Positions 1 to 64,000 of a stretch of DNA of 64,000 nt are shown here, piece by piece. Position numbers and translations under genes: made by a program. The DNA is taken from the NCBI RefSeq assembly GCF_001704275.1, contig NZ_CP011533.1:9176001-9240000 (forward strand), in the 5' to 3' direction. Source of the stretch: Streptomyces noursei ATCC 11455 (GTDB taxonomy: Bacteria > Actinomycetota > Actinomycetes > Streptomycetales > Streptomycetaceae). The stretch's first letter is position 1. Every line of letters begins with the position of its first letter. The notes under the pieces were generated by a model. That model saw only the letters and a list, made by a program, of their open reading frames with translations. It did no database searches and was not told the DNA's origin.

Positions 1-495
1 CACGGCATCCACGAGATCGACGCCCGAAGCCGCGTCGAACACCCGCTCCGCACCGGACTCCCCGTCCACGGCCACGATCCTCAGCCCGGACTCGGGCCAA
101 CTGCGGGACGGCAGCCGGGCCTCGATCACGGCGCGCCGCTCGGCTTCCGTGATGGTCGGCGCCGCCAGTGCCATGGCTCCGATCCGACGCCGCACGTCGA
201 GGGCGTCCGTGGCTCCGTCGTGCGCATCGAGCAACAGCATCAAGCGGTCGTCGGCGTCGAGGACGGGCGAGAGTTCGGGAGCCTGCAGGGCCGGATCGAC
301 CTGGCGGGCGAGCAGATCTCCGAGCGGGAGTCCGCTGGTGATCTGTGCGGCCACCGTCGACCCGGCGGAGGTGCCGACGACCACATCCGCATCCAGGACG
401 TCGACGCCTCCTTCGAGAAGCCCGGCCAACAGCCCCGTTTGCCACGCCACTCCCGCCACACCGCCGCTGCCGAGTACCAGCCCACGTCGAGTCAT
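1..495 (-). CDS. Patatin-like phospholipase family protein (partial, C-terminus beyond the window)
   Basis: The minus strand reads an open frame of 165 codons from an ATG at 493-495 to the window edge. The N-terminus has the glycine-rich oxyanion loop of patatins (GSGG at residues 9-12), and the nucleophile elbow is GTSAG with Ser43. These are the two N-terminal hallmarks of the Ser/Asp lipid acyl hydrolase family. The catalytic Asp would lie further on and is not expected in this fragment. A conserved-looking RRRIGAMALAA segment follows near residue 100. No signal peptide is seen, so it is probably cytoplasmic or peripherally membrane-bound. The substrate cannot be told from sequence. The next gene is divergent, so it is not in an operon with anything visible here. 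Confidence 0.85.
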   Translation of the reverse strand, partial: MTRRGLVLGSGGVAGVAWQTGLLAGLLEGGVDVLDADVVVGTSAGSTVAAQITSGLPLGDLLARQVDPALQAPELSPVLDADDRLMLLLDAHDGATDALDVRRRIGAMALAAPTITEAERRAVIEARLPSRSWPESGLRIVAVDGESGAERVFDAASGVDLVDAV

Positions 496-772
496 CCGGC
501 GATCGTATGCCTGGAATGCGGGAGTGGGAATGGCGCGCACGACCGGCATGGATCACGTCCCGTCAGCTTGCCGCCGGTCGAGTTCGATCCGATGCGACGC
601 GAAAACACCTTACGTAGGGCATGAGTTGGCCAATAGTCGGCCACCGGACGGTCAGAAAACGGCATGGACATCTTTTGTTCATCACCGGCATCTACCCGCA
701 TAGACCGTGCGGCTGCTGCCATGGCGCCACGTGCCCGGGACCCTGCCGGGCCATCCCCCACATGGAGCACCC

Positions 773-1294
773 ATGCGATCGAAGAAACGACTCTCCTCTG
801 CGATAACGGCCGTCGCCCTCACCGTCGCCGGATTCACCCTCACCACCGGCAGCGCCCACGCAGCCACCTGTTCCCAGTCGTACCTGCCGCTGCCCGACGC
901 CGCTTGCCAGCCCGGCGCCTACAACCCCGACGTCACCCAGTCCACGATCCAGTCGACGATCTGTGTGCCTGGTTGGACCAAGACCGTTCGCCCGCCGGTC
1001 TCCTACACCACCCCCCTCAAGATCAAGCAGATCGGCGAGTACGGCTACTCCGACACCGACACCGCCGACTACGAGGAAGACCACCTCGTCCCCCTCGAAC
1101 TGGGCGGCGCACCGCGCGACCCGAAGAACCTGTGGCCCGAGCCCCGCTACGGCGATGAGCCGGCGGCCAGCAAGGACTCCGTGGAGAACAAGCTGAAGAC
1201 GGCGGTGTGCAACGGCACCGTCCAACTCGACGCCGCACGCAGCGCCATCGCCACCGACTGGACCACCGCCCTGTCCAAGGTCGGCATCGGCTGA
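773..1294 (+). CDS. Secreted HNH-nuclease-like protein
   Basis: This 173-residue protein begins with a typical Sec signal peptide (MRSKKR, a hydrophobic stretch, cleavage after GSAHA near residue 30). The start at 773 is chosen because GGAG lies 5 bases upstream and the signal peptide begins there. The mature part holds EEDHLVPLELGG (Asp103-His104) followed by NLWPE near residue 119, the pattern seen in HNH-like domains of many actinobacterial secreted proteins. It has four Cys (33, 45, 64, 146) that could form disulfides outside the cell. Whether it is an active nuclease is not known. A strong terminator hairpin follows directly, so it is a single-gene unit. Alternative: a secreted binding protein that keeps only the HNH fold. 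Confidence 0.7.
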   Translation: MRSKKRLSSAITAVALTVAGFTLTTGSAHAATCSQSYLPLPDAACQPGAYNPDVTQSTIQSTICVPGWTKTVRPPVSYTTPLKIKQIGEYGYSDTDTADYEEDHLVPLELGGAPRDPKNLWPEPRYGDEPAASKDSVENKLKTAVCNGTVQLDAARSAIATDWTTALSKVGIG

Positions 1295-1319
1295 CCCGGA
1301 ATCGACGGGCAGGACTTCC

Positions 1320-1362
1320 GTCCGGCGCTGACGGCCGCGGAAGGCGGCCGTCAGCGCCGGAC
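1320..1362. terminator. Terminator hairpin with 19-bp perfect stem
   Basis: Positions 1320-1338 pair perfectly with 1344-1362 around a GGAAG loop. It sits between the convergent HNH-like and FAD oxidoreductase genes and can serve both strands. No U-tract follows, as is usual in streptomycetes. Confidence 0.85.
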
Positions 1363-1495
1363 GCAACAACGCGACGACGCACCGAAATCGCCGCCCTGAC
1401 ATCGCCGTTTCGCCTCGGATCGCCGCGCTGATCCGCGCGCGGACCACCGCCCGTCCGGATCCAGGGTGCCCACCGCTCCACCCGCGGCAACGGAT

Positions 1496-2695
1496 TCAGG
1501 CCGCGGCCGCGCGCAGGCTTGTGCCCGGGCGCGGGCCGATGAGCACCCGGGACAGTAGGCGTGGGTCGGCCAGCGTCAGGGGCCCCGCAGTCATGTGGAA
1601 GAGGCCGGAGAAGGCGGTGTAGAGCCGCGGATCGTGCGGGACGGTGTCGATCAGACGGTTCATGAACCAGTTGCCGGCCTTGACGGGCCAGGCGGTCCGT
1701 GACCTTTCCCAGGCACGGTCGGGGATGGTCGCCATCAGCCATGAGGAGGCGGTGATGCGAGCCAGCCGCTGCTGGAAGACCCGCCCGTCGAGCGGCATGC
1801 GGGTGCGCCGACCGCGGAGCATCTGGTCCAGGAGGCGAGCTTCCAGGGCGGCGACTGTCATGCCTTGCCCGTAGGCGGGGTTGAAGGCGCACACCGAGTC
1901 GCCCAGGGCGATCAGCCCGTCAGGCCAGCGGGAAAGGCGGTGGTAGGCGACCCTTCGGTTGACCGTACGGGCGTAGCGGCGCACGGCGGAAGTGGGGGTG
2001 AGGGAGGCGATGACGTCGGCGATGGGGCCGCGCAACGTCTTGGCGTAGGCGAGGAAGTCCTCGTCATCGTGGGGCAGTTGAGTCCCGTTGGCGCCGTGCA
2101 GGGTGACGTGGAGTGCCTTGTTCTCGATCTGGATCGCGTAGCAGCCCTTGTGGAAGTCGGGGGCGCGCAGGGGTTGCAGCACACCCATCCATGACGGCGG
2201 GGCCTGTCCGCCGTCGCCGTCCTTGACGCGCACGCCGACGACCTTGCCGGGGCCGGCGGTGCGCAGCCCGGTGACGGTCAGTCCGTCTCGTAACGTGACG
2301 GGCTCCAACGCCCTCACCCGGCGACGCAGGGCGTGTTCCAGGAAGGGGCGGGAGAACGTCTGGATCGGCATGCCCATCGGTGTGGGGGGCGGGGTTCCGT
2401 TGGGCAGCACGGCGCACAGACCTTCGCCCCAGTCCCACACCGGCGCACCGGCCTGTTCCAGCTCGGCCCGGAGTCCGGGGAAATACCCCTCGAACACCTC
2501 GGCCCCAAGGGCCAGCAGGCCATGGACGTGGTGTCCCTGCGGCGCCCCTGCTCTGGGTGCGGACCCGCGGGGAAGCGTGTCGCGTTCGATGACGGTGACG
2601 GCCTCGCAACTGTCGGCCAGGACACGGGCGGCGGCGAGACCCGCCATGCCCGCTCCGATCACCACCGCATGTCGGACGCCCCTACCCATGCGCAT
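1496..2695 (-). CDS. FAD-dependent oxidoreductase with an apparent internal deletion
   Basis: This 399-residue protein has the FAD Rossmann motif GAGMAG at residues 14-19, the PQGHHVHGLL segment, and near the C-terminus the GD motif (LIALGDSVCAFNPAYGQGM) of the geranylgeranyl-reductase/monooxygenase-like flavoproteins. The ATG at 2695 is chosen because AAGGGAG precedes it and the Rossmann fold starts at once. The family is usually 440-480 residues. Here VRVKDGDGGQ runs straight into APPSWMGVLQPLRAPD, so the expected central segment with the (A)DLVVDATGR motif and the following strand is missing, about 45-50 residues. The frame is intact, but the protein may not bind FAD properly. The alpha/beta hydrolase gene is divergent. 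Treat it as a possible in-frame-deleted pseudogene. Confidence 0.7.
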   Translation of the reverse strand: MRMGRGVRHAVVIGAGMAGLAAARVLADSCEAVTVIERDTLPRGSAPRAGAPQGHHVHGLLALGAEVFEGYFPGLRAELEQAGAPVWDWGEGLCAVLPNGTPPPTPMGMPIQTFSRPFLEHALRRRVRALEPVTLRDGLTVTGLRTAGPGKVVGVRVKDGDGGQAPPSWMGVLQPLRAPDFHKGCYAIQIENKALHVTLHGANGTQLPHDDEDFLAYAKTLRGPIADVIASLTPTSAVRRYARTVNRRVAYHRLSRWPDGLIALGDSVCAFNPAYGQGMTVAALEARLLDQMLRGRRTRMPLDGRVFQQRLARITASSWLMATIPDRAWERSRTAWPVKAGNWFMNRLIDTVPHDPRLYTAFSGLFHMTAGPLTLADPRLLSRVLIGPRPGTSLRAAAA

Positions 2696-3021
2696 ACTGC
2701 TCCCTTCCCACCACGGGCCGAACCTCACTGTTCCAGGGGCCTTCCCTGCCCCGATGAGCCGACGGATATTCCGAATGCCGTGAGCATCCGGACACGTTGC
2801 GTCAGCACGGAAGCAAGGGGGCGCAGTCCCGGCACCGCGAGCGCCGTCGCGCCCGGCAGTGCGGCTTCTGTCTGGCCTTCTGTCCGGCTGCTGTCGCAGG
2901 GGGCCGCGGACCGGCCCGCGCCGACTCGGGCAGTCGATCGGGCATCCGGGGGAGCGGCCGCGTAGCGGCGCGCTGAGCGGGAAGGTATCGGCCGCCACTC
3001 CACGCGACGGGAGCTCTCGAC
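2696..3021. other. Divergent intergenic region, 326 bp
   Basis: This stretch separates the divergent FAD oxidoreductase and hydrolase genes and should contain both promoters. Open frames in it are only N-terminal read-through of the flavoprotein frame and look non-coding. I see no convincing operator. Confidence 0.5.
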
Positions 3022-3777
3022 ATGACGGTCAGTCACCGCGCCATCGGTTCCGGCGCGCACAAGGTCCTGGTGCTGCACGACTGGTTCGGCACCAGCGCGG
3101 CCTGGGGCCCGTTCCTCGACTACCTGGACCCGAAGGAGTTCACCTACGCCTTCCTCGACTACCGCGGCTACGGAGACCGGCGGGACGTGGACGGTCGGTT
3201 CACCCTCGCCGAGATCGCCACGGACGCGCTCGACCTGGCCGACCAACTGGGCTGGGACACGTTCTCCGTGATCGGGCACTCGATGGGCGGCAAGGCGGCA
3301 CAACGCGTCCTGGTCGAGGCGCCGCGTCGCGTCCGCAAACTGGTCGGGGTCGCCCCGGTCCCGGCGAGTGCCTACGTACTGGAGGGCGACGCCTACGACC
3401 TCTTCCACAGTGCGGCGCAGAACCCGCCCAACCGGCGGGCCATCCTCGACCTGGTCACCGGCCACCGGGCGTGCGACCGCTGGCTGGACGCCATGACGGC
3501 ACGCTCGGTCGACGTCTCCCGGCCGGAGGCCGTCGCCGCCTACCTGACCGACTGGACCACCCAGGACTTCGCAGCCAAAGTCGCCGGCAACACCCTCCCG
3601 GTGAAGGTCTTCGTCGGCGAACACGACCTCGCCCTCAACGCCGAGGCGATGCGCCGCACCTGGCTGACCCACTACCCACAGGCGGAACTGGAGACCCTGC
3701 CCAACTCCGGCCACTACCCGATGTACGAACTCCCCGTGGCCTTCGCAACCGCCCTGGAAGCCTTCCTGCGCGCCTGA
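3022..3777 (+). CDS. Alpha/beta-hydrolase fold protein
   Basis: This 251-residue soluble protein has the complete catalytic triad of the alpha/beta hydrolase superfamily: the nucleophile elbow GHSMGG (Ser87), an acid in GEHDLALN (Asp202) and the base in NSGHYPM (His231). The oxyanion segment LHDWFGTSAAW near residues 18-28 is typical of small esterases or C-C hydrolases. The ATG at 3022 follows GGGAG by 8 bases. No signal peptide is seen, so it acts in the cytoplasm. It stands alone between a divergent flavoprotein gene and a cold-shock gene, so context gives no substrate. Likely an esterase or haloperoxidase-type hydrolase. Confidence 0.85.
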   Translation: MTVSHRAIGSGAHKVLVLHDWFGTSAAWGPFLDYLDPKEFTYAFLDYRGYGDRRDVDGRFTLAEIATDALDLADQLGWDTFSVIGHSMGGKAAQRVLVEAPRRVRKLVGVAPVPASAYVLEGDAYDLFHSAAQNPPNRRAILDLVTGHRACDRWLDAMTARSVDVSRPEAVAAYLTDWTTQDFAAKVAGNTLPVKVFVGEHDLALNAEAMRRTWLTHYPQAELETLPNSGHYPMYELPVAFATALEAFLRA

Positions 3778-4063
3778 TCACCAGGCGGTGCGACTGATGA
3801 CCGGTCGGCGCGTCACGAGGACCGCGTGCCGACCGCTCCCCGGTCCGTCGAGCCGGCAGCCAGTCACCATCTGTTTCCCGCTGCGGCCGGTGCGATGAGC
3901 CCGGTGTCCGACGTTTCCGTCGAGGACTGCACCTGCCATCCCTTCTCGGGTGGTTTATGGGCTGTTCTGCCGTCTCATAGGTAGTCGCGTGCCATGCTGC
4001 TTTTTGGCTTTGCGGATGCGGATGCCGACGCCGATGACTGCTTACTGGTGATTGGGGAAATCT

Positions 4064-4273
4064 GTGGCCGAACGCCAGAACGGAACCGTGAAGTGGTTCA
4101 ACGATGAAAAGGGATATGGCTTCATCACGCCGGAATCCGGGCCCGATCTGTACGTTCATTTCCGGGCGATCGAGGGACACGGCTTCAAGTCCCTGAAGGA
4201 CGGGCGGAAGGTCTCCTTCGGAGCCGTTCAGGGGCACAAGGGGAGGCAGGCCGGCAGGATCCGCTCGGAGTAG
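4064..4273 (+). CDS. Cold-shock domain protein (CspA family)
   Basis: This 69-residue single-domain RNA/ssDNA-binding protein has RNP1 (KGYGFITPE, residues 16-24) and RNP2 (LYVHFRAI, 29-36) and the opening [12 protein letters not shown] of bacterial cold-shock proteins. An upstream TTG at 4052 is in frame, but the GTG at 4064 is preferred: it has GGGGA 5 bases upstream and gives the usual 67-70 residue length. It is expected to act as an RNA chaperone. It is monocistronic, with a strong hairpin just after the stop. Unusual features are Arg for the common Ser after VHF and a basic tail. Confidence 0.92.
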
Positions 4274-4294
4274 GCGCCCCTCTGGGGCGGTGAG

Positions 4295-4340
4295 GGGCCC
4301 GTACCGGGGTCAGCTGATCGGCTGGCCCCGGTGCGGGCCC
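4295..4340. terminator. Terminator hairpin after the cold-shock gene
   Basis: GGGCCCGTACCGGGG starting at 4295 pairs with the CCCCGGTGCGGGCCC arm ending at 4340, with inner CAGC/GCTG pairing. It lies 20 bases after the stop codon. Confidence 0.8.
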
Positions 4341-4647
4341 GCTGTTCTGCTCAGGTGTGACCTCGGTCGTGGAAGCGCGTGATCACCGGCTGCCACGAGA
4401 CCTTGATCACCCATGCGAGTGAGATCCCCGGGAACGCCGGGCCACGTGGCCCGAGCCTTGGTGAAGTGTCCACCGCAGGGCTTCTCTGCCTGTTGGCGCA
4501 ATGAGCCGGGAATTCCCTGAAAGATATTCGCTTTCACCGACCCCTGACGAAGCAAGGCATCGCCACCGAGGAGTGGCCGGCCGATGGGAATCCGTTCTGC
4601 CCCGCATGCCCCGGGGCAGTCGTGAATTCATCGCAAGGGAGCATGAG
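4341..4647. other. Intergenic region, 307 bp
   Basis: This stretch lies between the cold-shock terminator and the lanthipeptide regulator. An upstream in-frame ATG at 4501 exists, but its extra 49 codons are basic and low in similarity to the family. I see no other gene. Confidence 0.4.
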
Positions 4648-5337
4648 ATGGTAGTGGAGCACGAGTCTGTTGGCTTACCTCGTCCGAGGGATCGGCAAGC
4701 CTGCCGGTACGCGGGAATCTCCGTCGCGGTGGTGGACGAGGCCCCGGTCATCCGCCGCGGAATCCCGCCGATGTTCGCATCCACACCCGAGATCCGGTCG
4801 ATACGCTGTTTCTCGGAGATGCCGGCGGTCGACGAGCTGTCCGGTTACGACGTGCTCGTCCTCGGTCTCCACTCGCGGCGGGACCTGGGCCTGCTGCGAC
4901 TGGCCCATGACCTGGCCGTCGTCTGCCGTTTGGTGCTGTTGTGCACATCGGTCACCACGGCGGCAGCCCTGGCCCTGCTCGATGCCGGAGCCGACGGCTA
5001 TCTGACCACGGACGCCGACGCGAAGGCGTTCCGGGAGGCAGTGCTGCGCGTGGCCCGCGGCCACACCTATCTGCACCGACCGGTGGCGGACCTGATCCGC
5101 GGCAACAGCAGGCCGGTCACCCCGAAACTGGCGCCGCGGGAGGCGGAGTTGCTCGGCTATCTGGCCATCGGGCTCACCCACGCGCAGGCGGCCCGTCGGA
5201 TGGGCGTGGCCGTCGGCACGGTGGAGACATACGTCCGCCGGATCCGAGCGAAGTGCGCCATCTCCGGACCCATGCGCCTGGCCCGCGTCGCCAGAGAGGC
5301 GCGACTGCAACTGATGCTCGGCTGCCAGTCGAGCTGA
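4648..5337 (+). CDS. LuxR/NarL-type regulator with Asp-less receiver domain, lanthipeptide locus
   Basis: This 229-residue protein has a receiver-like N-terminus (VAVVDEAPVIRRGI, residues 26-39) and a LuxR helix-turn-helix at 161-207 (LAPREAELL ... VGTVETYVRRI). The receiver position that should hold the phosphorylated Asp reads VLVLGLHS near residues 69-76, so the Asp is absent, and the usual Lys region reads TDADAKAF. It is therefore probably phosphorylation-independent. The ATG at 4648 is chosen for the AAGGGAG 6-7 bases upstream. It lies in the same direction just before the lanthionine synthetase gene, as pathway-specific regulators often do. A perfect palindrome upstream of that gene is a candidate target. 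Confidence 0.85.
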   Translation: MVVEHESVGLPRPRDRQACRYAGISVAVVDEAPVIRRGIPPMFASTPEIRSIRCFSEMPAVDELSGYDVLVLGLHSRRDLGLLRLAHDLAVVCRLVLLCTSVTTAAALALLDAGADGYLTTDADAKAFREAVLRVARGHTYLHRPVADLIRGNSRPVTPKLAPREAELLGYLAIGLTHAQAARRMGVAVGTVETYVRRIRAKCAISGPMRLARVAREARLQLMLGCQSS

Positions 5338-5550
5338 CAGCGGTCAAGTCCCCGATTCCGGGACGTCGGGCGCGACATCATCTCGGGACTTTCGTCCCAC
5401 CGTTCTCACGCGCCCCGGGCGGCGGCCGCATTGTAGGGGCAACGGACACTCGACGGTCGTCTGACCGATCGGATTCGGCCGCTCCGGTCCGCCGTGTGGG
5501 CACTGACAAGTCCTCAGTTGTGTGGACTCACCTTTAGTCCGACGTACCGA

Positions 5551-5562
5551 TAATCATGATTA
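5551..5562. promoter_or_regulatory. Palindromic operator candidate upstream of lanKC
   Basis: TAATCATGATTA is a perfect 12-bp palindrome and an AT-rich island in very GC-rich DNA. It lies 40 bp before the lanKC start and is a plausible site for the adjacent LuxR-type regulator. Confidence 0.5.
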
Positions 5563-5602
5563 CTCCCGGCCGTGACTTCGCGACCTTTGGGGGCTGATTC
5601 CG

Positions 5603-8236
5603 ATGGAGCTGGCGGCGTTCTACCTCGCCCACTGTCTGGCCGATCCGGACTTCTACGACACCGCGCAGCGCTGGGACGACTCGGCGAGCCGATTCACGAG
5701 GGCCGGTGCCGAGCCGCCCGGCGGCTGGCAGCGGATCGAGCAGGGGCTCTGGGTGCTCCAACTCCCGCCCGACCACCGCCTTCCCGAGCAAGGCTGGAAG
5801 GTCCATGTCTCGGCGGGCCTGGACCATGCCGAGGAGGTGTTGGGAGTGGTGTGGGACCACTGCGTCGAGCGCCGGATCGCCTTCAAGTTCCTGCGCAGCC
5901 GGCAGGTTCTGCAACTGACCAACGCCAAGTACGCCGACCGCGGCTCCAGCGGCAAGTTCTGCACGATCTACCCGGACTCCGCCGAAGAGTTGTCGGGGGT
6001 GCTCACCGAGCTGGGCGAGGCGCTCGACGGCCGGCCCGGTCCGTACGTCCTCAGCGACCTCCGGTGGCGCGACGGCCCCCTGTTCGTGCGGTACGGCGCC
6101 TTCCAGCACCGCACCTGTCGCGGCCGGAACGGCGAGCCGGTCCCGGCGCTGACCGATCCACGGACCGGGCAACTGGTACCGGACACCCGTGGGCCGGCCT
6201 TCCGCGTGCCGCCGTGGGTCGAGCCGCCCCCCTTCCTGGCCGAGGCGATGGCCGCGCGCGACAACGACGCCGGCGCGTTCCCGTACCAGGTGCGGAAGGC
6301 GTTGCACTTCTCCAACGCGGGCGGCGTCTATCTCGCGACCGATCCGGACACCGGGCGGAGCGTGGTGCTCAAGGAAGCCCGCCCGCTGGCCGGGTTGGAC
6401 ACCGACGGGGTGGACGCGGTGGCGCGGCTCCGGCACGAGCGCGCCATCCTCGACCAGCTCGCCGGACTGGCCGTGGTGCCCCGGGTGCTCGGGGACTTCA
6501 CCTGTTGGGAACACCACTTCCTGGTCCAGGAGCACATCGAGGGGGAGACCCTGGCCCAGGCGGCGGCCGGCCGGCATCCGTACGTCACGCCCGAGCCGTC
6601 GGCCCGGGAGATCGCGGACTTCGCCGCCTGGGCGGTGGAGGTCGTCGGGAAGGTGCGCGCCGCGCTGAGCGCGATCCACTCCCGGGGCGTCGTGGTGGGC
6701 GACGTCCACCCCTCCAACATCCTGTTGCGTCCGGACGGCAGCGTCGTGCTGGTCGACTTCGAGCTGGCGCTGCCCATCGGCGCCGCGGACCGTCCGACGC
6801 TGGGCGCGCCCGGGTTCGTTCCCCCGGAGGGCTGCACCGGTCCGGCCATCGACCACTACGGGCTCGCTGCCACGGCGTTGTGGGTGTTCGTGTCCGTCGC
6901 GCCCGTGCTGCAGACCGGGAACCCCGGAAGGTCCGAGCTCTTCCTCCGGGTGCTGGCCGACCGCTTCGGAGTCCCCGAGCCCTTCGTCGCCGGCCTGCGC
7001 AGCGACCTTCGGCCTGTGCACGAGACCTCCACAACGACGGCCGACCACGGACACCACCCCGTTCTTCAGGCACTCGGCGACCCGAAGCCGGAGGACTGGC
7101 CGCAGCTGCGGCGGTCCCTCGCCGAGGGCATCCTGGCGGCGGCCACCCCGCAGCGATCCGACCGGCTGTTCCCGGGTGACGTCGAGCAGTTCCGCACCGG
7201 TGGGCTCAACATCGCGCACGGTGCGGCCGGTGTGCTGCTCGCCCTGGCGGAGGCCGGACTGACGCCCGACCCCGAGCATGTCGACTGGCTGATCCGCGCG
7301 GTGAACCGCTGGGAGGCGCCCCAGCCCGGCCTCTACGACGGGCTGCACGGAATCGCCTACGTCCTCGACCGGTTGGGGCACCGTGTCCCCGCACTGGCCG
7401 TCCTGGACCGCGCGGTGGATCTGATGGATGCCGAACCGCCGCTCGCCGGCCTGCACTCCGGGCTCGCCGGAATGGGACTGAACCTGCTGTACTTCGGCGC
7501 CGCGGACGCCGACTGCCGACGCCGGGCACTGACGATCGCCGAGCGTCTGGCCGACGCGGTGTGCACCGGCACACTGCGGCCGGACCGGCCCACCGCCGCC
7601 GGGCTGATGTTCGGGTCGACCGGCGTCGCCCTGTTCTTCCTGCACTGCTTCCGTGCCACGTCGGACCCGGAGTTCCTCGACCTGGCGCGGGCCGCGCTGC
7701 ACCGGGACCTGGCAGACTGCGAGACCGGCCCGGGCGGCACCTTGCAGGTCCGCGAGCAGCACCGGTTGATGCCCCATCTGGGCATCGGTACCGCCGGCAT
7801 GGCCCCGGTGCTGGGCGAACTGCTCCGACACCGCGACGACGCCCAACTCGCCCACGCGTACAAGCGGATCCGCCACACCTGCCGGGCCGAGTCCGGGATC
7901 TTCCCAGGGCTGTTCACCGGCCACGCCGGGGTACTGGCGTCGCTGGCGGCCACCGGCTCCGGTCCCGCTCTGGACGACCCTGCCGTGCGCACGCACCTGC
8001 ACCGGCTGTCCTGGTACGCCGAGGTCCGCCACGGCCGGCTGCTCTTCCCGGGCGAACAGCTCTACCGGCTCTCCACGGATCTGGCGACGGGGGCGGCAGG
8101 CGTACTGCTCGCGCTCACCGCGGTCTTCGACGGCCGCCACGACTTCCTGCCCTTTCTGCCGGCGGACACCGCCGCGTCCCGGCAGACCCCGACCTGCGAT
8201 CCCGCAGGAACGTCCAAAAGAAAAGAGAGGAGGTGA
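5603..8236 (+). CDS. lanKC: Class III lanthionine synthetase (lyase-kinase-cyclase)
   Basis: This 877-residue trifunctional enzyme would phosphorylate Ser/Thr of the precursor, eliminate phosphate to dehydroamino acids, and close (methyl)lanthionine or labionin rings. The N-terminal lyase domain covers about 1-210 (AFKFLRSRQV near 93-102, NAKYADRGSSGKF at 107-119). The kinase domain covers about 230-500: glycine-rich SNAGGVY, Lys257 in VVLKEA, catalytic Asp367 in GDVHPSN, and DFE at 385-387. The C-terminal LanC-like barrel (about 510-850) has the GxxHGxxG-type repeats (GLYDGLHGIAY, GIFPGLFTGHAG) but not the Cys-Cys-His zinc set of class I/II/IV cyclases, which defines class III. Its TGA lies inside the SD of the precursor gene, so the two are tightly coupled. 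No dedicated transporter is adjacent. Confidence 0.95.
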   Translation: MELAAFYLAHCLADPDFYDTAQRWDDSASRFTRAGAEPPGGWQRIEQGLWVLQLPPDHRLPEQGWKVHVSAGLDHAEEVLGVVWDHCVERRIAFKFLRSRQVLQLTNAKYADRGSSGKFCTIYPDSAEELSGVLTELGEALDGRPGPYVLSDLRWRDGPLFVRYGAFQHRTCRGRNGEPVPALTDPRTGQLVPDTRGPAFRVPPWVEPPPFLAEAMAARDNDAGAFPYQVRKALHFSNAGGVYLATDPDTGRSVVLKEARPLAGLDTDGVDAVARLRHERAILDQLAGLAVVPRVLGDFTCWEHHFLVQEHIEGETLAQAAAGRHPYVTPEPSAREIADFAAWAVEVVGKVRAALSAIHSRGVVVGDVHPSNILLRPDGSVVLVDFELALPIGAADRPTLGAPGFVPPEGCTGPAIDHYGLAATALWVFVSVAPVLQTGNPGRSELFLRVLADRFGVPEPFVAGLRSDLRPVHETSTTTADHGHHPVLQALGDPKPEDWPQLRRSLAEGILAAATPQRSDRLFPGDVEQFRTGGLNIAHGAAGVLLALAEAGLTPDPEHVDWLIRAVNRWEAPQPGLYDGLHGIAYVLDRLGHRVPALAVLDRAVDLMDAEPPLAGLHSGLAGMGLNLLYFGAADADCRRRALTIAERLADAVCTGTLRPDRPTAAGLMFGSTGVALFFLHCFRATSDPEFLDLARAALHRDLADCETGPGGTLQVREQHRLMPHLGIGTAGMAPVLGELLRHRDDAQLAHAYKRIRHTCRAESGIFPGLFTGHAGVLASLAATGSGPALDDPAVRTHLHRLSWYAEVRHGRLLFPGEQLYRLSTDLATGAAGVLLALTAVFDGRHDFLPFLPADTAASRQTPTCDPAGTSKRKERR

Positions 8237-8242
8237 ACTGCC

Positions 8243-8347
8243 ATGGCCATGATCCTGGAGCTTCAGGAGCTCGAGACCCCGCACGGTCCCTCGCTCGCCC
8301 CGAGCAACGTGCTGAGCACGCTTCTCCACGGCCGCGCCTGTGTGTGA
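8243..8347 (+). CDS. lanA: Class III lanthipeptide precursor, 34 residues
   Basis: This short ORF begins 6 bases after a near-perfect SD (GGAGGTGA, 8229-8236) that overlaps the lanKC stop. The leader MAMILELQELETPHG carries the ILxLQ box that class III synthetases recognise. The rest is short: Ser17, Ser21, Ser25, Thr26 and a single Cys33, ending GRACV. The classical labionin pattern Ser-x2-Ser-x3-Cys is absent; instead the spacing is Ser21-x3-Ser25 with Cys33 seven residues further. Prolines at 13, 16 and 20 give possible cleavage points for the prolyl-oligopeptidase-type protease encoded next. The product is thus predicted to have a 14-18 residue core with one thioether ring or an unusual labionin. 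Confidence 0.85.
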   Translation: MAMILELQELETPHGPSLAPSNVLSTLLHGRACV

Positions 8348-8414
8348 CACATCCCGCGACGCATAACGCAACGCCCTACGTCACACACCGCGTGACGCGT
8401 CGCTGCTCACAGGA

Positions 8415-8455
8415 CCGCTGGGTGGGGCAGGGCATCACATCGCCCCACCCAGTGG
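8415..8455 (+). terminator. Attenuator/terminator hairpin between lanA and the protease gene
   Basis: 8415-8428 pairs with 8442-8455 (14 bp with one G-T pair, 11 of them contiguous GC-rich pairs). It lies 68 bp after the lanA stop and could lower transcription of the protease relative to the precursor or stabilise the lanKC-lanA mRNA. Confidence 0.7.
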
Positions 8456-8600
8456 CTGCCGCCGTCACCGGACGCAGCCGGTGGCCCGTACGGGCCGCCC
8501 CGCCCGATCCGGTCGATTCCCCCTTTCCCGACGGCCCTGATCTCCCGTTGGCTCCGACCTCCCGATGGCTCCGCTCTCCCCGATCCGTACGGAGGCCGCA

Positions 8601-10670
8601 GTGCCTGACCGGTTCCGGTTCCCGTCCACACCGACCCGCCCGGAGTTCGACGAGATCGGCGGGATCGGCTTCACCGACCCGTACCAGTGGCTGGAGGAGG
8701 ACAGCGGCGCGACGCTCGCCTGGGAGGCGGCGCAGGACCGGCTCGCCCGCGATCTGCTGCACACCGACCCGCCCTGGAGCCTGGCGCTCGCCACCGCCCG
8801 ACGGTTCCACGCAAGTGCGCTGCACCATCGCCCGCCGGAACTCCACGGGCGCCGCTGGTTCGTGGAGCACGTGCCCGAAGGCCACGCGCTGCCGGTGCTC
8901 GACGTCGCCGATTCCCCTGAGGCGGCCACGACTTCGGCATCGGCCCGCCGTGTGCTGGATCTCGCGGTGGAGACCGCGGGGCTGCCCCTGCACGAGCCGG
9001 CCACCATGCAGTGGCAGCCGTCGCCCGACGGCCGGTTGCTCGCCTACCAGTGCTCCGGCCCTGGGCGGGAAGCGCTGTTCCGTGTCCGCGACGTGGATTC
9101 CGGTGAGGTCCTCATCGACGGGCTGCCCGAGGCGGGCGTCTACCGCGTCGGCTGGCTGCCGGACGGTCGGCGGTTCTTCGTCGTGGTCATCGACGGGGAG
9201 CGGCCGCAACGGTGCCCGGGCCTCTTCCAGGTCACCCTCGCCGCGTCCGGCTCGCGGCCGACCGTCCGCCGAGAGGACCTGCCGTCGGAGTTCCCGGCCC
9301 GCGGGGTGAGTGTCTCCGCCGACGGCCGGTGGGCACTGGCCCATGGCCCCGGCAGGCCGTACTACGTGCGCGACCTCACGGCGTCCGACGCGGAGTGGCG
9401 GCCGTTCCTCCGGGACTCCCGCTCGGTGTTCCGCGGCGGGATCGTCGGCGACGAGTTCATCGCGGTCACCGACGACGGCGCACCGCGCGGAAGGGTCGTC
9501 GCCCTGCCGCTGTCCGATCCGGGCCCGGACCGCAGCGGCTGGCGCGAACTCCTCCCACCGGGCGACACGGTGCTGTTCTCGATCACCCCGGTGGGCCGGG
9601 AACTGGTCCTGGCCGAGCTCGCGAACGGCGCGACCCGGCTGCGCCGGATCTCCTGTCAGGGCGCACCCCTGGGCGAAATCCCGCTCCCCGAACCGGGGAT
9701 GGCATGGCCGGGCGGCGGCCGGGACGGTGGACTGGTCACACCGGCCGGCAACGGTTGCACCTTCGCCTTCTCCTCCCTCACCCGGTCTCCGGCGGCCTAT
9801 CGGTACGATCTGGCCACCGAGAGGCTGGTGCCGCTCAGCGAGCCGCGAGCCGTCGTCGCGGATGCCGTGACCCGCAGCGGAACCGCGCACAGCGCCGACG
9901 GAACCGTGATCCCGTACAAGATCGTCGCCCGCGCCGACGTCGATCTCGGCACGCCGCAACCGCTCGTCATCAGTGGCTACGGCGCCCTCAACATCGCCTG
10001 GCTGCCGGCCTACCTGTTCGCGCTGCCCGCGGCCTGGGTCGAACTGGGCGGCGTCTACGTCCACGCGCATCTGCGCGGCGGCGGGGAGTTCGGCACCGAC
10101 TGGTGGCGCGCGGCCCGCCGCGGCACCAAGCAGCGCACGTTCGACGATCTGCACGCGGTGGCCACCGACCTGATCCGCCACGGCCACACCACACCGGGTC
10201 GGCTCGGCGTCTTCGGCTACTCGATCAGCGCCCTGACCGCAGTCGTCGCGGTGACCCAGCGCCCCGACCTGTACCGGGCGTGCGTGGCCGCGCTCCCCGT
10301 ACTGGACCTCCTGCGCTGCAGGCGGGATCCGGCCACCATGGCCGATATCGTCTCCGTGGACTTCGGCGACCCGGACGACCCCGCCGACGCGGCCGTCCTG
10401 CACCGCTACTCCCCGTACCACCAGGTGCGCGACGCCGTCGACTACCCGGCCGTCCTCCTCGACTGCGGCTCCGCCGACCGCAGTTGTCCCGCCTGGCACG
10501 GCCGCAAGATGACAGCCCGCCTCCAACGGGCCACGTCCGCACGGCATCCGGTACTGCTGCGGATCCGGCAGGCCGGACACACCGTGGAGATCTCGCCGGA
10601 AGACGCGCTACTGCGCGAGGCCGAACACCTGGCCTTCCTGATCGGCGAGCTCGGCCTCGACGTCACATAG
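8601..10670 (+). CDS. Prolyl oligopeptidase family (S9) serine peptidase, likely lanthipeptide leader peptidase
   Basis: This 689-residue protein begins with the S9A signature region (DPYQWLEEDSG near residue 25), followed by a beta-propeller-like middle (about 60-420) and an alpha/beta hydrolase domain. Catalytic residues are Ser541 (FGYSISA), Asp626 (GSADRSCPAW) and His660 (QAGHTVE). The usual GGSNGG around the Ser is replaced by GYSISA, a clear divergence. The GTG at 8601 is chosen because GGAGG lies 5 bases upstream; an ATG at 8565 has no SD. Class III lanthipeptide loci are known to carry such a protease (FlaP of flavipeptin), which removes the leader after Pro once rings have formed. 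Cytoplasmic; no signal peptide. Confidence 0.88.
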   Translation: MPDRFRFPSTPTRPEFDEIGGIGFTDPYQWLEEDSGATLAWEAAQDRLARDLLHTDPPWSLALATARRFHASALHHRPPELHGRRWFVEHVPEGHALPVLDVADSPEAATTSASARRVLDLAVETAGLPLHEPATMQWQPSPDGRLLAYQCSGPGREALFRVRDVDSGEVLIDGLPEAGVYRVGWLPDGRRFFVVVIDGERPQRCPGLFQVTLAASGSRPTVRREDLPSEFPARGVSVSADGRWALAHGPGRPYYVRDLTASDAEWRPFLRDSRSVFRGGIVGDEFIAVTDDGAPRGRVVALPLSDPGPDRSGWRELLPPGDTVLFSITPVGRELVLAELANGATRLRRISCQGAPLGEIPLPEPGMAWPGGGRDGGLVTPAGNGCTFAFSSLTRSPAAYRYDLATERLVPLSEPRAVVADAVTRSGTAHSADGTVIPYKIVARADVDLGTPQPLVISGYGALNIAWLPAYLFALPAAWVELGGVYVHAHLRGGGEFGTDWWRAARRGTKQRTFDDLHAVATDLIRHGHTTPGRLGVFGYSISALTAVVAVTQRPDLYRACVAALPVLDLLRCRRDPATMADIVSVDFGDPDDPADAAVLHRYSPYHQVRDAVDYPAVLLDCGSADRSCPAWHGRKMTARLQRATSARHPVLLRIRQAGHTVEISPEDALLREAEHLAFLIGELGLDVT

Positions 10671-10702
10671 CGTGGCGACGACGCCCTGGCCCTCGGCGTC
10701 GC

Positions 10703-11569
10703 TCATGAGGAACTTCCTGCCCGGACGAGGCGGATGGGGAAGTGGGCGCGCCGGAACGGCACCGCCACGCCGAACCGCGCGGCCTCGTCGGGATCGACGG
10801 ACTCGGCGAAGTCGCGCACCAGGCTCCGCTTGACCGCGAACACGGCGTCGCTGTCGAGATAGGGACTGTCGGCCACGAACATGTGTGTGGTAAGCGGGGT
10901 GAAGCCGGGGGCGTCCGCGATGACGTGGACGTGCGCCGGGCGGTAGGGATGGCGTCGGCTGGCCTGGAGCAGCCGGCCGACCGGGCCGTCGATCGGGATC
11001 GGATAGTGCGAGGGCACCACGGTGCGGAACCAGAAGCCGCCCTCGTCGTCGGTGCGGAACAGACCCCGGCCGTTGCCGGCCGGCTGGACACCCGGCTGCT
11101 GCACGTCGTAGAAGCCGTTCTCGTCGCACTGCCACACATCGACGACGGCGCCCGGGACCGGCACCCCGTCGGGGTCGGTCACGGTGCCGGTGACGACACA
11201 GGGGGTGCCGGTGCCGACCTCGTCGATGGAGTCGCCGAGTTCTCGACGGGGCGACTCGGTCATGTGGAAGGGGCCCAGGACCGTGCCCTCGGTGCCGCGC
11301 GCGTCGCCGTTGATGGTCTCGACCAGCATCGACACCCCGAACACGTCGGAGAGCAGCACGAACTCCTGCCTGCTGTCGTCGCACATCCGGCCGACGGCGG
11401 TGAGGAAGGCGATGGCGCTCTCCCACTCGGCCATCGTCGGCCGCAGCTCCTGCACCAGCGCATGGAGGTGCCGGGCGACCGCGCCCACGACCTGGCGCAG
11501 GCGCGGATCGGGGGTGTCGGCGAAACTCGCCAGCACGGCATCGATCGCGGTGTGCTCCTCGTAGTCCAC
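10703..11569 (-). CDS. Intradiol ring-cleavage dioxygenase, hydroxyquinol 1,2-dioxygenase-like
   Basis: This 288-residue non-heme Fe(III) enzyme cleaves catechol or hydroxyquinol between the hydroxyls. The four iron ligands are visible: Tyr154 (NGFYDVQ), Tyr189 (SHYPIP), His213 and His215 (RPAHVHV). The N-terminal helical dimerisation part (residues 1-100, with GPFHMTESPRRELGDSI) matches the hydroxyquinol subgroup. The start is GTG at 11569 with AGGGGAG upstream. Directly upstream in the same direction is a short gene remnant whose stop lies 3 bases before this start, and then the xylulokinase-like gene. No maleylacetate reductase or hydroxylase is nearby, so the complete pathway is not encoded here. 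Confidence 0.9.
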   Translation of the reverse strand: MDYEEHTAIDAVLASFADTPDPRLRQVVGAVARHLHALVQELRPTMAEWESAIAFLTAVGRMCDDSRQEFVLLSDVFGVSMLVETINGDARGTEGTVLGPFHMTESPRRELGDSIDEVGTGTPCVVTGTVTDPDGVPVPGAVVDVWQCDENGFYDVQQPGVQPAGNGRGLFRTDDEGGFWFRTVVPSHYPIPIDGPVGRLLQASRRHPYRPAHVHVIADAPGFTPLTTHMFVADSPYLDSDAVFAVKRSLVRDFAESVDPDEAARFGVAVPFRRAHFPIRLVRAGSSS

Positions 11570-11572
11570 GGT

Positions 11573-11753
11573 TTACTCCCCTTTGCCACGTAGGTGGTCG
11601 ATGAACCGGTCGGCCACGGGGGCGGTCCGGTCGTCGACGTGATGGTGGATCGTGGGCTCGCCGTCGTCCCGGACGCGCAGGGGCGATCCGCCGAGTCCTG
11701 CTTCAAGGAACGGTTGCCGGCCTCCAGGAGTGACGATCGGCGCCGCACACCGC
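11573..11753 (-). pseudogene. Short gene remnant upstream of the dioxygenase
   Basis: Between the xylulokinase-like gene and the dioxygenase the minus strand keeps one frame that reads like protein: QPFLEAGLGGSPLRV, then DGEPTIHHHVDD, then VADRFIDHLRGKGE and a TAA 3 bases before the dioxygenase GTG. The ending resembles the C-terminus of LysR-family effector domains, but I cannot identify it firmly. No start with an SD is present, and the frame runs into the xylulokinase gene, so this is probably the 3' end of a truncated gene. Confidence 0.35.
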
Positions 11754-13157
11754 TCACCCGTACACCATCGACCGTGCCTCGGCATAGGCCGTGCGGATGC
11801 GGCGGCCGGCGGCGTCATCGGACGGGGCGGTGACCTGCCGGGCCGCGGCGAGTGGCCAGTGCGGCGGCTCGGGAGTGCCGGCAAGGGCCCAGGCGGCCTG
11901 GCGGGCGGCGCCGAGGGCCACGTATTCCTCGGGTTCGGGCACGGTGACCGGGGTGCCGAAGATCTCAGCGGCGATCTCGCCGATCACGGGTGCCTTGGCC
12001 GCACCGCCGATGATGAGCACCCTTCGGGCGCTGACGTCCTGGGCCCGCAGTCTGTCGAGGGCATCGGCCATGTTGCAGAGCATGCCTTCGACGGCTGCCC
12101 GGGCCAGGTTCGGCGGGTGCATGTTCGCCTTGCGCAGGCCCATCAGGCTGCCGGCGGCGTCGGGGAGGTTGGGGGTGCGTTCGCCGCCGAGGTAGGGGAG
12201 GAACACCAGGCCGCCGGCGCCGGGTTCGGCCTCGCGGGCGAGCGGCCCGAGGCCGTCGAGGGTGATGTCGAGCATGCGGGCGGTGGAGCTGAGGACCCGG
12301 GCGGCGTTGAGGGTGCAGACCAGGGGGAGGTAGCGGCCGGTGGCGTCGGCGAAGCCGGCGACCGCGCCGGTGGGGTCGCCGGTGGGGTGGTCGGAGAGGG
12401 CGAAGGCGGTGCCGCTGGTGCCCAGGGAGATCACCACGTCGCCTGGTTCGATGCCCAGTCCCAGGGCTGCCCCCATGTTGTCGCCGGTCCCCGCCGCCAC
12501 CAGGGCGCCGTGCGGGGTGCGCCCGGCAACCTCCACCGGACCCAGTACCCGGGGGAGTTGGGGGGTGCGGCCGTCGAAGGCGCGGGACAGCAGATCGTGG
12601 CGGTAGGTGCCGTGGGCGGGCGACCAGTAGCCGGTGCCGGAGGCGTCGCCGCGGTCGGTGACCGGCTCGGCGCCGGAGCCCGGCCCGCCGCACAGCTGCC
12701 AGGTCAGCCAGTCGTGCGGCAGCAGCACCCGCGCGGTGCGGTCGGCGCGCTCCGGTTCGTGCTCGGCCAGCCAGCGCAGCTTGGCGACGGTGAGGGCCGC
12801 GACCGGTACGGTGCCGACCGCCTCGGCCCACTTCTCCGGTCCGCCCAGTTCGTCGACGAGATCCGCGGCGGCCCGTGCCGAGCGGGTGTCGTTCCACAGC
12901 AGGGCGTCGCGCACCGGCTGTCCGGCCGCGTCCAGGGCCACCAGGCCGTGCTGCTGGCCGGCGACCGCCACCGCGTCGACGTGTTCCAGGAGGCCGTCGC
13001 CGGCTTCGAGGAGCGCCCGCCACCAGGCGCCGGGATCGACTTCGGTTGCGTCGGGGTGGGCGGCGCGGCCTCGATGGAGGATCTTCCCGGTGTCGGCGTC
13101 GCAGACGACGACCTTGCAGGACTGGGTAGAGGAGTCCACCCCGGCAACTGTGGGCAT
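11754..13157 (-). CDS. xylB: FGGY-family carbohydrate kinase, xylulokinase-like
   Basis: This 467-residue cytoplasmic kinase would phosphorylate D-xylulose (or D-ribulose) with ATP. It has the N-terminal phosphate-binding motif GVDSSTQSCK (residues 5-14), AVAGQQHGLV, LWNDTRS, the central GTGDNMGAALG, LGTSGT and the C-terminal GGAAKAPVIGEIAAEIFG of xylulokinases. The ATG at 13157 begins directly at MPTVAGVDSS; a TTG 7 codons upstream is possible. It is read in the same direction as, and 40 bp after, the polyol dehydrogenase gene, so the two form an operon. Together with the permease they fit a route D-arabinitol or xylitol to xylulose to xylulose-5-phosphate. Confidence 0.9.
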   Translation of the reverse strand: MPTVAGVDSSTQSCKVVVCDADTGKILHRGRAAHPDATEVDPGAWWRALLEAGDGLLEHVDAVAVAGQQHGLVALDAAGQPVRDALLWNDTRSARAAADLVDELGGPEKWAEAVGTVPVAALTVAKLRWLAEHEPERADRTARVLLPHDWLTWQLCGGPGSGAEPVTDRGDASGTGYWSPAHGTYRHDLLSRAFDGRTPQLPRVLGPVEVAGRTPHGALVAAGTGDNMGAALGLGIEPGDVVISLGTSGTAFALSDHPTGDPTGAVAGFADATGRYLPLVCTLNAARVLSSTARMLDITLDGLGPLAREAEPGAGGLVFLPYLGGERTPNLPDAAGSLMGLRKANMHPPNLARAAVEGMLCNMADALDRLRAQDVSARRVLIIGGAAKAPVIGEIAAEIFGTPVTVPEPEEYVALGAARQAAWALAGTPEPPHWPLAAARQVTAPSDDAAGRRIRTAYAEARSMVYG

Positions 13158-13197
13158 GGCGAAGGCGCTTCCGTGCAATGAGTCGGGACGGTGGGGG

Positions 13198-14196
13198 TCA
13201 GGCCTGCGGGCAGATTTGGATCTTGCGGCCGGTGCCCTGGCGGAAGGTTTGGAGGGCGGTGCCGAAGTCGTCCAGGGCGTAGCGGTGGGTGATCATGGTG
13301 TCGGCGTCGATGACGCCCTTCGCCATGAGGTCGACGGCGCGGCCGAAGCTGTGCAGGACGGCCATCGAGCCGACGATGGTGATCTCGTCGTTGTAGACCC
13401 GGAACGGGGAGAAGGACGCCGCGGCCGCGGACGGCGCGACGCCGAACTGCTGGAAGGTGCCACCGCGGCGGACCCGGGTGAGGCCGTCCTCGATGACCGG
13501 GATGGCGCCGGTGCAGTCGATGACGGTCTCCCATCCCTGCGGGCGGTCCAGCTGTGCGGCGCTGACCGCCGTGGCGTCCGCGCCGAGTTGTTCGGCGACC
13601 CGCAGGCGGTCGGTGTTGAGGTCCACGACGGAGAGGGATGCCGCGCCGGCGGTTCGGGCGAGCTGAAGCATCATCAGGCCCATGGTGCCGGCGCCGTAGA
13701 TGAGGTAGTGGTCGCCCAGGCGGCGGGGAAGTACGTCGAAGCCGCGCACCGCGCAGGACAGCGGTTCGATGAGCGTGCCCTGGGAGACTTCGATGCCTTC
13801 GGGAAGGCGGTAGCAGTTGGCGGCCGGCACCTTGACGTACTCGGCCATGGCGCCGTCCACGGTGTCCCCGATCGCGCCCCAGTTCTCGCAGAGATTGCCG
13901 CGACCGATGGCGCAGAAGTGGCATGCGCCGCAGAACAGGGACGGGTCGACGGCGACCTGTTCGCCGGTGCGCAGGCCGGTGACGCCGGCGCCCAGTGCGA
14001 CGACTTCGCCGGTGAATTCGTGGCCGGGGACGATCGGGTAGGGGGTGGGGGCGAATTCCCCGTCGACGATGTGTGCGTCGGTGCCGCAGATGCCGACGGC
14101 GGCGGGGGCTATGACGACCTCGCCCGGACCCGGGGCGGGATCGGCGACGGTGGTGACCTCGTAGTGCCCGGGAGTGTGGACGACGACAGCACGCAT
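13198..14196 (-). CDS. Zinc-dependent medium-chain polyol dehydrogenase
   Basis: This 332-residue MDR-family enzyme oxidises a sugar alcohol with NAD(P)+. Catalytic zinc ligands are Cys37 (GICGTDAH) and His59-Glu60 (PGHE); the structural zinc site has Cys89, Cys92, Cys95 and Cys103. The nucleotide-binding loop is GAGTMG near residue 168. It resembles sorbitol, xylitol or arabinitol dehydrogenases more than primary alcohol dehydrogenases. It lies between the DeoR-type regulator (75 bp upstream, same direction) and the kinase. The combination supports oxidation of arabinitol or xylitol to xylulose. Exact substrate is inferred from context only. Confidence 0.9.
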   Translation of the reverse strand: MRAVVVHTPGHYEVTTVADPAPGPGEVVIAPAAVGICGTDAHIVDGEFAPTPYPIVPGHEFTGEVVALGAGVTGLRTGEQVAVDPSLFCGACHFCAIGRGNLCENWGAIGDTVDGAMAEYVKVPAANCYRLPEGIEVSQGTLIEPLSCAVRGFDVLPRRLGDHYLIYGAGTMGLMMLQLARTAGAASLSVVDLNTDRLRVAEQLGADATAVSAAQLDRPQGWETVIDCTGAIPVIEDGLTRVRRGGTFQQFGVAPSAAAASFSPFRVYNDEITIVGSMAVLHSFGRAVDLMAKGVIDADTMITHRYALDDFGTALQTFRQGTGRKIQICPQA

Positions 14197-14270
14197 GGGG
14201 CGGGGCCTTTCTCGGGGAGGGGATGCGCTCGGGGAATGCCGGAGCCCGGCTCCGGCCCGGACGGCTCGGC

Positions 14271-15071
14271 TCAGCCGCGGGGATCGACGGTGCGGACCTG
14301 CACGCCGAGGTCCCGGACGGGCCGGAGTTCGCTCTCCGGGGTGTCGGCGTCGGTGACCATCAGGTCGTAACCGCCGACGTCGCCGTACGGATAGGTCGCG
14401 GTGCGGCCGAACTTGCTGTGGTCCACGGCCAGTACGGAGCGGTCGGCGGCCTGCAGATACGCCTGTTTGGTCTCCGCGTACTCGCGGACCGGGTGGAAGA
14501 GCCGGCCGTCGCGGATCGAGGTCGCGGTCACGAACGCGATGGAGGCGCGGATGTCGTGGAGTTGGCGGCGGGCCTGCGGGCCGGCGCAGGACTCGAAGTC
14601 CTCGTAGTAGCGGTCGCCGAGGAGCGTCACCTCGGCCGGTGCGGCCGACAGCAGGTAGGTGATCCGCAACGAGTTGGTGATCACACGGATGCCCTGGACG
14701 GTGGCGAGCCGGCGGGCGAGCGGGAAGAGGGTGGAACCGCAGTCGATCAACACCGTGTCGCCGGGGGAGACCTCCTCCGCGAGGGCGTCGGCGATGGCGG
14801 ACTTGATCTCGACGTTGGCGTGCTCGCGAAAGCGCAGCGCGCTTTCCATGGCGACGTTGGAGAAGGCCGTCGCCACGCCGCGGCCCTTGCGGAGCAGCTG
14901 CCGCTCGTGGAGGTTGTCGAGATCGCGGTGCATGGTCATCACGCTGACACGCATCCGCTCGGCGAGATCGGCGATGCGGATCTCGCCTTCCTCGGCGACA
15001 TGGCGCAGCACCGTCTGTCGGCGCTCCTCTACCTCGGCCTCGGAGCCGCGACTCGGTCGCATGGTGGGCAT
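14271..15071 (-). CDS. DeoR-family sugar-metabolism repressor
   Basis: This 266-residue regulator has an N-terminal DeoR winged helix (VEERRQTVLRHVAEEG, then IADLAERMRVSVMTMHRDLDNL) and the C-terminal sugar-phosphate isomerase-like sensor domain (IDCGSTLFPLARRL, VITNSL, DHSKFGR). DeoR repressors sense phosphorylated sugars, here probably the product of the neighbouring kinase. The ATG at 15071 follows GGAAGGAA at good distance; a start further upstream at 15110 would add a basic, unlikely extension. It is first in the dehydrogenase-kinase operon and divergent from the permease, so the 144-bp gap is the likely operator region. Confidence 0.9.
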   Translation of the reverse strand: MPTMRPSRGSEAEVEERRQTVLRHVAEEGEIRIADLAERMRVSVMTMHRDLDNLHERQLLRKGRGVATAFSNVAMESALRFREHANVEIKSAIADALAEEVSPGDTVLIDCGSTLFPLARRLATVQGIRVITNSLRITYLLSAAPAEVTLLGDRYYEDFESCAGPQARRQLHDIRASIAFVTATSIRDGRLFHPVREYAETKQAYLQAADRSVLAVDHSKFGRTATYPYGDVGGYDLMVTDADTPESELRPVRDLGVQVRTVDPRG

Positions 15072-15119
15072 CCCGTTCCTTCCCGGCGGTCGTGTCCGCC
15101 GCGCTCGCACTCTAAGACA

Positions 15120-15152
15120 TCACACACTTTATGTGAAGTTCTTGAAATTTTC
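15120..15152. promoter_or_regulatory. Operator candidates between DeoR regulator and polyol permease
   Basis: The divergent gap contains TCACA-N7-TGTGA (15120-15136) followed by the AT-rich near-palindrome GAAATTTTC (15144-15152). AT-rich half-sites like these are common in DeoR operators. Confidence 0.45.
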
Positions 15153-15215
15153 TGAGAGGTTGTTCAGTCTGATGGCCGTCCACGGGCGCATGCCCGGCCC
15201 ATCAGGAGGTCCCCC

Positions 15216-16538
15216 GTGCTCCACCCACCCCAAAAGCGCGAACCGTCGCCGCCCCGCCCCGCCGTCCTCGGCATCCCCCGGGCCCTGATCTGGGGCTATG
15301 CCGGCGTGCTGCTCTTCATGATCGGCGACGGCGTGGAGACCAGTTATCTGCCGACCTTCTTCAAGACCGACCTCGGTTTCGCGGAGGCGAGCGTCGGCAT
15401 CGTCTTCACGGTGTACGGAGTCACCGCGGCGGTGGGCGCGTTCCTGGCGGGCGGGCTCTGCGACCTGTGGGGGCCCCGCCGGGTGATGATGGCCGGCGCC
15501 GCCTGCTGGGTCGTCTGCCACACCCTGATGCTCGCGGTCGCCGTGCCCGCCCACTCCTACTGGCTGATCCTCTTCACCTACGGCCTGCGCGGCTTCGGCT
15601 ATCCGCTGTTCGCCTACGGGTTCATGGTCTGGATCATGGCGGGTGCGCCGGAGCGACAACTCGGCAAGGCGCTCGGCTGGTTCTGGTTCTGCTTCACCAT
15701 GGGCTACCCGGTCCTCGGCTCCGCGTTGGTCTCGCTCCTCAAGCCCACGATCGGCTTCTACCACACCCTGTGGGTGTCCCTCGCCATGATCGTCGCGGGT
15801 GCCCTGGTCGTGCTGCTCCTGCTGCGCGAACGCACCGGATTCCAGGGCCTGTCCACGGAGCCGGAGCGACACGGACTGTCGCGCACCTTCCTGGGCTGCT
15901 TCACCGTGATGTTCACCAAGCCGAGCGTCGGCATGGGGGCCCTGGTCCGGCTCATCAACACCACCTCGCAGTTCGGCGTCTGGGTCTTCATCCCGCTCTT
16001 CCTGGTCGACCGGATCGGCTTCAGCGCACAGGAGTGGGCGTCACTGCTGATCGTGATGATGGTCAGCAACCTGGCCTGCGTGGTGCTCTTCGGTGCGCTC
16101 GGTGACAGGTGGAGTCGGCGCAAGACCGTCGCCTGGCTCGGCGGCGCGGTTTCGGCCCTCGCCTGCCTGGCGCTGTACTACGTACCCCAGACCGCGGGCC
16201 ACGACTACCCGCTCGTCGCCGTCGCCGCGGGTGCACTGGGCGTCGGCATGGCCGGCTACGTCCCCCTGCCCCCGCTCATGACCTCGCAGGATCCGGAGCG
16301 CAAGGGCCAGATCATGTCGGCCTACACGCTGGGCGCCGGCGCCAGCATGGCCTTGGGCCCGCTCATCGGCACGCTCTTCATCGGCTCGATCGGTATCGGG
16401 GGAGTCATGTGGATCTACGCCGCCCTGCATCTGATCAGCACCGTCCTCGTACTGACCATGAAGACGCCGGGGACGAGCGCGGAGCCCGCTGCGCCCGTCG
16501 CCGCGCCGCCGATGGAACGGCGGCCGGTCGAGCGTTGA
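15216..16538 (+). CDS. Major facilitator polyol permease (RbtT/DalT-like)
   Basis: This 440-residue MFS transporter has about 12 membrane segments, with GDGVETSYLPTFF in helix 1 matching the GDGFE motif of ribitol (RbtT) and D-arabinitol (DalT) proton symporters. The loop 2-3 motif reads GGLCDLWGPRRVM and its second-half counterpart GALGDRWSRRKT. The GTG at 15216 follows CAGGAGG. It is divergent from the DeoR regulator and completes the unit: uptake here, oxidation by the dehydrogenase, phosphorylation by the kinase. D-arabinitol, ribitol or xylitol are all possible substrates. Confidence 0.88.
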   Translation: MLHPPQKREPSPPRPAVLGIPRALIWGYAGVLLFMIGDGVETSYLPTFFKTDLGFAEASVGIVFTVYGVTAAVGAFLAGGLCDLWGPRRVMMAGAACWVVCHTLMLAVAVPAHSYWLILFTYGLRGFGYPLFAYGFMVWIMAGAPERQLGKALGWFWFCFTMGYPVLGSALVSLLKPTIGFYHTLWVSLAMIVAGALVVLLLLRERTGFQGLSTEPERHGLSRTFLGCFTVMFTKPSVGMGALVRLINTTSQFGVWVFIPLFLVDRIGFSAQEWASLLIVMMVSNLACVVLFGALGDRWSRRKTVAWLGGAVSALACLALYYVPQTAGHDYPLVAVAAGALGVGMAGYVPLPPLMTSQDPERKGQIMSAYTLGAGASMALGPLIGTLFIGSIGIGGVMWIYAALHLISTVLVLTMKTPGTSAEPAAPVAAPPMERRPVER

Positions 16539-16602
16539 CGGGGGTGCCGAACCGGCCGGAGCCGGGTGTGCGCGGACGCACCGCCTCGGCCCGCGTCCTG
16601 TC

Positions 16603-17910
16603 TCACAGGTAGCCGAGGATGTCGAGGTTGTCGGCGACGGTGGAGGTCGGGGTGTGGAGGATGGCGTCGAACGCGTCGAGGACGGGGGTGTGGAGGTAGG
16701 CGCTTTGGATCCGGATGCGGTCGGGGCCCGGGGCGACGTCGGGGTTTCCACGGGCCTCCGGGCGTGCCTGGTGGAGATCGGCGATGCTGAGCCCGAGTTC
16801 GGCGTCGGCGAAGGCGGCTTCGATGCTTCCCGGCTCGGCCGGCTCCAGGGGGGTGGCGTCGACGGTGAAGCCGAAGGGGGCGTTCTCGTCGTGGGGCATG
16901 TCCGCGGTGTGTCCGGTGGTGCTCGTCAGGCCGAGGGCGACGTAGTCGTCGCCGAGCGCACGGTGCAGGTGCTGCCCCATGGGGAGTCCGGTCAGGTGGC
17001 CGTCGAAGGAGACCGGTGTCTTCTGGATGTGGGCGTTGTGCGCGGCCAGCACGACGCGGGTCCCGGGTGCGGAGCGCTCCAGGTGCCACAGGACCGACTC
17101 CGCCATGTAGGCGTCGCGGGCCGAGGCGTCGGCGGTCAGCCCCTTTCCGGCGAAGAGGTCGGCCATGGCGCGGAAGGTGTAGTCGCCATGGCAGGCGCCT
17201 TCGAGACGTCGCACGGCGATGTCGTAGCTCCGCTGGTCGCCGCGGGAGACATACAGCGGTTCGACGGAGCGGAGGCGGATGAGCAGGCGCGTCAGGATCG
17301 CGCTGAGCGCGTCCTGCTCGGCGGTGGCCAGGCGTGCCCAGGCGGGCGCGGCGACGGCCCCGGAGCCACCGGCGAACGATTCGGCGATCCGCATCGCCCC
17401 CTGGATCGCCGGCAGGGTCTCGGGGTCGATCCGGCGCAGGTAGTCGGCGACCGGGGCCAGGGCGGGAAGCAAGGACCCGCCGGCCGCGGGGATGTCGACG
17501 CCCGCGAAGCGCACCGGCCGTGAGGCCGTGCGGTTGTGCCGGCGCATCCAGCGCAGCGGCTCCTCGGCTCCCACGGGGATCGCCGCGGCGAGGTGGGCCG
17601 ACAGGTCATCGTCCGTTCCCTCGCCCTGCGCCCAGGCATCGAGGGGGATGCCTTCGCTGAAGCCGTATTCGAAGGCGAGGACGGTGAAGCCGCAGCGTTC
17701 GACCAGGAAGCGCAGGACGCGTTCGCGCATGAGGGCGAACTCGTCGATGAAGTGGGAGCTTTCGCCGATCGCGACGACCCGGGCGTCGCCGATGACGGCG
17801 CGCAGCGGCTCCAGGTCGTCGAGCGGCGCCTCGGGGTCGAGGTGGGTGAGCGGATGGGCGTGGGTGCGCAGCCAGTCGGCGAAGGGGTTGTGGTGGGGTG
17901 CAGCAGGCAT
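16603..17910 (-). CDS. Erythromycin-esterase family protein
   Basis: This 435-residue protein has the family's active-site elements: GESSHFIDEF with Glu50 and His53, FEYGFSEG with Glu81, the RFAGVDIPAAGGS segment, and AAHNAHIQK with the second His near residue 290. Ere enzymes hydrolyse the macrolactone of 14-membered macrolides. The ATG at 17910 is used because the upstream open frame is low-complexity read-through. It is third in a row with an ABC-F gene and a Vat-like acetyltransferase gene, all on the minus strand with gaps of 46 and 77 bp, which supports an antibiotic-resistance role. Environmental members may act on other esters. Confidence 0.88.
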   Translation of the reverse strand: MPAAPHHNPFADWLRTHAHPLTHLDPEAPLDDLEPLRAVIGDARVVAIGESSHFIDEFALMRERVLRFLVERCGFTVLAFEYGFSEGIPLDAWAQGEGTDDDLSAHLAAAIPVGAEEPLRWMRRHNRTASRPVRFAGVDIPAAGGSLLPALAPVADYLRRIDPETLPAIQGAMRIAESFAGGSGAVAAPAWARLATAEQDALSAILTRLLIRLRSVEPLYVSRGDQRSYDIAVRRLEGACHGDYTFRAMADLFAGKGLTADASARDAYMAESVLWHLERSAPGTRVVLAAHNAHIQKTPVSFDGHLTGLPMGQHLHRALGDDYVALGLTSTTGHTADMPHDENAPFGFTVDATPLEPAEPGSIEAAFADAELGLSIADLHQARPEARGNPDVAPGPDRIRIQSAYLHTPVLDAFDAILHTPTSTVADNLDILGYL

Positions 17911-17986
17911 GCTGGTGGCTCGGCTCTCGGTGGGGGAAGGGGTGGGAAGGCCGGCGGGGGAGCGGGGCGCCGTGTGCCGCGTCCGT

Positions 17987-18661
17987 TCAACGGTCCGTCG
18001 TGGTGCGGGGCGGGGTGTGCCCGGCCGCGGCGTTCTCCAGGTCGTCGATGCTGCCGGACATGATCGTGCGGATGTGTTCGGTGATCTGCTGGAGCGGCCA
18101 GTCCCACCAGGCCAGTGCGAGGAGGCGGTTGATGTCGGCGTCGCCGTAGCGGCGGCGGATGAGGCGGGCGGGGTTGCCGCCGACGATGCCGTAGTCGGGG
18201 ACGTCGTCGACGACGACGGAGCCGGCGGCGATGATCGCTCCGTGGCCGATGCGGACGCCGGGCATGACCATGGACCGGTATCCGAACCAGACGTCATGGC
18301 CCACCACGGTGTCGCCCCGCCCGGTCAGGTCGCTGATGAGGTCGAAGTGCTCGGACCAGGACCCACCCATGATGGGGAAGGGGAACGTCGAGGGGCCGTC
18401 CATGCGGTGGTTGGCGCCGTTCATGATGAACCGCACGCCCTCGCCCAGCGCGCAGAACTTCCCGATGACCAGCTTTTCCGGGCCGTAGTGGTACAGCACG
18501 TTGCGGGTTTCGAACGCGGTCGGGTCGTCGGGGTCGTCGTAGTACGAGAACTCTCCCACCTCGATCAGCGGCGAGGTGATCAGCGGCTTGAGCAGCACCA
18601 CCCGCGGCTGTTCGGGCATCGGGTGCAGCACGGTCGGGTCGGCGGGAACAGGCGGCATCAC
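17987..18661 (-). CDS. Xenobiotic (Vat-like) hexapeptide-repeat O-acetyltransferase
   Basis: This 224-residue left-handed beta-helix enzyme carries the catalytic His85 in NGANHRMDG, the TFPFPIMGG loop, and hexapeptide repeats (GDTVVGHDVWFGYRSMVMPGVRIGHGAIIAAGSVV) ending in GNPARLIRRR and FPWW-like AWWDWPLQQI. These are the marks of the streptogramin A acetyltransferase (Vat)/CatB group, which uses acetyl-CoA to inactivate group A streptogramins or chloramphenicol. GTG at 18661 and ATG at 18658 are both possible after GGAGAGGAAA. It lies between the ABC-F and esterase genes. Confidence 0.88.
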   Translation of the reverse strand: MMPPVPADPTVLHPMPEQPRVVLLKPLITSPLIEVGEFSYYDDPDDPTAFETRNVLYHYGPEKLVIGKFCALGEGVRFIMNGANHRMDGPSTFPFPIMGGSWSEHFDLISDLTGRGDTVVGHDVWFGYRSMVMPGVRIGHGAIIAAGSVVVDDVPDYGIVGGNPARLIRRRYGDADINRLLALAWWDWPLQQITEHIRTIMSGSIDDLENAAAGHTPPRTTTDR

Positions 18662-18706
18662 GAAGTGTTTCCTCTCCGAAGGGATGTCTGCGGGGCCGGC
18701 GGGCCC

Positions 18707-20326
18707 TCAGCACGTGGTGGCAGCTGTGGCAGTCGCCTGCAAGGCCAGATGGGCGCCCTGCCAGCGCCGACGCAGCCGGCGATCGTGGCTGACGATGACG
18801 AGGGCGCCGTCGTACTCGGCCAGAGCGGTTTCCAACTCCTCGACGAGGGCCGGTGAGAGATGGTTGGTGGGTTCGTCGAGCAACAGGACGTCACACGGCT
18901 CGCTGAGCAGTCGCGCCAGCGCGAGACGCTGCAGCTGCCCGGTGGACAGCCGGCCGACCGGCACCGTGAGCCGGTCGCGGTCGAACAGGCCGAGGGACAG
19001 CAGCCGTTCGGCGTGTCCGTCGGCCTCCCCCGCCCGTCCACGGGCGAAGGCGGCCAGCACGGTCTCGTCCGCTTTCCCGGGGCGCGGCTCCTGGGGGAGA
19101 TGGCCGACCCTGCCGCGGCGGGTGACGCTCCCGCTGTCGGGGGTGACGTCCCCGGCCAGGACGCGCAGCAGGGTGCTCTTGCCCGCGCCGTTCGGCCCCG
19201 TGATCAGCAGGCGTTGGCCGGCCGTGACGGTCAGGCTCGTGCGGGCGAGCCGGCCCGTGACGGCGATGCCGGCGGCGTCGAGTACGACGCCCTGCAGGCC
19301 GCGGGCCCGCAGTACGGGGGTGAAGCGCAGCGGCTCCGGCGGGGTCGGGACCGGGTCGGCGAGGAGGCGGCGCAGCCGTTCCTCGGCGTTGTGGACCCGG
19401 CTGGCCAGCGACTGCTGCACCCGGCCGCCCGCCCGGTCGTAGGCCAACTTGTTGCCGTCCTTCATCGGACGGCCCGGGGCCACCTGGCGGGCGGTGGTCG
19501 CGGCGGCTTCGCGGAGCCGGTCGATGTCGGCCCGCCACCGGTCGTGTGCCTGAGCCCAGCGCTGCCGGGCAGCGGCCTTCTCGGCGAGGTAGCCGGGGTA
19601 GCCGTTGCCGTACCGCACGACGCGGCGCCGATCGGCGTCCACCTCCAGCAGGCTGGTGGCGACCCGTTCGAGGAAGACCCGGTCGTGGGAGACGGCCACC
19701 GTGGTACCCCGTCGGGTGCGCAGGTGTTCCTCCAGCCAGTGCAGGGCGCCGTCGTCGAGATGGTTGGTCGGCTCGTCCAGCAGCAGCACCTCCGGCGCGG
19801 CCGCCAGGACGGCCGCCAGCCGCAGTCTGACCCGCTCTCCGCCGGACAGGCTGCCCACGGCACGGTCACGGCCCACCAGGCCCAGACCGAGACCGTGCAG
19901 CGCACGTTCCACGCGGGCGTCGGCGTCGTAGCCGCCGCGCAACTCGAAGACCGTCATCAGCTCGCCGTACTCGGCCAGGCCCGACGCGTCGCCGTCGGCC
20001 ATCGCGGCCTCCAGGCGGCGCATGCGCCGCTCGACGGTGCGTAGATCGCTCAGGGCCCGGTCGATGACCTGCTGGACGGTCGCCCGCGGCGCTGTCCGTT
20101 CGCCCTGGGAGAGATAGCCCACGCCGCCGGCGGCCTGGACGACGACCTCGCCCTGATCGGGGCGTTCACGCCCGGCGAGCAGGCGCAGCAAGGTGGTCTT
20201 GCCGGATCCGTTCTCGCCGATGATCCCGGTGCGCTCGCCCGCGGCGAGCGAGCAGGTCACCGAGTCAAGGACGGGCCTGCCGTCGAAGGACTTGCTGACG
20301 GCGAGCGCGCTGATCTGTGTAGGCAT
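18707..20326 (-). CDS. ABC-F family ribosomal-protection-type ATPase
   Basis: This 539-residue protein has two ABC domains and no membrane segment: first Walker A GENGSGKT (37-44), signature LSGGERVR, Walker B LLLDEPTNHLD; second Walker A GPNGAGKST, signature LSTGQLQR, Walker B LLLDEPTNHLS. The linker between them (about 240-320, rich in Arg/Ala) is the antibiotic-resistance determinant in ABC-F proteins, which displace macrolides, lincosamides or streptogramins from the ribosome. Streptomyces relatives include TlrC, OleB and CarA. The ATG at 20326 has CTGGAG upstream. A divergent TetR gene and a short leader ORF precede it. It leads an operon with the Vat-like and Ere-like genes. Confidence 0.9.
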   Translation of the reverse strand: MPTQISALAVSKSFDGRPVLDSVTCSLAAGERTGIIGENGSGKTTLLRLLAGRERPDQGEVVVQAAGGVGYLSQGERTAPRATVQQVIDRALSDLRTVERRMRRLEAAMADGDASGLAEYGELMTVFELRGGYDADARVERALHGLGLGLVGRDRAVGSLSGGERVRLRLAAVLAAAPEVLLLDEPTNHLDDGALHWLEEHLRTRRGTTVAVSHDRVFLERVATSLLEVDADRRRVVRYGNGYPGYLAEKAAARQRWAQAHDRWRADIDRLREAAATTARQVAPGRPMKDGNKLAYDRAGGRVQQSLASRVHNAEERLRRLLADPVPTPPEPLRFTPVLRARGLQGVVLDAAGIAVTGRLARTSLTVTAGQRLLITGPNGAGKSTLLRVLAGDVTPDSGSVTRRGRVGHLPQEPRPGKADETVLAAFARGRAGEADGHAERLLSLGLFDRDRLTVPVGRLSTGQLQRLALARLLSEPCDVLLLDEPTNHLSPALVEELETALAEYDGALVIVSHDRRLRRRWQGAHLALQATATAATTC

Positions 20327-20402
20327 ACGGGGACTCCAGAGCATTCGAGAACGAGGCGGCCGTCCTGGGCCGTATGGCCGGGTGAATGCTGTGGAAGAAC
20401 AT
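20265..20402 (-). CDS. Possible leader ORF overlapping the ABC-F start
   Basis: A 45-codon ORF starts with ATG at 20402 after GGAG (7 bases) and reads MFFHSIHPAIRPRTAASF at its start. It ends in TGA at 20265, inside the ABC-F gene in another frame. Many antibiotic-resistance ABC-F genes are controlled by drug-dependent stalling on such upstream ORFs. Translation of this one is not shown. Confidence 0.35.
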   Translation of the reverse strand: MFFHSIHPAIRPRTAASFSNALESPYAYTDQRARRQQVLRRQARP

Positions 20403-20411
20403 CGATCACTC

Positions 20412-20419
20412 CACTAGTG
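20412..20419. promoter_or_regulatory. Short palindrome in the ABC-F/TetR divergent region
   Basis: CACTAGTG is a perfect 8-bp palindrome in an AT-richer patch between the divergent ABC-F and TetR genes. It is a candidate core for a TetR operator. Confidence 0.35.
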
Positions 20420-20482
20420 CGACAACTGCTGCTTTAAGATGCTGCCACAACGTCGTCCCTCCGAGCAACGGACTATTCAGCG

Positions 20483-21127
20483 ATGCCCCCCACCGACCCA
20501 GAACCAGAAGGCGCCAGCCCGCCGACCCGGCGCCGCCCGGGCGGCCGCACCGCCCGCATTCGTCGACAGGTGCTCGACGCGGTCCTCGCCGAGCTCGGCG
20601 AACACGGCTACGACGGGCTCACCACCGACACCGTCGCCGCCCGCGCCGGCGTGCACCGCACCACGGTGTACCGGCGCTGGGGCGACGTCGGCGGCCTGCT
20701 CGCCGACGTCCTCGACGCGGCGAGCGACGATGACTGGCAACCACCGGACACCGGCTCGTTGGAAGCCGACCTGACCGCACTGAACCAGGAGATCCAGACA
20801 GCCCTGACCGCCCGACCGCCGATCGTGACCGCACTGATCGCCGCCTCGTTCCGCTCCGAGAAGGCCGCCCACGCCCAACAGCGGCTCTGGGAGGACCGGT
20901 ACGCGCGCTGCGAGATCGTCGTCGGCAGGGCCGTCCGGCGCGGCGAACTCCCGCCGCACACCGACGCTCGGCGGCTGCTCATCGCCGCCACCGCACCGCT
21001 GTACCACCACCTGGTGCTGCTGCGCACCCCCCTCGACCCGCAACTGCCCGGCCAGGCGGCCAGAACCGCCGCCCTCGCCGCAGGTGCCGGTGCCTTCGCC
21101 GAGCCCCCGTCGGCGGGCGACACCTGA
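20483..21127 (+). CDS. TetR-family transcriptional regulator of the resistance unit
   Basis: This 214-residue protein has a TetR helix-turn-helix at about 27-72 (IRRQVLDAVLAELGEHGYDGLTTDTVAARAGVHRTTVYRRWG) and a helical C-terminal ligand domain. It is divergent from the ABC-F/acetyltransferase/esterase operon with a 156-bp gap, the usual layout for a local repressor. No good SD is present before the ATG at 20483 and TATTCA lies only 4 bases upstream, so the mRNA may be nearly leaderless. A strong hairpin terminates it against the convergent SDR gene. Confidence 0.88.
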   Translation: MPPTDPEPEGASPPTRRRPGGRTARIRRQVLDAVLAELGEHGYDGLTTDTVAARAGVHRTTVYRRWGDVGGLLADVLDAASDDDWQPPDTGSLEADLTALNQEIQTALTARPPIVTALIAASFRSEKAAHAQQRLWEDRYARCEIVVGRAVRRGELPPHTDARRLLIAATAPLYHHLVLLRTPLDPQLPGQAARTAALAAGAGAFAEPPSAGDT

Positions 21128-21184
21128 GCGAGACTTCACCGGCCCCGTACCTCCTTGGAGGCTGGAACGCCGTGCCCGGGAACC

Positions 21185-21229
21185 GCACGGTCTCGCCCCC
21201 CGCCGGACGCCGGGTGGTCGAGACCGTGC
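21185..21229. terminator. Bidirectional terminator hairpin
   Basis: GCACGGTCTCG (21185-21195) pairs perfectly with CGAGACCGTGC (21219-21229), with more partial pairing inside. It lies between the convergent TetR and SDR genes. Confidence 0.8.
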
Positions 21230-21311
21230 CTCGGCGGACGCCCCGGCCCGACGGGCGCCGTGTGATCTGCTCAGGCAGCTCCGTCCGTCGAACCGGACCG
21301 TGCGGAGCGGG

Positions 21312-22157
21312 TCAGCGGACCCAGGTGCCGGTGACGTCCTGAACGGCCGAGCCGTCGCAGTCGGCGAGCTTGGTGCCGACGAACTCGCGGGCCCATGCGG
21401 AGGTCTGGATCCGGAAGGCCGGGCGGTCGCCGGTCAGGGCCTCGACGATCGGGGCGGCGGCCTCGGCCGGTGTCTGGGCGTTGCCGAAGGACTGCTGGGT
21501 ACGGGCGATGTACGCCTGGAGGGCGGGAGCGTAGGGCCCGGCCGCGGTGAGCAGGGCGTCGACGTCCAGGCCGAGGTTGGCGACGAACTCACTGGCCACC
21601 GCGCCCGGTTCGACCACGGCGACATCGACGCCGACGGTGGCGGCGACGGGGGCGAGGGACTCCATGAAGCCCTCGACGGCGAACTTGGCCGCGCAGTACG
21701 CCTCGTTGAAGGGCTGGCCCACGACGCCGCCCACGCTGGTGACGGTGATCACGCGGCCCCGGGAGGCCCGCAGGTGGGGGAGTGCGGCGCGGGTGGTGGC
21801 CACCACGCCGAAGAAGTTGACCTCCATGGCGGTGCGCACGTCGTCGACGCTGCCCTGTTCGATGGTGCCGAGCTGGGCGGCGCCGGCGTTGTTGACCAGT
21901 GCGTCGAGGTGGCCGTGCTCGGCGATCACCTCGTCCAGGCAGGCGGCGATGGTTGCGTGATCGACCACGTCCAGGCGCTTGACCTGGATGCGGCCGGCGA
22001 CCCCGTGCTCGGCGGCGGCCCGCAGCAGGGCCTCCCCCTTGGCGGTGTCGCGCATGGTGGCGATGGTGGTCCAGCCGGCCCGGGCGGTCGCGACGGCGGC
22101 GGCCAGGCCGATGCCGGAGGACGTGCCGGTGATCAGGACGGTCTTGGGGGTGGTCAT
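21312..22157 (-). CDS. Short-chain dehydrogenase/reductase
   Basis: This 281-residue classical SDR has the cofactor motif TGTSSGIG (10-17), NNAGA (89-93), the catalytic Ser141, and YCAAK with Tyr154 and Lys158. Thr-Ser and Arg36 near the cofactor loop fit NADP(H). The ATG at 22157 follows GAGGAGAA. It is divergent from a TetR-family gene, and the gap holds two matching palindromes, so it is very likely repressed by that regulator. The substrate is unknown; such pairs often respond to and remove toxic carbonyl compounds. Confidence 0.92.
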   Translation of the reverse strand: MTTPKTVLITGTSSGIGLAAAVATARAGWTTIATMRDTAKGEALLRAAAEHGVAGRIQVKRLDVVDHATIAACLDEVIAEHGHLDALVNNAGAAQLGTIEQGSVDDVRTAMEVNFFGVVATTRAALPHLRASRGRVITVTSVGGVVGQPFNEAYCAAKFAVEGFMESLAPVAATVGVDVAVVEPGAVASEFVANLGLDVDALLTAAGPYAPALQAYIARTQQSFGNAQTPAEAAAPIVEALTGDRPAFRIQTSAWAREFVGTKLADCDGSAVQDVTGTWVR

Positions 22158-22194
22158 CGAGGGTTCTCCTCAATCTGGGGCAAGCGGGTGCCGG

Positions 22195-22226
22195 GGAAGT
22201 AACCGGGGAGTTCTCCGGTTACTTCC
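22195..22226. promoter_or_regulatory. TetR operator 1 (AACCGG-N8-CCGGTT in a 12-bp inverted repeat)
   Basis: GGAAGTAACCGG (22195-22206) and CCGGTTACTTCC (22215-22226) are perfect inverted repeats with an 8-bp spacer. The site overlaps the SDR promoter side of the divergent gap. Confidence 0.75.
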
Positions 22227-22233
22227 AGACGGT

Positions 22234-22253
22234 AACCGGGGGACTCTCCGGTT
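22234..22253. promoter_or_regulatory. TetR operator 2 (AACCGG-N8-CCGGTT)
   Basis: AACCGG (22234-22239) and CCGGTT (22248-22253) repeat the core of operator 1 exactly 33 bp away, three helical turns. This one is nearer the TetR start and supports autoregulation. Confidence 0.72.
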
Positions 22254-22292
22254 GTCCAGGTAGACTGGTCCCTCCTGACGAAGGGAGACGTC

Positions 22293-22868
22293 GTGACCGC
22301 CCACCCGAGCCCGCTGCGCGCCGATGCCCGCCGTAACCGGGAGCGCATCCTGGAAGCCGCCGTCCGCGCCTTCTCCGAGAAGGGAGCGGACGTCCCGCTC
22401 GACGCGATCGCCAAGGCCGCGGGCGTCGGCTCCGGCACCCTCTACCGTCACTTCCCCACGCGAGAGGCGCTGGTCGAGGCGGCCTACCGCAACGAGCTGG
22501 CTCGGGTCTGCGACAGCGTCACGCAACTACTGGCCGACTTCCCGCCCGATCGGGCGATGCGCCTGTGGATGGACAAGTTCATCGACTACCTGGCCGCCAA
22601 ACAGGGCATGGCGGAAGCCCTGCGGGCCGCGGTCGCCTCCGGCGCGGACCCCTTCGCCGAGTCGCTCGACAGGCTCACCACCGCGCTCAGCGACCTGCTG
22701 CACGCCGGCGCCGAGGCCGGTCTCCTGCGCGCCGACATCGACCCCCTCGACGTCGGCCTCAGCCTCTCCGGCGTCGCACTGGTCACCGGCGCTCCCGACC
22801 AACGTGAACGGGCCGGCCGCCTCCTCGACCTGCTCCTCGACGGCCTTCGCTACGGGACACACCGGTAG
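22293..22868 (+). CDS. TetR-family repressor of the divergent SDR gene
   Basis: This 191-residue protein has an N-terminal TetR helix-turn-helix (NRERILEAAVRAFSEKGADVPLDAIAKAAGVGSGTLYRHFPTREAL, residues 15-60) and an all-helical ligand domain. The GTG at 22293 follows GAAGGGAG. The divergent SDR gene and the twin palindromes in the gap point to local control of both genes. The inducer cannot be inferred. Confidence 0.9.
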   Translation: MTAHPSPLRADARRNRERILEAAVRAFSEKGADVPLDAIAKAAGVGSGTLYRHFPTREALVEAAYRNELARVCDSVTQLLADFPPDRAMRLWMDKFIDYLAAKQGMAEALRAAVASGADPFAESLDRLTTALSDLLHAGAEAGLLRADIDPLDVGLSLSGVALVTGAPDQRERAGRLLDLLLDGLRYGTHR

Positions 22869-23011
22869 AGCCCAAGGGCCGCGAGCAGGGCGCGGCGATC
22901 CCTCAGGGCGGGGCCGCCGGTGCGATCGTCGAGGCACCGGAACGCCATGCCGACTCGTCTTTCCCGCTACGACGACGGTGCCGGTCGCGGTGATCGACGA
23001 GGGGAGTATGA

Positions 23012-23419
23012 GTGGCCCCGGCGCCAACGCCGTGGCCAACCTCGCCACTTATGAACCAGCGGCACCACCACCGGCCCGAGCCCGGCGACACCGGTGCCCC
23101 GGAGGCCGACCGAGGACGGCTGCGCGCCCTCCTGCTCAACTCGCTCACCCCGGGCACCGTGCGTTGGGGCCACTCGGTCGACCGGGCCGTCCCGCTGGCC
23201 GACGGCACCGTCCGCCTGGCATTCACCCACGGCACCGTCGAGGAGTTCGCCCTGGTCGTCGGTGCGGACGGTGCCTGGTCGCAGGTGCGCGCCCCTCTGC
23301 TGGGCATGTCCGAGGGCTTCGACGAGGGCCTGTGCGATCTGATGCGCCACAACGACGGCGCGTTCGTCAACCGGCCCGTGTTCGTCCTCCCGGTCCCGCA
23401 CGCCTGGAACCGCGTCCCC
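23012..23419 (+). pseudogene. Remnant of a TetX-like FAD monooxygenase with internal deletion
   Basis: In one frame the sequence reads EADRGRLRALLLNSL, then VRWGHSV, then ALVVGADGAWSQVR, the middle part of TetX-type FAD monooxygenases. After RAPLLG it jumps to MSEGFDEGLCDLMRHNDG and VNRPVFVLPVPHAWNRVP, which belongs much later, just before the GDAAH motif. The N-terminal Rossmann motif, a central stretch and the whole C-terminus are missing. At 23419 it joins directly to an SDR remnant in another frame. It cannot make a working enzyme. Confidence 0.7.
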
Positions 23420-23421
23420 AG

Positions 23422-23835
23422 GGCATCGGCCACGCCATCGCCACCGGCCTGGCCCGCGCGGGCGCCCATGTCGGCGTCAACGGCCGCGGCGAGGAGCGCG
23501 TCGCGGACGCCGTCCGCACCGTGAGCGCCGACTCCGGCAGTGACGACGTCATCGGCGCCGTGGGCGACCTGGCGACGGAGCGGGGCACCGCTGCCGTGCT
23601 GGAGGCCGTGCCCACGGTCGACATCCTCCGCGAACTCGTCGGCGACGAGCTGCCCTGGGACGAGGCGCAGCATGCGTTCATGGTCAAGTACCGCCCGCAG
23701 TCCCTGCTGCAGCGCCTCATCGAGCCCGAGGGGATCGCCAACCTGGTCGTCTACCTCGCCTCGCCCCGCGCCTCCGCCACCACCGGCGGCGCGGTGCGCG
23801 TCGACGGCGGCTATGTCGACTCCATCTTGCCCTGA
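23422..23835 (+). pseudogene. Remnant of a short-chain dehydrogenase with internal deletion
   Basis: The frame begins inside the cofactor motif (GIGHAIATGLARAG), continues to AVLEAVPTVDIL where NNAG should follow, then jumps to RELVGDELPWDEAQ and finishes with the C-terminus LVVYLASPRASATTGG and VDGGYVDSILP. The NNAG motif, the catalytic Ser-Tyr-Lys region and the first residues are all absent, about 100 codons in total. It has no start of its own and abuts the FAD monooxygenase remnant. Confidence 0.72.
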
Positions 23836-24001
23836 GCCGGGCCCCCGGCTTCCCACCCTGTGGCCCGGCCGCCCCGCTCCCGGCCGGCGTCGGGCTCGGC
23901 AACATCACCCGGACCGCCGGTCTGGGTTTTCATCGAAGGCCGGGCAGGAAGGATGCCTCGATCCGCCGTCGGATCCACCAGGTGGAGGAGGAAGGCAGAC
24001 G

Positions 24002-24682
24002 ATGGCCCCAGACGAGCTGTTCGCGCTGGATCAGGTGACCGTGCGGCGTGGTCGTGCGGTGCTGCTGGACGAGGTGACCTGCCGGCTCTCCGCGGGGGTG
24101 TGCACCGCGCTGATGGGGCCGTCCGGGGCGGGCAAGTCCACCCTGCTGCGGCTGCTCAACCGGCTGGAGGAACCCACCGCCGGCCAGGTGCGCCTGCACG
24201 GCCGCCCCCTCCCCGACGGTGACGTCCTCGCCCTGCGGCGCCGGGTCGGGCTGGTCGGACAGCAGCCGGTCCTGCTCACCGACCACGTCCCGGACGAACT
24301 GCGCGTGGGCCGCCCCGACCTGACCGAAGGCCAGGCGCGGACGCTGCTGGAGCAGGTCGGCCTGCCCGCCGCCATGCTCACCCGCCAGACGGCCGGGCTG
24401 TCCGGCGGCGAGGCCCAACGCCTCTGCCTGGCCAGGGCGCTCGCGGTCGGCCCCGAGGTGCTGCTGCTGGACGAACCCACCTCCGCGCTGGACGCGGCCA
24501 GCGCCAAAGCCGTCGAGCGAACGGTGCGCCGCCTGGTGGCCGCAGGGCTGACCGTCATCCTGGCCAGCCACAACATCGCGCAGGCCCGCCGGATCGCCGA
24601 CGAGGTCCTGGTGCTGCGGGCCGGGAAACCGGTGGCCCACGGAGCCGCCGCGGACATCGACTACCTCAAGGAGGAGTCATGA
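24002..24682 (+). CDS. ABC transporter ATPase, FetA/YbbL-like
   Basis: This 226-residue ATPase has Walker A GPSGAGKST (near residues 38-46), Q-loop VGLVGQQPVLL, signature LSGGEAQR, Walker B VLLLDEPTSALD and the switch His in ASHN. Its stop overlaps the start of a UPF0014-type permease gene (ATGA), which defines the FetAB-type exporter, linked in Escherichia coli to iron export and oxidative stress resistance. The ATG at 24002 is preceded by GGAGGAAGG. The role as an iron or metal exporter here is inferred from the family. Confidence 0.88.
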   Translation: MAPDELFALDQVTVRRGRAVLLDEVTCRLSAGVCTALMGPSGAGKSTLLRLLNRLEEPTAGQVRLHGRPLPDGDVLALRRRVGLVGQQPVLLTDHVPDELRVGRPDLTEGQARTLLEQVGLPAAMLTRQTAGLSGGEAQRLCLARALAVGPEVLLLDEPTSALDAASAKAVERTVRRLVAAGLTVILASHNIAQARRIADEVLVLRAGKPVAHGAAADIDYLKEES

Positions 24683-25470
24683 ACCCCGCCGTCCCCACCT
24701 GGGCCGGAGTCGCCGCTTCGGCCGCACTGGTCCTGCTGGCCGTGGCGGTGGCCTGGCACGGTCGGCTGCGCCTGGCCCGTGACATCGCCATCGCCGCGAT
24801 CCGTGCCGGCGCCCAACTGGCCGCCGTGGGAGCCGTGTTGCTGCTGGTCTTCCAGCATACCGGTCTGGTCGGGGCGGGCGGCTGGCTCGCCCTGATGGTG
24901 CTCGTCGCCGGCCAGGTCGCCGCCCGCCGCGCCCGGGGCCTGCCCCGCGCACTGCCCATCGCCACCGCCGCTATCGCCGCCGGGGCCGCCGCGACGCTCG
25001 GCGCCCTGCTCGCCCTCGGCGTGATCGCCGCCCAGGCCCGGGTGGTGATCCCCGTCGGGGGCATGGTCGTCTCCGGCGCCATGCAGGCCACCGCACTGGT
25101 CCTGATCCGCCTGCGGGACGAAGCCCGCACCGCGCGGCCGGCCATCGAGGCCCGCCTCTCCCTCGGACTGCCGGCGACCGACGCCTTCGCGCCCTACCTG
25201 CGCACCACCCTGCGCACCGCGCTGATCCCGGCCGTCGACTCCACCAAGACCGTCGGCCTGATCAGCCTGCCCGGCGCGATGACCGGCCTCATCCTCGCCG
25301 GCGTCGACCCCTTCACCGCCATCCGCTACCAGATCGTCGTGATGTACATGCTGCTCGCCGCAGCCGCCCTCGCCTCGCTCACCGCCGGCCGCCTGGCCGA
25401 ACACGCCCTGTTCGACGACGCCCAGCGGCTGCGCCCGCTCACCACCGAACCCCGGCGGGAACGCGCATGA
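24679..25470 (+). CDS. ABC transporter permease, FetB/UPF0014 family
   Basis: This 263-residue membrane protein has about seven hydrophobic segments and the family hallmark near the C-terminal third: DSTKTVGLISLPGAMTGLILAG then AIRYQIVVMYM. It starts within the stop of the ATPase gene (ATGA), so the two are translationally coupled. In E. coli FetB with FetA exports iron. A tail of charged residues (RLRPLTTEPRRERA) is typical. No regulator is adjacent in the same orientation. Confidence 0.88.
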   Translation: MNPAVPTWAGVAASAALVLLAVAVAWHGRLRLARDIAIAAIRAGAQLAAVGAVLLLVFQHTGLVGAGGWLALMVLVAGQVAARRARGLPRALPIATAAIAAGAAATLGALLALGVIAAQARVVIPVGGMVVSGAMQATALVLIRLRDEARTARPAIEARLSLGLPATDAFAPYLRTTLRTALIPAVDSTKTVGLISLPGAMTGLILAGVDPFTAIRYQIVVMYMLLAAAALASLTAGRLAEHALFDDAQRLRPLTTEPRRERA

Positions 25471-25663
25471 CGGACACCCAGCTCCGTTCACCTGCGCCCA
25501 CCGCGGGCCGTCCGGGCTGTCCGGGCCGCGGTCGACACCGCCTCAGGCTCCCGGCGGGGGAGGGGCGTCTGCTCGACAACCACCGCTGACCGCACGCCCG
25601 TACGCGCCGTTTCGGGCACAGACGTCGCCTACGCCGCCTCCTCGTCGGAGCGGAACGCCGCCG

Positions 25664-25969
25664 CTACGCCCGGCCCTTGGAGCGGGCCAGGTGCCTCCAG
25701 CCGTCGCCCGTGGCGAACGCCGCCACCAGGTCGGCACCGCGCGCCGCCAGCAGGCGCCTGCGCTCCCAGCGCGAACGCGGCCGGACGCTTGCCCGGGCGC
25801 CCTGCGGTGGTTGCGCGAGAGCGGTGAGGCGCCGACCGGCCTGGGCAAGGTCGGCCAGGATGCGCTCCCGATGACGCTCGCTGCGCGCGCTGCGCAGCGC
25901 GGTGTACAAGCCCTCGATCTCTGCCACGGCCGCTCCGACGTGCAGATTGGTGCTGCCTGTCGACGACAT
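25664..25969 (-). CDS. Hypothetical helical protein
   Basis: This 101-residue protein (from ATG 25969; a GTG 5 codons upstream is possible) is predicted helical: VGAAVAEIEGLYTALRSARSERHRERILADLAQAGRRL could form a coiled coil over residues 12-50, followed by a basic region (RSRWERRRLLAARGADLVAAF). I do not recognise a family. It is convergent with the FetB gene and divergent from the ArsR-type gene. It has normal high-GC codon use and an open frame, so it is probably real. Confidence 0.5.
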   Translation of the reverse strand: MSSTGSTNLHVGAAVAEIEGLYTALRSARSERHRERILADLAQAGRRLTALAQPPQGARASVRPRSRWERRRLLAARGADLVAAFATGDGWRHLARSKGRA

Positions 25970-26028
25970 CCCGCCCCCCGTCACCTATGACCTCCTTGAT
26001 ACGAGCTATGAGTCGACGCGGGAGACAC

Positions 26029-26044
26029 TTGCCCAACTGCGCAA
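26029..26044. promoter_or_regulatory. TTGC-N8-GCAA palindrome upstream of the ArsR-type gene
   Basis: TTGC (26029-26032), 8 bases, GCAA (26041-26044). The same arrangement occurs at 30349, 30563 and 37751. It lies about 145 bp upstream of the ArsR-family start. Confidence 0.45.
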
Positions 26045-26189
26045 CCCTGCAACCCTGATGTGTGACACGAAGACGAGGAGGCCGTTTACGCCACGTTGAC
26101 GGGGGTGGTGTGGTCTGTCGAAGCGAGGGCGAGGGATCAAGGGCGCCGTTGGCCTGCCCGGCGGCCGCGGACCGGGTTAGGGTGTTTGC

Positions 26190-26606
26190 ATGGATGCGCA
26201 AGTCGGGGCGTGGGATTCAGCCGGTGCGGAGCGGGCGATCGCGGTTCTCAAGGCGGTGGCGGATCCGACGCGTTACCGGCTGTTGTGGGCGTTGAGCCGA
26301 CAGGAGTTTCCGGTGGGGAGCCTGGCGGAGATGGCGGGCGCCCATGTGGCCGCCATCTCCCAGCACCTTGCCAAGCTGAGAGCGGCGGGGCTGGTGGTGT
26401 CCCGTCGCGAGGGGACACGGATCTACTACCGGGCGGCGGGACCGCATGTGCGGGGGCTGCTGGAGGAGGCGGCCCTGGTGGCGTCGGCGCAGCCCGGAGG
26501 CGGGGTGACGGGTGCCCCGGACGAGGTGGTGGAGGCCGCCGCCGCGGAGCAGCCGATACGGGCGGTTCGTCCGGTGCGGGCCCGGCGGCCCGTGACCGAG
26601 CAGTAG
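26190..26606 (+). CDS. ArsR/SmtB-family winged-helix regulator
   Basis: This 138-residue protein has the ArsR winged helix (VLKAVADPTRYRLLWALS ... GSLAEMAGAHVAAISQHLAKLRAAGLVVSRREGTRIYYRAA, residues 19-85) and a longer than usual Ala/Val/Arg-rich tail (95-138). The Cys-based alpha-3 site (ELCVCD) of ArsR is absent; His and Asp/Glu residues could still form an alpha-5-type site. There is no SD before the ATG, and TAGGGT ends 6 bases upstream, so the transcript is probably leaderless. It lies beside a divalent-cation transport region and is the best local candidate to bind the TTGC-N8-GCAA sites. The effector is unknown. Confidence 0.85.
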   Translation: MDAQVGAWDSAGAERAIAVLKAVADPTRYRLLWALSRQEFPVGSLAEMAGAHVAAISQHLAKLRAAGLVVSRREGTRIYYRAAGPHVRGLLEEAALVASAQPGGGVTGAPDEVVEAAAAEQPIRAVRPVRARRPVTEQ

Positions 26607-26640
26607 CAGCGGCCGCCGCTCGGCGGTTGGTTCGCGGCCG

Positions 26641-26808
26641 CTAGGGCGCTTCTGATGGATCTCCGCGGCGTCGCGGCGCCTGCCACGCACGCTCGCGGCG
26701 TTGCCGAAATGCCCCCATAGCTCCGCTATGAAGACATCCCGGCGCCTTGCGATCGCACGCACCAGGCGCCGCTCCTTCTTCCACGGAGATCCATCAGAAG
26801 CGCCCTAG
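26641..26808. mobile_element. MITE-like element, 168 bp with 25-bp perfect terminal inverted repeats
   Basis: The left end (26641-26665, starting CTAGGGCGCTTCTGATGG) is the exact reverse complement of the right end (26784-26808). The 118 bp between them has no ORF. CTAG at both ends may be the duplicated target, because it is itself palindromic. The right end provides the TAG stop of the ABC ATPase gene. No transposase is present, so it would be mobilised in trans. Confidence 0.85.
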
Positions 26809-28184
26809 CCGGCCTTGTCCGGTTCGACTCGGCGGTATTCGCGGGGGCCTGCGTCGTAGGCGTAGAGCTCGGCGTAGCGGCCCCAGTCGGTGGCGGTCTC
26901 CAACTGCTGGTCGACCTGTTCGCTGGTGTAGTGGTGGGCGAGCAGGTCCCGGAAGAAGCCGGCGCGAAGGGTTCCGTCGGGATTCTGTTGCAGGCTGGTG
27001 GCGATGAGCCGGACGAGGGGGAGGTCGGCCGCGGCCTCGGCGAAGATCTGCTTGGAGTGCTGAACGTCGGCGCCGGCGAACGCGGTACCCCGTTCGGTGA
27101 GGACGAGGTCGTCCTCGCTGATCTTGCCGAGACCGAGGAGTTCGAGGGAGTCGACGAGGGGGAGAACGTCGTCGATCTCCAGACCCAGCTCCTCGGCCAG
27201 GTCGGCCAGGTCGCAGGCGCCGCCGCGGTGGGCGACCATCTCGGCGAGGCCCGCGAGACCGTCGACGCCGGCTTGCGGCAGCGGGGTGTTGCCGACGGTC
27301 CGCTTTTCGGATTCGAGGGCTTCGGTGCGGCCCGGGAGGCGGGTTTCCTTGGGGCGGCCGGTCATGGTGCGGTAGACGCGGTCGATGAGGTCCTCGAAGC
27401 CGGCGGAGTCGCGGTCGCGGGGGCGATCGAGGGCGACGTCGAAGGTTTCCCGGATGGTGCCGGGACGGGAGCCGAGGACGATGATGCGGTCGGCCATGAG
27501 GACGGCCTCTTCGATGTTGTGGGTGACCACGACGATGGCGCGGGTGGGGAACTGGCCCGATTCCCACAGCTCCATCAGCTCGCCGCGGAGGTTCTCGGCG
27601 GTGAGGACGTCGAGCGCAGAGAAGGGCTCGTCCATCATCAGGACGTCGGGTTCGACGACGAGGGCGCGGGCGAAGCCGACGCGCTGGCGCATGCCGCCGG
27701 AGAGTTCCTTGGGGTAGGCGGTCTCGAAACCGTCGAGGCCGATGAGGTCGATGGCCTGGAGGGCGGCCTCGGAGCGCCGGTCTGCCGGGATGCCGCGCGC
27801 TTCGAGGCCGAGTTCGACGTTCTGCTGGACGGTGAGCCAGGGCAGCAGCGCGAAGGTCTGGAAGACCATGGCGGTGCCCGGGTTGGCGCCCGTCAGGGGC
27901 GTGCCCCGGTACGCGACGGTGCCGGTGCTGGGCGGGATGAGGCCGGCCAGGCAGCGCAGCAGGGTGGATTTGCCCGAGCCGGACTTGCCGAGCAGGGCGA
28001 CGATCTCGCCGGCGCGGACGGTCAGATCGATACCGGAGAGGACGGGCAGTTCGCCGTCGGCGCCCGCGTAGGACTTGGTGACGGCCTCGGCGGTGAGCAG
28101 GACATCGCCGTCGGCTGCTCTCGCCGGCCGGTACGAGGCGGTGGTGCGGCGGGCGCGGAGGTTGCGCAGCGTGCTCAGGAGCAT
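26805..28184 (-). CDS. Nitrate/sulfonate-type ABC ATPase with C-terminal AAA-associated domain
   Basis: This 459-residue protein has an ABC domain at about 30-270 (Walker A GKSGSGKST, VFQTFALLPWLTVQQN, signature LSGGMRQR, Walker B VLMMDEPFSALD, His in VVTHNIEEA) that groups with NrtD/SsuB ATPases. A C-terminal domain (about 310-445: AEMVAHRGGACDLADLAEELGLEIDDVLPLVDSLELLGLG ...) matches the AAA-associated C-terminal domain of some actinobacterial and archaeal ABC ATPases. The stop codon TAG comes from the end of the MITE, so the native C-terminus may have been slightly longer. The fused permease gene lies 45 bp upstream in the same operon. No binding protein gene is present. Confidence 0.9.
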   Translation of the reverse strand: MLLSTLRNLRARRTTASYRPARAADGDVLLTAEAVTKSYAGADGELPVLSGIDLTVRAGEIVALLGKSGSGKSTLLRCLAGLIPPSTGTVAYRGTPLTGANPGTAMVFQTFALLPWLTVQQNVELGLEARGIPADRRSEAALQAIDLIGLDGFETAYPKELSGGMRQRVGFARALVVEPDVLMMDEPFSALDVLTAENLRGELMELWESGQFPTRAIVVVTHNIEEAVLMADRIIVLGSRPGTIRETFDVALDRPRDRDSAGFEDLIDRVYRTMTGRPKETRLPGRTEALESEKRTVGNTPLPQAGVDGLAGLAEMVAHRGGACDLADLAEELGLEIDDVLPLVDSLELLGLGKISEDDLVLTERGTAFAGADVQHSKQIFAEAAADLPLVRLIATSLQQNPDGTLRAGFFRDLLAHHYTSEQVDQQLETATDWGRYAELYAYDAGPREYRRVEPDKAG

Positions 28185-28229
28185 GGGACGTCCTCGCTGG
28201 TTCGGGCGGTGGTGGCTTCGCCGGGGCGG

Positions 28230-29987
28230 TCAGGTGGTGTAGCGGGTCTCGGCGAGCCGGTGGAGTCGGCGCCAGAAGAGGCGGTTGAGCCCCACGACGT
28301 AGAGGCTCATCACGGCCACGCCCGCGAGCAGGTGCGGATAGTTGCCGTCGGCGGTGGCGTGGGAGATGTAGGCACCCAGGCCGGTGGCGGTCAGGGTGGT
28401 GGTCCCGAACGGGACGATCTCGGAGACGATCGAGGCGTTCCAGGCACCGCCGGAGGCCGTGATCCCGCCGGTGACGTACGAGGGGAAGATCCCGGGCAGG
28501 ATCAGCCGCCGCCACCGCTGCCAACCGCGGACTCCCAGGTCGTCCATGGCCTCGCGGAGGTCGGTGGGGATGGACATGGCACCCGCGATGGTGTTGAAGA
28601 GGATGTACCACTGGGCGCCCAGCGCCATCAGCAGCACACCGCCCACATCGAGCGAGAGCCCGGTCCTGAGGAAGAACCACACGGCGAGCGGGAAGAGGAA
28701 GTTGGCCGGGAAGCTCGCCAGGACCAGCACCAGGGGCTGGGCGATGCGGGTCAGTCTCGGTGAGAAGCCGATGCGCACCCCGATGGGCACCCAGACGAGG
28801 GTGGCCGCCACCACGACCACGATCACTCTGGTCAGCGTCGCCAGGCCCAGCAGCAACGGTTCCCCGAAGACCCCCAGCCCGCTCCGATCGCGGAGATAGC
28901 CCAGGAGGTCGGCCAGCCCCCACAGGATCAGGCCGCCCGCGACGACGGCGAACGCGATGTCGCCGGCACGCCGGTGACGCGGGGAGACGGTCAGGGGCCG
29001 GTCGTCGACGCCGAAGATCCGCCCCGCCCGGGCCAGGCCGCGCCCGAGCGGGCGCAGCAGGCGTCCGAGCAGGTGGGGCCAGTGCGAGCGGCGCAGGAAG
29101 TCCAGGACGACGCTGCGCTGGATCTCGCTGGCCTCGGACTGCTCGTACTTGAACTTCTCGATCCAGGCGGTCAGCGGTCGCCAGAAGAAGAAGTTGACCC
29201 CGACGACCATCACGGTCATGGCCAAGATGGCCCAGCCGACCTTGCCGAGGTCGCCGTCGATGATGGCCGCGCCCGCGTAGGAGCCGATGCCGGGGAGCGC
29301 GAAGTTCTTGTTGCCGACGCTGATGGCCTCGGAGGCGACGAGGAAGAACCAGCCGCCGCCGAAGCTCATCATCCCGTTCCACACCAGCCCGATGGCCCCG
29401 GCCGGCAGCTCGACCTTCCAGAAGCGCATCCACCGCGTGAAGCGGAACGAGCGGGAGAGCTCGTCCAGTTCGCGGGGGAGCGAGGTCAGCGAGTGGTAGA
29501 ACCCGAAGGTCATGTTCCATGCCTGCGAGGTGAAGATCGCGAAGATCGACGCACACTCCAGACCCAGCATCGAGCCGGGGAACAGGGCGACGAATCCGGC
29601 CACCGCCACGGTGAGGAAGCCGAGCACCGGCACGGACTGGAGGATGTCCAGAGCCGGGATCAGGATCCGTTCCAGGCGCCTGCTACGGGCGGCTGCCAGG
29701 GCGTAGACGAAGGTGAAGACGGTGGAGAGGGTGAGCGCGATGAACATCCGCAGCAGACTGCGCGCGGCGTAGTAGGGCAGCTGCCAGGGGTCGGTGTCGA
29801 TCTTGGCGGACTGGCTGGTGGAGAAGCGGACGGTGGTGCCCTGGCCCACCCGTACGGTCATGTACAGCAGGACCAGCACCGCGGCCGCCACCGCGATGTC
29901 GACCCAGGTCATACGGGACATCCGGCCTGCCAGCCGCGACGGCAGCGACTTCCGCGAGACGGCCGGACTGGTCCGAAACGACGACAT
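28230..29987 (-). CDS. ABC transporter permease, two fused permease domains
   Basis: This 585-residue membrane protein contains two BPD_transp_1 domains in tandem. The first spans about 35-280 (cytoplasmic loop ELDELSRSFRFTRWMRFWKVELPAG) and the second about 330-580 (loop REAMDDLGVRGWQRWRRLILPG). Each has about six membrane segments and an EAA-type loop that meets the ATPase. The ATG at 29987 is chosen because GGAGG lies 8 bases upstream; an ATG at 30017 is in frame but weaker. The type is the nitrate/sulfonate/taurine permease group, but no solute-binding protein is encoded here, which is unusual for that group. The gene is divergent from an M-box-controlled Nramp gene and has its own leader ORF, which suggests a cation-related job. 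Confidence 0.88.
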   Translation of the reverse strand: MSSFRTSPAVSRKSLPSRLAGRMSRMTWVDIAVAAAVLVLLYMTVRVGQGTTVRFSTSQSAKIDTDPWQLPYYAARSLLRMFIALTLSTVFTFVYALAAARSRRLERILIPALDILQSVPVLGFLTVAVAGFVALFPGSMLGLECASIFAIFTSQAWNMTFGFYHSLTSLPRELDELSRSFRFTRWMRFWKVELPAGAIGLVWNGMMSFGGGWFFLVASEAISVGNKNFALPGIGSYAGAAIIDGDLGKVGWAILAMTVMVVGVNFFFWRPLTAWIEKFKYEQSEASEIQRSVVLDFLRRSHWPHLLGRLLRPLGRGLARAGRIFGVDDRPLTVSPRHRRAGDIAFAVVAGGLILWGLADLLGYLRDRSGLGVFGEPLLLGLATLTRVIVVVVAATLVWVPIGVRIGFSPRLTRIAQPLVLVLASFPANFLFPLAVWFFLRTGLSLDVGGVLLMALGAQWYILFNTIAGAMSIPTDLREAMDDLGVRGWQRWRRLILPGIFPSYVTGGITASGGAWNASIVSEIVPFGTTTLTATGLGAYISHATADGNYPHLLAGVAVMSLYVVGLNRLFWRRLHRLAETRYTT

Positions 29988-30208
29988 GACAGCAACCTCC
30001 GACCGCACGGTGGACATCGATGCTCTCGCACGGCGTGCCCCGGGCGGGCACGCCGGCGGCGCGAGTGAGGGAAATGAGCCCCGGTAGGGGGACGGGCCAG
30101 GCGGGCGCGCAACGCCCGCGCCACGTCGCGCGAGGCCGGCGCGGCGCTGCCGCCGGGCGGCACCGGGCGAGGGTCGGAAGGCGGGGCGGTCCTGGGCGTG
30201 ATGGGGCG

Positions 30209-30256
30209 TCAGCGGTTGCCGGCGAGGCAGCGCGGACTGGGTGGGTCGTCGCCCAT
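30209..30256 (-). CDS. 15-codon leader ORF upstream of the ABC operon (acidic, proline-rich)
   Basis: ATG at 30256 follows AGGGAGG by 5 bases, one of the strongest SD sites in the region. The peptide is MGDDPPSPRCLAGNR, ending in TGA at 30209, 221 bp before the permease start. An Asp-Asp-Pro-Pro-x-Pro opening recalls the MgtL leader (EPDPTP), whose acidic/proline start destabilises ribosomes at low Mg2+ and so opens mgtA. The single Cys also allows a cysteine-attenuator reading. Function is inferred. Confidence 0.5.
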   Translation of the reverse strand: MGDDPPSPRCLAGNR

Positions 30257-30348
30257 GGCTGCCTCCCTTCGGCGCCGGCTGCTCGGGCCCTGGGGCCCTG
30301 GGGCCCGTCCGTGAGGGAGGGGCCTGGACGCGAGAAGTGTGCCCGTTA

Positions 30349-30364
30349 TTGCATCAATGTGCAA
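30349..30364. promoter_or_regulatory. TTGC-N8-GCAA palindrome, ABC/Nramp divergent region (site 1)
   Basis: TTGC (30349-30352), ATCAATGT, GCAA (30361-30364), flanked by A/T-rich bases (TTA before, ATATGG after). It lies upstream of the ABC leader ORF. Confidence 0.5.
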
Positions 30365-30562
30365 ATATGGAAGGGGCGGTTGCGGGGTTTCCGTTGTGGC
30401 GCAGCTGCCCGCCGTCGCTCGTCCGCGCCCCCGCCCCGCCTCCGCCAAGTCGTCCGGCGCGACGCCCTGGAGGGTTCCGTGCGATGAGCCGGAGGGTCGG
30501 GTCGGACGCGGGCGTGGACGTGGGTGCGGCCTCCGGGACCCGGTCAAGGCTGCGCCAAGTAG

Positions 30563-30578
30563 TTGCGTCGATATGCAA
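30563..30578. promoter_or_regulatory. TTGC-N8-GCAA palindrome just upstream of the M-box (site 2)
   Basis: TTGC (30563-30566), GTCGATAT, GCAA (30575-30578), about 33 bp before the M-box, so near the expected Nramp promoter. With site 1 it shares TTGCRTCRATRTGCAARTA, apart from one extra or shifted base. Confidence 0.5.
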
Positions 30579-30610
30579 GTAGAGGGCACACTCGTAGAGG
30601 TTTACGAAAG

Positions 30611-30775
30611 GCACCTCGTTCGGTGAGGCGTCTTCACGGACACAGGCCACTGACCCCACGACGTCGAGAGACGCCCAGGGTCAGGACAGGTCTCCCCGGC
30701 CTAAGGGGTGACCCCAAGTGGCTACCCCGCCAAGGGGGTTACGCCGTGGAGTGCCAAAGCTCTGACGAGTTGGGG
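30611..30775 (+). ncRNA. M-box (ykoK) magnesium riboswitch
   Basis: The sequence follows the M-box consensus in order: CTCGTTCGGTGAGG (the conserved GGTGAGGC start), GGACACAGGC with CACTGACCCC, GACGTCGAGAGACGCC, the partner GGGTCA, a variable hairpin arm, then GTGCCAAAGCTCT and ACGAG. CTCGT near 30614 closes helix P1 with ACGAG near 30764. M-box RNAs bind Mg2+ and switch off transporter genes when Mg2+ is sufficient. It lies 308 bp before the Nramp start. Confidence 0.88.
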
Positions 30776-30858
30776 TGAGCCGGCCGCATGCGGCCCGGTC
30801 CGCTCCTTGCCGGTCCGTCACGGCGCTCGGGCGCCCCAGCCGGGAGGAGGCGAGAGAC

Positions 30859-30936
30859 ATGGATGATCATTGCAGTAGTCCGGGCCACAGTCGGCCCCGT
30901 ACCCACCTGTCCTCGTTGACCTCCGGTACGCGGTAA
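30859..30936 (+). CDS. 25-codon leader ORF between the M-box and the Nramp gene
   Basis: ATG at 30859 follows GGAGGAGG at good distance. The peptide starts MDDHCSSPGHSRP and is rich in Ser, Arg and His; TAA at 30934-30936. Its position after the riboswitch and before an SD-hiding hairpin suggests translation-dependent control of the Nramp gene. Translation is predicted only. Confidence 0.55.
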   Translation: MDDHCSSPGHSRPRTHLSSLTSGTR

Positions 30937-31052
30937 CCACCTCCCCTGCGCGTCCGCGCATCACAGACTCGTACGTCACCCGTGCGGCACCACGCCGCCT
31001 CGGGTTCTCGTGCTGCCCGCTCGCAGGGGGGATCACTGCTGCGTGCCCCAAT

Positions 31053-31078
31053 CCTCCCCCGGACGGGGGACCGGGAGG
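31053..31078 (+). promoter_or_regulatory. Hairpin that can sequester the Nramp SD
   Basis: CCTCCC (31053-31058) is complementary to the SD GGGAGG (31073-31078). An alternative inner pairing, TCCCCC (31055-31060) with GGGGGA (31065-31070), would free the SD. The two pairings are mutually exclusive. Confidence 0.55.
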
Positions 31079-31083
31079 CTGCC

Positions 31084-32742
31084 ATGACCGACCTGACCAC
31101 CACCAGCACCACCACCCCACCCGTTCCGGCACCCCGCCCCGCCGTGCTCGACGACGCCCACGTCGGCGACATCCGCGGCGCGCTCGGCACCATCAAGCTG
31201 GACGACAACGCCCCGCGAACGGGACTGTCCGCCAAACTCAAGACGCTGCTCGCGATCGTCGGACCCGGCCTGATCGTCATGGTCGGCGACAACGACGCGG
31301 GCGCCTTCGGCACTTACACCCAGGCCGGGCAGAACTACGGCACGAGCCTGCTGTGGACGCTGCTGCTGCTCGTCCCCGTGCTGTACGTGAACCAGGAGAT
31401 GGTGCTGCGGCTCGGTTCCGTCACCGGCGTCGGCCACGCCCGGCTCATCCTGGAGCGGTTCGGCAAGTTCTGGGGAGCCTTCTCCGTCATCGACCTGTTC
31501 CTGCTCAACGCCCTGACCATCGTCACGGAGTTCATCGGCATCACCCTGGCCGTCGGCTACCTGGGCCTGCCGAAAGTGCCCAGCGTGCTGCTGGCCGCCG
31601 CGATCGTGGTGGTCGCGGCTTCGACGGGCTCCTTCCGCCGCTTCGAGCGCACCGCGATCCTGCTGTGCGCCGGGTCGCTGCTGCTCGTCCCGATCTTCTT
31701 CCTCGTGCACCCCTCGGCCGGGCGGATGGCGCACGACTTCGTCGTCCCCGGCATGCCGGCGCACTCTCAACTGTCCGACGTCATGCTGCTGATCATCGCC
31801 ATCGTCGGTACCACCGTCGCGCCCTGGCAGCTGTTCTTCCAGCAGTCCTACGTCATCGACAAGCGCATCACCCCGCGCTTCATGCGCTACGAGAAGGCCG
31901 ACCTGTGGATCGGCATCGTCATCGTCGTCATCGGCGCCGCCGCCATGATGGGGTTCTGCGCCGCGGCGTTCGCCGGCCACGGCGAGGCCGGCAACTTCAC
32001 CGACGCCGGAGCCGTGGCAGCCGGGCTGGAGAAGCACGCGGGCAAGCTCGCCGGGGTGCTGTTCGCCATCGCCCTGCTCGACGCCTCGATCATCGGCGCC
32101 TCCGCCGTCTCGCTGTCGACGGCCTACGCGATCGGGGACGTTCTGGGGCTGAAGCACTCGCTGCACCGCGGCATCAAGGGCGCCAAGGGGTTCTACGCGG
32201 TCTTCGCCGGCCTCGTCCTCGCCGCGGCGGTCATCGTGATCATCCCCGGTTCGCCGCTGGGCCTGCTCACCGAAGGCGTCCAGACCCTCGCCGGCGTACT
32301 GCTCCCGTCCGCCTCCGTCTTCCTGCTGCTGCTCTGCAACGACAAAGCCGTCCTCGGGCCCTGGGTCAACGGGCGGGCCATGAACGTCTTCACCTCGATC
32401 GTCGTGGCCGTCCTGGTGACGCTGTCCATCATCCTGACCGCCGCGGTCCTCTTCCCGGACATCAGCTCGACGACGATCCTCGACATCATGGCCGTCTGCG
32501 GTGTCGCCGGCATCCTCGCCCTCGGCTACGCCGAGACCCGACGCCGCCACAAGGGCTGGGCCCTGTCCGGACCCATCGACCGCACCGGCAAGGGCTCCTG
32601 GCGGATGCCGCCGTTGCGCGAGCTGCCCGCGCCCGTCCTCTCCACCGGTCGCAAGATCGGCCTGACCGCCCTGCGCACCTACCTGCTGGCCGCCATGATC
32701 CTCGTGATCGTCCGCATCGTGCAGCTCGCCGTCGCCCACTGA
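31084..32742 (+). CDS. Nramp-family divalent cation transporter under M-box control
   Basis: This 552-residue protein has an Nramp fold with about 11-12 membrane segments after a 50-residue polar N-terminus. In helix 1 the canonical DPGN metal motif reads GDNDAG (68-73), and in helix 6 the canonical AxxMPH reads TTVAPWQLFFQQ, so the transition-metal-selecting Met is absent. Such divergence is known in Nramp relatives that carry Mg2+ or other substrates. The M-box upstream strongly suggests Mg2+ uptake. The ATG at 31084 has GGGAGG 5 bases upstream; an upstream in-frame ATG at 30982 would have no SD. A hairpin follows the gene, then two further genes in the same direction. Confidence 0.88.
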   Translation: MTDLTTTSTTTPPVPAPRPAVLDDAHVGDIRGALGTIKLDDNAPRTGLSAKLKTLLAIVGPGLIVMVGDNDAGAFGTYTQAGQNYGTSLLWTLLLLVPVLYVNQEMVLRLGSVTGVGHARLILERFGKFWGAFSVIDLFLLNALTIVTEFIGITLAVGYLGLPKVPSVLLAAAIVVVAASTGSFRRFERTAILLCAGSLLLVPIFFLVHPSAGRMAHDFVVPGMPAHSQLSDVMLLIIAIVGTTVAPWQLFFQQSYVIDKRITPRFMRYEKADLWIGIVIVVIGAAAMMGFCAAAFAGHGEAGNFTDAGAVAAGLEKHAGKLAGVLFAIALLDASIIGASAVSLSTAYAIGDVLGLKHSLHRGIKGAKGFYAVFAGLVLAAAVIVIIPGSPLGLLTEGVQTLAGVLLPSASVFLLLLCNDKAVLGPWVNGRAMNVFTSIVVAVLVTLSIILTAAVLFPDISSTTILDIMAVCGVAGILALGYAETRRRHKGWALSGPIDRTGKGSWRMPPLRELPAPVLSTGRKIGLTALRTYLLAAMILVIVRIVQLAVAH

Positions 32743-32745
32743 CGT

Positions 32746-32780
32746 CCCGGGCGGCGGTCACCTCACCGCCGCCGCCCGGG
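32746..32780 (+). terminator. Terminator hairpin after the Nramp gene
   Basis: CCCGGGCGGCGGT (32746-32758) pairs with ACCGCC and GCCCGGG within 32765-32780, with a small bulge. It may reduce but need not stop transcription into the next two genes. Confidence 0.7.
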
Positions 32781-32893
32781 GCACCCTGCGGGCCGGCCGC
32801 CGCACCGGCCCGCGGCATCCCCGACCACACCCCTTCACCGCTGCCCGGCCGTGCTCACGGCTTCAGCACGCGTGGCCTCACGGAGGTGTACCC

Positions 32894-33160
32894 ATGTCCG
32901 TCCTCACCACCCTCGCCGTCCGCCGCCCCGAGCGCCGCGCGGCCCTCACAGCCGCGTTCGCCCTGCTGGCCCGAGCCTCCCGGCGGATCGCCGACGGCGC
33001 CGTCGGCAACACCGTCCTGCAGGCCCTCTCCGCTGAGGGGACGGCCCCCTCGACGGATACCGGCGCCCGGCGTCGACACCACCTGCGCGCCCACTGGCGC
33101 ACGGTCACCGGCCCCGACGGCCGGCGCCGCGTCGAAGCAGTCTGGCGCCGGACGTCCTGA
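32894..33160 (+). CDS. Small basic hypothetical protein
   Basis: This 88-residue protein starts at ATG 32894 after GGAGG (9 bases). It is Arg-rich, with a helical N-terminal half (ALTAAFALLARASRRIADGAVGNTVLQAL) and a C-terminal segment HHLRAHWRTVTGPDGRRRVEAVWRR that looks like a small beta-hairpin with an interaction role. No family is recognised. It lies between the Nramp gene and the MgtC-domain regulator gene, in the same direction, so a role in cation homeostasis is likely by position alone. Confidence 0.6.
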   Translation: MSVLTTLAVRRPERRAALTAAFALLARASRRIADGAVGNTVLQALSAEGTAPSTDTGARRRHHLRAHWRTVTGPDGRRRVEAVWRRTS

Positions 33161-33201
33161 CCCCGTCGACCCAGCGCCCTTGGCACAAAGGAGAAGCCAC
33201 G

Positions 33202-33879
33202 ATGTCCTTCCCCACCAACCTGCTGCTCAACTCCGTCGAGAGGCTCGCCGCGGTCTCCCCGAACACCACCGGAGACGGCACGCGGCGCGGTGTCGCGCAC
33301 GTGCAGTGCGACACCCCGGCCGCGCCACGTGTTCGGGCCCGGCTCGCCCAGGCGTTCACCGGTCCGGACATCCAGCTGACCGACCTGGCCGGCCGGAGCG
33401 GCACGGCCGAGACGACTCACCTGGAGGCCGTCTTCGCCACCCACGGGCCGGTCACCGCCGCCCTGACCCAGCTCCTCTCGCTGGTGTGGCTGGAGCCCGC
33501 CGTCAGCAGCCTGCACTGGCACCTGGACCAACACGAGGCAGCCCACTGCGACCGCACCGACACGCCCCAGGCACCCGTCCACACCGTGCACGACCTCGTG
33601 GTCGACCTGGGCTGCCGCTGTGTCTCCATCGACGGACGGCGGATCCGGCTGACCGGGATGGAGTTCGAACTCCTCGCCCACTTCGTCGCCCACCCGCGGC
33701 AGTTCTTCAGCCACGACCGGCTGATGGAACTCGTCTGGCAACAGTCCGCCCCACATGCCCGGCAGACCCTCGCCAGGCACGTCACCGCCCTGCGGCAGAA
33801 GCTCGGGACCCGCTACGGAGCCATCATCACCACGACGCCGGACGGCTACCTGTGCGACCCCGCCGCGCCGGCGCTCTGA
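33202..33879 (+). CDS. MgtC-type C-terminal domain fused to an OmpR-type winged helix
   Basis: This 225-residue protein has two parts. Residues about 30-108 (VRARLAQAFTGPDIQLTDL ... LTQLLSLVWLEPAVSSLHW) match the cytoplasmic ACT-like C-terminal domain of MgtC proteins, including the final LEP-(A/G)VSxxxW pattern. Residues about 125-222 form an OmpR/PhoB winged helix (DGRRIRLTGMEFELLAHFVAHPRQFFSHDRLMELVW ... TLARHVTALRQKLG). There is no receiver domain. The ATG at 33202 follows AAAGGAG. MgtC supports survival under low Mg2+; a soluble MgtC domain on a DNA-binding domain would suit a Mg2+-responsive regulator. Its place downstream of an M-box Nramp gene supports this. The domain reading is by pattern, not by a profile search. 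Confidence 0.72.
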   Translation: MSFPTNLLLNSVERLAAVSPNTTGDGTRRGVAHVQCDTPAAPRVRARLAQAFTGPDIQLTDLAGRSGTAETTHLEAVFATHGPVTAALTQLLSLVWLEPAVSSLHWHLDQHEAAHCDRTDTPQAPVHTVHDLVVDLGCRCVSIDGRRIRLTGMEFELLAHFVAHPRQFFSHDRLMELVWQQSAPHARQTLARHVTALRQKLGTRYGAIITTTPDGYLCDPAAPAL

Positions 33880-34018
33880 CCGCCGAACATGCAGAACTCC
33901 CCGCATCCGTCGCCGTCCGGGCGCCCGACCGTCGTCGCACGTCCGCCCGCACCAATATTTCGTCAGTTGCGCAACCAATGAAATCGTGGCGCGGGCCTCG
34001 ACGGCTTCCAGGCCCGGT

Positions 34019-35962
34019 CTACGGCCGTGGCCGCCTCGGTGTCGTCTTGCTGTACGAGCCCCTCGGGCCGGGGACATTCGCCGTCACCCGGCCGTCCTCG
34101 GCGAGCACCACGATGGTGTCGCCCTCGCCCAGTGACAGCGGCGCGGTCTTGGAGGGGTTGAGGACGACCCCGTAGGTCGGCGGTTCGTCGCTGTGCCGGG
34201 CGAGCCGGTAGCCGATGGCGGTCTCTCCGCGCTGCCGGGCGGCCTCGATGACGGTCGCGAAGTTCGCCGTGGTGCCCGGGGTGAGATAGCTGGTGGCCGG
34301 CTTGAGGTAGATCTCCGATCCTTCCGGGTCGAAGAGGTCGGTGAACACGGCGTGCAGGTCGCGGTCCTCGGTGAGCTGGGTCAGCAGAAGGCTGATGATC
34401 TTGGTGCTGACGATGAAGTCGTCCGCCTTGGTGACCTGGGCGATCTCGCGGTTGGCGTCGCTGTTCATCTCGGTGACGATCGAGTACGGATGGGTGGTCC
34501 GGATGGCGATGTCGCGCAGGTGGAGCAGGGTCACCAGGGTGCGGTCGTCGGAGCGTTCGGGGGCGATGTCGTCGTCGGTGAGGACGATGATGTGGCGGTA
34601 GTGGTCCAGACCCAGGGACTCCAGGGACGGCCGGAGGGTCGGCTCGCAGAGCTTGTAGCCCACCGTGAGGTTCTCCAACTGGTCCCGGAAGTCGTCGGCG
34701 GGGCGCCGCGAGGCCGCGATGTCGATCAGTGAACCGGGCTCCACCAGGCGGTCCAGCAGCCTGATGATCTTGGCGCCCCGGGAGTTCCAACCGATGACAA
34801 GGGTGCGGTCGGAGACCGGCGGCCGGTCGGCGGGCGGGGCGATCGCCGGCTCGACGATGTTCGGGCGGGTGTCCGCCAGCCCGATGAGGATGTCGTCCTC
34901 GGCGACCACGAGCACCTGGTCGTCGCGGCCGATGACGGTGCCCATCGGAGGGTTGATCAGGGTCTCGCCGTCGGCCCTGCGCAGGCCGACCGGAATGCCG
35001 AGGTCGAAGCGGTTGAGGGCTTGCCCGTAGGTGGCGCCGGCCAACGCGGTCGCGGCGTACGGATAGAACTCGTTGCCGACGAAGCTGAGCAGTTCGTCGA
35101 AGACGGTGGACAGGCCGGACTGCCGGTGCGACTGCACGATGAGGCGGACGGCGATGTCGTCGGCGTCGATCACCAGCGCGTCGTCGCCCGCGGCCAGTCG
35201 GGCCGCCGCGAGGTTCGGGGAGTTCTGCACGGCCGCCACGATGTTCGGGCGGGCACCCTTCCAGCGGCGGCTGTTGAGGAGCAGCAGCACCTTGATGACG
35301 TCGGTGTCGCTGTCGTCCCCGACCGGAGGCAGCACCATGATGGACTTGGCCGCGTCCAGGCTCACCAGTTCCAGGTCCGCGCGCTGGAGCGGACTTCCGG
35401 AGCGGCAGATCACCCGCGTGCGTCCGGTCTCCGGGATCCGTCGGCGGATCTCGTCCTCCATCGCGAACTTGTCACGGTCGGCGAGGATCACCACACAGGA
35501 GCGCCGTTGGCTCTGATTGGCCTCCACCAGTTCCGCGATGACCGTGAAGACCTGTTCCGACCAGCCGAGCACGATGGTGTGCCCGTGCTCGATCAGCCGT
35601 GACTTGCCTTTGCGTAACTCCTGGATCCTGGCTTCGAGGCCGGTGGTCAGCACACCGATGAGGGCGCTGACGATGAAGATCCCGCCGATCGTCACCGTCA
35701 GCATCAGGCCCAGGAACACCGGCCCACCGGTGTCGCCGCCCATCGTGCCGGGATCGAGGGTACGCAGCAGGCTCATCCAGGCCACGCCCGGCCAGCCGCC
35801 GTTCTTCTCGGTGTCCGAGTCGGTGAAGACCACCACCAACACGGTCACCACGGCGATCAGCGCGACCGAGGCCAGGCCCAGCCAGCCGATCAGGGCCGGC
35901 GTCCCCCGGTCCATCGTGCCGTCGAACCAGTACCGCAACCGGTCCCGTAGTCTCGCACGCAC
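34019..35962 (-). CDS. CASTOR/POLLUX-related ion channel-like protein
   Basis: This 647-residue protein has two membrane segments near the N-terminus (about 23-46 and 82-106) with a pore-loop-like SLLRTLDPGTMGGDTGG between them, then two large RCK/TrkA-N-like Rossmann regions: GHTIVLGWSEQVFTVI near 126 and DRTLVIGWNSRGAKII near 385. This is the layout of the CASTOR/POLLUX group of cation channels, which in plants act at the nuclear envelope and in bacteria are uncharacterised. The GTG at 35962 has GGAGGGGAAGG upstream. It faces the MgtC-domain regulator gene tail to tail, within the ion-transport region. Ion and gating ligand are unknown. Confidence 0.85.
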   Translation of the reverse strand: MRARLRDRLRYWFDGTMDRGTPALIGWLGLASVALIAVVTVLVVVFTDSDTEKNGGWPGVAWMSLLRTLDPGTMGGDTGGPVFLGLMLTVTIGGIFIVSALIGVLTTGLEARIQELRKGKSRLIEHGHTIVLGWSEQVFTVIAELVEANQSQRRSCVVILADRDKFAMEDEIRRRIPETGRTRVICRSGSPLQRADLELVSLDAAKSIMVLPPVGDDSDTDVIKVLLLLNSRRWKGARPNIVAAVQNSPNLAAARLAAGDDALVIDADDIAVRLIVQSHRQSGLSTVFDELLSFVGNEFYPYAATALAGATYGQALNRFDLGIPVGLRRADGETLINPPMGTVIGRDDQVLVVAEDDILIGLADTRPNIVEPAIAPPADRPPVSDRTLVIGWNSRGAKIIRLLDRLVEPGSLIDIAASRRPADDFRDQLENLTVGYKLCEPTLRPSLESLGLDHYRHIIVLTDDDIAPERSDDRTLVTLLHLRDIAIRTTHPYSIVTEMNSDANREIAQVTKADDFIVSTKIISLLLTQLTEDRDLHAVFTDLFDPEGSEIYLKPATSYLTPGTTANFATVIEAARQRGETAIGYRLARHSDEPPTYGVVLNPSKTAPLSLGEGDTIVVLAEDGRVTANVPGPRGSYSKTTPRRPRP

Positions 35963-36032
35963 TGCAGAAGACCTTCCCCTCCGTCGATGTGGCCGCCGTA
36001 CTCCTGCGACCTCGTCAAATCTACTGATGCAA

Positions 36033-36045
36033 AGTCAAGTTGACT
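36033..36045. promoter_or_regulatory. Palindrome upstream of the CASTOR-like gene
   Basis: AGTCAA-G-TTGACT is a perfect 6-1-6 palindrome about 70 bp before the channel gene start, in an AT-richer promoter-like patch. No cognate regulator is identified. Confidence 0.45.
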
Positions 36046-36119
36046 CCGTGTCATGTCTCACCCTCGTCGTTCGGATCGCGTTCCTCGCGGTGACACCTCT
36101 GCACGGCGGCGCCCGGAGC

Positions 36120-37685
36120 TCACCCGTAGGAGAGGTTGGAACAGGGGTTGTCGTCGGCGGAGCGGACCTTGTCCGACATCGCCGAGGGCACCTGGCCGGA
36201 GGCGTCGGACGCGCCGGCGTGGGGGTCGTTCGCGTATGACTGGCCGAGGGTGACGCTGATGCCGGGGGCGCCGGAGGCGGCGGCCCGCTGGACGTCGGCG
36301 CCCGGGAAGAGACGTGCGAGCGTGCGTGCCTGGCCGCCCCGCCCCGGTCGGTAGGCGATCACCGTGGTGGCGTGATCCTGGGACGGGGCGGTGGCGGTGC
36401 CGGTGACGGTGAAGCCCGCGGTCTTCAGCTCGTCGGCGGCGCTCGCGGCCAGCCCCGCGACCCGGGTGCCGTTGTAGACCACGACGCTGATGCCCGCTCC
36501 GGACACCGGGGCGCCGGTGCTCGCGGACCGGGCCGAACTCTTCCCGTCCGCACCGTTCTTGCCGTGGCGGGACCTGCCGCTGGCGTCTTCGCCGTCGATG
36601 GTGCGGTCCGCCCTGAGCGCCGCCCACAGGGCGTCCGCGTCCGGGTGGACGATGGCGACCCGTGCGCCCTGGTAGCGCCAGGGCATGGTGACGAACTTGG
36701 TGTTGTGCAGGTCGATGTCCTTCAGCGACATCGCAAACGAGATCAGTTTGTTCGCGGTGCCCAGTCCCGGGTCGACGGTCATCGACTCGGCGGCGGCGTT
36801 CGCCAGCGGCAGCAGCGTCGAGGGGTTCACGCCCTGCGACTTGATCTTCTTGATGAGGCTGGAGACGAACGCCTGCTGGCGCTTGATCCGCCCCATGTCC
36901 GAGCCGTCGCCGATGCCGTGTCGGATGCGCACGTAGTCCAGGGCCCGCTGCCCCGAGACCGTCTGCGGCCCCTTGGGGAAGATGACCTTCCCCGGTGCGG
37001 CGCGGTTGGGGTTGAGATCGCCCTGACGAATGTCCTTGGGCAGGCACACGGGCACACCGCCGACGGCGGAGGTCATCCTCGAAAAGCCCTCGAAGTCGAC
37101 GACCACGGTGTGGTCCACGCGCAGCCCGGTCAGCCTCTCCACCGTGTTCTGCGTACAGGCGGGATTGCCCTTCGCCGTCTGCCCGATGGTGAACGCGGCA
37201 TTGAACATGACGTTGCGCTGGGGCTGGGTCCACGTCCCGCCCGGCAGCTTGCAGGGCGGGATGTCGACCAGGGTGTCGCGGGGGAGGGACACCGTGACCG
37301 CGTGCTGACTGTCGCCGTAGACATGCAGTAGGAACGCGGTGTCGGAGCGCCCCACGTCGCCTTCCCCGCCGCCGAGCCTGCTGTTGCCGCCCGCCCGTGA
37401 GTCGGAGCCGATGACCAGCACATTGCTGCCGCCGGCGCCCGCGGCGGGCCGGTTGTCGCTCACCCCGTCCGCGCCGAAGGTGGTGATGTTCCCGTTCAGC
37501 TGGAGGTAGACGCACCCGGCCCCGACGACGAGCAGGGCGAGGACGGAGAGCGTGAACGCGGCGGCTAACCGCAGTTTGCTGCGCTTGCGGCGGCGCCGCC
37601 CCCGCCCGGGCTCGTCACTGCGCCGCCGCCTCCGTCCGGGCCCGTCAGCGCGGGGCCTGGTTCGTTCTTCGAGGCTGCGTGTCAC
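36120..37685 (-). CDS. LytR-CpsA-Psr (LCP) family cell-wall ligase
   Basis: This 521-residue protein has an Arg-rich cytoplasmic N-terminus, one membrane segment (about 37-60), an extracellular LCP domain (about 85-290: GSDSRAG, GRSDTAFLLHV, VSLPRDTLVDIP, DFEGFSRMTSAVGGVPVCLP, LDYVRIRHGIGDGSDMGRIKRQQAFV) and a C-terminal LytR_C domain (about 365-465: SVVVYNGTRVAGLAASAADELKTAGFTV). LCP enzymes transfer polyprenyl-linked glycopolymers onto peptidoglycan. The key Arg/Asp residues are all present. The GTG at 37685 has AAGGG upstream. It is divergent from a TatA gene. Confidence 0.92.
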   Translation of the reverse strand: MTRSLEERTRPRADGPGRRRRRSDEPGRGRRRRKRSKLRLAAAFTLSVLALLVVGAGCVYLQLNGNITTFGADGVSDNRPAAGAGGSNVLVIGSDSRAGGNSRLGGGEGDVGRSDTAFLLHVYGDSQHAVTVSLPRDTLVDIPPCKLPGGTWTQPQRNVMFNAAFTIGQTAKGNPACTQNTVERLTGLRVDHTVVVDFEGFSRMTSAVGGVPVCLPKDIRQGDLNPNRAAPGKVIFPKGPQTVSGQRALDYVRIRHGIGDGSDMGRIKRQQAFVSSLIKKIKSQGVNPSTLLPLANAAAESMTVDPGLGTANKLISFAMSLKDIDLHNTKFVTMPWRYQGARVAIVHPDADALWAALRADRTIDGEDASGRSRHGKNGADGKSSARSASTGAPVSGAGISVVVYNGTRVAGLAASAADELKTAGFTVTGTATAPSQDHATTVIAYRPGRGGQARTLARLFPGADVQRAAASGAPGISVTLGQSYANDPHAGASDASGQVPSAMSDKVRSADDNPCSNLSYG

Positions 37686-37750
37686 GTGTGCGCCCTTGTC
37701 CGTGCGGTTCTTGCAGGGAAGAGGGCTCACCCTCGACCAGGGTTGTACAG

Positions 37751-37766
37751 TTGCGCAATATAGCAA
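37751..37766. promoter_or_regulatory. TTGC-N8-GCAA palindrome between LCP and TatA genes
   Basis: TTGC (37751-37754), GCAATATA, GCAA (37763-37766), an AT-rich island in the 141-bp divergent gap. It is the fourth copy of this arrangement in the window. Confidence 0.42.
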
Positions 37767-37826
37767 GTGAAATGTGGAGTCCGGCCCGTCTGCCGATGAC
37801 TCCGACGAGCGAGAGAGGCGGCGGCG

Positions 37827-38156
37827 ATGCTGCGCAACGGACTGGAGCCATGGCACCTGCTGATCGTGGCAATCGTGGTGATCGTCCTCTTCGGCTCCAA
37901 AAAACTGCCGGACAGCGCCCGCGCACTGGGCAAATCACTGCGGATCCTCAAGAGCGAGGCCAAGGCGATGAAGGAGGACGGCGCCCCGACCGCCCCGCAG
38001 CAGCCCGGCCACCCGACCTCGCCGGAACCGGAGCCGCGCACCATCCACGCCGCCCCCGGCAGCCCGGCCACCGGGCGCGCCGAGCCCGTCCACCCGGCCG
38101 GCGAGCCCGCGCCGGCCGCTTCCCCCACGCAGGCCGGTACCGGACCCTCCGCCTGA
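37827..38156 (+). CDS. TatA/E-type twin-arginine translocase component
   Basis: This 109-residue protein has the TatA design: a short periplasmic start, one membrane helix ([34 protein letters not shown], residues 11-44, including the FGxKKLP hinge and amphipathic helix) and a long Pro/Ala-rich tail (51-109). TatA multimers form the pathway for folded proteins bearing a twin-Arg signal. It is encoded alone, without tatB or tatC, so it may be a second TatA. It starts at ATG 37827 after GAGAGG. Confidence 0.9.
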
Positions 38157-38161
38157 AATCC

Positions 38162-38197
38162 ACCCGGACGAGTAGGTCAACCCGAACGAGTGCGTCA
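38162..38197. repeat. Tandem 18-bp direct repeat
   Basis: Two adjacent copies (38162-38179 and 38180-38197) of ACCCGRACGAGTRSGTCA, identical at 15 of 18 positions, begin 5 bp after the tatA stop. Role unknown. Confidence 0.6.
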
Positions 38198-38537
38198 GGA
38201 GGCGGCACCGCCGGCGCGTCGGCGCGCAGGACCGCACGGTGCCATGCGGTCAGGAGCGGCGTGCGGCGGGCCGGATCGTCGTCACTGCCCGCGGGAACGT
38301 GGTCCTGTCGGTAGGGGCGCGCACGAAGCCGTGGCCGGCGGGCGCTTCGTCGAACGCGCCCTCCACCTCCTCCAGGTCGCGGACGCCGACCCGGAGGTCG
38401 AGGACGGGTCTGGCCGCCATGCCGGGGCCGGAGTCAAGGTGCGGCCCACCAGGTTCAAACAGACACAGTTCAAACGGACACGCGATCCCTCCGTAATGGG
38501 TTTCCCAAGCTTTCCTGAAATCCGACTCCCTGGCTTG
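38198..38537. other. Intergenic region, 340 bp, with a 15-bp tandem repeat
   Basis: No gene is convincing here. GTTCAAAC occurs twice at 15-bp spacing (38453-38482), a possible regulator site of the ZIP gene. The spacing differs from PHO boxes. Confidence 0.4.
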
Positions 38538-38556
38538 TTAGGCAAGGCTTGCCTGC
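38538..38556. promoter_or_regulatory. DtxR/IdeR-like metal box upstream of the ZIP transporter
   Basis: TTAGGCAAG-G-CTTGCCTGC is a 9-1-9 arrangement with perfect 7-bp inner arms (38540-38554), close to the iron box TTAGGTTAGGCTAACCTAA. It lies about 50 bp before the ZIP start and overlaps the likely promoter. Confidence 0.65.
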
Positions 38557-38602
38557 CTTACTTTCTGTGCGCTTCCCCCGTGCACGTCAGAGCGGAGACC
38601 CC

Positions 38603-39427
38603 ATGTCCAGCGCGCATATCGCCCTTCTGGGAGCTATCGCAGGTTTCACCATCTATCTCGGACTTCCCCTCGGTCGTCTGCGTACCCCCACACCCCGCCT
38701 CAAGGCAGGGCTGAACGCGGTGGCCATAGGCATCCTGACCTTCCTTGTCTGGGACGTTCTGACCCATGCCTGGGAACCCGTCGACACCGCGCTGGGCAAA
38801 CACGACTGGGAGACGGTCGCGACCGGAGGCGGCACGCTGGCCGTGGGCCTGACGATCGGACTGGCCGGCCTCGTGCACTACGACAGCTGGCTCGGCCGCC
38901 GCCGGGCCGCCACCGCACAGTCCGCTGACCCGGGCGCGGTGACCACCGAGCTGCCCCGGAAGAACCGCAGCCAGGCAGGCTCGCTCGCGCTGATGATCGC
39001 CACCGGTATCGGCCTGCACAACTTCGCCGAGGGGCTGGCCATCGGGAACTCCGCCGCCCAGGGCGAACTCTCCCTCGCCGTCCTGCTGATCATCGGGTTC
39101 GGACTGCACAACGCCACCGAGGGCTTCGGCATCGTCGCGCCGCTGGCCGCCGAAGGCGAACGGCCTTCCTGGCTCACGCTGCTCGGGCTCGGTCTGATCG
39201 GCGGCGGTCCCACCTTCCTGGGAACCGTCGTCGGCCAGCACCTGGTCAACGACACCCTCTCGATCGCCTTCCTCGGCCTGGCCGCCGGTTCGATCCTCTA
39301 CGTCGTCATCGAACTGCTGGCGGTGGCCCGCAGGAGCGGACAGAAGATCCTCACGACCTGGTGCATCCTTCTCGGCCTGCTGCTCGGCTTCGCCACGGAC
39401 GCCGTCGTCACGGCAGCGGGCGCCTAG
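38603..39427 (+). CDS. ZIP-family divalent metal transporter
   Basis: This 274-residue membrane protein has eight predicted segments and the two ZIP binding helices: GIGLHNFAEGLAIG (His139, Glu143) and IGFGLHNATEGFGI (His169, Glu173). ZIP proteins move Zn2+, Fe2+ or Mn2+ into the cytoplasm. The ATG at 38603 has GGAG 5 bases upstream. The DtxR-like palindrome in the promoter suggests repression by Fe2+ or Mn2+, so iron or manganese is the more likely substrate. The His-rich variable loop is short here (residues 99-125 contain none). Confidence 0.9.
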   Translation: MSSAHIALLGAIAGFTIYLGLPLGRLRTPTPRLKAGLNAVAIGILTFLVWDVLTHAWEPVDTALGKHDWETVATGGGTLAVGLTIGLAGLVHYDSWLGRRRAATAQSADPGAVTTELPRKNRSQAGSLALMIATGIGLHNFAEGLAIGNSAAQGELSLAVLLIIGFGLHNATEGFGIVAPLAAEGERPSWLTLLGLGLIGGGPTFLGTVVGQHLVNDTLSIAFLGLAAGSILYVVIELLAVARRSGQKILTTWCILLGLLLGFATDAVVTAAGA

Positions 39428-39505
39428 GCTGGCAGTGGCCGGCCGCACTTCACCGGCCGTTGCAGTCTGCCGGTGGAGCACGCCCTTCGGCTCAGGCCCG
39501 CCGGC

Positions 39506-40654
39506 TCATGGCTGCTGGCCGGACCGGTTGAGCGCCATCGGGAACACCCGCTTGAGAATCGCTCTGCACACCCGGTTGCTGTGCGTCACGGCATGTTCGA
39601 GGGGCACGAGGTGGCACCCCATCCTGCGTTTCGACTCGTAGGCGGTCTGCGTCAGGTTGATCTCGGTCATCCCCGAGCGAATGGCCTCCTCGATGCCGCG
39701 GTAGTAGGTGACCTGGTAGAGCCGCAGTTCACGCGAGCAGGCGTAATCCATGCCGATACGGAACGCGACCGAGTTCTTCTCACCGAAGAGGCAGATGAGG
39801 AACCCCACCAGGCGGTCCCCCTGCCAGCAGGTGATCGCCTTGGCCGAGATCCTCGGGTCGGTGGAGAGGAGGGTCATGAATTCCGGTGTCCAGACGTCCA
39901 GCCGGCTCTCCGCACGGTCGAGTACTGCCTCGTAGAGCGGCATCATGGCCGGTACGAGGTCATCGAAGCGCTCACGCACCTCGAAGGTCGCGTCGTGGTG
40001 CTCGGAAAACCTCGCCAGATTGCGCCGGGCGGTGCTCCGCCCGTTCCTCGACAGGGACGAGACGAATTCTTCGAAGGTCTTGGCGTGCAGAGCGATCCGG
40101 GCATCGGGCATTCCCGGCGCGCGAAAGAATCCTGCGCTTTCCAAGGCTGGTCCCAGCCACTCCATGTCCGTCTGCGGGAAGTCCTTGACCACGGTCCAGC
40201 GGGTGCCTGCCGAAGCGGCCAGTCGTTGCACCGCTTTCACGAGCAGATGCGGGGCTGCCTCATGGAGTCCGGGCTCACGCAGGACCCGCCCTTCTCCCAG
40301 GAGGTTTCCGCACACCAACATCCCGACGCGCAGCGGTCTTCCCGTGATGCGGCGCAGCGGCCGCAACGCTTTACGACCCTGGTTCCCCAATGCGTCTTCG
40401 AGATCCAGTGCGCGGAAGACACAGGTGGGCAACACGGCCCCTACGTGCTGTCCTTGTCGGAGTACGAGGTATCGATAGGCATCCGGGCCGATTCCGGTCC
40501 GTTCCATGGCCTGGAACAACGCGTACTCGTACAGCGGGTCGTCGGGAGGCGCGAGATTCCGCCAGACATCCTCAGGGATCTCGGACACACTGTCGGCCAC
40601 CTCGACCCGCCATTGGATGTCCGTGCCCACGGCCGTGCGTTCAGGGCTGGTCAC
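39506..40654 (-). CDS. GNAT/FemAB-like acyltransferase of the NRPS cluster
   Basis: This 382-residue protein has the double-GNAT architecture of the BioF2/peptidogalycan-biosynthesis group: an N-terminal part (AYRYLVLRQGQHVGAVLP) and a C-terminal acetyltransferase part (FVSSLSRNGRSTARRNLARF, KAITCWQGDRLVGFLICLFGEKNSVAFRIGMDY, AYESKRRMGCHLVPLEH). Such enzymes use acyl-CoA or aminoacyl donors. The GTG start at 40654 lies inside the preceding cyclase-like gene (14-bp overlap), so the two are coupled. It could acylate the metabolite made by the nearby NRPS; the substrate is not known. Confidence 0.75.
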   Translation of the reverse strand: MTSPERTAVGTDIQWRVEVADSVSEIPEDVWRNLAPPDDPLYEYALFQAMERTGIGPDAYRYLVLRQGQHVGAVLPTCVFRALDLEDALGNQGRKALRPLRRITGRPLRVGMLVCGNLLGEGRVLREPGLHEAAPHLLVKAVQRLAASAGTRWTVVKDFPQTDMEWLGPALESAGFFRAPGMPDARIALHAKTFEEFVSSLSRNGRSTARRNLARFSEHHDATFEVRERFDDLVPAMMPLYEAVLDRAESRLDVWTPEFMTLLSTDPRISAKAITCWQGDRLVGFLICLFGEKNSVAFRIGMDYACSRELRLYQVTYYRGIEEAIRSGMTEINLTQTAYESKRRMGCHLVPLEHAVTHSNRVCRAILKRVFPMALNRSGQQP

Positions 40655-41135
40655 CGCAGCCCTCCACAGGTGCCACGGACCGGTCCTGGCACTCGGTGAT
40701 CTCGGCGTCCGGGCCGAAGACCCCGTGCAGCATCTTGGTCACGGTGTCCGTCATGGCCCGGCCGGCGACGGGTTCCAGGAGATCCGCCATGCCGGGTACC
40801 CCGAGATCGAAGCGGGCGCCGAACCGGACCGTGCTCCCCTCCGGGAGCTGCGCGATCGACCAGCCACCGTAAAGGGCGTGCAGGTCACCGTCGACGAGTT
40901 CGAAGTCGATCCGCAGGCGCGGCTTGTCCAGGCGGTCCCGTTCCCGCCACTTGAGAATCCCGCCGGCGAAGTCGACTTCCCATGTGGAGATCCGGTCGTG
41001 GTCGGGGCCGTCCGCAAGGGAGACGGAGTGCACGACATCGGAATGCCGGGGGAAGCTGGCGAAATCCGAGAGCGAGTCGAATACCTTCCTCGGCTGTCCA
41101 CCGGGAATGTGAAGAGCAACGCGGACCTCGCGCAC
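40641..41135 (-). CDS. SRPBCC/START-domain cyclase-like protein
   Basis: This 164-residue protein begins VRVALHIPGGQPRKVFDSLSDFASFPRHSDVV, the opening of polyketide cyclase/aromatase and coenzyme Q-binding START domains, followed by STWEVDFAGGILKWRERDRLD and a C-terminal long helix (DLLEPVAGRAMTDTVTKMLHGVFG). These proteins bind hydrophobic ligands and may guide ring closure or aromatisation. The start is GTG at 41135. It is the first gene of a two-gene operon with the acyltransferase and lies divergent from the reductase-aminotransferase pair. Confidence 0.8.
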   Translation of the reverse strand: MREVRVALHIPGGQPRKVFDSLSDFASFPRHSDVVHSVSLADGPDHDRISTWEVDFAGGILKWRERDRLDKPRLRIDFELVDGDLHALYGGWSIAQLPEGSTVRFGARFDLGVPGMADLLEPVAGRAMTDTVTKMLHGVFGPDAEITECQDRSVAPVEGCGDQP

Positions 41136-41686
41136 TGCACCCCCAAATTTTCCGAGCCACGGATAAGAGAAGGCATGATCTTCGGCGGCCTGGCGCGAGT
41201 CGGGAGATCAACGCGAACCGGGCGCGGCGTTCCCATGGGAATTGCGGTCGATGGGACGGTTTCTTTACCTGTCGGATGTGGCAGCGCTCCCCATCATCGC
41301 GGGGAACAACGCCACACGTTGCCATGCCGTCATGCTAGGACCCGATGAGGGGCATACGCCTGCCGGGAGCTGCGGTCTTGCGCCATCCGGCGGACGATCC
41401 GCGGCAGGTGGGGCGAAGGGAAAGCATTGCTCCGGGATATGGGTGTGCGAGGTGCGTGCATTCCTTGTGGTGGTCGGGTCCGGTGGCGTCTCCGGTGGTG
41501 GCCTGTCCGACACCTCCATAGCATGTTCCTCGGTTCCTGAAGTAACGGTGCGCTACGTCCGATAGTGTTCCGGCCGTCTCCGCGGCCGGAGGTGAACCGT
41601 GGGTATCTCTCCCTTCTCAGTGCCTCGGGCCCGCGCCGCACGCCCGTTCTCGCGTGGAGAATTCCCGATGGAAGGACACAACACCC
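41136..41686. other. Divergent regulatory region, 551 bp, in the NRPS cluster
   Basis: This stretch separates the cyclase operon from the reductase operon. It contains the perfect 12-bp palindrome TTCCCATGGGAA (41230-41241). I see no gene in it and no cluster regulator in the vicinity. Confidence 0.45.
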
Positions 41687-42733
41687 ATGTGGCAGATCGA
41701 GGAGGGGCACCGACATCCGTACCCGCGGACGGAAAAGCCGTCGCTGAACGTTCTCCTCACCGGCGCGACCGGAGTGATGGGGAGTGCGCTGTTGCCGTAC
41801 CTCGATACGCACAACGTCACATGTCTCATCCACGCGACCGCGTTGAACGCGCCCAGAGTGAAGACGGTGTGCGGAGACATCAGGAAGTCCTGCCTGGGGC
41901 TGTCCCGTGGAGAATTCAAGGAACTCTCCGCGGTGATCGATGTGGTGGTGCATGCCGCGGCCGACACCAGCTTCGGCGGCAAGTCCGATCTGGTCGAGAC
42001 CAATGTCGCGGGCACCGAGCGGATCGTCGAACTCGCCCGGCAGGCCGAGGCGCGACTGGTGTACATCAGCAGCGCGTTCTCCGCCCTGGGCGCGGGCGGC
42101 CAATCGACGGCACCGGCGTACGCCAGGAGCAAAGCGCAGGCCGAGGAGGTCGTGCGGGCCAGTGGCCTGTCGGCGGTCGTCGTCCGGCCCTCGGTCATCG
42201 TCGGCGACTCCCGGACCGGTCACATCGCCAAGCACCAGGGGTTTCACAACCTGTTGGGGGCGATGATGCGCGGCCAACTTCCCCTCGTCCCGCTGGAGCC
42301 CACCCGGCTGCTCGACTTCGTTCCTCAGGACGTCGTGGCCAAGTGCATCGCCGAACTCCTGGAGAACGAGTTCGAGCGGACGGAGGTGTGGTTGACGGCC
42401 GGGTCGCGGGCCCTGCAAGTGGGCCACATCGCCGACGAGGTGCAGGCCGCCGCGGCGGCACTGGGCCGACCCGTTCCCGCCACCCGCTTCGTCGACGAGG
42501 ACCTCTACGAGCGGCTCATCGTGCCGGTGTTCCTCGAAGCCGTGCCGGCGTCGACCCGGAGGATGATCAAAACCTTCGCCGAGCAGCTGACCCCGTACGT
42601 CGCCGACCGCGGCCCGTTCCCCAGCGATGTGGAGGAACTGCCCGACCAGGTAAAGACGTTGCGTGCCTCCATCTACAGATGGGCGAACGTCAGCGGATTT
42701 CATTCGCGCGACGCGGCGGGAGCAGCACGGTGA
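41687..42733 (+). CDS. NAD(P)-dependent reductase, extended SDR/thioester-reductase-like
   Basis: This 348-residue protein has the cofactor motif TGATGVMG (25-32), VVHAAADTSF, the catalytic YARSK and VVRPSVIVGDSRTG, as in extended SDR enzymes of the NAD_binding_4/thioester reductase group. Such proteins reduce carrier- or CoA-bound thioesters or act as epimerases. The ATG at 41687 has GGAAGGA 10 bases upstream; a GTG at 41654 is also possible. Its stop overlaps the GTG of the aminotransferase gene, so an aldehyde made here could be aminated by the next enzyme. Confidence 0.8.
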   Translation: MWQIEEGHRHPYPRTEKPSLNVLLTGATGVMGSALLPYLDTHNVTCLIHATALNAPRVKTVCGDIRKSCLGLSRGEFKELSAVIDVVVHAAADTSFGGKSDLVETNVAGTERIVELARQAEARLVYISSAFSALGAGGQSTAPAYARSKAQAEEVVRASGLSAVVVRPSVIVGDSRTGHIAKHQGFHNLLGAMMRGQLPLVPLEPTRLLDFVPQDVVAKCIAELLENEFERTEVWLTAGSRALQVGHIADEVQAAAAALGRPVPATRFVDEDLYERLIVPVFLEAVPASTRRMIKTFAEQLTPYVADRGPFPSDVEELPDQVKTLRASIYRWANVSGFHSRDAAGAAR

Positions 42734-43980
42734 GCCCGGCGGAGAACGGCCGAGCGCGGGCGGTCGCGCTCGACCGCCTCCGTGATCACGTCAATCGCGG
42801 CCACTCCCGCATCGCCTCGCTGCTCGGCCTGCCGTTGGAGGTGCGTTCGGCCGGTGCCCTGGTGTACGACGAGGAGGACACCGCCTACCTCGACTGCGGC
42901 GGGTACGGGGTGTTCCTCCTGGGACACCGCCACCCGGACGTCGTCGACGCCGTCGCGGGACAGTTGGGCAGACATCCGCTGCCGACGCGTGCACTGATCG
43001 AACCGAACGTGGCCGCCGCGGCACAGGCACTGACCTCGGTGGCACCCGCCGGCCTGCAGTACGCCTTCTTCGTCAACTCGGGTACCGAATCGGTCGAGTT
43101 GGCCATCAAACTCGCCCGCGCCAACGGCTGCCGCCGTGTGATCGCCGCCGAGGGCGGCTTCCACGGAAAGACGTTGGGGGCGCTCAGCGCCACGGGCAAC
43201 AACCGCTACCGCGCCGGTCTCGAACCCCTGCTACCGGGCGTGGAGTTCGTCCCGTTCGGTGACGCGGAGGCCCTGAAGGCCGCACTGGCGCGCGACGCGA
43301 CGCGAGCGTGCGTGCTGTTGGAACCGGTACAGGCCGAGGGCGGGGTGCGCCTTCCTCCCGCGGGCTACCTCAGACAGGTGCGGGAGCTGTGCGACGAGTT
43401 CCATGCCCTGCTCGCCATGGACGAGATCCAGTCCGGACTCGGCCGCCTCGGATCCTGGTGGGGGTGCGACGAGGAAGACGTGCGCCCGGACCTGTTGACC
43501 ACCGGGAAGGTGCTCAGCGGCGGGGTCGTGCCGGTCGCCGCGACGTTGGCCACGCCCGAGGTCTACGAAGTGCTCAACCAGGACCCGTTGCTCCACTCCT
43601 CGACCTACGGCGGCAACCCCCTCGCGGCCGTGGCCGCGGCCACGACGATCGACGTGCTGCGGCGGGACCGCCTGGTCGAGCAGGCAAGGACACTCGGGGG
43701 CCGGCTTCTGCCGCAGATCACCGACGCGCTCGCCGCCGCCGGTCCGACCCTCGTCCGGGAGGTCCGCGGGCGCGGACTGCTCATCGGAATCGAGTTCACC
43801 TCCGAAGCGTCGGCAGGACTGTTCCTGACCCATATGCTCCGGGAGCGCGTACTGACGTCTTACACGCTCAACGCCAGCAGGGTGATCCGGCTGACCCCGC
43901 CGGCGATCCTGGAACCCGACCACGTCTGCTGGCTGTTGCGGTCCCTGGAGCGATCCGCGGTGGCGCTGGCCGGCGGGTGA
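42730..43980 (+). CDS. Class III PLP-dependent aminotransferase
   Basis: This 416-residue fold-type I enzyme has YLDCGGYGVFLLGHRHPDV, FFVNSGTESVELAIKLAR (PLP phosphate loop), EGGFHGKTLGALSATG, LLAMDEIQSGLGRLG (Asp that contacts the pyridine N) and the Schiff-base Lys260 in TTGKVLSGGVVP. It resembles ornithine/putrescine or acetylornithine aminotransferases. The GTG at 42730 overlaps the preceding stop (GTGA). It would transfer an amino group to an aldehyde or ketone, most likely the product of the coupled reductase. It is convergent with the NRPS gene. Confidence 0.9.
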   Translation: MSPAENGRARAVALDRLRDHVNRGHSRIASLLGLPLEVRSAGALVYDEEDTAYLDCGGYGVFLLGHRHPDVVDAVAGQLGRHPLPTRALIEPNVAAAAQALTSVAPAGLQYAFFVNSGTESVELAIKLARANGCRRVIAAEGGFHGKTLGALSATGNNRYRAGLEPLLPGVEFVPFGDAEALKAALARDATRACVLLEPVQAEGGVRLPPAGYLRQVRELCDEFHALLAMDEIQSGLGRLGSWWGCDEEDVRPDLLTTGKVLSGGVVPVAATLATPEVYEVLNQDPLLHSSTYGGNPLAAVAAATTIDVLRRDRLVEQARTLGGRLLPQITDALAAAGPTLVREVRGRGLLIGIEFTSEASAGLFLTHMLRERVLTSYTLNASRVIRLTPPAILEPDHVCWLLRSLERSAVALAGG

Positions 43981-44020
43981 ACCGCGCCGGGGCGCACGTC
44001 CCCGGCGCCGGGCGGTTCAC
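43977..44020. terminator. Bidirectional terminator between aminotransferase and NRPS genes
   Basis: CGCCGGGG (43985-43992) pairs with CCCCGGCG (44000-44007); outside, GTGAACCG (43977-43984) pairs with CGGTTCAC (44013-44020) after a 5-base bulge. Both stop codons lie in or next to the stem. Confidence 0.8.
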
Positions 44021-47000
44021 GCGCGCAGACTGACGTGGATGGCGGCGGCGAGTTCGGCGACGCCGACGTCTCTCAGCGCGCTGTAGTGATCAGCGTCGAG
44101 ATTGACCACCGTCGGAGGCGCGGCGCGATAGCCGGACCAGAATTCGATGAACGAGCCGTCGTCACCGGTGGCGTTGAAGACGGTGACCGGTGCGTGGAGC
44201 TGTCGTTCGGCCAGTTCGTGGCCGTCGTACTGGAACTCGTAGGTGCGCGCGACGATGCGGGTGATCCGGCGGATCAACTGCTCGTCCAGGGCGGGGAGCA
44301 GCTGGTGGATGAAGGCGACGAAGCTGTCCTCGTCGGAGGCCGACGCCAGACACCGGTCGAGCTGGGGCCCGGCGACGGACCCGGCGAAGACCGAGAACAG
44401 GATCGTCAGGTACGCCGGGTTGGCGTACGACGCCTGACGCCCGTAGCGGTGGGTGTTGGTGTAGTGCACCTTCGGGTTGCCGGGGCAGAGCAGCAGCAGG
44501 TTGTCCACCAGTTGGCCGGACTGCTCCAGCTGCCATGCGGCCTCGAAGGCGACCCGGGCGCCGAACGAGTAGCCCCACAGGGTGTACGGGCCGACGTCCT
44601 GCACGCGTCGGATCTCGGCGAGGTCGGCAGCGGCCATCTCCCGGATGGTCGGGTAGGGCTCCTCACCGGCGTTGACGCCGTGTGCCTGGATTCCGTGAAC
44701 GGCGCGGTCCATGCCCACCTGCCGCGCGAGCAGGCGTAGGTTCATCGGGTAGCCGCCCAGTCCGGGCCAGCAGAAGACGGGCCGGCCGACGCCCTCGCCG
44801 TGCAGTGTCACCAGCCGGGAGGACGGACGAGCGGTGCAGTTGGCGATACGGGCGGCGAGGTCGGCCAGCCTCGGGTGCTCGAAGACGACCTGCAGCGGGA
44901 GTCGGGTGCCGAACCGACGGTTGATCGTCAGGACCAGCTCGACGGCGGTGAGCGAGTCGCCGCCGCAGGCGAAGAAGTCGTCCTCGATCGAGACGTTGTC
45001 GTACTTCAGGGCCCTGCCCCACGCCTCGGCGAGCCACTTCTCATGCCGGGTGACGGGGGCGACGTACGGGGAGGTGCGATCCGCCGACCGCACCTGGCCG
45101 CAGGCGGTGAGCGCCTTGACGTCGACCTTGCCGTTGGCCGTCAGCGGCAACCGGTCGAGCACCAGGACCCGGTCGGGGACCATGTAGTCGGGCAGGGTGC
45201 GGATCAGATCGTCCTTGACGATCTCGGCCGGTCCCTTCATGTGGACGGTGTCCTCGCGCATGTCCTCGCTGCGGAGCTGCTCGTCGCTGACCGCGCCGCC
45301 GAGGAAGAAGTACGAGGCGCCGACAGGTATGCCGCAGGAGGACAGGATGTCGTCGATGCGCTGGGCGGTGGGCAGCGGATGGCCCGTCTTCGAGCTGTAC
45401 CCCGAGGACATCAGGCCCAGACGCAGACCGTTGCGTTGCAGGTGGTGGAGCTTCCTGCCCAACACGACGTACTCCAGCCACGGCTGGTCGGCGCGGCTGA
45501 CGGCCGTGATGCCGAAGCTCGCTCGCCGATAGACCTGCTGGTTGATGGCGATGACATGCTTCGGCAGCACCAGTTCATCCGATATCCGCTCCAACTCGCC
45601 GTCGATGTAGTGGTATTGGCCCGCAGGCAGGTCCTCGACACGTCCCGGATGGGGTTGGACATAGAGATCGGTGGAGTCGGACCACGGTTCCCCGCCGGCG
45701 GGTCGGATGGCGAACGTGCCCAGGCAGTAGTCCTCGTCGGAGACGTCCAGGAGGGCCTTGACGGACGCGTCGAGGGCCATCGGCTCGATGGCCAGGCCGT
45801 ACTCCGGCAGCACCTGCTCGAAGAGCCCGACCATGTGTCCGGCCTCTATCTCCAGCACCTCCTGGATGTTGTTCCTGTACACCGGCTCGATGGCCCGCCT
45901 GCAGCCGAGGAAGTGGACCAGCAGAAGGCCCTCCGACCCATGGGAAGGGGGACCGATCCGCACCAGGGCGTGCTCGACGGGGTGGTAGTAGTACGTGCCT
46001 GCCTCAAGTCCCGCTGCTCCGCCGCCGGTTTCCAGATACAGCTGTGTGGCGTACAAGGCTCCCGGCGAGGCGTAGGCGTACTTCGGCAGCAGCCGCTGGT
46101 CGCTGTGGAAGGCACCGAACCAGCGCAGCAGCGCGCCCAGTTCCGCGAAGGTCAGCTCGTCCACTCCTCGGGACCGGCCGCGGACCACGCGCTCGGCGAG
46201 CAGGGCCAGCAGCGCGGACCGGGTGACCGGGGCGCCGTCGTAGAAGCGGTAGGTCTTGCGGGCGAAGACCTCTCTGCGCTGCCGTGACGTCTCCTGTCTG
46301 CCGGGCAACTCCAGCACGGTCCTGCCGGCGAGCTGCTCACGGCGGCGCAGGCCAGGGTTGGAAAGCTGCGCCCTGACCTGAAGCCGACTGGCCTTGGACT
46401 GGTGGTGGGCACCGTGGTTCCCCTGGTCCATCAGCGCCGCTTCCTTGGGATTCAGCTCCACACAGGCAACCAGGCTCGCCGAGCCGGTGCGGTGGTTGTC
46501 GGTGACGACCACCGCCGCGCGCCGGACCCAGGTGTGTTCCTCGATGGCGAGCGCGACCTCGTCGAGCTCGACGCGGCAGCCACGCACTTTGACCTGGTTG
46601 TCGACCCGGCCGGCGAACTGGATCGTGCCGTCCGGGCACCAGTACGCGAGATCACCCGTGCGGTACAGACGCTCGGTGGAGGCGAACGGCGAGATGATGA
46701 AGCGCTCTTGGGTCTGTTGGGGTTGGTTGAGGTATCCGCGCGCCAGTTGGGTGCCGCCGATGTACAGCTCGCCGGTCTCCTCGATGCCCACCGGCGCCAG
46801 GTTGGCGTCGAGGATGAAGCACTGGGTGTCGCCGACCGGCGCCCCGATCGGCACGCTGCCCGTGCCGTCACCGTCCGTGTCCCGGTCTATCGGATAGGCG
46901 GTGGCGTTGATGGTGGCCTCCGTCGGTCCGTACAGATTGACCAGCGAAACCCACGGAAGCTCGTCGGCCAGGGCATGGGCGAGTCGCCACGACAGCGCCT

Positions 47001-47844
47001 CGCCCCCGGAGAACACCCGCCGCAGCGAGGTGCAGCGGCCGAACTCCTCGGTGTCCAACAGTGCTTGCAGCAGTGTGGGCACGCACTGCAAGGTGGTCAC
47101 CTGGTGCCTGACGACCGCGGCGACCAGAGCCCGCGGGTCCCGATAGATGCCTTGTGCACCCATCACCACTCGGCCGCCGACAGCCGGGGCGAGGATCTCC
47201 CACTGCGCCGCGTCGAAACTCATCGGCGTCTTCTGCAACACGGTGTTGTCCTGGCCCAGATACCCGTAGACGTGCATCGACCGCATCTGGGAAGCGATGC
47301 TGCGGTGCTCGATCATCACGCCCTTCGGCCTGCCGGTGCTGCCTGAGGTGTAGATGACGTACGCCAGCGCGTCCGACCGCACCGGCAGCGGGGCGAGCGT
47401 GGTGCAGCAGCTCCGAACGTCGGCCGGGGTGACGATCCGGGTGCCTGCCGGGGCCAGTTCGGCCAGCTGGGCCGCCAGGTGGCCCTGCGTCACGATGATG
47501 CGCGTCCGACTGTCGTCGATCATGTAGCGCAGCCGCTCTTCCGGGTACTCCGGCGACAGCGGCAGATATGCGGCGCCGGCGAACAGAATGCCCCACACAC
47601 CGACCATCAGCTCCAGGGACGGCTCGACGAACACCCCGACACTCGCCTCCGCACCCGCGCCGAGTTGACCGAGAAACACCGCCAACCGACGGGCCGAGTC
47701 CGCCAGCTCGCGGTACGTCAGGCACCGATCGCCGCAGACCACCGCGATGGCATCGGGCTGCGCCTCGACCTGCTGCTTCAACAGACCGGGCAGGCAACCC
47801 GTGGCGGTGTGGTCGATCGGTACGCGATGCGGTGCGGTCTTCAC
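44017..47844 (-). CDS. Indigoidine-synthetase-type NRPS (A-Ox-T-TE)
   Basis: This 1275-residue single-module synthetase has the architecture of IndC/BpsA (about 1282 residues), which fuses two L-Gln into the blue pigment indigoidine. The adenylation domain (about 25-530) has YTSGSTGRPKG near 163-173, NLYGPTEATIN and YRTGDL. An oxidase domain of the nitroreductase/SagB type is inserted (about 555-820: ARKTYRFYDGAPV, NNIQEVLEIEAGHMVGLFEQ, GLMSSGYSSKTGHPLP). The A10 motif LPLTANGKVDVKAL is near 895-908, the carrier Ser964 in FACGGDSL, and the thioesterase Ser1093 in GYSFGAR. The GTG at 47844 overlaps the stop of a broken exporter gene. The usual indA/indB partners are absent, so the final product may differ from indigoidine. 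Confidence 0.92.
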   Translation of the reverse strand: MKTAPHRVPIDHTATGCLPGLLKQQVEAQPDAIAVVCGDRCLTYRELADSARRLAVFLGQLGAGAEASVGVFVEPSLELMVGVWGILFAGAAYLPLSPEYPEERLRYMIDDSRTRIIVTQGHLAAQLAELAPAGTRIVTPADVRSCCTTLAPLPVRSDALAYVIYTSGSTGRPKGVMIEHRSIASQMRSMHVYGYLGQDNTVLQKTPMSFDAAQWEILAPAVGGRVVMGAQGIYRDPRALVAAVVRHQVTTLQCVPTLLQALLDTEEFGRCTSLRRVFSGGEALSWRLAHALADELPWVSLVNLYGPTEATINATAYPIDRDTDGDGTGSVPIGAPVGDTQCFILDANLAPVGIEETGELYIGGTQLARGYLNQPQQTQERFIISPFASTERLYRTGDLAYWCPDGTIQFAGRVDNQVKVRGCRVELDEVALAIEEHTWVRRAAVVVTDNHRTGSASLVACVELNPKEAALMDQGNHGAHHQSKASRLQVRAQLSNPGLRRREQLAGRTVLELPGRQETSRQRREVFARKTYRFYDGAPVTRSALLALLAERVVRGRSRGVDELTFAELGALLRWFGAFHSDQRLLPKYAYASPGALYATQLYLETGGGAAGLEAGTYYYHPVEHALVRIGPPSHGSEGLLLVHFLGCRRAIEPVYRNNIQEVLEIEAGHMVGLFEQVLPEYGLAIEPMALDASVKALLDVSDEDYCLGTFAIRPAGGEPWSDSTDLYVQPHPGRVEDLPAGQYHYIDGELERISDELVLPKHVIAINQQVYRRASFGITAVSRADQPWLEYVVLGRKLHHLQRNGLRLGLMSSGYSSKTGHPLPTAQRIDDILSSCGIPVGASYFFLGGAVSDEQLRSEDMREDTVHMKGPAEIVKDDLIRTLPDYMVPDRVLVLDRLPLTANGKVDVKALTACGQVRSADRTSPYVAPVTRHEKWLAEAWGRALKYDNVSIEDDFFACGGDSLTAVELVLTINRRFGTRLPLQVVFEHPRLADLAARIANCTARPSSRLVTLHGEGVGRPVFCWPGLGGYPMNLRLLARQVGMDRAVHGIQAHGVNAGEEPYPTIREMAAADLAEIRRVQDVGPYTLWGYSFGARVAFEAAWQLEQSGQLVDNLLLLCPGNPKVHYTNTHRYGRQASYANPAYLTILFSVFAGSVAGPQLDRCLASASDEDSFVAFIHQLLPALDEQLIRRITRIVARTYEFQYDGHELAERQLHAPVTVFNATGDDGSFIEFWSGYRAAPPTVVNLDADHYSALRDVGVAELAAAIHVSLRA

Positions 47845-48503
47845 GGTCTTCCTCTGCCGGCCGAGAACTGTGGGGACGGGACCGATGCCGGCTCTCCGGC
47901 CACCGCCCGGGGCGATTGCTGCTTGGGCCCGGCGAACACGAGGGCCACCACGACAGGCACGGCGCCGATCGGTCGCGGGGGCGTCGACACCCCGCGGAGG
48001 ACGGTCGCGGCGCATGGCCTGGTGAACCCCCAGGACAGACACCGGCAACGAGGTGACTCGGCCGGTGCCCTGGCACCAGAGCGCGAAGGCGAAGGGTGTC
48101 CCCGTGACCGCGGTGTACACGAGCCCGGTCACCCTGCCGCGCGGCGCCACCGCCTGGTGGGCATGTGCCGCGCGTCGTTGACGCCGCTGCGCGGCGCATC
48201 GCCGGTCGTCCCATGTGCACCAGGGCTGTCACGCCCGACGTACGGGTGGTGGGCGGCCCCGGACAACAGGCAGTGGACGGCGCCGATGGTCGACGCCGCC
48301 AACACCCAGGCATACCGCCATCACGCCCCGCGCCATGGCACCCTCGCCGTCGCAAGCAGCGCGAAGCTGTCGGGAAGCGCCGGCGCCGTGGGGATCCGAA
48401 GCAGTCGACCGGACGCCGGCGGCTCCGTCGTGACCAGGAAGGCGCTGACCCTCATCCGGGACACCAGCGCCGTCGGCCCGCCAACGAGCCCGCCATCGAC
48501 CAT
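47841..48503 (-). pseudogene. Broken EamA/DMT-family exporter gene, coupled to the NRPS
   Basis: Three frames must be joined to read a drug/metabolite transporter. It starts at ATG 48503 with MVDGGLVGGPTALVS and continues with MRVSAFLVTTE and SFALLATARVPWRGA. It then continues in another frame with VTGLVYTAVTGTPFAFALW and TSLPVSVLGV. The last frame reads CAATVLRGV, then VPVVVALVFAG, and ends in a TGA that overlaps the NRPS GTG (GTGA). The length, 221 codons, is short of the usual 290-300, so it has both frameshifts and a central loss. The retained stop/start overlap shows it was once the first gene of the NRPS operon, probably the product exporter. Confidence 0.65.
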
Positions 48504-49279
48504 CTGCCAAGGGCCCTGTGCCCGGACCGGGCAGGCCGCACAGGGACGTGACCGACAGTCCACATCTACGCACGACACCATCTCCGATGAGCCGGGAGTA
48601 CGCCGGAACGCCGAACGGCCCTGGCTGCCAGTCGTCCCACGTGGTGGGAACCCACGGGGACGACGAGTCGGAAAGACATTGGCACGCGACCTTGCCTCGG
48701 TAGGAGGTCGCACCTCTGCCCTCGGCGTCGACGTGGCGATCTCGCCCGGACGCCGCTCTCCGGGACCCTCGAGCCGCATGTGCGGTTGAGGTGCGATGAG
48801 CCTTCACCAGATATCCAGGCACTCAGCCGGGTGTCCGTTCCCTCAGGGGAACTTCACTTATGTCAACCATACGCTCGACGGGCCCAAGCCTCATGCGGTG
48901 GGCCTCTCCCGAATCGGCGGCCGGCCGCGGCGGCGTCGACCTGCGCGGAGAGTTGGAGTGGATGCCGCCGGCGGTCGGGCGGTCGCTGCTCAGGGCGGCT
49001 GGGACGTCGTGCGAGTCGAGGGCGAGCAACTTTCCGGACATGGAGTCCAGTTGGGTATGTCGCCGATCGCAGAACATCGATATGCGGCGGGTTGCGGCGA
49101 GCCTCGAACGCCCATCAAGGGGGAGAGGGGGCACGGACTTTCCGGTACGCGTCGGTAGCTCGCTGCGGGTGTCTGTGATCTGTCGCCCGGCGACCGCGAG
49201 GAGGGCCTCGTCGCGCGTGGGCTCGCGGGCGTGACCGTCGTGGTGCGGCATGGGGCGGTCGCCTCCGACCGACCCACAT
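48504..49279. other. Region without a convincing gene, 776 bp
   Basis: Several open frames cross this stretch, but none has family-like content. The best is a plus-strand frame at 48860-49234 (124 codons, AGGGGA 9-10 bases upstream of the ATG), Ser/Arg-rich and unlike a folded protein. It may hold remnants of decayed genes. Confidence 0.4.
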
Positions 49280-49307
49280 GAATACATGAAACCATGTTCA
49301 TGCATTC
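49280..49307. promoter_or_regulatory. Metalloregulator-type operator upstream of the P-type ATPase
   Basis: GAATACATGAA (49280-49290) and TTCATGCATTC (49297-49307) are inverted repeats (10 of 11) with a 6-bp spacer. ATGAA/TTCAT arms are typical of ArsR/SmtB sensors such as NmtR. The site lies 57 bp before the ATPase start. Confidence 0.65.
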
Positions 49308-49363
49308 CTGTACGGTGGTGGGGCTGGATGCCGCCCGCCCACCTCCGTAAGGACCTCGCTTCG

Positions 49364-51355
49364 ATGCCTTCCCTGTCTGCCACCCTCACTCGCTCAGCCT
49401 CCGCCGGGGAGACGAGCGTGCGCGGCACGGCGGCGCCCAGGCGCCGCACCCGGATCTTCGCGCTGCCCGAGGCCCGCTGGGCGGCCGCGGCGCTGGTGCT
49501 CTTCCTGGTCGGTCTGCCGCTGTATCTGCTGGCGGCACCGGCGTGGACCTGGGGGCCGCTGTTCGCCCTGACCTACGCCACCGGCGGCTGGGAGCCCGGC
49601 TGGGCGGGCCTTCGGGCGCTCAAGGAGAAGACCCTGGACGTGGACCTGCTCATGGTCGTCGCGGCACTGGGCGCGGCGGCGATCGGGCAAGTACTGGACG
49701 GTGCGCTGCTGATCGTCATCTTTGCCACCTCCGGCGCCCTGGAGGCGATCGCCACCGCCCGCACCGCGGACTCCGTCCGCGGCCTGCTCGACCTCGCGCC
49801 CGCGACCGCGACCCGCCTGGGCGACGACGGGGCCGAGGAGGCGGTGCGTACCGAGCAGCTGCGCGTGGGCGACATCGTCCTGGTGCGGCCCGGAGAGCGG
49901 GTCGGCGCCGACGGGCAGGTGCTGGACGGCGCGAGCGAGGTCGATCAGGCGACCATCACCGGTGAGCCTTTGCCGGTGGTGAAGGAGACCGGGGACGAGG
50001 TGTTCGCCGGCACCCTGAACGGCACCGGCGCGCTGCAGGTGAAGGTCGAGCGCGACCCCTCCGACTCGGTGATCGCCCGCATCGTGGCCATGGTCGAGGA
50101 AGCCTCCGAGACCAAGGCACCGACCCAGCTGTTCATCGAGAAGGTCGAGCAGCGGTACTCGATCGGCATGGTCGCCGCCACGATCGCGCTGTTCGTCCTG
50201 CCGCTCCTGTTCGGCGCCGCCCTGCAGCCCACCCTGCTGCGGGCGATGACCTTCATGATCGTCGCCTCGCCGTGCGCGGTGGTGCTCGCGACCATGCCGC
50301 CGTTGCTCTCGGCCATCGCCAATGCCGGACGCCACGGCGTGCTGGTCAAGTCGGCGGTCGTGATGGAACAGCTCGGCCAGATCGACGCGGTCGCACTGGA
50401 CAAGACCGGCACCCTGACCGAGGGCACCCCGCGGGTGACCGACATCCGCCCGCTGGCCGGCGCCGGCCTGGACGAGATGGGGCTGCTACGGCTGGCGGCA
50501 GCGGCCGAGCACCCCAGCGAACACCCGCTGGCCCGCGCCGTCGTGGACGCCGCCCGCACCCGCGACCTGGACATCCCCCCGGCTGAGGACTTCACCTCCG
50601 CCCCCGGCAGCGGAGTCACCGCCACCGTCGAGGGCAAGGCCGTCGCGGTCGGCAGTCCGGCCCGCCTGCTGAAGACCCGAACCGACCAGGCGGCCGCAAC
50701 GGTGGTTGCCCAGCTGGAGGACGAGGGGCACACGGCCGTCCTGGTCGAGGTCGAGGACACCCCGGTCGGGGTGCTCGGCATCGCCGACCGGCTGCGCGAG
50801 GAGGCCGCCGCCACCGTCGCCTCCCTCACCACCCTCACCGGCCGTGCGCCGGCGCTGGTCACCGGCGACAACCCGCGGGCCGCCACCCGCCTGGCACGGG
50901 AGGTCGGCATCACCGACGTCCGCGCGGGGCTCCTGCCGCAGGACAAGGTCGCAGCCGTCAGGGAGTTGGAACAGGCCGGACACAAGGTGCTCGTGGTCGG
51001 CGACGGGGTCAACGACGCTCCCGCACTGGCCGCTGCCCACACCGGCATCGCCATGGGTCGCGCCGGCTCCGACCTCGCCCTGGAGACCGCCGACGCCGTC
51101 GTGGTCCGCGACGAACTGGCCACCATCCCCACCGTCGTCCAACTCTCCCGCCGCGCCCGCCGTCTGGTGGTGCAGAACCTGGCCATCGCCGCGACCTTCA
51201 TCACCGGCCTGGTCGTCTGGGACCTGGCCGGCACCCTGCCGCTGCCCCTCGGCGTCGCGGGTCACGAAGGCTCCACCGTCATCGTCGGCCTCAACGGCCT
51301 GCGCCTGCTCGCGGAATCCGCCTGGCGCCGCGCCCGGGGCGGGAACGGCCGGTAG
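49364..51355 (+). CDS. P1B-4-type metal-exporting P-type ATPase (CtpD/CoaT-like)
   Basis: This 663-residue pump has the phosphorylated Asp346 in DKTGTLTEG, the actuator TGEPLPV, GDGVNDAPAL, and the membrane metal motifs SPC (302-304) and HEGST (634-638). SPC together with HEG(G/S)T defines the P1B-4 class, which exports Co2+, Fe2+ or Ni2+. As is typical of that class there is no N-terminal metal-binding domain. The ATG at 49364 has AAGGA upstream. An ArsR-type palindrome precedes it, but no sensor gene is adjacent; the ArsR gene at 26 kb has a different candidate site. Confidence 0.9.
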   Translation: MPSLSATLTRSASAGETSVRGTAAPRRRTRIFALPEARWAAAALVLFLVGLPLYLLAAPAWTWGPLFALTYATGGWEPGWAGLRALKEKTLDVDLLMVVAALGAAAIGQVLDGALLIVIFATSGALEAIATARTADSVRGLLDLAPATATRLGDDGAEEAVRTEQLRVGDIVLVRPGERVGADGQVLDGASEVDQATITGEPLPVVKETGDEVFAGTLNGTGALQVKVERDPSDSVIARIVAMVEEASETKAPTQLFIEKVEQRYSIGMVAATIALFVLPLLFGAALQPTLLRAMTFMIVASPCAVVLATMPPLLSAIANAGRHGVLVKSAVVMEQLGQIDAVALDKTGTLTEGTPRVTDIRPLAGAGLDEMGLLRLAAAAEHPSEHPLARAVVDAARTRDLDIPPAEDFTSAPGSGVTATVEGKAVAVGSPARLLKTRTDQAAATVVAQLEDEGHTAVLVEVEDTPVGVLGIADRLREEAAATVASLTTLTGRAPALVTGDNPRAATRLAREVGITDVRAGLLPQDKVAAVRELEQAGHKVLVVGDGVNDAPALAAAHTGIAMGRAGSDLALETADAVVVRDELATIPTVVQLSRRARRLVVQNLAIAATFITGLVVWDLAGTLPLPLGVAGHEGSTVIVGLNGLRLLAESAWRRARGGNGR

Positions 51356-51536
51356 GTGGCGGCGAGGGTGAGCCTTGTGGCGGGCGGGGCGGCTGCTGCA
51401 GGTCGGTGGCCACCGACCCCGAACTGTGCTCCGCTGCCGCCCATCACCTCTCCGTCAGCTATCCGCATCGTCTCTTCGAGGTGGCGGACGAGACGGTGGC
51501 CGCCGTGTGCCTGAACGGACTTGGTCGCGCTCCCTG

Positions 51537-52154
51537 TCAGGGCGCGGCTTCGTCGTGACGAAGGCTGCGGAACGCCGCGGGGGTCGTCCAGCCGCGCAGT
51601 GTGGCGTGGATCGTCGAAGGGAACGCGGCCTGTGCCGTGGAGGCGTCGAGGGCCCCGGTGAGTTCGAGTGTCACGAGCCCGTGCAGTGTCACCCAGAGGG
51701 AGACCGCGATCGCTGTCGCTTCGCCGTCGAGGACGGACGCGGCCACGGCGCGGTCGATCGCGGCGATGAGTGGTCGGACGGGGTCACGGGTTCCGACCGC
51801 TCCTGACGGCTCGAAGGATTGCACGCCGCCGAACAGCACCGAGTACAGGTGACGGTGTTCGCGTCCCCATCGGCGGTACGCGGCGGCCAGTGCGTAGAGG
51901 TCGGCGAGGGGATCCTCGGAGGTGGGTGCGGCCGTCAGGGCCTGGAACAGGCCGGCGACGGCCCTGTCGCGTACCGCCGCGATCAGTCCTTTCTTCCCGC
52001 CGAACAGGGAGTACACCGCCGTCGTCGAGGCATCGGCGGCCGTGGCGACGGCGCGGACGGTGACCGACTCCTGCGGGTGGGTGGCGAGCATCTCGGTTGC
52101 GCGCTCCACGAGTCGCTCTTTGACGGTCTCGTCGTTCGTTCTCGGCCTACCCAT
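51537..52154 (-). CDS. TetR-family transcriptional regulator
   Basis: This 205-residue protein has a TetR helix-turn-helix (VKERLVERATEMLATHPQESVTVRAVATAADASTTAVYSLFGGKKGL, residues 11-57) and a TetR_C-like ligand domain (ADLYALAAAYRRWGREHRHLYSVLFGG, then SLWVTLHGLVTLEL). The ATG at 52154 begins at MGRPRTND. It is divergent from a membrane-anchored hydrolase gene, and the 72-bp gap holds a long inverted repeat, so it very likely represses both genes. Confidence 0.9.
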   Translation of the reverse strand: MGRPRTNDETVKERLVERATEMLATHPQESVTVRAVATAADASTTAVYSLFGGKKGLIAAVRDRAVAGLFQALTAAPTSEDPLADLYALAAAYRRWGREHRHLYSVLFGGVQSFEPSGAVGTRDPVRPLIAAIDRAVAASVLDGEATAIAVSLWVTLHGLVTLELTGALDASTAQAAFPSTIHATLRGWTTPAAFRSLRHDEAAP

Positions 52155-52176
52155 GTCGAGAAGCCTACCCTCTTTG

Positions 52177-52202
52177 GTAACGTCGTTTTGAAACGGCGTT
52201 AC
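52177..52202. promoter_or_regulatory. TetR operator between regulator and hydrolase genes
   Basis: GTAACGTCGTTT (52177-52188) and AAACGGCGTTAC (52191-52202) are inverted repeats matching at 11 of 12 positions with a 2-bp spacer. The site fills the short divergent gap. Confidence 0.75.
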
Positions 52203-52226
52203 GAAACCCTGGGGGGTCCGTCCGTC

Positions 52227-53561
52227 ATGCCCACGTCCGTCATACGTCCCGCCCGTCTCGCCGGGCGCTTGCTGCTGGCACTGGCCGCCGTCGCCGCGCT
52301 GGTCGTCGTCTTCCTCGCTTCGATCGTCGTCACGGACGGGGCGGGCTCGGGGAGCGCCGCATGGTTGACGGCCGTTGGGGTCGGGAGCCTCGCCGCACTG
52401 TGGCGGGGGCGGCGCCGCCGCCGGGCGTCGCGCCTCCTGCCGTTCCTGCCGGTGGTTGTCGCGGCAGCGTTGACGGCGTCGGTCTGCATCCCGACCGTGC
52501 CCACTGCCCGGCGGTACCCGCCCGCCCTGCCTTTCGTGGCCACCGGGCACTGGCGTCTGCCCACAGGCAGCCAGGTCGCCGTGTACCACTACCCGCCGGC
52601 GCAACCAGGCGTCCGGCATCCCGTCCCGCTCGTCTACCTCAACGGCGGACCGGTCCGCGGCATCTCCCTGCTCGACCACCGGTTCCTGCAACTCCTGGCG
52701 CGTCAGGGCTACGACGTCTACGCCTACGAACCGGCCGGCGCTGGACGGAGCGACCTGCTTCCCATGGGGCAGTACTCGATCTCCAGGTCGGTCCGCGACC
52801 TCGGCGCCTTCGTCGACCGCCTGGGCAAGGGGAGGGTCGACATCCTCGGTTTCTCCGCGGGCGGGGTCGTACTCACACGAGCCCTGGCCGATCCGCACGT
52901 CGCCGCACGCCTGCACCGGGCGGTCATAGCCGAACCCGGCCCGATGGACGGCCCCACCGCGCAGATCACCGGGCACCGGGGCCAACCATCCGCCCGCGGG
53001 CTCGCGCCCACCGTGACCGGCCCGCGGTCGACACGCATCCCCCGGTACGCCGTCGCATTCGGCCTGATGCGACTCGGGCTCCTCACCCCGGACACCGGAC
53101 TGGTCGGACAGGCCGAGGGCGACAACGCGTTCACCGCCGCCGATCTCGGCAGCGACACCGCATCCGCCTACTGCGCGCGCGATGCGCACCGCATCCCGAC
53201 CGAGGACACCGCACGGAACTTCTCCTTCAGCCCCGCCGCCAGCCTCCGCATCCAGCAGACGGTGAAGGACGCTCCTTCCCTCGCCCCGCAGCTGCGGCGT
53301 TCCCGGACCCCCGCGATGCTGATGATCGCCGAGTGCTCCTCCCAGGTCCGTCAGTGGGAGACCGCGGTCCTCGCCAACGACCCCGCCGTCCGACGCACGC
53401 AGTTCATGCCCGGAGTCGGGCACCACATCTGGAACGGTCTGGACGACAACAACGACCGGGCCGCCGCCGTCATCACCGCGTTCCTTCAAGACCAGCGGGC
53501 ACCGTTGCCGAACTATCCGTCCCGCGACGAGATCCCAGCCTTCCTCCGCGACCACAAGTGA
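52227..53561 (+). CDS. Membrane-anchored alpha/beta-hydrolase (proline-iminopeptidase-like)
   Basis: This 444-residue protein has two to three N-terminal hydrophobic segments (about 10-33, 42-55, 72-86) and then an alpha/beta hydrolase domain. It shows the oxyanion strand LVYLNGGPVRG, YDVYAYEPAGAGRSDLL, the nucleophile in LGFSAGGVV and the base His in GVGHHIWN. NGGP and the overall pattern recall proline iminopeptidases and related S33 enzymes. The catalytic part probably faces outside. The ATG at 52227 follows a GGGGGG stretch 9 bases upstream. Control by the divergent TetR is likely. A hairpin directly follows the stop. Confidence 0.85.
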   Translation: MPTSVIRPARLAGRLLLALAAVAALVVVFLASIVVTDGAGSGSAAWLTAVGVGSLAALWRGRRRRRASRLLPFLPVVVAAALTASVCIPTVPTARRYPPALPFVATGHWRLPTGSQVAVYHYPPAQPGVRHPVPLVYLNGGPVRGISLLDHRFLQLLARQGYDVYAYEPAGAGRSDLLPMGQYSISRSVRDLGAFVDRLGKGRVDILGFSAGGVVLTRALADPHVAARLHRAVIAEPGPMDGPTAQITGHRGQPSARGLAPTVTGPRSTRIPRYAVAFGLMRLGLLTPDTGLVGQAEGDNAFTAADLGSDTASAYCARDAHRIPTEDTARNFSFSPAASLRIQQTVKDAPSLAPQLRRSRTPAMLMIAECSSQVRQWETAVLANDPAVRRTQFMPGVGHHIWNGLDDNNDRAAAVITAFLQDQRAPLPNYPSRDEIPAFLRDHK

Positions 53562-53563
53562 TG

Positions 53564-53584
53564 CCCCTGCGCCGTCCGCAGGGG
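53564..53584 (+). terminator. Terminator hairpin after the hydrolase gene
   Basis: CCCCTGCG (53564-53571) pairs perfectly with CGCAGGGG (53577-53584) around a 5-base loop, 2 bases after the stop codon. Confidence 0.75.
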
Positions 53585-53630
53585 AGGAACTCGGCGGACA
53601 GCGGTCCCGTGGGCCGGACACACTGGCACG

Positions 53631-53741
53631 GAAACCAACAAGACCCATGTGAGCCTGGGACCGGCCGAGTTGGGGGCCCGCGACCGCACCCAGGCGGTGA
53701 TCGCCACCTATGAGTCGGGATTCGCCACCCCCCCCGGCTGA
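53631..53741 (+). pseudogene. Remnant of a LuxR-type response regulator C-terminus
   Basis: A 36-codon frame reads ETNKTHVSLGPAELGARDR then TQAVIATYESGFATPPG and a stop. It matches the recognition helix and tail of NarL/FixJ regulators (VKTHVSRxxxKLGARDRxQAVVxAYESG). Upstream of it no receiver or first HTH helix remains. It is a leftover of a lost gene. Confidence 0.55.
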
Positions 53742-53989
53742 GCGGCTGGGGCACGGCCGTGGCCGCGCGGCGCATGGTGTCCTGCGCACCGCCGGCGCCT
53801 GGCCGGCGTGCCGTCCCGAGCAGGGACGACTGCGGAATGTCCGGTACCGCGTCATCCGGCGGTCGGCATGGGCCGGCTGCCAGTAAGGTCGGCAGCTCCA
53901 CAGAGCATCCACAAAGTGGCTGGCTACTCTCACCGGGCATCGCGTCGCAGGGATGGGCAGGCCGTCCGTTGCACACCAAAGGAGGCATC

Positions 53990-54631
53990 GTGCGCGTTCT
54001 CTTCCGTCTCATGAGGACGGCGGCACCGGCACGGACCCGGCCGTCGAGCCCGCGGGACATATCGGGGCAGGCAGGCGGTGGGCGAGTCTCGCGTGCGGGC
54101 ACCCGACGACTGGTGGTGTGGGGCCTGCTCAGTGTGGCACTGGCCCTGATCGGCTGGATGGTCATCCTCGGACTGACCCTGAAGAGCCACGCCAGGGTTC
54201 GTCACTGGGACACCGCCTGGGTCGGGCTGGACGCCATGGAAGTGGTCGGCCTGCTCCTCACCGGCGCACTGACCTGGTACCGGCGCACCGCGGCGGGTCC
54301 CGTCGCCTCGGCGACCGCGATGCTCTTCGCGCTGGACGCCTGGTTCGACGTCACCACCGCCGCCAAGGGCAGCGACCATCTCACCGCGGTGGCCATGGCC
54401 GTCTGCTGCGAACTTCCCCTGGCCGTCGGGCTCGTCCTGATCAGCGTTCTGGCCGCGCGCTGGAAGGCTTCCCCCGCGCTCCTCACCGAGGGCAGCGGCG
54501 CACCGCATGCCCCGGACCACGGTCCTTGCTCCGGCGATCGGCAACGCCCGGAACCTGGCATCGGCCGCACCACGCCAGGCGACGCCCGCTCCTTGCGACT
54601 CCACCGCGCGCCCGAACAGACGGGACCGTAG
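53990..54631 (+). CDS. Uncharacterised membrane protein with about four segments
   Basis: This 213-residue protein starts with GTG at 53990 after AAAGGAGG (4 bases). Hydrophobic segments lie at about 44-64, 82-100, 110-126 and 140-165 (LVVWGLLSVALALIGWMVILGL; VGLDAMEVVGLLLTGALTWY; VASATAMLFALDAWFDVTT; VAMAVCCELPLAVGLVLISVLA). The C-terminal 45 residues are polar and Arg/Pro-rich. I know no function; close relatives are common in streptomycetes as hypothetical proteins. It precedes a two-component system by about 140 bp in the same direction. Confidence 0.7.
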   Translation: MRVLFRLMRTAAPARTRPSSPRDISGQAGGGRVSRAGTRRLVVWGLLSVALALIGWMVILGLTLKSHARVRHWDTAWVGLDAMEVVGLLLTGALTWYRRTAAGPVASATAMLFALDAWFDVTTAAKGSDHLTAVAMAVCCELPLAVGLVLISVLAARWKASPALLTEGSGAPHAPDHGPCSGDRQRPEPGIGRTTPGDARSLRLHRAPEQTGP

Positions 54632-54774
54632 GCCGCCGCCGCGCTCAGCCGGCCGCACCAGGACGTCTCAGCGGTCGCTCGGGTAGCCCGTGGGCGCTCC
54701 CGACCCCGTGAGGGCCCGCGTCAGGCGGTGGCGCATGATGGCGGGCGTCGATATGGGCGGTGAGCGGAGGCGGA

Positions 54775-55494
54775 ATGGGTATCGGGGCCGGTGCCGGACG
54801 GGTGTTGGTGGTGGACGACGATGCCGCGATCCGGCGTTCGCTGGGGCGCGGCCTGCGGCTGAACGGCTTCACCGTCGATCTGGCGGACGGCGGCCGCGCC
54901 GCGCTGGAGCGGGCGGCGGCCCAGGCACCCGACGCCATGGTGCTGGACATCTCGATGCCCGACCTCGACGGCATCGCGGTGTGCCGGCGCCTGAGGACGG
55001 AGGGCAATGACATACCGGTGCTGATGCTGTCCGCGTTGGACGAGGTCGCCGACCGGGTGGCCGGCCTGCAGGCGGGAGGGGACGACTACCTCGTCAAGCC
55101 GTTCGCCCTCGACGAGCTGGTACTGCGCCTGCACGCGCTGCTGCGCCGGCGACCGCCCGCCGCCACCGACACGGTGCGGGTCGGCGGACTGGTGCTGGAC
55201 ACGGCGGCGCGGACCGTCCGTCTCGACGGTCGACAGCGGGAGCTGACCCGGCGGGAGTTCGCACTGCTGGAGGTGCTGGCCCGCAACGCGGGGCTGGTCC
55301 TCAGCCGCGACCAGCTGCTGGAGCGGGTGTGGGGGTACGACTTCGACGTGCGCAGTGACGCCGTGGACACGTTCGTGAGCTATCTGCGGCGCAAGCTGGA
55401 GGCGGAAGGGCGGCCCAGGATCATCCACACGGTGCGCGGTGTGGGCTTCGTCCTGCGCGACCAGCAGCCGGACGCGGCGGTGGACACTCCGTGA
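54775..55494 (+). CDS. OmpR-family response regulator (MprA/TcrA-like)
   Basis: This 239-residue regulator has a receiver domain (VLVVDDDAAIR at 10-20, phosphorylated Asp58 in VLDISMPDLDG, Lys in DDYLVKPFA) and an OmpR winged helix (about 140-230: LDGRQRELTRREFALLEVLARNAGLVLSRDQLLERVWGYDFDVRSDAVDTFVSYLRRKL). The ATG at 54775 has GGAGG 5-6 bases upstream; the in-frame GTG at 54760 is less likely. Its stop overlaps the kinase start (GTGA). Three small envelope-protein genes follow the kinase and are probable targets. Confidence 0.93.
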   Translation: MGIGAGAGRVLVVDDDAAIRRSLGRGLRLNGFTVDLADGGRAALERAAAQAPDAMVLDISMPDLDGIAVCRRLRTEGNDIPVLMLSALDEVADRVAGLQAGGDDYLVKPFALDELVLRLHALLRRRPPAATDTVRVGGLVLDTAARTVRLDGRQRELTRREFALLEVLARNAGLVLSRDQLLERVWGYDFDVRSDAVDTFVSYLRRKLEAEGRPRIIHTVRGVGFVLRDQQPDAAVDTP

Positions 55495-56978
55495 GGCTGT
55501 CCACCCGCATCGCGCTCGTGGTGGGCGCCGTCGTACCGCTGCTGGTGGTGGCCTCGGGGTGGCTGCTCGTGGGCCTGGTGAGCAGGGACCTGCACGCGCA
55601 GGCCGACCAGCGGCTCAGCGAGCGCGCCCACGACGTGGCGGCGGTTGCCCGGGGGCTGCTGCGCGCCGCCTCCCAGGACCGCCCGCGGGCCGAACAGGCC
55701 CGCCAACGGAAGCTGTACAGCGCGGCCCTGGACGTCGGCATCCGGTTGCAGGGGCCGGACCGCACCGTACAGGACGGCCCGCAGCCGGATCCGTCCGTAC
55801 GGCTGCCGACGACGCCCGGCAAGCCGGTCAGCGTCCATGCGCGGGGCAAAACCTGGCGCGTGCTGGCCCAGCGGATCAACGGCAAGGAGCCGGGCGTGCG
55901 GGGAACGCTGTGGCTGTTCTCCCCCGACTCGGTCAACCAGGCCCAGATCCAGCTCGTGCGCGGCCGGGTGGTCACCGTCGCGCTGCTCGCCGCCCCGGCG
56001 TCCGCGGGCCTGGCCTGGGCGCTGGCCGCCGGCGCCGCCCGGCCGCTGCGGCGGCTCCAGCGGCGCACCAGCGGTCTCGATCCCCGTACCAGCGACGTCC
56101 GATTGGAACACCGCCCGACCCGGATCACCGAGGTCGACGACCTCGCGCACACCGTGCAGACCGTTCTGGCCCGCTACGACGAACAGGCCGCCCGGACCGC
56201 CGAGGCGCTGGCGACGGCCCGCTCCTTCTCCGCCGCGGCCTCCCACGAACTGCGCACGCCGCTGACGAGCATGCAGACCAGCCTGGACATCCTCGACGCC
56301 TTCCAGGACCTCGACGCCCAGGACCGGGCGGAAACGGTGGAGGACCTGCGGCGCGGCCACGCCCGCCTGCTGGGGCTGCTGGTGATGTTGCGGGCGCTGG
56401 CCCAGGGGGACCTGGTCGAGGCGGACGCGTTCGCACCCGTCGATCTTGCCGAGCTCACGGACGCCGCCGTGGCCGACTTCCGTCGCGCGCATCCCGACGC
56501 GGACGTGCAGGCGGAGTGCACCACGGGGCTGGTGGTGCACGGCTGGCAGCCGGGGCTGCGGTCGCTGGTGGACAACCTCCTGGCCAACGCCCTGGCACAC
56601 GGCCGGTCCGCCGACGGCCGGGCCCGCATCGCGGTGGCCCTGCGGGCATCCGACGACGGGGGCGCCCCGGCGGCCGTGCTCACCGTGGACGACCAGGGGC
56701 CCGGGGTGCCGCCGGAGCAGCGGCAGACGATCTTCGAACGGTTCCATCGACGCGCCGAGAGCCCCGGATCCGGCCTCGGGCTCACGCTGGTCGCCCAGCA
56801 GGCCGAGCTGCACCACGCGCACCTGGAGGTGCGGACGCCTCCCGGTGGTCCAGGAGCCCGCCTCAAGGTCGCCTTCCCTCTCACCCGCCCGGGCCTGGAC
56901 GGTGCCGCGGTACCGCACCGGGACTGGCTGGCGGACACTCACCACCGTCGACAGGAAATCCACAAAAACCGTCCCTAA
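55491..56978 (+). CDS. Sensor histidine kinase of the two-component system
   Basis: This 495-residue membrane kinase has an N-terminal segment (8-29), an extracellular sensor of about 130 residues, a second segment (about 163-183), a HAMP-like linker, the phosphorylated His252 in AASHELRTPLTSM, and an ATPase domain with N box (LLANALAHG), G1 (VDDQGPGVP) and G2 (GSGLGLTLV). It starts with GTG at 55491 overlapping the regulator's stop. The sensor part (residues 50-155) is rich in Arg, Asp and Pro and I cannot name its ligand. Confidence 0.93.
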   Translation: MRLSTRIALVVGAVVPLLVVASGWLLVGLVSRDLHAQADQRLSERAHDVAAVARGLLRAASQDRPRAEQARQRKLYSAALDVGIRLQGPDRTVQDGPQPDPSVRLPTTPGKPVSVHARGKTWRVLAQRINGKEPGVRGTLWLFSPDSVNQAQIQLVRGRVVTVALLAAPASAGLAWALAAGAARPLRRLQRRTSGLDPRTSDVRLEHRPTRITEVDDLAHTVQTVLARYDEQAARTAEALATARSFSAAASHELRTPLTSMQTSLDILDAFQDLDAQDRAETVEDLRRGHARLLGLLVMLRALAQGDLVEADAFAPVDLAELTDAAVADFRRAHPDADVQAECTTGLVVHGWQPGLRSLVDNLLANALAHGRSADGRARIAVALRASDDGGAPAAVLTVDDQGPGVPPEQRQTIFERFHRRAESPGSGLGLTLVAQQAELHHAHLEVRTPPGGPGARLKVAFPLTRPGLDGAAVPHRDWLADTHHRRQEIHKNRP

Positions 56979-56981
56979 GGT
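56960..56981 (+). promoter_or_regulatory. Promoter repeat copy 1 (before the small membrane protein)
   Basis: CCACAAAAACC followed by CCCTAAGGT lies at the 3' end of the kinase gene, 45 bp before the next start. A similar string recurs at 57244-57263, before the next gene. Confidence 0.4.
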
Positions 56982-57025
56982 GCTCCTTGTGCGGAACGGC
57001 GGCGTTCACGCGACGAGGAGGACGT

Positions 57026-57238
57026 ATGACCGTGCTGACCACGGAGACCGCGACCGCGCGCTGCCGCGAGGAGGTCCGAGGCCGGCCACCGGTCGCCCGC
57101 ACGGCCGACACGGTGGTCGCCATACTCGCCGTGACCCTGCTCTCCCTGGCCCTCGCCCTGTGCGGAGCCCTGATCGCCGAGGACGGCAGCGGTGTGCGCG
57201 ACGAAGGGCCCGCCACCGACACCTCGTACGGCAGCTGA
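57026..57238 (+). CDS. Small single-pass membrane protein
   Basis: This 70-residue protein starts at ATG 57026 after GAGGAGG. It has a polar N-terminus with one Cys (residue 13), a membrane helix (about 29-50: TVVAILAVTLLSLALALCGALIA) and a short acidic tail (EDGSGVRDEGPATDTSYGS) that probably faces outside. It lies 47 bp after the kinase gene and may modulate or be regulated by the kinase. No family is recognised. Confidence 0.65.
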   Translation: MTVLTTETATARCREEVRGRPPVARTADTVVAILAVTLLSLALALCGALIAEDGSGVRDEGPATDTSYGS

Positions 57239-57243
57239 CCCGG

Positions 57244-57263
57244 TCACAAAGAAACCACAAGGT
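57244..57263 (+). promoter_or_regulatory. Promoter repeat copy 2 (before the secreted protein)
   Basis: TCACAAAGAAACCACAAGGT resembles the copy at 56960-56981 and contains CACAA twice at 11-bp spacing, as expected for OmpR-family direct repeats. It lies 85 bp before the start of the secreted protein gene. Confidence 0.42.
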
Positions 57264-57347
57264 CGGCTCCTACCTTCGCTCGCACCCGGCCCACCACGCG
57301 CCCTCGGCGCAGCGGGCCTTCGCAGAACACAGCGATCGGAGAGAGAC

Positions 57348-57782
57348 ATGCGCGGACGCAGGACGACGATGACCGCGGCCTTGGCCGCCCTGGCCCTGGC
57401 GGGATCGGTGGCGGCCGGTGCCCCCTCGTACGCCGCGGGGAGCACGGCGCCGGCAGCCACCGCCACCGCCCACGCCAAGGGCCCGAAGGGCGATGGCGCC
57501 AAGGCACTGTGCCGTCGGGTGCCGAAGCTGGAGAAGCGGATCGAGAAGCGGATCACGCGCATGGAGGCCGGCGCCGGCACCCGTGGCTCGATCACGTACC
57601 TGGAGCAGCGCATCGCCAACGCGAAGAAGGCCGACCACCAGGCCATCGCCACGTTCCTCGGTGACCGCCTCACCACCCGCAAGACGCTGCTGCCGCTGCT
57701 GAAGCAGAAGCAGACCGACCTCAAGGCGGTCGCCACCTGGTGCGGCACCCACCACAACGGCACGTCGGCCGCGGCCTCGTGA
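57348..57782 (+). CDS. Secreted Lys-rich helical protein
   Basis: This 144-residue protein has a Sec signal peptide (MRGRRTT, hydrophobic part, cleavage after APSYA near residue 29). The mature part is rich in Lys, Arg and Ala and mostly helical: VPKLEKRIEKRITRMEAG, then TYLEQRIANAKKADHQAIATFLGDRLTTRKTLLPLLKQKQTDLKAV. Two Cys (about 56 and 130) could form one disulfide. It starts at ATG 57348 after GGAGAGAG. Its stop overlaps the start of the lipoprotein gene. Function unknown; position suggests control by the two-component system. Confidence 0.75.
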   Translation: MRGRRTTMTAALAALALAGSVAAGAPSYAAGSTAPAATATAHAKGPKGDGAKALCRRVPKLEKRIEKRITRMEAGAGTRGSITYLEQRIANAKKADHQAIATFLGDRLTTRKTLLPLLKQKQTDLKAVATWCGTHHNGTSAAAS

Positions 57783-58012
57783 ACCGCCGCCGCGGCCTGC
57801 CCGCCGCCCTGCTGACCGTGGCTCTCGCGGTGCCCCTGTTCGCCACGGCGGCCTGTTCCCCGTCGTCGGCGTCGGGCGGCGCGGCCCCGGCCGCCGGCGG
57901 CACGGCCACCCCGCAGGACCAGCTCCCGCAGATGCGGAAGAAGGTCGACGACGCCCAGCACGCCGTCGCCTCGGCGGACGCCAACGGCGACGCCGACGAC
58001 TCCGGCAACTGA
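57779..58012 (+). CDS. Small lipoprotein
   Basis: This 77-residue protein starts with GTG at 57779 overlapping the preceding TGA (GTGA). It has an Arg-rich start, a hydrophobic stretch (LPAALLTVALAVPLF) and a lipobox ending TAAC, so the Cys should be lipidated. The mature part is Ala/Gly-rich, then QLPQMRKKVDDAQHAVASADANGDADDSGN, a short helix with an acidic tail. It probably sits on the outer face of the membrane as partner of the secreted Lys-rich protein. Confidence 0.7.
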   Translation: MNRRRGLPAALLTVALAVPLFATAACSPSSASGGAAPAAGGTATPQDQLPQMRKKVDDAQHAVASADANGDADDSGN

Positions 58013-58026
58013 ATCGGGACACCGTC

Positions 58027-58064
58027 GCCCGTGCCGCTCCGCGAACCCCGCGAGCGGCACGGGC
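58027..58064. terminator. Bidirectional terminator with 13-bp perfect stem
   Basis: GCCCGTGCCGCTC (58027-58039) pairs perfectly with GAGCGGCACGGGC (58052-58064). It separates the lipoprotein gene from the convergent ABC transporter operon. Confidence 0.88.
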
Positions 58065-58072
58065 AACGCCCC

Positions 58073-59290
58073 TCACCTGCCCCAGATCCTCCGGTACGCC
58101 GCGCGATACCCGGGCGGGTCCCAGGTCGTCGCCCCCTGGCTGTTGGCGGCCGTGGCGATGTGCACGGGGGCGACGTATCCGCTGGCCGGCGCGCCGGCGA
58201 AGGCACGGTTGAGCTCGTCGAGGATCTGCCAGCCCTGCTGGGCGAACGGCTCGGGCACGGTGGCCGCCTGGAACTGCCGGCTGTTGATGCGCTGGAACGC
58301 GGACGGATCGCCGTCGCCCGCACCGATGTTGAAGGGGGCCCCGCCGCCCTTTCTCCGCGCGGCGCGCAGGGCCGGGGCGGAGTCGGAGAAGTACACGTCG
58401 TTGATGGCCACCGAGTGGGTCCAGGCATCCGGGAAACGCGAGAGGAGCGAGGCGACCTCCAGCGGGGTCCGGCTGCTGCTGTCCGGGATCGGGATGTTCT
58501 CCTCCGTCAGCACCCGCACGCCGGCGCAGGTGGCGAGTTCCTTCGCGATCAGGGTGGACTTGGTCTCGGCGAACGGGATCGAGGCATCGGTGAACACGAC
58601 CACCCCGGCGTGACCGTGGGAGTGCGCGATGACCCAGTCCGCACTGGCCTTCGCGACATCCTCGACCCTGGTGGTGACGTTGGTGAAGAGCGCGGGACGC
58701 CGGCTCGGACCGGGGGAGCCGACCGCATGCCAGCCGACGAGCGGGATGTGGTTCGCGGCGGCCTTGGCGACCTGAGCCGACGTCAGGTCCGGGTCGAAGC
58801 CGCCGATGACGATGCCGTCGGGCCGGAGGCCGACGGCCTGGTCGAAGGCGGCCTGGATCCCCGTGGGGGTGCCCTGGCCGTCGATCACCCGGAGGTTCCA
58901 GCCGATGGCCCGAGCGGCCTCCTGCACCCCCTTGGCGGCGCCCGCGACGCCGGGGTTGGTCATGGTCTGCGCGACGTAGACGACGTCCTTGCCGGCGGCC
59001 GCCCGGGGGCCGCCGGCGGGACCGGGCGTCGCGGGAGCGGTCCTCTCGGCCTGCGCGACGGCCGCCGCGGCGCGGGCCTGGGTGGCGGGACAGCCGGGTC
59101 GCGCCGGGCTCGGCGCGACGGCTCCACCGCCGACCGACGCGCCGCGCTCGCAGCCGACGAGGACGAGACTGCCGGTGAGCACGGCGGCCGCCATCGACAC
59201 GGCGACGGCACTGCCCAGGGCGGGCCGGCGCGGCGCGGGCCCGCGGACTCCTCGCGCGGGCGTGAGCAGCTGGTGACCGGCGGGGGTCAC
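58073..59290 (-). CDS. Sugar-type ABC transporter substrate-binding lipoprotein
   Basis: This 405-residue protein is a type I periplasmic-binding-protein fold (Peripla_BP_4 group: VVYVAQTMTNPGVAGAAKGVQEAARAIGWNLRVIDGQGTP, PDGIVIGGFDP, IPLVGWHAV). It has a lipobox LVGC with Cys47 after a long N-terminus. The GTG at 59290 overlaps the permease stop (GTGA). It is the last gene of an ATPase-permease-binding protein operon of the ribose/autoinducer type. The ligand is not evident; the group includes ribose, xylose and AI-2 binders. Confidence 0.88.
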   Translation of the reverse strand: MTPAGHQLLTPARGVRGPAPRRPALGSAVAVSMAAAVLTGSLVLVGCERGASVGGGAVAPSPARPGCPATQARAAAAVAQAERTAPATPGPAGGPRAAAGKDVVYVAQTMTNPGVAGAAKGVQEAARAIGWNLRVIDGQGTPTGIQAAFDQAVGLRPDGIVIGGFDPDLTSAQVAKAAANHIPLVGWHAVGSPGPSRRPALFTNVTTRVEDVAKASADWVIAHSHGHAGVVVFTDASIPFAETKSTLIAKELATCAGVRVLTEENIPIPDSSSRTPLEVASLLSRFPDAWTHSVAINDVYFSDSAPALRAARRKGGGAPFNIGAGDGDPSAFQRINSRQFQAATVPEPFAQQGWQILDELNRAFAGAPASGYVAPVHIATAANSQGATTWDPPGYRAAYRRIWGR

Positions 59291-60327
59291 GAGGTGACCT
59301 TCGGCGGGTCGGGGAGTGCCCGTGGAGGTTCCTTCGGGCGTTGCCGCACCTGCCGGCGCGCGGTGTAGCCGGCCATGCCGACGGCGACGAGCAGGGTGGC
59401 GCCGTTGAACAGCGGGACGGCCCAGAAGCGGGCGCCCAACTGACCGATGCCGGCGAGCCCGATGGCGAGGACCACGACGGCGACCAGAGTGCCCACCGCG
59501 TTGGCCCGGCCGGGCCTGATCGTGGTGGAGCCGAGCAGCGCACCGACGAAGGCGGGCAGCAGATAGTCCAGTCCGACGCTGGGATTGCCGACCCGCTGCT
59601 GTGCGGCGAGCAGGACACCGGCGATGCCGACGACCAGGCCCGATCCGACGAAGGCGAGGACGACGTAGCGCCGGATGGGGATGCCGACCAGTTCGGCGGC
59701 GCGGGGGTTGGAGCCGATGACGTAGAGGTACCGGCCGAGCGGCAGCCGTTCCAGCAGCAGCCACACCAGGGCGGTGAGGAGCAGGACGTAGCAGGCGGAC
59801 ACCGGCAGGCCGAGGAATCTGGAGTCGTACAGGTCGGTGAAGGCGGTCGGCAGGCCGTGCGGGCGGGGGACGATCCGGGCCCCGTCGGTGACCCAGCCGG
59901 TGACGGCGTAGAGGATGCTGCCGGTGCCGAGGGTGGCGATGAAGGAGTCGATCCGCGCGAATTCGACGACCATGCCGTTGAAGGCGCCGACGACCGCACC
60001 ACCGAGCACCACCACGAGGCAGGCGAGCGGCCAGGGCCAGGCGTCGACGGCGATGAGCTGCATGGCCATCACGTGCGCGAGGCCCAGACCGTAGCCGATG
60101 GACAGGTCGAACTTGGCGGTGGCGATGGGGATCGTCGCGCCGAGCGCGAGGACGGCCGGGATCGACTGGTTGGACAGGACCGCGGAGATGTTGTCCAAGG
60201 TGGGATAGGTCTCGGGCAGGGCGAGGGAGAAGGCCAGGAACAACAGGGCGGCCAGGGCCAGGAGGCCGTAGACGCCGAGGAGATGCCCGGCCCGGCGGCC
60301 CGGCGGGCGACGGGGGGAGCGGGTCAC
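59287..60327 (-). CDS. ABC sugar transporter permease (RbsC-like)
   Basis: This 346-residue permease of the BPD_transp_2 family has about 8-10 membrane segments and the family loop GNPRAAELVGIPIRRY (as SNPRAAELVGIPIRRY) near residue 195-210, plus GLDYLLPAFVGALLGSTTIRPGRANAVGT. It starts with GTG at 60327, overlapping the ATPase stop, and its own stop overlaps the binding-protein start. All three operon genes are thus joined by GTGA couplings, which supports fixed stoichiometry. Confidence 0.9.
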   Translation of the reverse strand: MTRSPRRPPGRRAGHLLGVYGLLALAALLFLAFSLALPETYPTLDNISAVLSNQSIPAVLALGATIPIATAKFDLSIGYGLGLAHVMAMQLIAVDAWPWPLACLVVVLGGAVVGAFNGMVVEFARIDSFIATLGTGSILYAVTGWVTDGARIVPRPHGLPTAFTDLYDSRFLGLPVSACYVLLLTALVWLLLERLPLGRYLYVIGSNPRAAELVGIPIRRYVVLAFVGSGLVVGIAGVLLAAQQRVGNPSVGLDYLLPAFVGALLGSTTIRPGRANAVGTLVAVVVLAIGLAGIGQLGARFWAVPLFNGATLLVAVGMAGYTARRQVRQRPKEPPRALPDPPKVTS

Positions 60328-61859
60328 GGGCCCGTGGTCCCGGTGAGCGCGGGCATGGCGGAGGAAGCCCGGGTCAGGGCGCTGACGGTGAGGGCATCAC
60401 CGGTCAGCTCCGCCGTCACCGCCCCACGGACGAACACCAGGGCCCGATGGCACACGTCGGTGACCTCCTCGAAGTCGGTGGAAAGCAGCAGGACGGCGAG
60501 GCCGCCGGCCAACGCGTCCCGGAGCAGGCGGTAGACCGCCGTTTTGGCGCCGACGTCCACCCCGGCGGTCGGCTCTTCGAGGATCAGCAGTCCGCGGTGC
60601 GTCCCGAGCCATCGGCCGACCATGACCTTCTGCTGGTTCCCCCCGGACAGGGTGGAGATCGGCGCTTCGCTGTCCCGGGGGTACACCGCGAACCGGGCCA
60701 TCAGGACGCCGGCCTCGGCCCGCTCGCGCCGGGGTCCGGTCCAGTGGAGGGCCGGCAGGCCCCTCGCCCGTGGGTTGGCGAAGAGGTTCTCCCGCACGGT
60801 CAACTCGGCGGCGCAGCCCTCTTCCTGACGGTTGCTGCTGACGAATCCGACGCCGGAGCCGACCGCGGCCGCGACCGACCCCGGTCGGTAGGGACGTCCG
60901 TCGAGCAGGGCCCGTCCGCCGAGGAGGCGTCCGGCGCCGGCTAGGGCGCGGCCCAACTCCAGGTGCCCGGCGCCGGTGAGTCCCACCATGCCGAGGATCT
61001 CCCCGGCGTGCAGCTCCAGGCTGACCGGTGCGGTGTCGACGGTCCGTACGCGGTCCAGGCTCAGGACGGTGCGGCCGGTGGCGGGGGCGAGGCGGTGGCC
61101 GCCGGGTTCGTGGCCCACGATGTCGTGCACCAGCCGTGCCGGACTGTGGCCGGCGAGCGGGCCGTGGCGGACCAGGCGGCCGTCGCGCAGGACGGCGAAG
61201 GCATCGGCGACCTTGTACACCTCGTCGAGCCGGTGGGTGACGTAGACGAGGGCGTGGCCCTGGTCGCGCAGCATGTGCAGTACGTCGAAGAGCCGGGCGC
61301 AGTCCGCTGCCGGGAGGCTGGCCGTCGGCTCGTCGAGGACGATGACGCCGGCCCGGGTGGACAGTGCCCGGGCGATGGCCACCAGGGAACGCTCGGCCCG
61401 CGGGAGGTCGGCGAGGGGGGTGCGCGGGTCGAGGTGGGCGGCGATGATGCCCAGCGCCTCGGTGCAGCGCTCACGGGTCCGCCGCCAGGACAGCAGGCCG
61501 GCGCGGCGGGCGTACCCGGCGCCCAGGGCGATGTTCTCGGCGACCGTCATCCACTCGACCAGTCCGAGGTCCTGGTGGATGAAGGACATGGCGCGGGTGG
61601 CCGCTTCGGTGCCGAGCGGATGGCCGGCCACGGTCACCTCGCCGCGGTCCGCGCGGTGGACGCCGGCGAGGATCTTGATGAGGGTGGACTTTCCCGCGCC
61701 GTTGGGACCGAGCAGGGCGAGGACGCTGCCGGAGTGGATGTCGAGGTCGACGGCGTCCAGCGCGAGGGTGCCGCCGAACCGCTTGCTCAGGCCGCGGATC
61801 CGGATCAGCGGCTCTGGGCCGCGGGGCGCGGGAGGGCTGTGGTCGGGAGTGTCGGGCAC
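60324..61859 (-). CDS. ABC sugar transporter ATPase with two ABC domains (RbsA-like)
   Basis: This 511-residue protein has two nucleotide-binding domains. The first has Walker A GPNGAGKST, the degenerate signature LPRAERSLVAIARAL and Walker B VIVLDEPTASLP. The second has the loose Walker A GLTGAGHLELG, the typical signature LSGGNQQKVMVGRWL and Walker B LLILEEPTAGVD. This asymmetry is normal for RbsA/MglA/XylG proteins. The GTG at 61859 has GGAGAAG 5 bases upstream. It leads the operon. No regulator is adjacent. Confidence 0.92.
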   Translation of the reverse strand: MPDTPDHSPPAPRGPEPLIRIRGLSKRFGGTLALDAVDLDIHSGSVLALLGPNGAGKSTLIKILAGVHRADRGEVTVAGHPLGTEAATRAMSFIHQDLGLVEWMTVAENIALGAGYARRAGLLSWRRTRERCTEALGIIAAHLDPRTPLADLPRAERSLVAIARALSTRAGVIVLDEPTASLPAADCARLFDVLHMLRDQGHALVYVTHRLDEVYKVADAFAVLRDGRLVRHGPLAGHSPARLVHDIVGHEPGGHRLAPATGRTVLSLDRVRTVDTAPVSLELHAGEILGMVGLTGAGHLELGRALAGAGRLLGGRALLDGRPYRPGSVAAAVGSGVGFVSSNRQEEGCAAELTVRENLFANPRARGLPALHWTGPRRERAEAGVLMARFAVYPRDSEAPISTLSGGNQQKVMVGRWLGTHRGLLILEEPTAGVDVGAKTAVYRLLRDALAGGLAVLLLSTDFEEVTDVCHRALVFVRGAVTAELTGDALTVSALTRASSAMPALTGTTGP

Positions 61860-62044
61860 GGACTTCTCCGGGGATCGGCCGCTCGGTGCACTGCCGGCAT
61901 CCGGCACCGCATTGGCGCATGCTACGGCTCCCGTTGTCCTCCCTTCGGCTTCCATGCCGGAGGGGCCGTTGCGCGGTGTCCCGATTGGCCCAGGCCCACC
62001 CGTGCGCCCCGTCCACCCGCGCGGCCCGTCCACCCGGCGGTCGC

Positions 62045-63973
62045 TCAGAGGGCGGGAACGTCGTCGAAGTACGCCGCGACGGTGTCGGGCCTGCCGCCGG
62101 CCAACTGCAGGGCGCACTCGGCCCAGATGACCTTGCCGGTGGCGGTGTAGCGGGTGCCCCATGCCTGGGCGAGCTGTGCGACGAGGAACAGACCGCGCCC
62201 GCCCTCGTCGGTGGTCGCCGCATGGCGCAGATGCGGGGCGGTGCTGCTGGCGTCGGACACCTCGCAGGTCAGGGCGCGGTCGTAGAGCAGGCGTACCTGG
62301 ATCGGGGCGGTGCCGTAGCGGATGGCGTTGGTGACCAGCTCGCTGAGCACCAGTTCGGCGGCGAAGGACACCTCGTCCAGTCCCCATGCGGCCAGTTGAC
62401 GCGTCACGGCGGCGCGGAGACCGGAGACCAGCGCCGGGTCGGGGGTCGGTGTCCAGGTGGCGATCCGGTGCGCGTCCAACGCGTGGGTACGGGCCACCAG
62501 GAGGGCTATGTCGTCGGTGGGCCGGCGGGGCACCACCGTCCGCAGGACTTCCGCGCAGGTTTCCTCGGGCGGGCGGTTCGGGTGGGACAGCGCCCGGCGC
62601 AGTTGGTCGAAGGCGGTGTCGAGGTCGCGGCGGCGGTCCTCGACCAGCCCGTCGGTGTACAGGACGAGCTGACTGCCTTCGGGGAGGTGGAATTCGACGG
62701 TCTCGAAGGGGAGGCCGCCCAGGCCCAGCGGCGGTCCGGCGGGCAGGTCGGGGAAGGCGACGGCGCCGTCGGGGTGGACCAGCGCGGGGGGCGGATGGCC
62801 GGCCCGGGCCATGCAGCACTGCTGGGAGGTGGGGTCGTAGACGGCGTACAGGCAGGTCGCGCCGATGATGCGGGTCATCCCGTCGGCATCCTCGCCGCCC
62901 TCGTCCCGGTCGAGGCGCGCCACGAGGTTGTCGAGACAGGTGAGGACCTCGTCCGGGGCCAGCTCCAGTTCGGCGAAGTTCCGCGCCGCCGTGCGCAGTC
63001 GGCCCATGGTGGCGGCGGCGTGCAGCCCGTGGCCGACGACGTCCCCGACGACGAGGGCGACGCGGCTGCTGGAGAGGGGGATGACGTCGTACCAGTCTCC
63101 GCCGACCCCGGACTCGGCGGGCAGATAGCGATGGGCGACCTCGACGGCGTTCTGCTCGGGGAAGCTGTGCGGCAGCAGACTGTGCTGGAGCGCCAGCACC
63201 ATGTTGTGTTCGCGGGTGTAGCGGCGGGCGTTGTCGATGCAGATGGCGGCGCGGGTGGCGAGTTCCTGGGCCAGCGAACGGTCGTCGTCGCCGAAGGGCG
63301 CGGGGTCCCGCGAGCGGTAGAAGCTCGCCACGCCCAGGGCGATGCCGCGGGCGATGAGCGGAACGGCGATCAGGGAGTGGACGTTGTGGTCGAGGAGGCG
63401 TTGGGCATGCCCGGGATCCTGGGCGATCCAGCCCGTGGCGGTCCTCAGCTCGGGTTCCAGTACCGACCGCCCGCTGGCCAGGCAGCGGAGTTGGGGAGTC
63501 GTGCTCCGAAGGCTGATCGGCTCACCGGCCGGGTAGAAGGGGCAGTCCTCGCGGTAGCCGTGGAGCACGACGCGGTGGAGGCCGGTGCGCGGGTCGGTCG
63601 GCTCGTCGCCGCGCAGCACCGCTTCGGGAAGTTCGATGGTGACGAAGTCGGCCAGGTGGGGGACGGCCATCTCGGCGAGTTCGTGGGCGGTGCGGGTCAC
63701 GTCCAGGGTGGTGCCGATGCGGGTGCTGGCCTCGGAGAGCAGTTCCAGGCGGCGTCGGGCCGCCACCGCGTACTTCCCGACTCCCGGCTCGCCGACCAGC
63801 ACCAGCCCGCTCGCCGTGTGCGCGGAGGCGGCTTCGGCGGTCCCGGGCGGGTGGGTCGTCGTGGCCGCCTTCCGGGCCGCGGTGCCGGGAACGGGCCACA
63901 GCCGCGGGAGCGCGGGCTCGGGGCTTTGTTGCGCCGGGGGGCCGGGTGAGGTCTCGGGCGGGGGCCCGGTCAC
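62045..63973 (-). CDS. GAF-PP2C(SpoIIE)-HATPase multidomain phosphatase
   Basis: At least 642 residues: a Pro/Ala-rich start (1-70), a GAF domain (about 75-255: RRRLELLSEASTRIGTTLDVTRTAHELAEMAVPHLADFV ... IAVPLIARGIALGVASFYR), a SpoIIE-type PP2C domain (about 270-490: LQHSLLPHSFP, GGDWYDVIPL, VGDVVGHGLHAAATMGRLRTA, VLYTDGLVE, DDIALLVAR) and a C-terminal HATPase_c_2 kinase-like domain (about 505-635: ELVLSELVTNAIRYG, DEGGRGLFLVAQLAQAWG). These proteins control anti-sigma/anti-anti-sigma switches in streptomycetes. I give the GTG at 63973 as start, but the frame stays open to the window edge, so the true N-terminus (often a PAS domain) may lie outside. Confidence 0.9.
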   Translation of the reverse strand: MTGPPPETSPGPPAQQSPEPALPRLWPVPGTAARKAATTTHPPGTAEAASAHTASGLVLVGEPGVGKYAVAARRRLELLSEASTRIGTTLDVTRTAHELAEMAVPHLADFVTIELPEAVLRGDEPTDPRTGLHRVVLHGYREDCPFYPAGEPISLRSTTPQLRCLASGRSVLEPELRTATGWIAQDPGHAQRLLDHNVHSLIAVPLIARGIALGVASFYRSRDPAPFGDDDRSLAQELATRAAICIDNARRYTREHNMVLALQHSLLPHSFPEQNAVEVAHRYLPAESGVGGDWYDVIPLSSSRVALVVGDVVGHGLHAAATMGRLRTAARNFAELELAPDEVLTCLDNLVARLDRDEGGEDADGMTRIIGATCLYAVYDPTSQQCCMARAGHPPPALVHPDGAVAFPDLPAGPPLGLGGLPFETVEFHLPEGSQLVLYTDGLVEDRRRDLDTAFDQLRRALSHPNRPPEETCAEVLRTVVPRRPTDDIALLVARTHALDAHRIATWTPTPDPALVSGLRAAVTRQLAAWGLDEVSFAAELVLSELVTNAIRYGTAPIQVRLLYDRALTCEVSDASSTAPHLRHAATTDEGGRGLFLVAQLAQAWGTRYTATGKVIWAECALQLAGGRPDTVAAYFDDVPAL

Positions 63974-64000
63974 GGCGGGGACGGCGACGGGCTGGTGCGG

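Follow-up and report, generated by a model that had tools for sequence, protein, structure and literature searches.

How might a magnesium riboswitch control a transporter gene from which it is separated by a short ORF and a long spacer? This question is raised by a locus in the window, meaning the whole 64,000-nt stretch of Streptomyces noursei DNA analysed here. The M-box (ykoK) aptamer, which a sequence-only reading had recognised by its consensus at 30611-30775, is scored by the Rfam model RF00380 at 30608-30781 (+) over the full length of the model (1-169 of 169), with 140.8 bits (E 9.7e-32) against a gathering score of 44. It is predicted from its family to sense Mg2+ and thereby control genes. 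In a permissive search of 30020-31120, the only other Rfam family to appear was a sub-threshold CRISPR-DR9 on the opposite strand. The gene at 31084-32742 (+) encodes an NRMT-like transporter of the Nramp family with 552 amino acids (PF01566, E 3.5e-79). Among solved structures, its product matches 7QIA best (E 2.9e-47; the second best has 7.2e-20); 7QIA is the NRMT of Eggerthella lenta, which transports magnesium. The alignment reveals that the two proteins have NDAG and GTT-APW in common, presumably the signatures of NRMT. The window gene is probably of the NRMT type and its product Mg2+-importing. Between the aptamer and this gene lies a leader ORF of 25 codons plus a stop codon (30859-30936, +; MDDHCSSPGHSRPRTHLSSLTSGTR), whose strong Shine-Dalgarno (SD) sequence GGGAGGAGG (30842-30850, +) sits 9-17 nt before the start codon. 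The spacer from the leader stop codon to the Nramp gene is untranslated and about 150 nt long. The same genome has two M-boxes, and both are accompanied by a leader of this kind and by an Nramp gene. The answer favoured here, with slightly better than an even chance of being right, is that the M-box gates translation of the leader, and that leader translation in turn opens a helix before the Nramp gene or spares the transcript from Rho.

Is this arrangement common in Streptomyces and in other Actinomycetota? Rfam searches were performed on 39 of 80 Nramp relatives, plus one locus of the own genome, and an upstream M-box was found in 31 of the 39. Genomes with an M-box numbered 13 of 295 in the genus, 55 of 150 in the family, 26 of 394 in the class, and 22 of 296 in the phylum, the own genome being counted every time. 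The assembled set comprises 194 loci, of which 177 are unique. An Nramp signature was recognised in 82 assembled loci, which is a minimum because the recognition motif missed some Nramp genes (such as those of L022 and L103). Fifteen of the 82 have no recognised leader start and were left out of the Nramp analyses (67 loci), and one more, lacking a P1 motif, was left out of the folding and pairing tests (66 loci). Among the genes after the remaining M-boxes are some that resemble, by eye, those for MgtE, MgtC, CorA, PE/PPE proteins, and ABC permeases. The MgtE-like type was checked on one relative having the leader and no M-box (L246), whose product matches PF03448 and CBS; its score against the mgtE model is below the cut-off.

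The claimed 25-codon ORF with its strong SD is indeed present and is conserved far beyond chance. An ORF following an aptamer was counted as a uORF when it had a strong SD, 10-50 codons, and a start codon 45-135 nt past the aptamer. Such uORFs were found at 92 of 111 Streptomycetaceae loci (0.8 by shuffling), at 40 of 48 other loci (1.8 by shuffling), nearly all of which belong to the same class as judged by handle or name, with one MAG (L035) of unstated class, and at 7 of 18 loci from other classes of the phylum (0.5 by shuffling). The distance from the start codon to the in-ORF hairpin (GGGCC-N6-GGCCC; 30882-30897, + in the window) takes six values, every one divisible by three, in the 86 loci with both anchors (86 of 86), and 64 of 65 loci have a distance divisible by three from this hairpin to the stop codon. 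As judged by these distances, the reading frame of the leader ORF is conserved. In the 67 loci, linker lengths fall into the three mod 3 classes as 28/20/19, and spacer lengths as 26/21/20. In the window, a GTG at the end of the aptamer begins a frame of 53 codons that continues without a shift into the leader ORF (30775-30936); this is probably due to chance, since the linker lengths of other loci do not preserve such a frame.

What could the M-box do to this ORF? In the window, the two lowest-energy folds exchange the pairing 30772-30777/30801-30806 for 30801-30814/30839-30852. The former is an alternative hairpin (30772-30806, +), in which GGGGTG of the P1 3′ strand (30772-30777) pairs with CGCTCC (30801-30806); it appears in the minimum free energy (MFE) fold of the window and in the RNAalifold consensus of 67 loci. 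The latter, obtained by constrained MFE folding, pairs a leader anti-SD, CGCTCCTTGCCGG..., with CCGGGAGGAGGCG (30839-30852), the whole spanning 30801-30852 (+). Folding of the 66 Nramp loci up to ATG+12 left the leader SD unpaired at 0.41 when the P1 3′ strand was free and at 0.18 when it was held as in the folded aptamer, the value being 0.31 when the letters of P1 were shuffled. At the other M-box loci with a uORF, 59 of 81 after exclusion of 22 having no usable P1 or SD motif, the corresponding values were 0.425, 0.197, and 0.330. Real P1 beats shuffled P1 in both sets (p 5.5e-6 for 66 loci and 1.2e-5 for 59 loci). Since shuffled P1 retains more than half of the difference between free and held (0.31 vs 0.18), part of the effect comes from composition. 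From ATG+45 onward, real P1 loses its advantage over shuffled P1 (p 0.15 or more); at ATG+75 the P1 effect vanishes (0.154 vs 0.140), and equilibrium folding of the full leader reveals no switch effect. Thus, the P1 effect shrinks as the ORF lengthens, and the switch is a prediction about co-transcriptional folding. The platform of anti-anti-SD, anti-SD, and SD is present in silico at the 66 plus 59 loci and disappears once folding includes the whole ORF. Comparison of cognate with non-cognate arms was not significant for the P1-alternative pairing (p 0.07), the in-ORF hairpin (p 0.69), or the pairing of the leader start with the ORF, and the cognate arms of the leader SD:anti-SD pairing were no better than non-cognate ones.

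In low Mg2+, P1 would be open, and its GGGGTG 3′ strand would pair with CGCTCC, tying up the leader anti-SD, so that the leader SD would be free and the leader translated. In high Mg2+, the folded aptamer would reclaim P1, and the anti-SD would cover the leader SD and turn the leader off. Both steps are predicted from the folding of 66 related leaders, and they agree with experiments on a similar mycobacterial uORF. The suggestion that Mg2+ acts on the leader through the M-box is supported in silico at leader initiation, and it seems quite likely that the M-box gates leader translation, taking this first switch alone.

The downstream half of the chain depends on an element that had escaped the sequence-only reading, as had the alternative hairpin and the leader anti-SD. 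It was found that the leader codons GGT ACG CGG, the stop codon TAA, and the next 17 nt (30925-30953, +) pair with a 3′ arm in the spacer, CGCAGGGGGGATC...CTGCGTGCC (31022-31047, +). In the first nine pairs (H1), 95% of 601 cells are standard pairs in the 67 loci; sliding the arms by 1-3 leaves 24-65% of cells paired, and shuffling the columns still gives 93%, because the H1 columns are so conserved. Double-changed cells number 16, while the maximum in shuffles is 8. The middle pair of H1 is C-G in 50 of the 67 loci and T-A in 13, a compensatory change (C-G to U-A in the RNA) that makes codon 24 ATG (Met) in place of ACG (Thr). On the Nramp tree of 65 tips (two of the 67 loci were too short), the T-A state occupies 12 tips and changes five times, and there are 8 pair changes. 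With the H1 arms read from plain alignment columns, cognate pairing is better than non-cognate pairing (p 1.7e-3); cognate pairing is also the better one in H2 (p 1.3e-3). When the 3′ arm was instead located through matching to the 5′ arm, T-A came out in 11 of 65, with 10 pair changes; this variant favours pairing and is not relied on. The helix between leader end and spacer has an energy of -24.8, compared with shuffles at -18.0 and -19.5. When RNAalifold was applied to the joined core, it returned almost nothing (energy -2.4). In 17 MgtE-type leaders, the stop-codon helix was not significant against shuffles, and it is thus not a general part of the module. According to the covariation, the long helix of the Nramp loci takes in the last leader codons together with the stop codon and stops short of the region around the Nramp SD.

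The Nramp SD itself had been read as hidden in a hairpin, CCTCCC (31053-31058)/GGGAGG (31073-31078), with a competing one, TCCCCC (31055-31060)/GGGGGA (31065-31070). The letters in this region (31053-31078, +) are present as proposed, but the Nramp SD pairs with the preceding 40 nt just slightly more than in shuffles (0.812 vs 0.765, p 9e-4, 67 loci). As drawn, the local hairpin is weak; its cognate arms were not significantly better than non-cognate ones (p 0.086). Could the M-box alone matter, the ORF and the hairpins being passengers in GC-rich sequence? The near-chance pairing of the Nramp SD would fit this explanation, which is nevertheless hardly credible in view of the frame conservation, the uORF frequency, and the covarying helix. 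It was also proposed that leader translation controls access to the Nramp SD. On the positive side, leader codons at 30919-30926 (+) contain an anti-SD, ACCTCCGG, to which the Nramp SD is complementary; over 67 loci the duplex energy is -9.2, compared with -6.7 in the other windows of the leader and -7.5 when letters are shuffled, while non-cognate partners of the leader anti-SD are no worse (-9.35). In the folding, the Nramp SD is predicted to pair chiefly with the leader end (0.46). The modelled opening is small: a ribosome-like block at the leader end raises Nramp SD accessibility from 0.151 to 0.172-0.179 (control blocks, 0.146-0.149), and a second folding with a ribosome at the stop codon raises it from 0.214 to 0.257, with 31% of loci going up and 13% down. 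The anatomy suggests a coupling of leader and Nramp gene that is energetically weak in the model.

With the M-box, the conserved reading frame, and the covarying helix evident in the sequences, the later steps may be pictured as follows. Ribosomes at the last codons and the stop codon would break the long helix and the anti-SD within those codons; otherwise, the unbroken helix and the anti-SD would keep the region before the Nramp start closed. Leader translation would then permit Nramp translation, spare transcription from stopping in the spacer of about 150 nt, or do both. At the window locus, the Mg2+ response, leader translation, and termination are all predicted steps. The small opening of the Nramp SD in the model leaves room for a transcriptional effect, and the spacer is long. 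It is conceivable, though on balance doubtful, that the translation state of the leader mainly decides Rho termination in the leader or in the spacer, the helix shielding the spacer and the masking of the Nramp SD being secondary. Rho-dependent termination was shown experimentally for the M-box leader of Mycobacterium tuberculosis (Mtb) pe20 (PMC12810186), whereas here it is a candidate step. A mere shield, however, would not need the precise covariation with the last codons of the leader.

Does the leader ORF depend on the aptamer? When the genus was scanned with a DNA pattern of the leader, 16 of 295 genomes gave 27 matches in all, and the reversed pattern gave 1. Seventeen of the matches lie after an M-box and 10 elsewhere. 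At these 10 loci, Rfam detected no M-box (E up to 0.01), and the ORF is open in all (10/10); several retain M-box remnants by eye. Four named Streptomyces loci (L001, L002, L008, and L011) likewise have kept the leader with no M-box by Rfam. These comparisons indicate that the leader ORF can outlast the aptamer, which raises the question of why it persists after aptamer loss. A third leader copy in the own genome (L261, at 8716494) has an open ORF and, by eye, the helix arms, with no M-box by Rfam. No Nramp gene was found within the stretch read around it, and thus some leader-only loci may be decaying.

Is the uORF rather a working small protein, for example a partner of the Mg transporter, encoded by the first gene of an M-box-controlled operon? 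Persistence at the 10 of 10 loci with no detected M-box would suit such a protein, as would an M-box-independent homologue in Mtb (PMC12810186) and the occurrence of related leaders before Nramp, MgtE-, MgtC-, CorA-, and PE/PPE-like genes, types assigned mostly by eye. I consider this explanation unlikely. In codons 14-22 of 30 leaders, pS is 0.308 and pN is 0.338, with no excess of synonymous change, which speaks against a purely protein role. The peptides are only 23-29 residues long in 66 of the 67 Nramp leaders, and codon 24 covaries between Thr and Met with the 3′ arm; the C-terminal codons of the Nramp leaders track RNA pairing.

The enterobacterial gene mgtA is not known to have an M-box. 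Its leader MgtL resembles the present leaders in being a short ORF, with acidic and Pro residues, before an Mg2+ transporter gene, with translation setting the RNA structure (PMC11282234 and PMC6460261). Full translation of MgtL turns mgtA off, and drop-off in low Mg2+ turns it on (PMC11282234). Is the leader a second, ribosome-based Mg2+ sensor of this kind, whose N-terminal Ser/Asp-Pro causes pausing or drop-off at low Mg2+? An early proline preceded by S, D, E, G, H, N, or K ([SDEGHNK]-P) is enriched, being found in 87 of 92 distinct peptides of the family, 26 of 38 distinct other peptides, and 3 of 7 distinct peptides of other classes (39.1, 14.2, and 1.4 after residue shuffling, respectively). 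The DPPSP of a second leader in the window (see below), the persistence of the leader after aptamer loss, and the MgtL precedent also favour such a sensor. The window leader, however, begins with MDDHCSSPGH, with acidic residues at 2-3 and Pro at 8, and has no counterpart of the EPDP motif of MgtL; the N-terminus of the divergent ABC leader, MGDDPPSP, is nearer to an EPDP-like motif. Moreover, the sign is opposite: full translation represses mgtA, whereas the M-box here would favour leader translation in low Mg2+, and leader translation would favour expression. A second sensor at this locus is improbable. A broader version may be entertained as a speculation of low probability, namely that the leader peptide is an old, phylum-wide Ser/Asp/Glu-Pro element read by the ribosome beside the aptamer and able to act alone, its C-terminus having been shaped in Streptomycetaceae by the transporter-coupling helix. 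If this were true, Actinomycetota would sense Mg2+ twice on one mRNA.

How much of the favoured chain, from M-box through leader to Nramp gene, is new? The chain had been called unfamiliar; M-box/Nramp (PMC4072509) and M-box/uORF (PMC12810186) combinations are already described. An M-box lies upstream of the gene for the Nramp-related magnesium transporter NrmT, mostly in Clostridia and Deltaproteobacteria (Shin et al. 2014, PMC4072509); this resembles the window in placing an M-box before such a gene and differs from it in the control by intrinsic terminators described for it. The words Streptomyces and Actinobacteria do not occur in the text of that paper. In Mtb, the pe20 M-box controls a conserved uORF2 (Rv1805A) via an anti-SD and an anti-anti-SD at the end of the aptamer (D'Halluin et al. 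2026, PMC12810186). The likeness to the window extends to a uORF that has a strong SD, follows the aptamer, and carries a Pro early in its peptide (residue 8 in the window, 7 there), to an anti-SD/anti-anti-SD platform acting on the uORF (here in silico only), and to a uORF homologue outside the M-box context. The authors regard the uORF2 peptide, in which Pro 7 is conserved, as specific for mycobacteria, and they report manganese-transporter-type genes after some mycobacterial M-boxes (the Mn-type branch). Five loci of the present set (L125, L126, L132, L237, and L238) are probably of this mycobacterial Mn-type and have an Nramp signature and a uORF; thus, the combination of M-box, uORF, and Nramp gene is not new as such. 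In contrast to pe20, leaders of the same plan occur here in Streptomycetaceae and other Actinomycetota, and in the window the transporter gene is NRMT-like and a covarying helix runs across the stop codon of the uORF. Searches of the text of PMC12810186 for Streptomyces, actinobacter-, actinomycet-, and 'leader peptide' returned nothing. In the open-access literature searched, no report was found of the Streptomyces-group leader, of the stop-codon helix, or of leaders that persist in Streptomyces after the aptamer is gone.

Are the two uORFs related by descent? A DNA model of the Streptomycetaceae leader matches 23 of 66 non-family M-box loci and 4 of 3300 shuffles, which lose the SD. Only three of the 23 matches have strong scores, and none of these three is a PE/PPE locus of the type MSPGDSPY or MSSSDSPGR. 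The PE/PPE-like loci have uORFs such as these two (Pro 7) in the same place after the M-box. It is likely that the Streptomycetaceae leader is homologous to the mycobacterial uORF. The window system is a variant of the published mycobacterial M-box/uORF arrangement, which is extended here beyond mycobacteria to Streptomycetaceae and other Actinomycetota, groups with harmless laboratory hosts; the helix across the stop codon of the uORF is an additional, testable element of coupling. In another class of the phylum (L103, L106, and L108), a uORF beginning with MDSEPG or MESDPG was seen by eye after a terminator-like hairpin with a T run, both lying between the M-box and an Nramp-related gene. 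Thus, the uORF coexists with a transcriptional platform at these loci.

The second leader of the window belongs to a divergent gene for an ABC transporter double permease (BPD_transp_1, PF00528; 28230-30017, -). This gene is preceded by a 15-codon leader ORF, MGDDPPSPRCLAGNR (30209-30256, -), whose DPPSP recalls MgtL. A related leader was found at 7 of the 30 permease loci examined, the own window included, or 7 of 14 among those of at least 74% identity. An M-box motif was not found in the 520 nt upstream of the ABC permease leaders. A locus from another family of the class (L119) has an M-box upstream of an ABC permease relative, which links this permease type to Mg2+ control. Finally, TTGC-N8-GCAA palindromes lie at 30349-30364, between the divergent genes, and at 30563-30578, just upstream of the M-box (TTGCGT-N4-ATGCAA). 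Of 125 unique M-boxes, 21 have this palindrome no more than 110 nt before them, while shuffling gave 0.16; only the total was used, as the split into Nramp and other loci mislabels some duplicate loci. The palindrome may be a putative operator.
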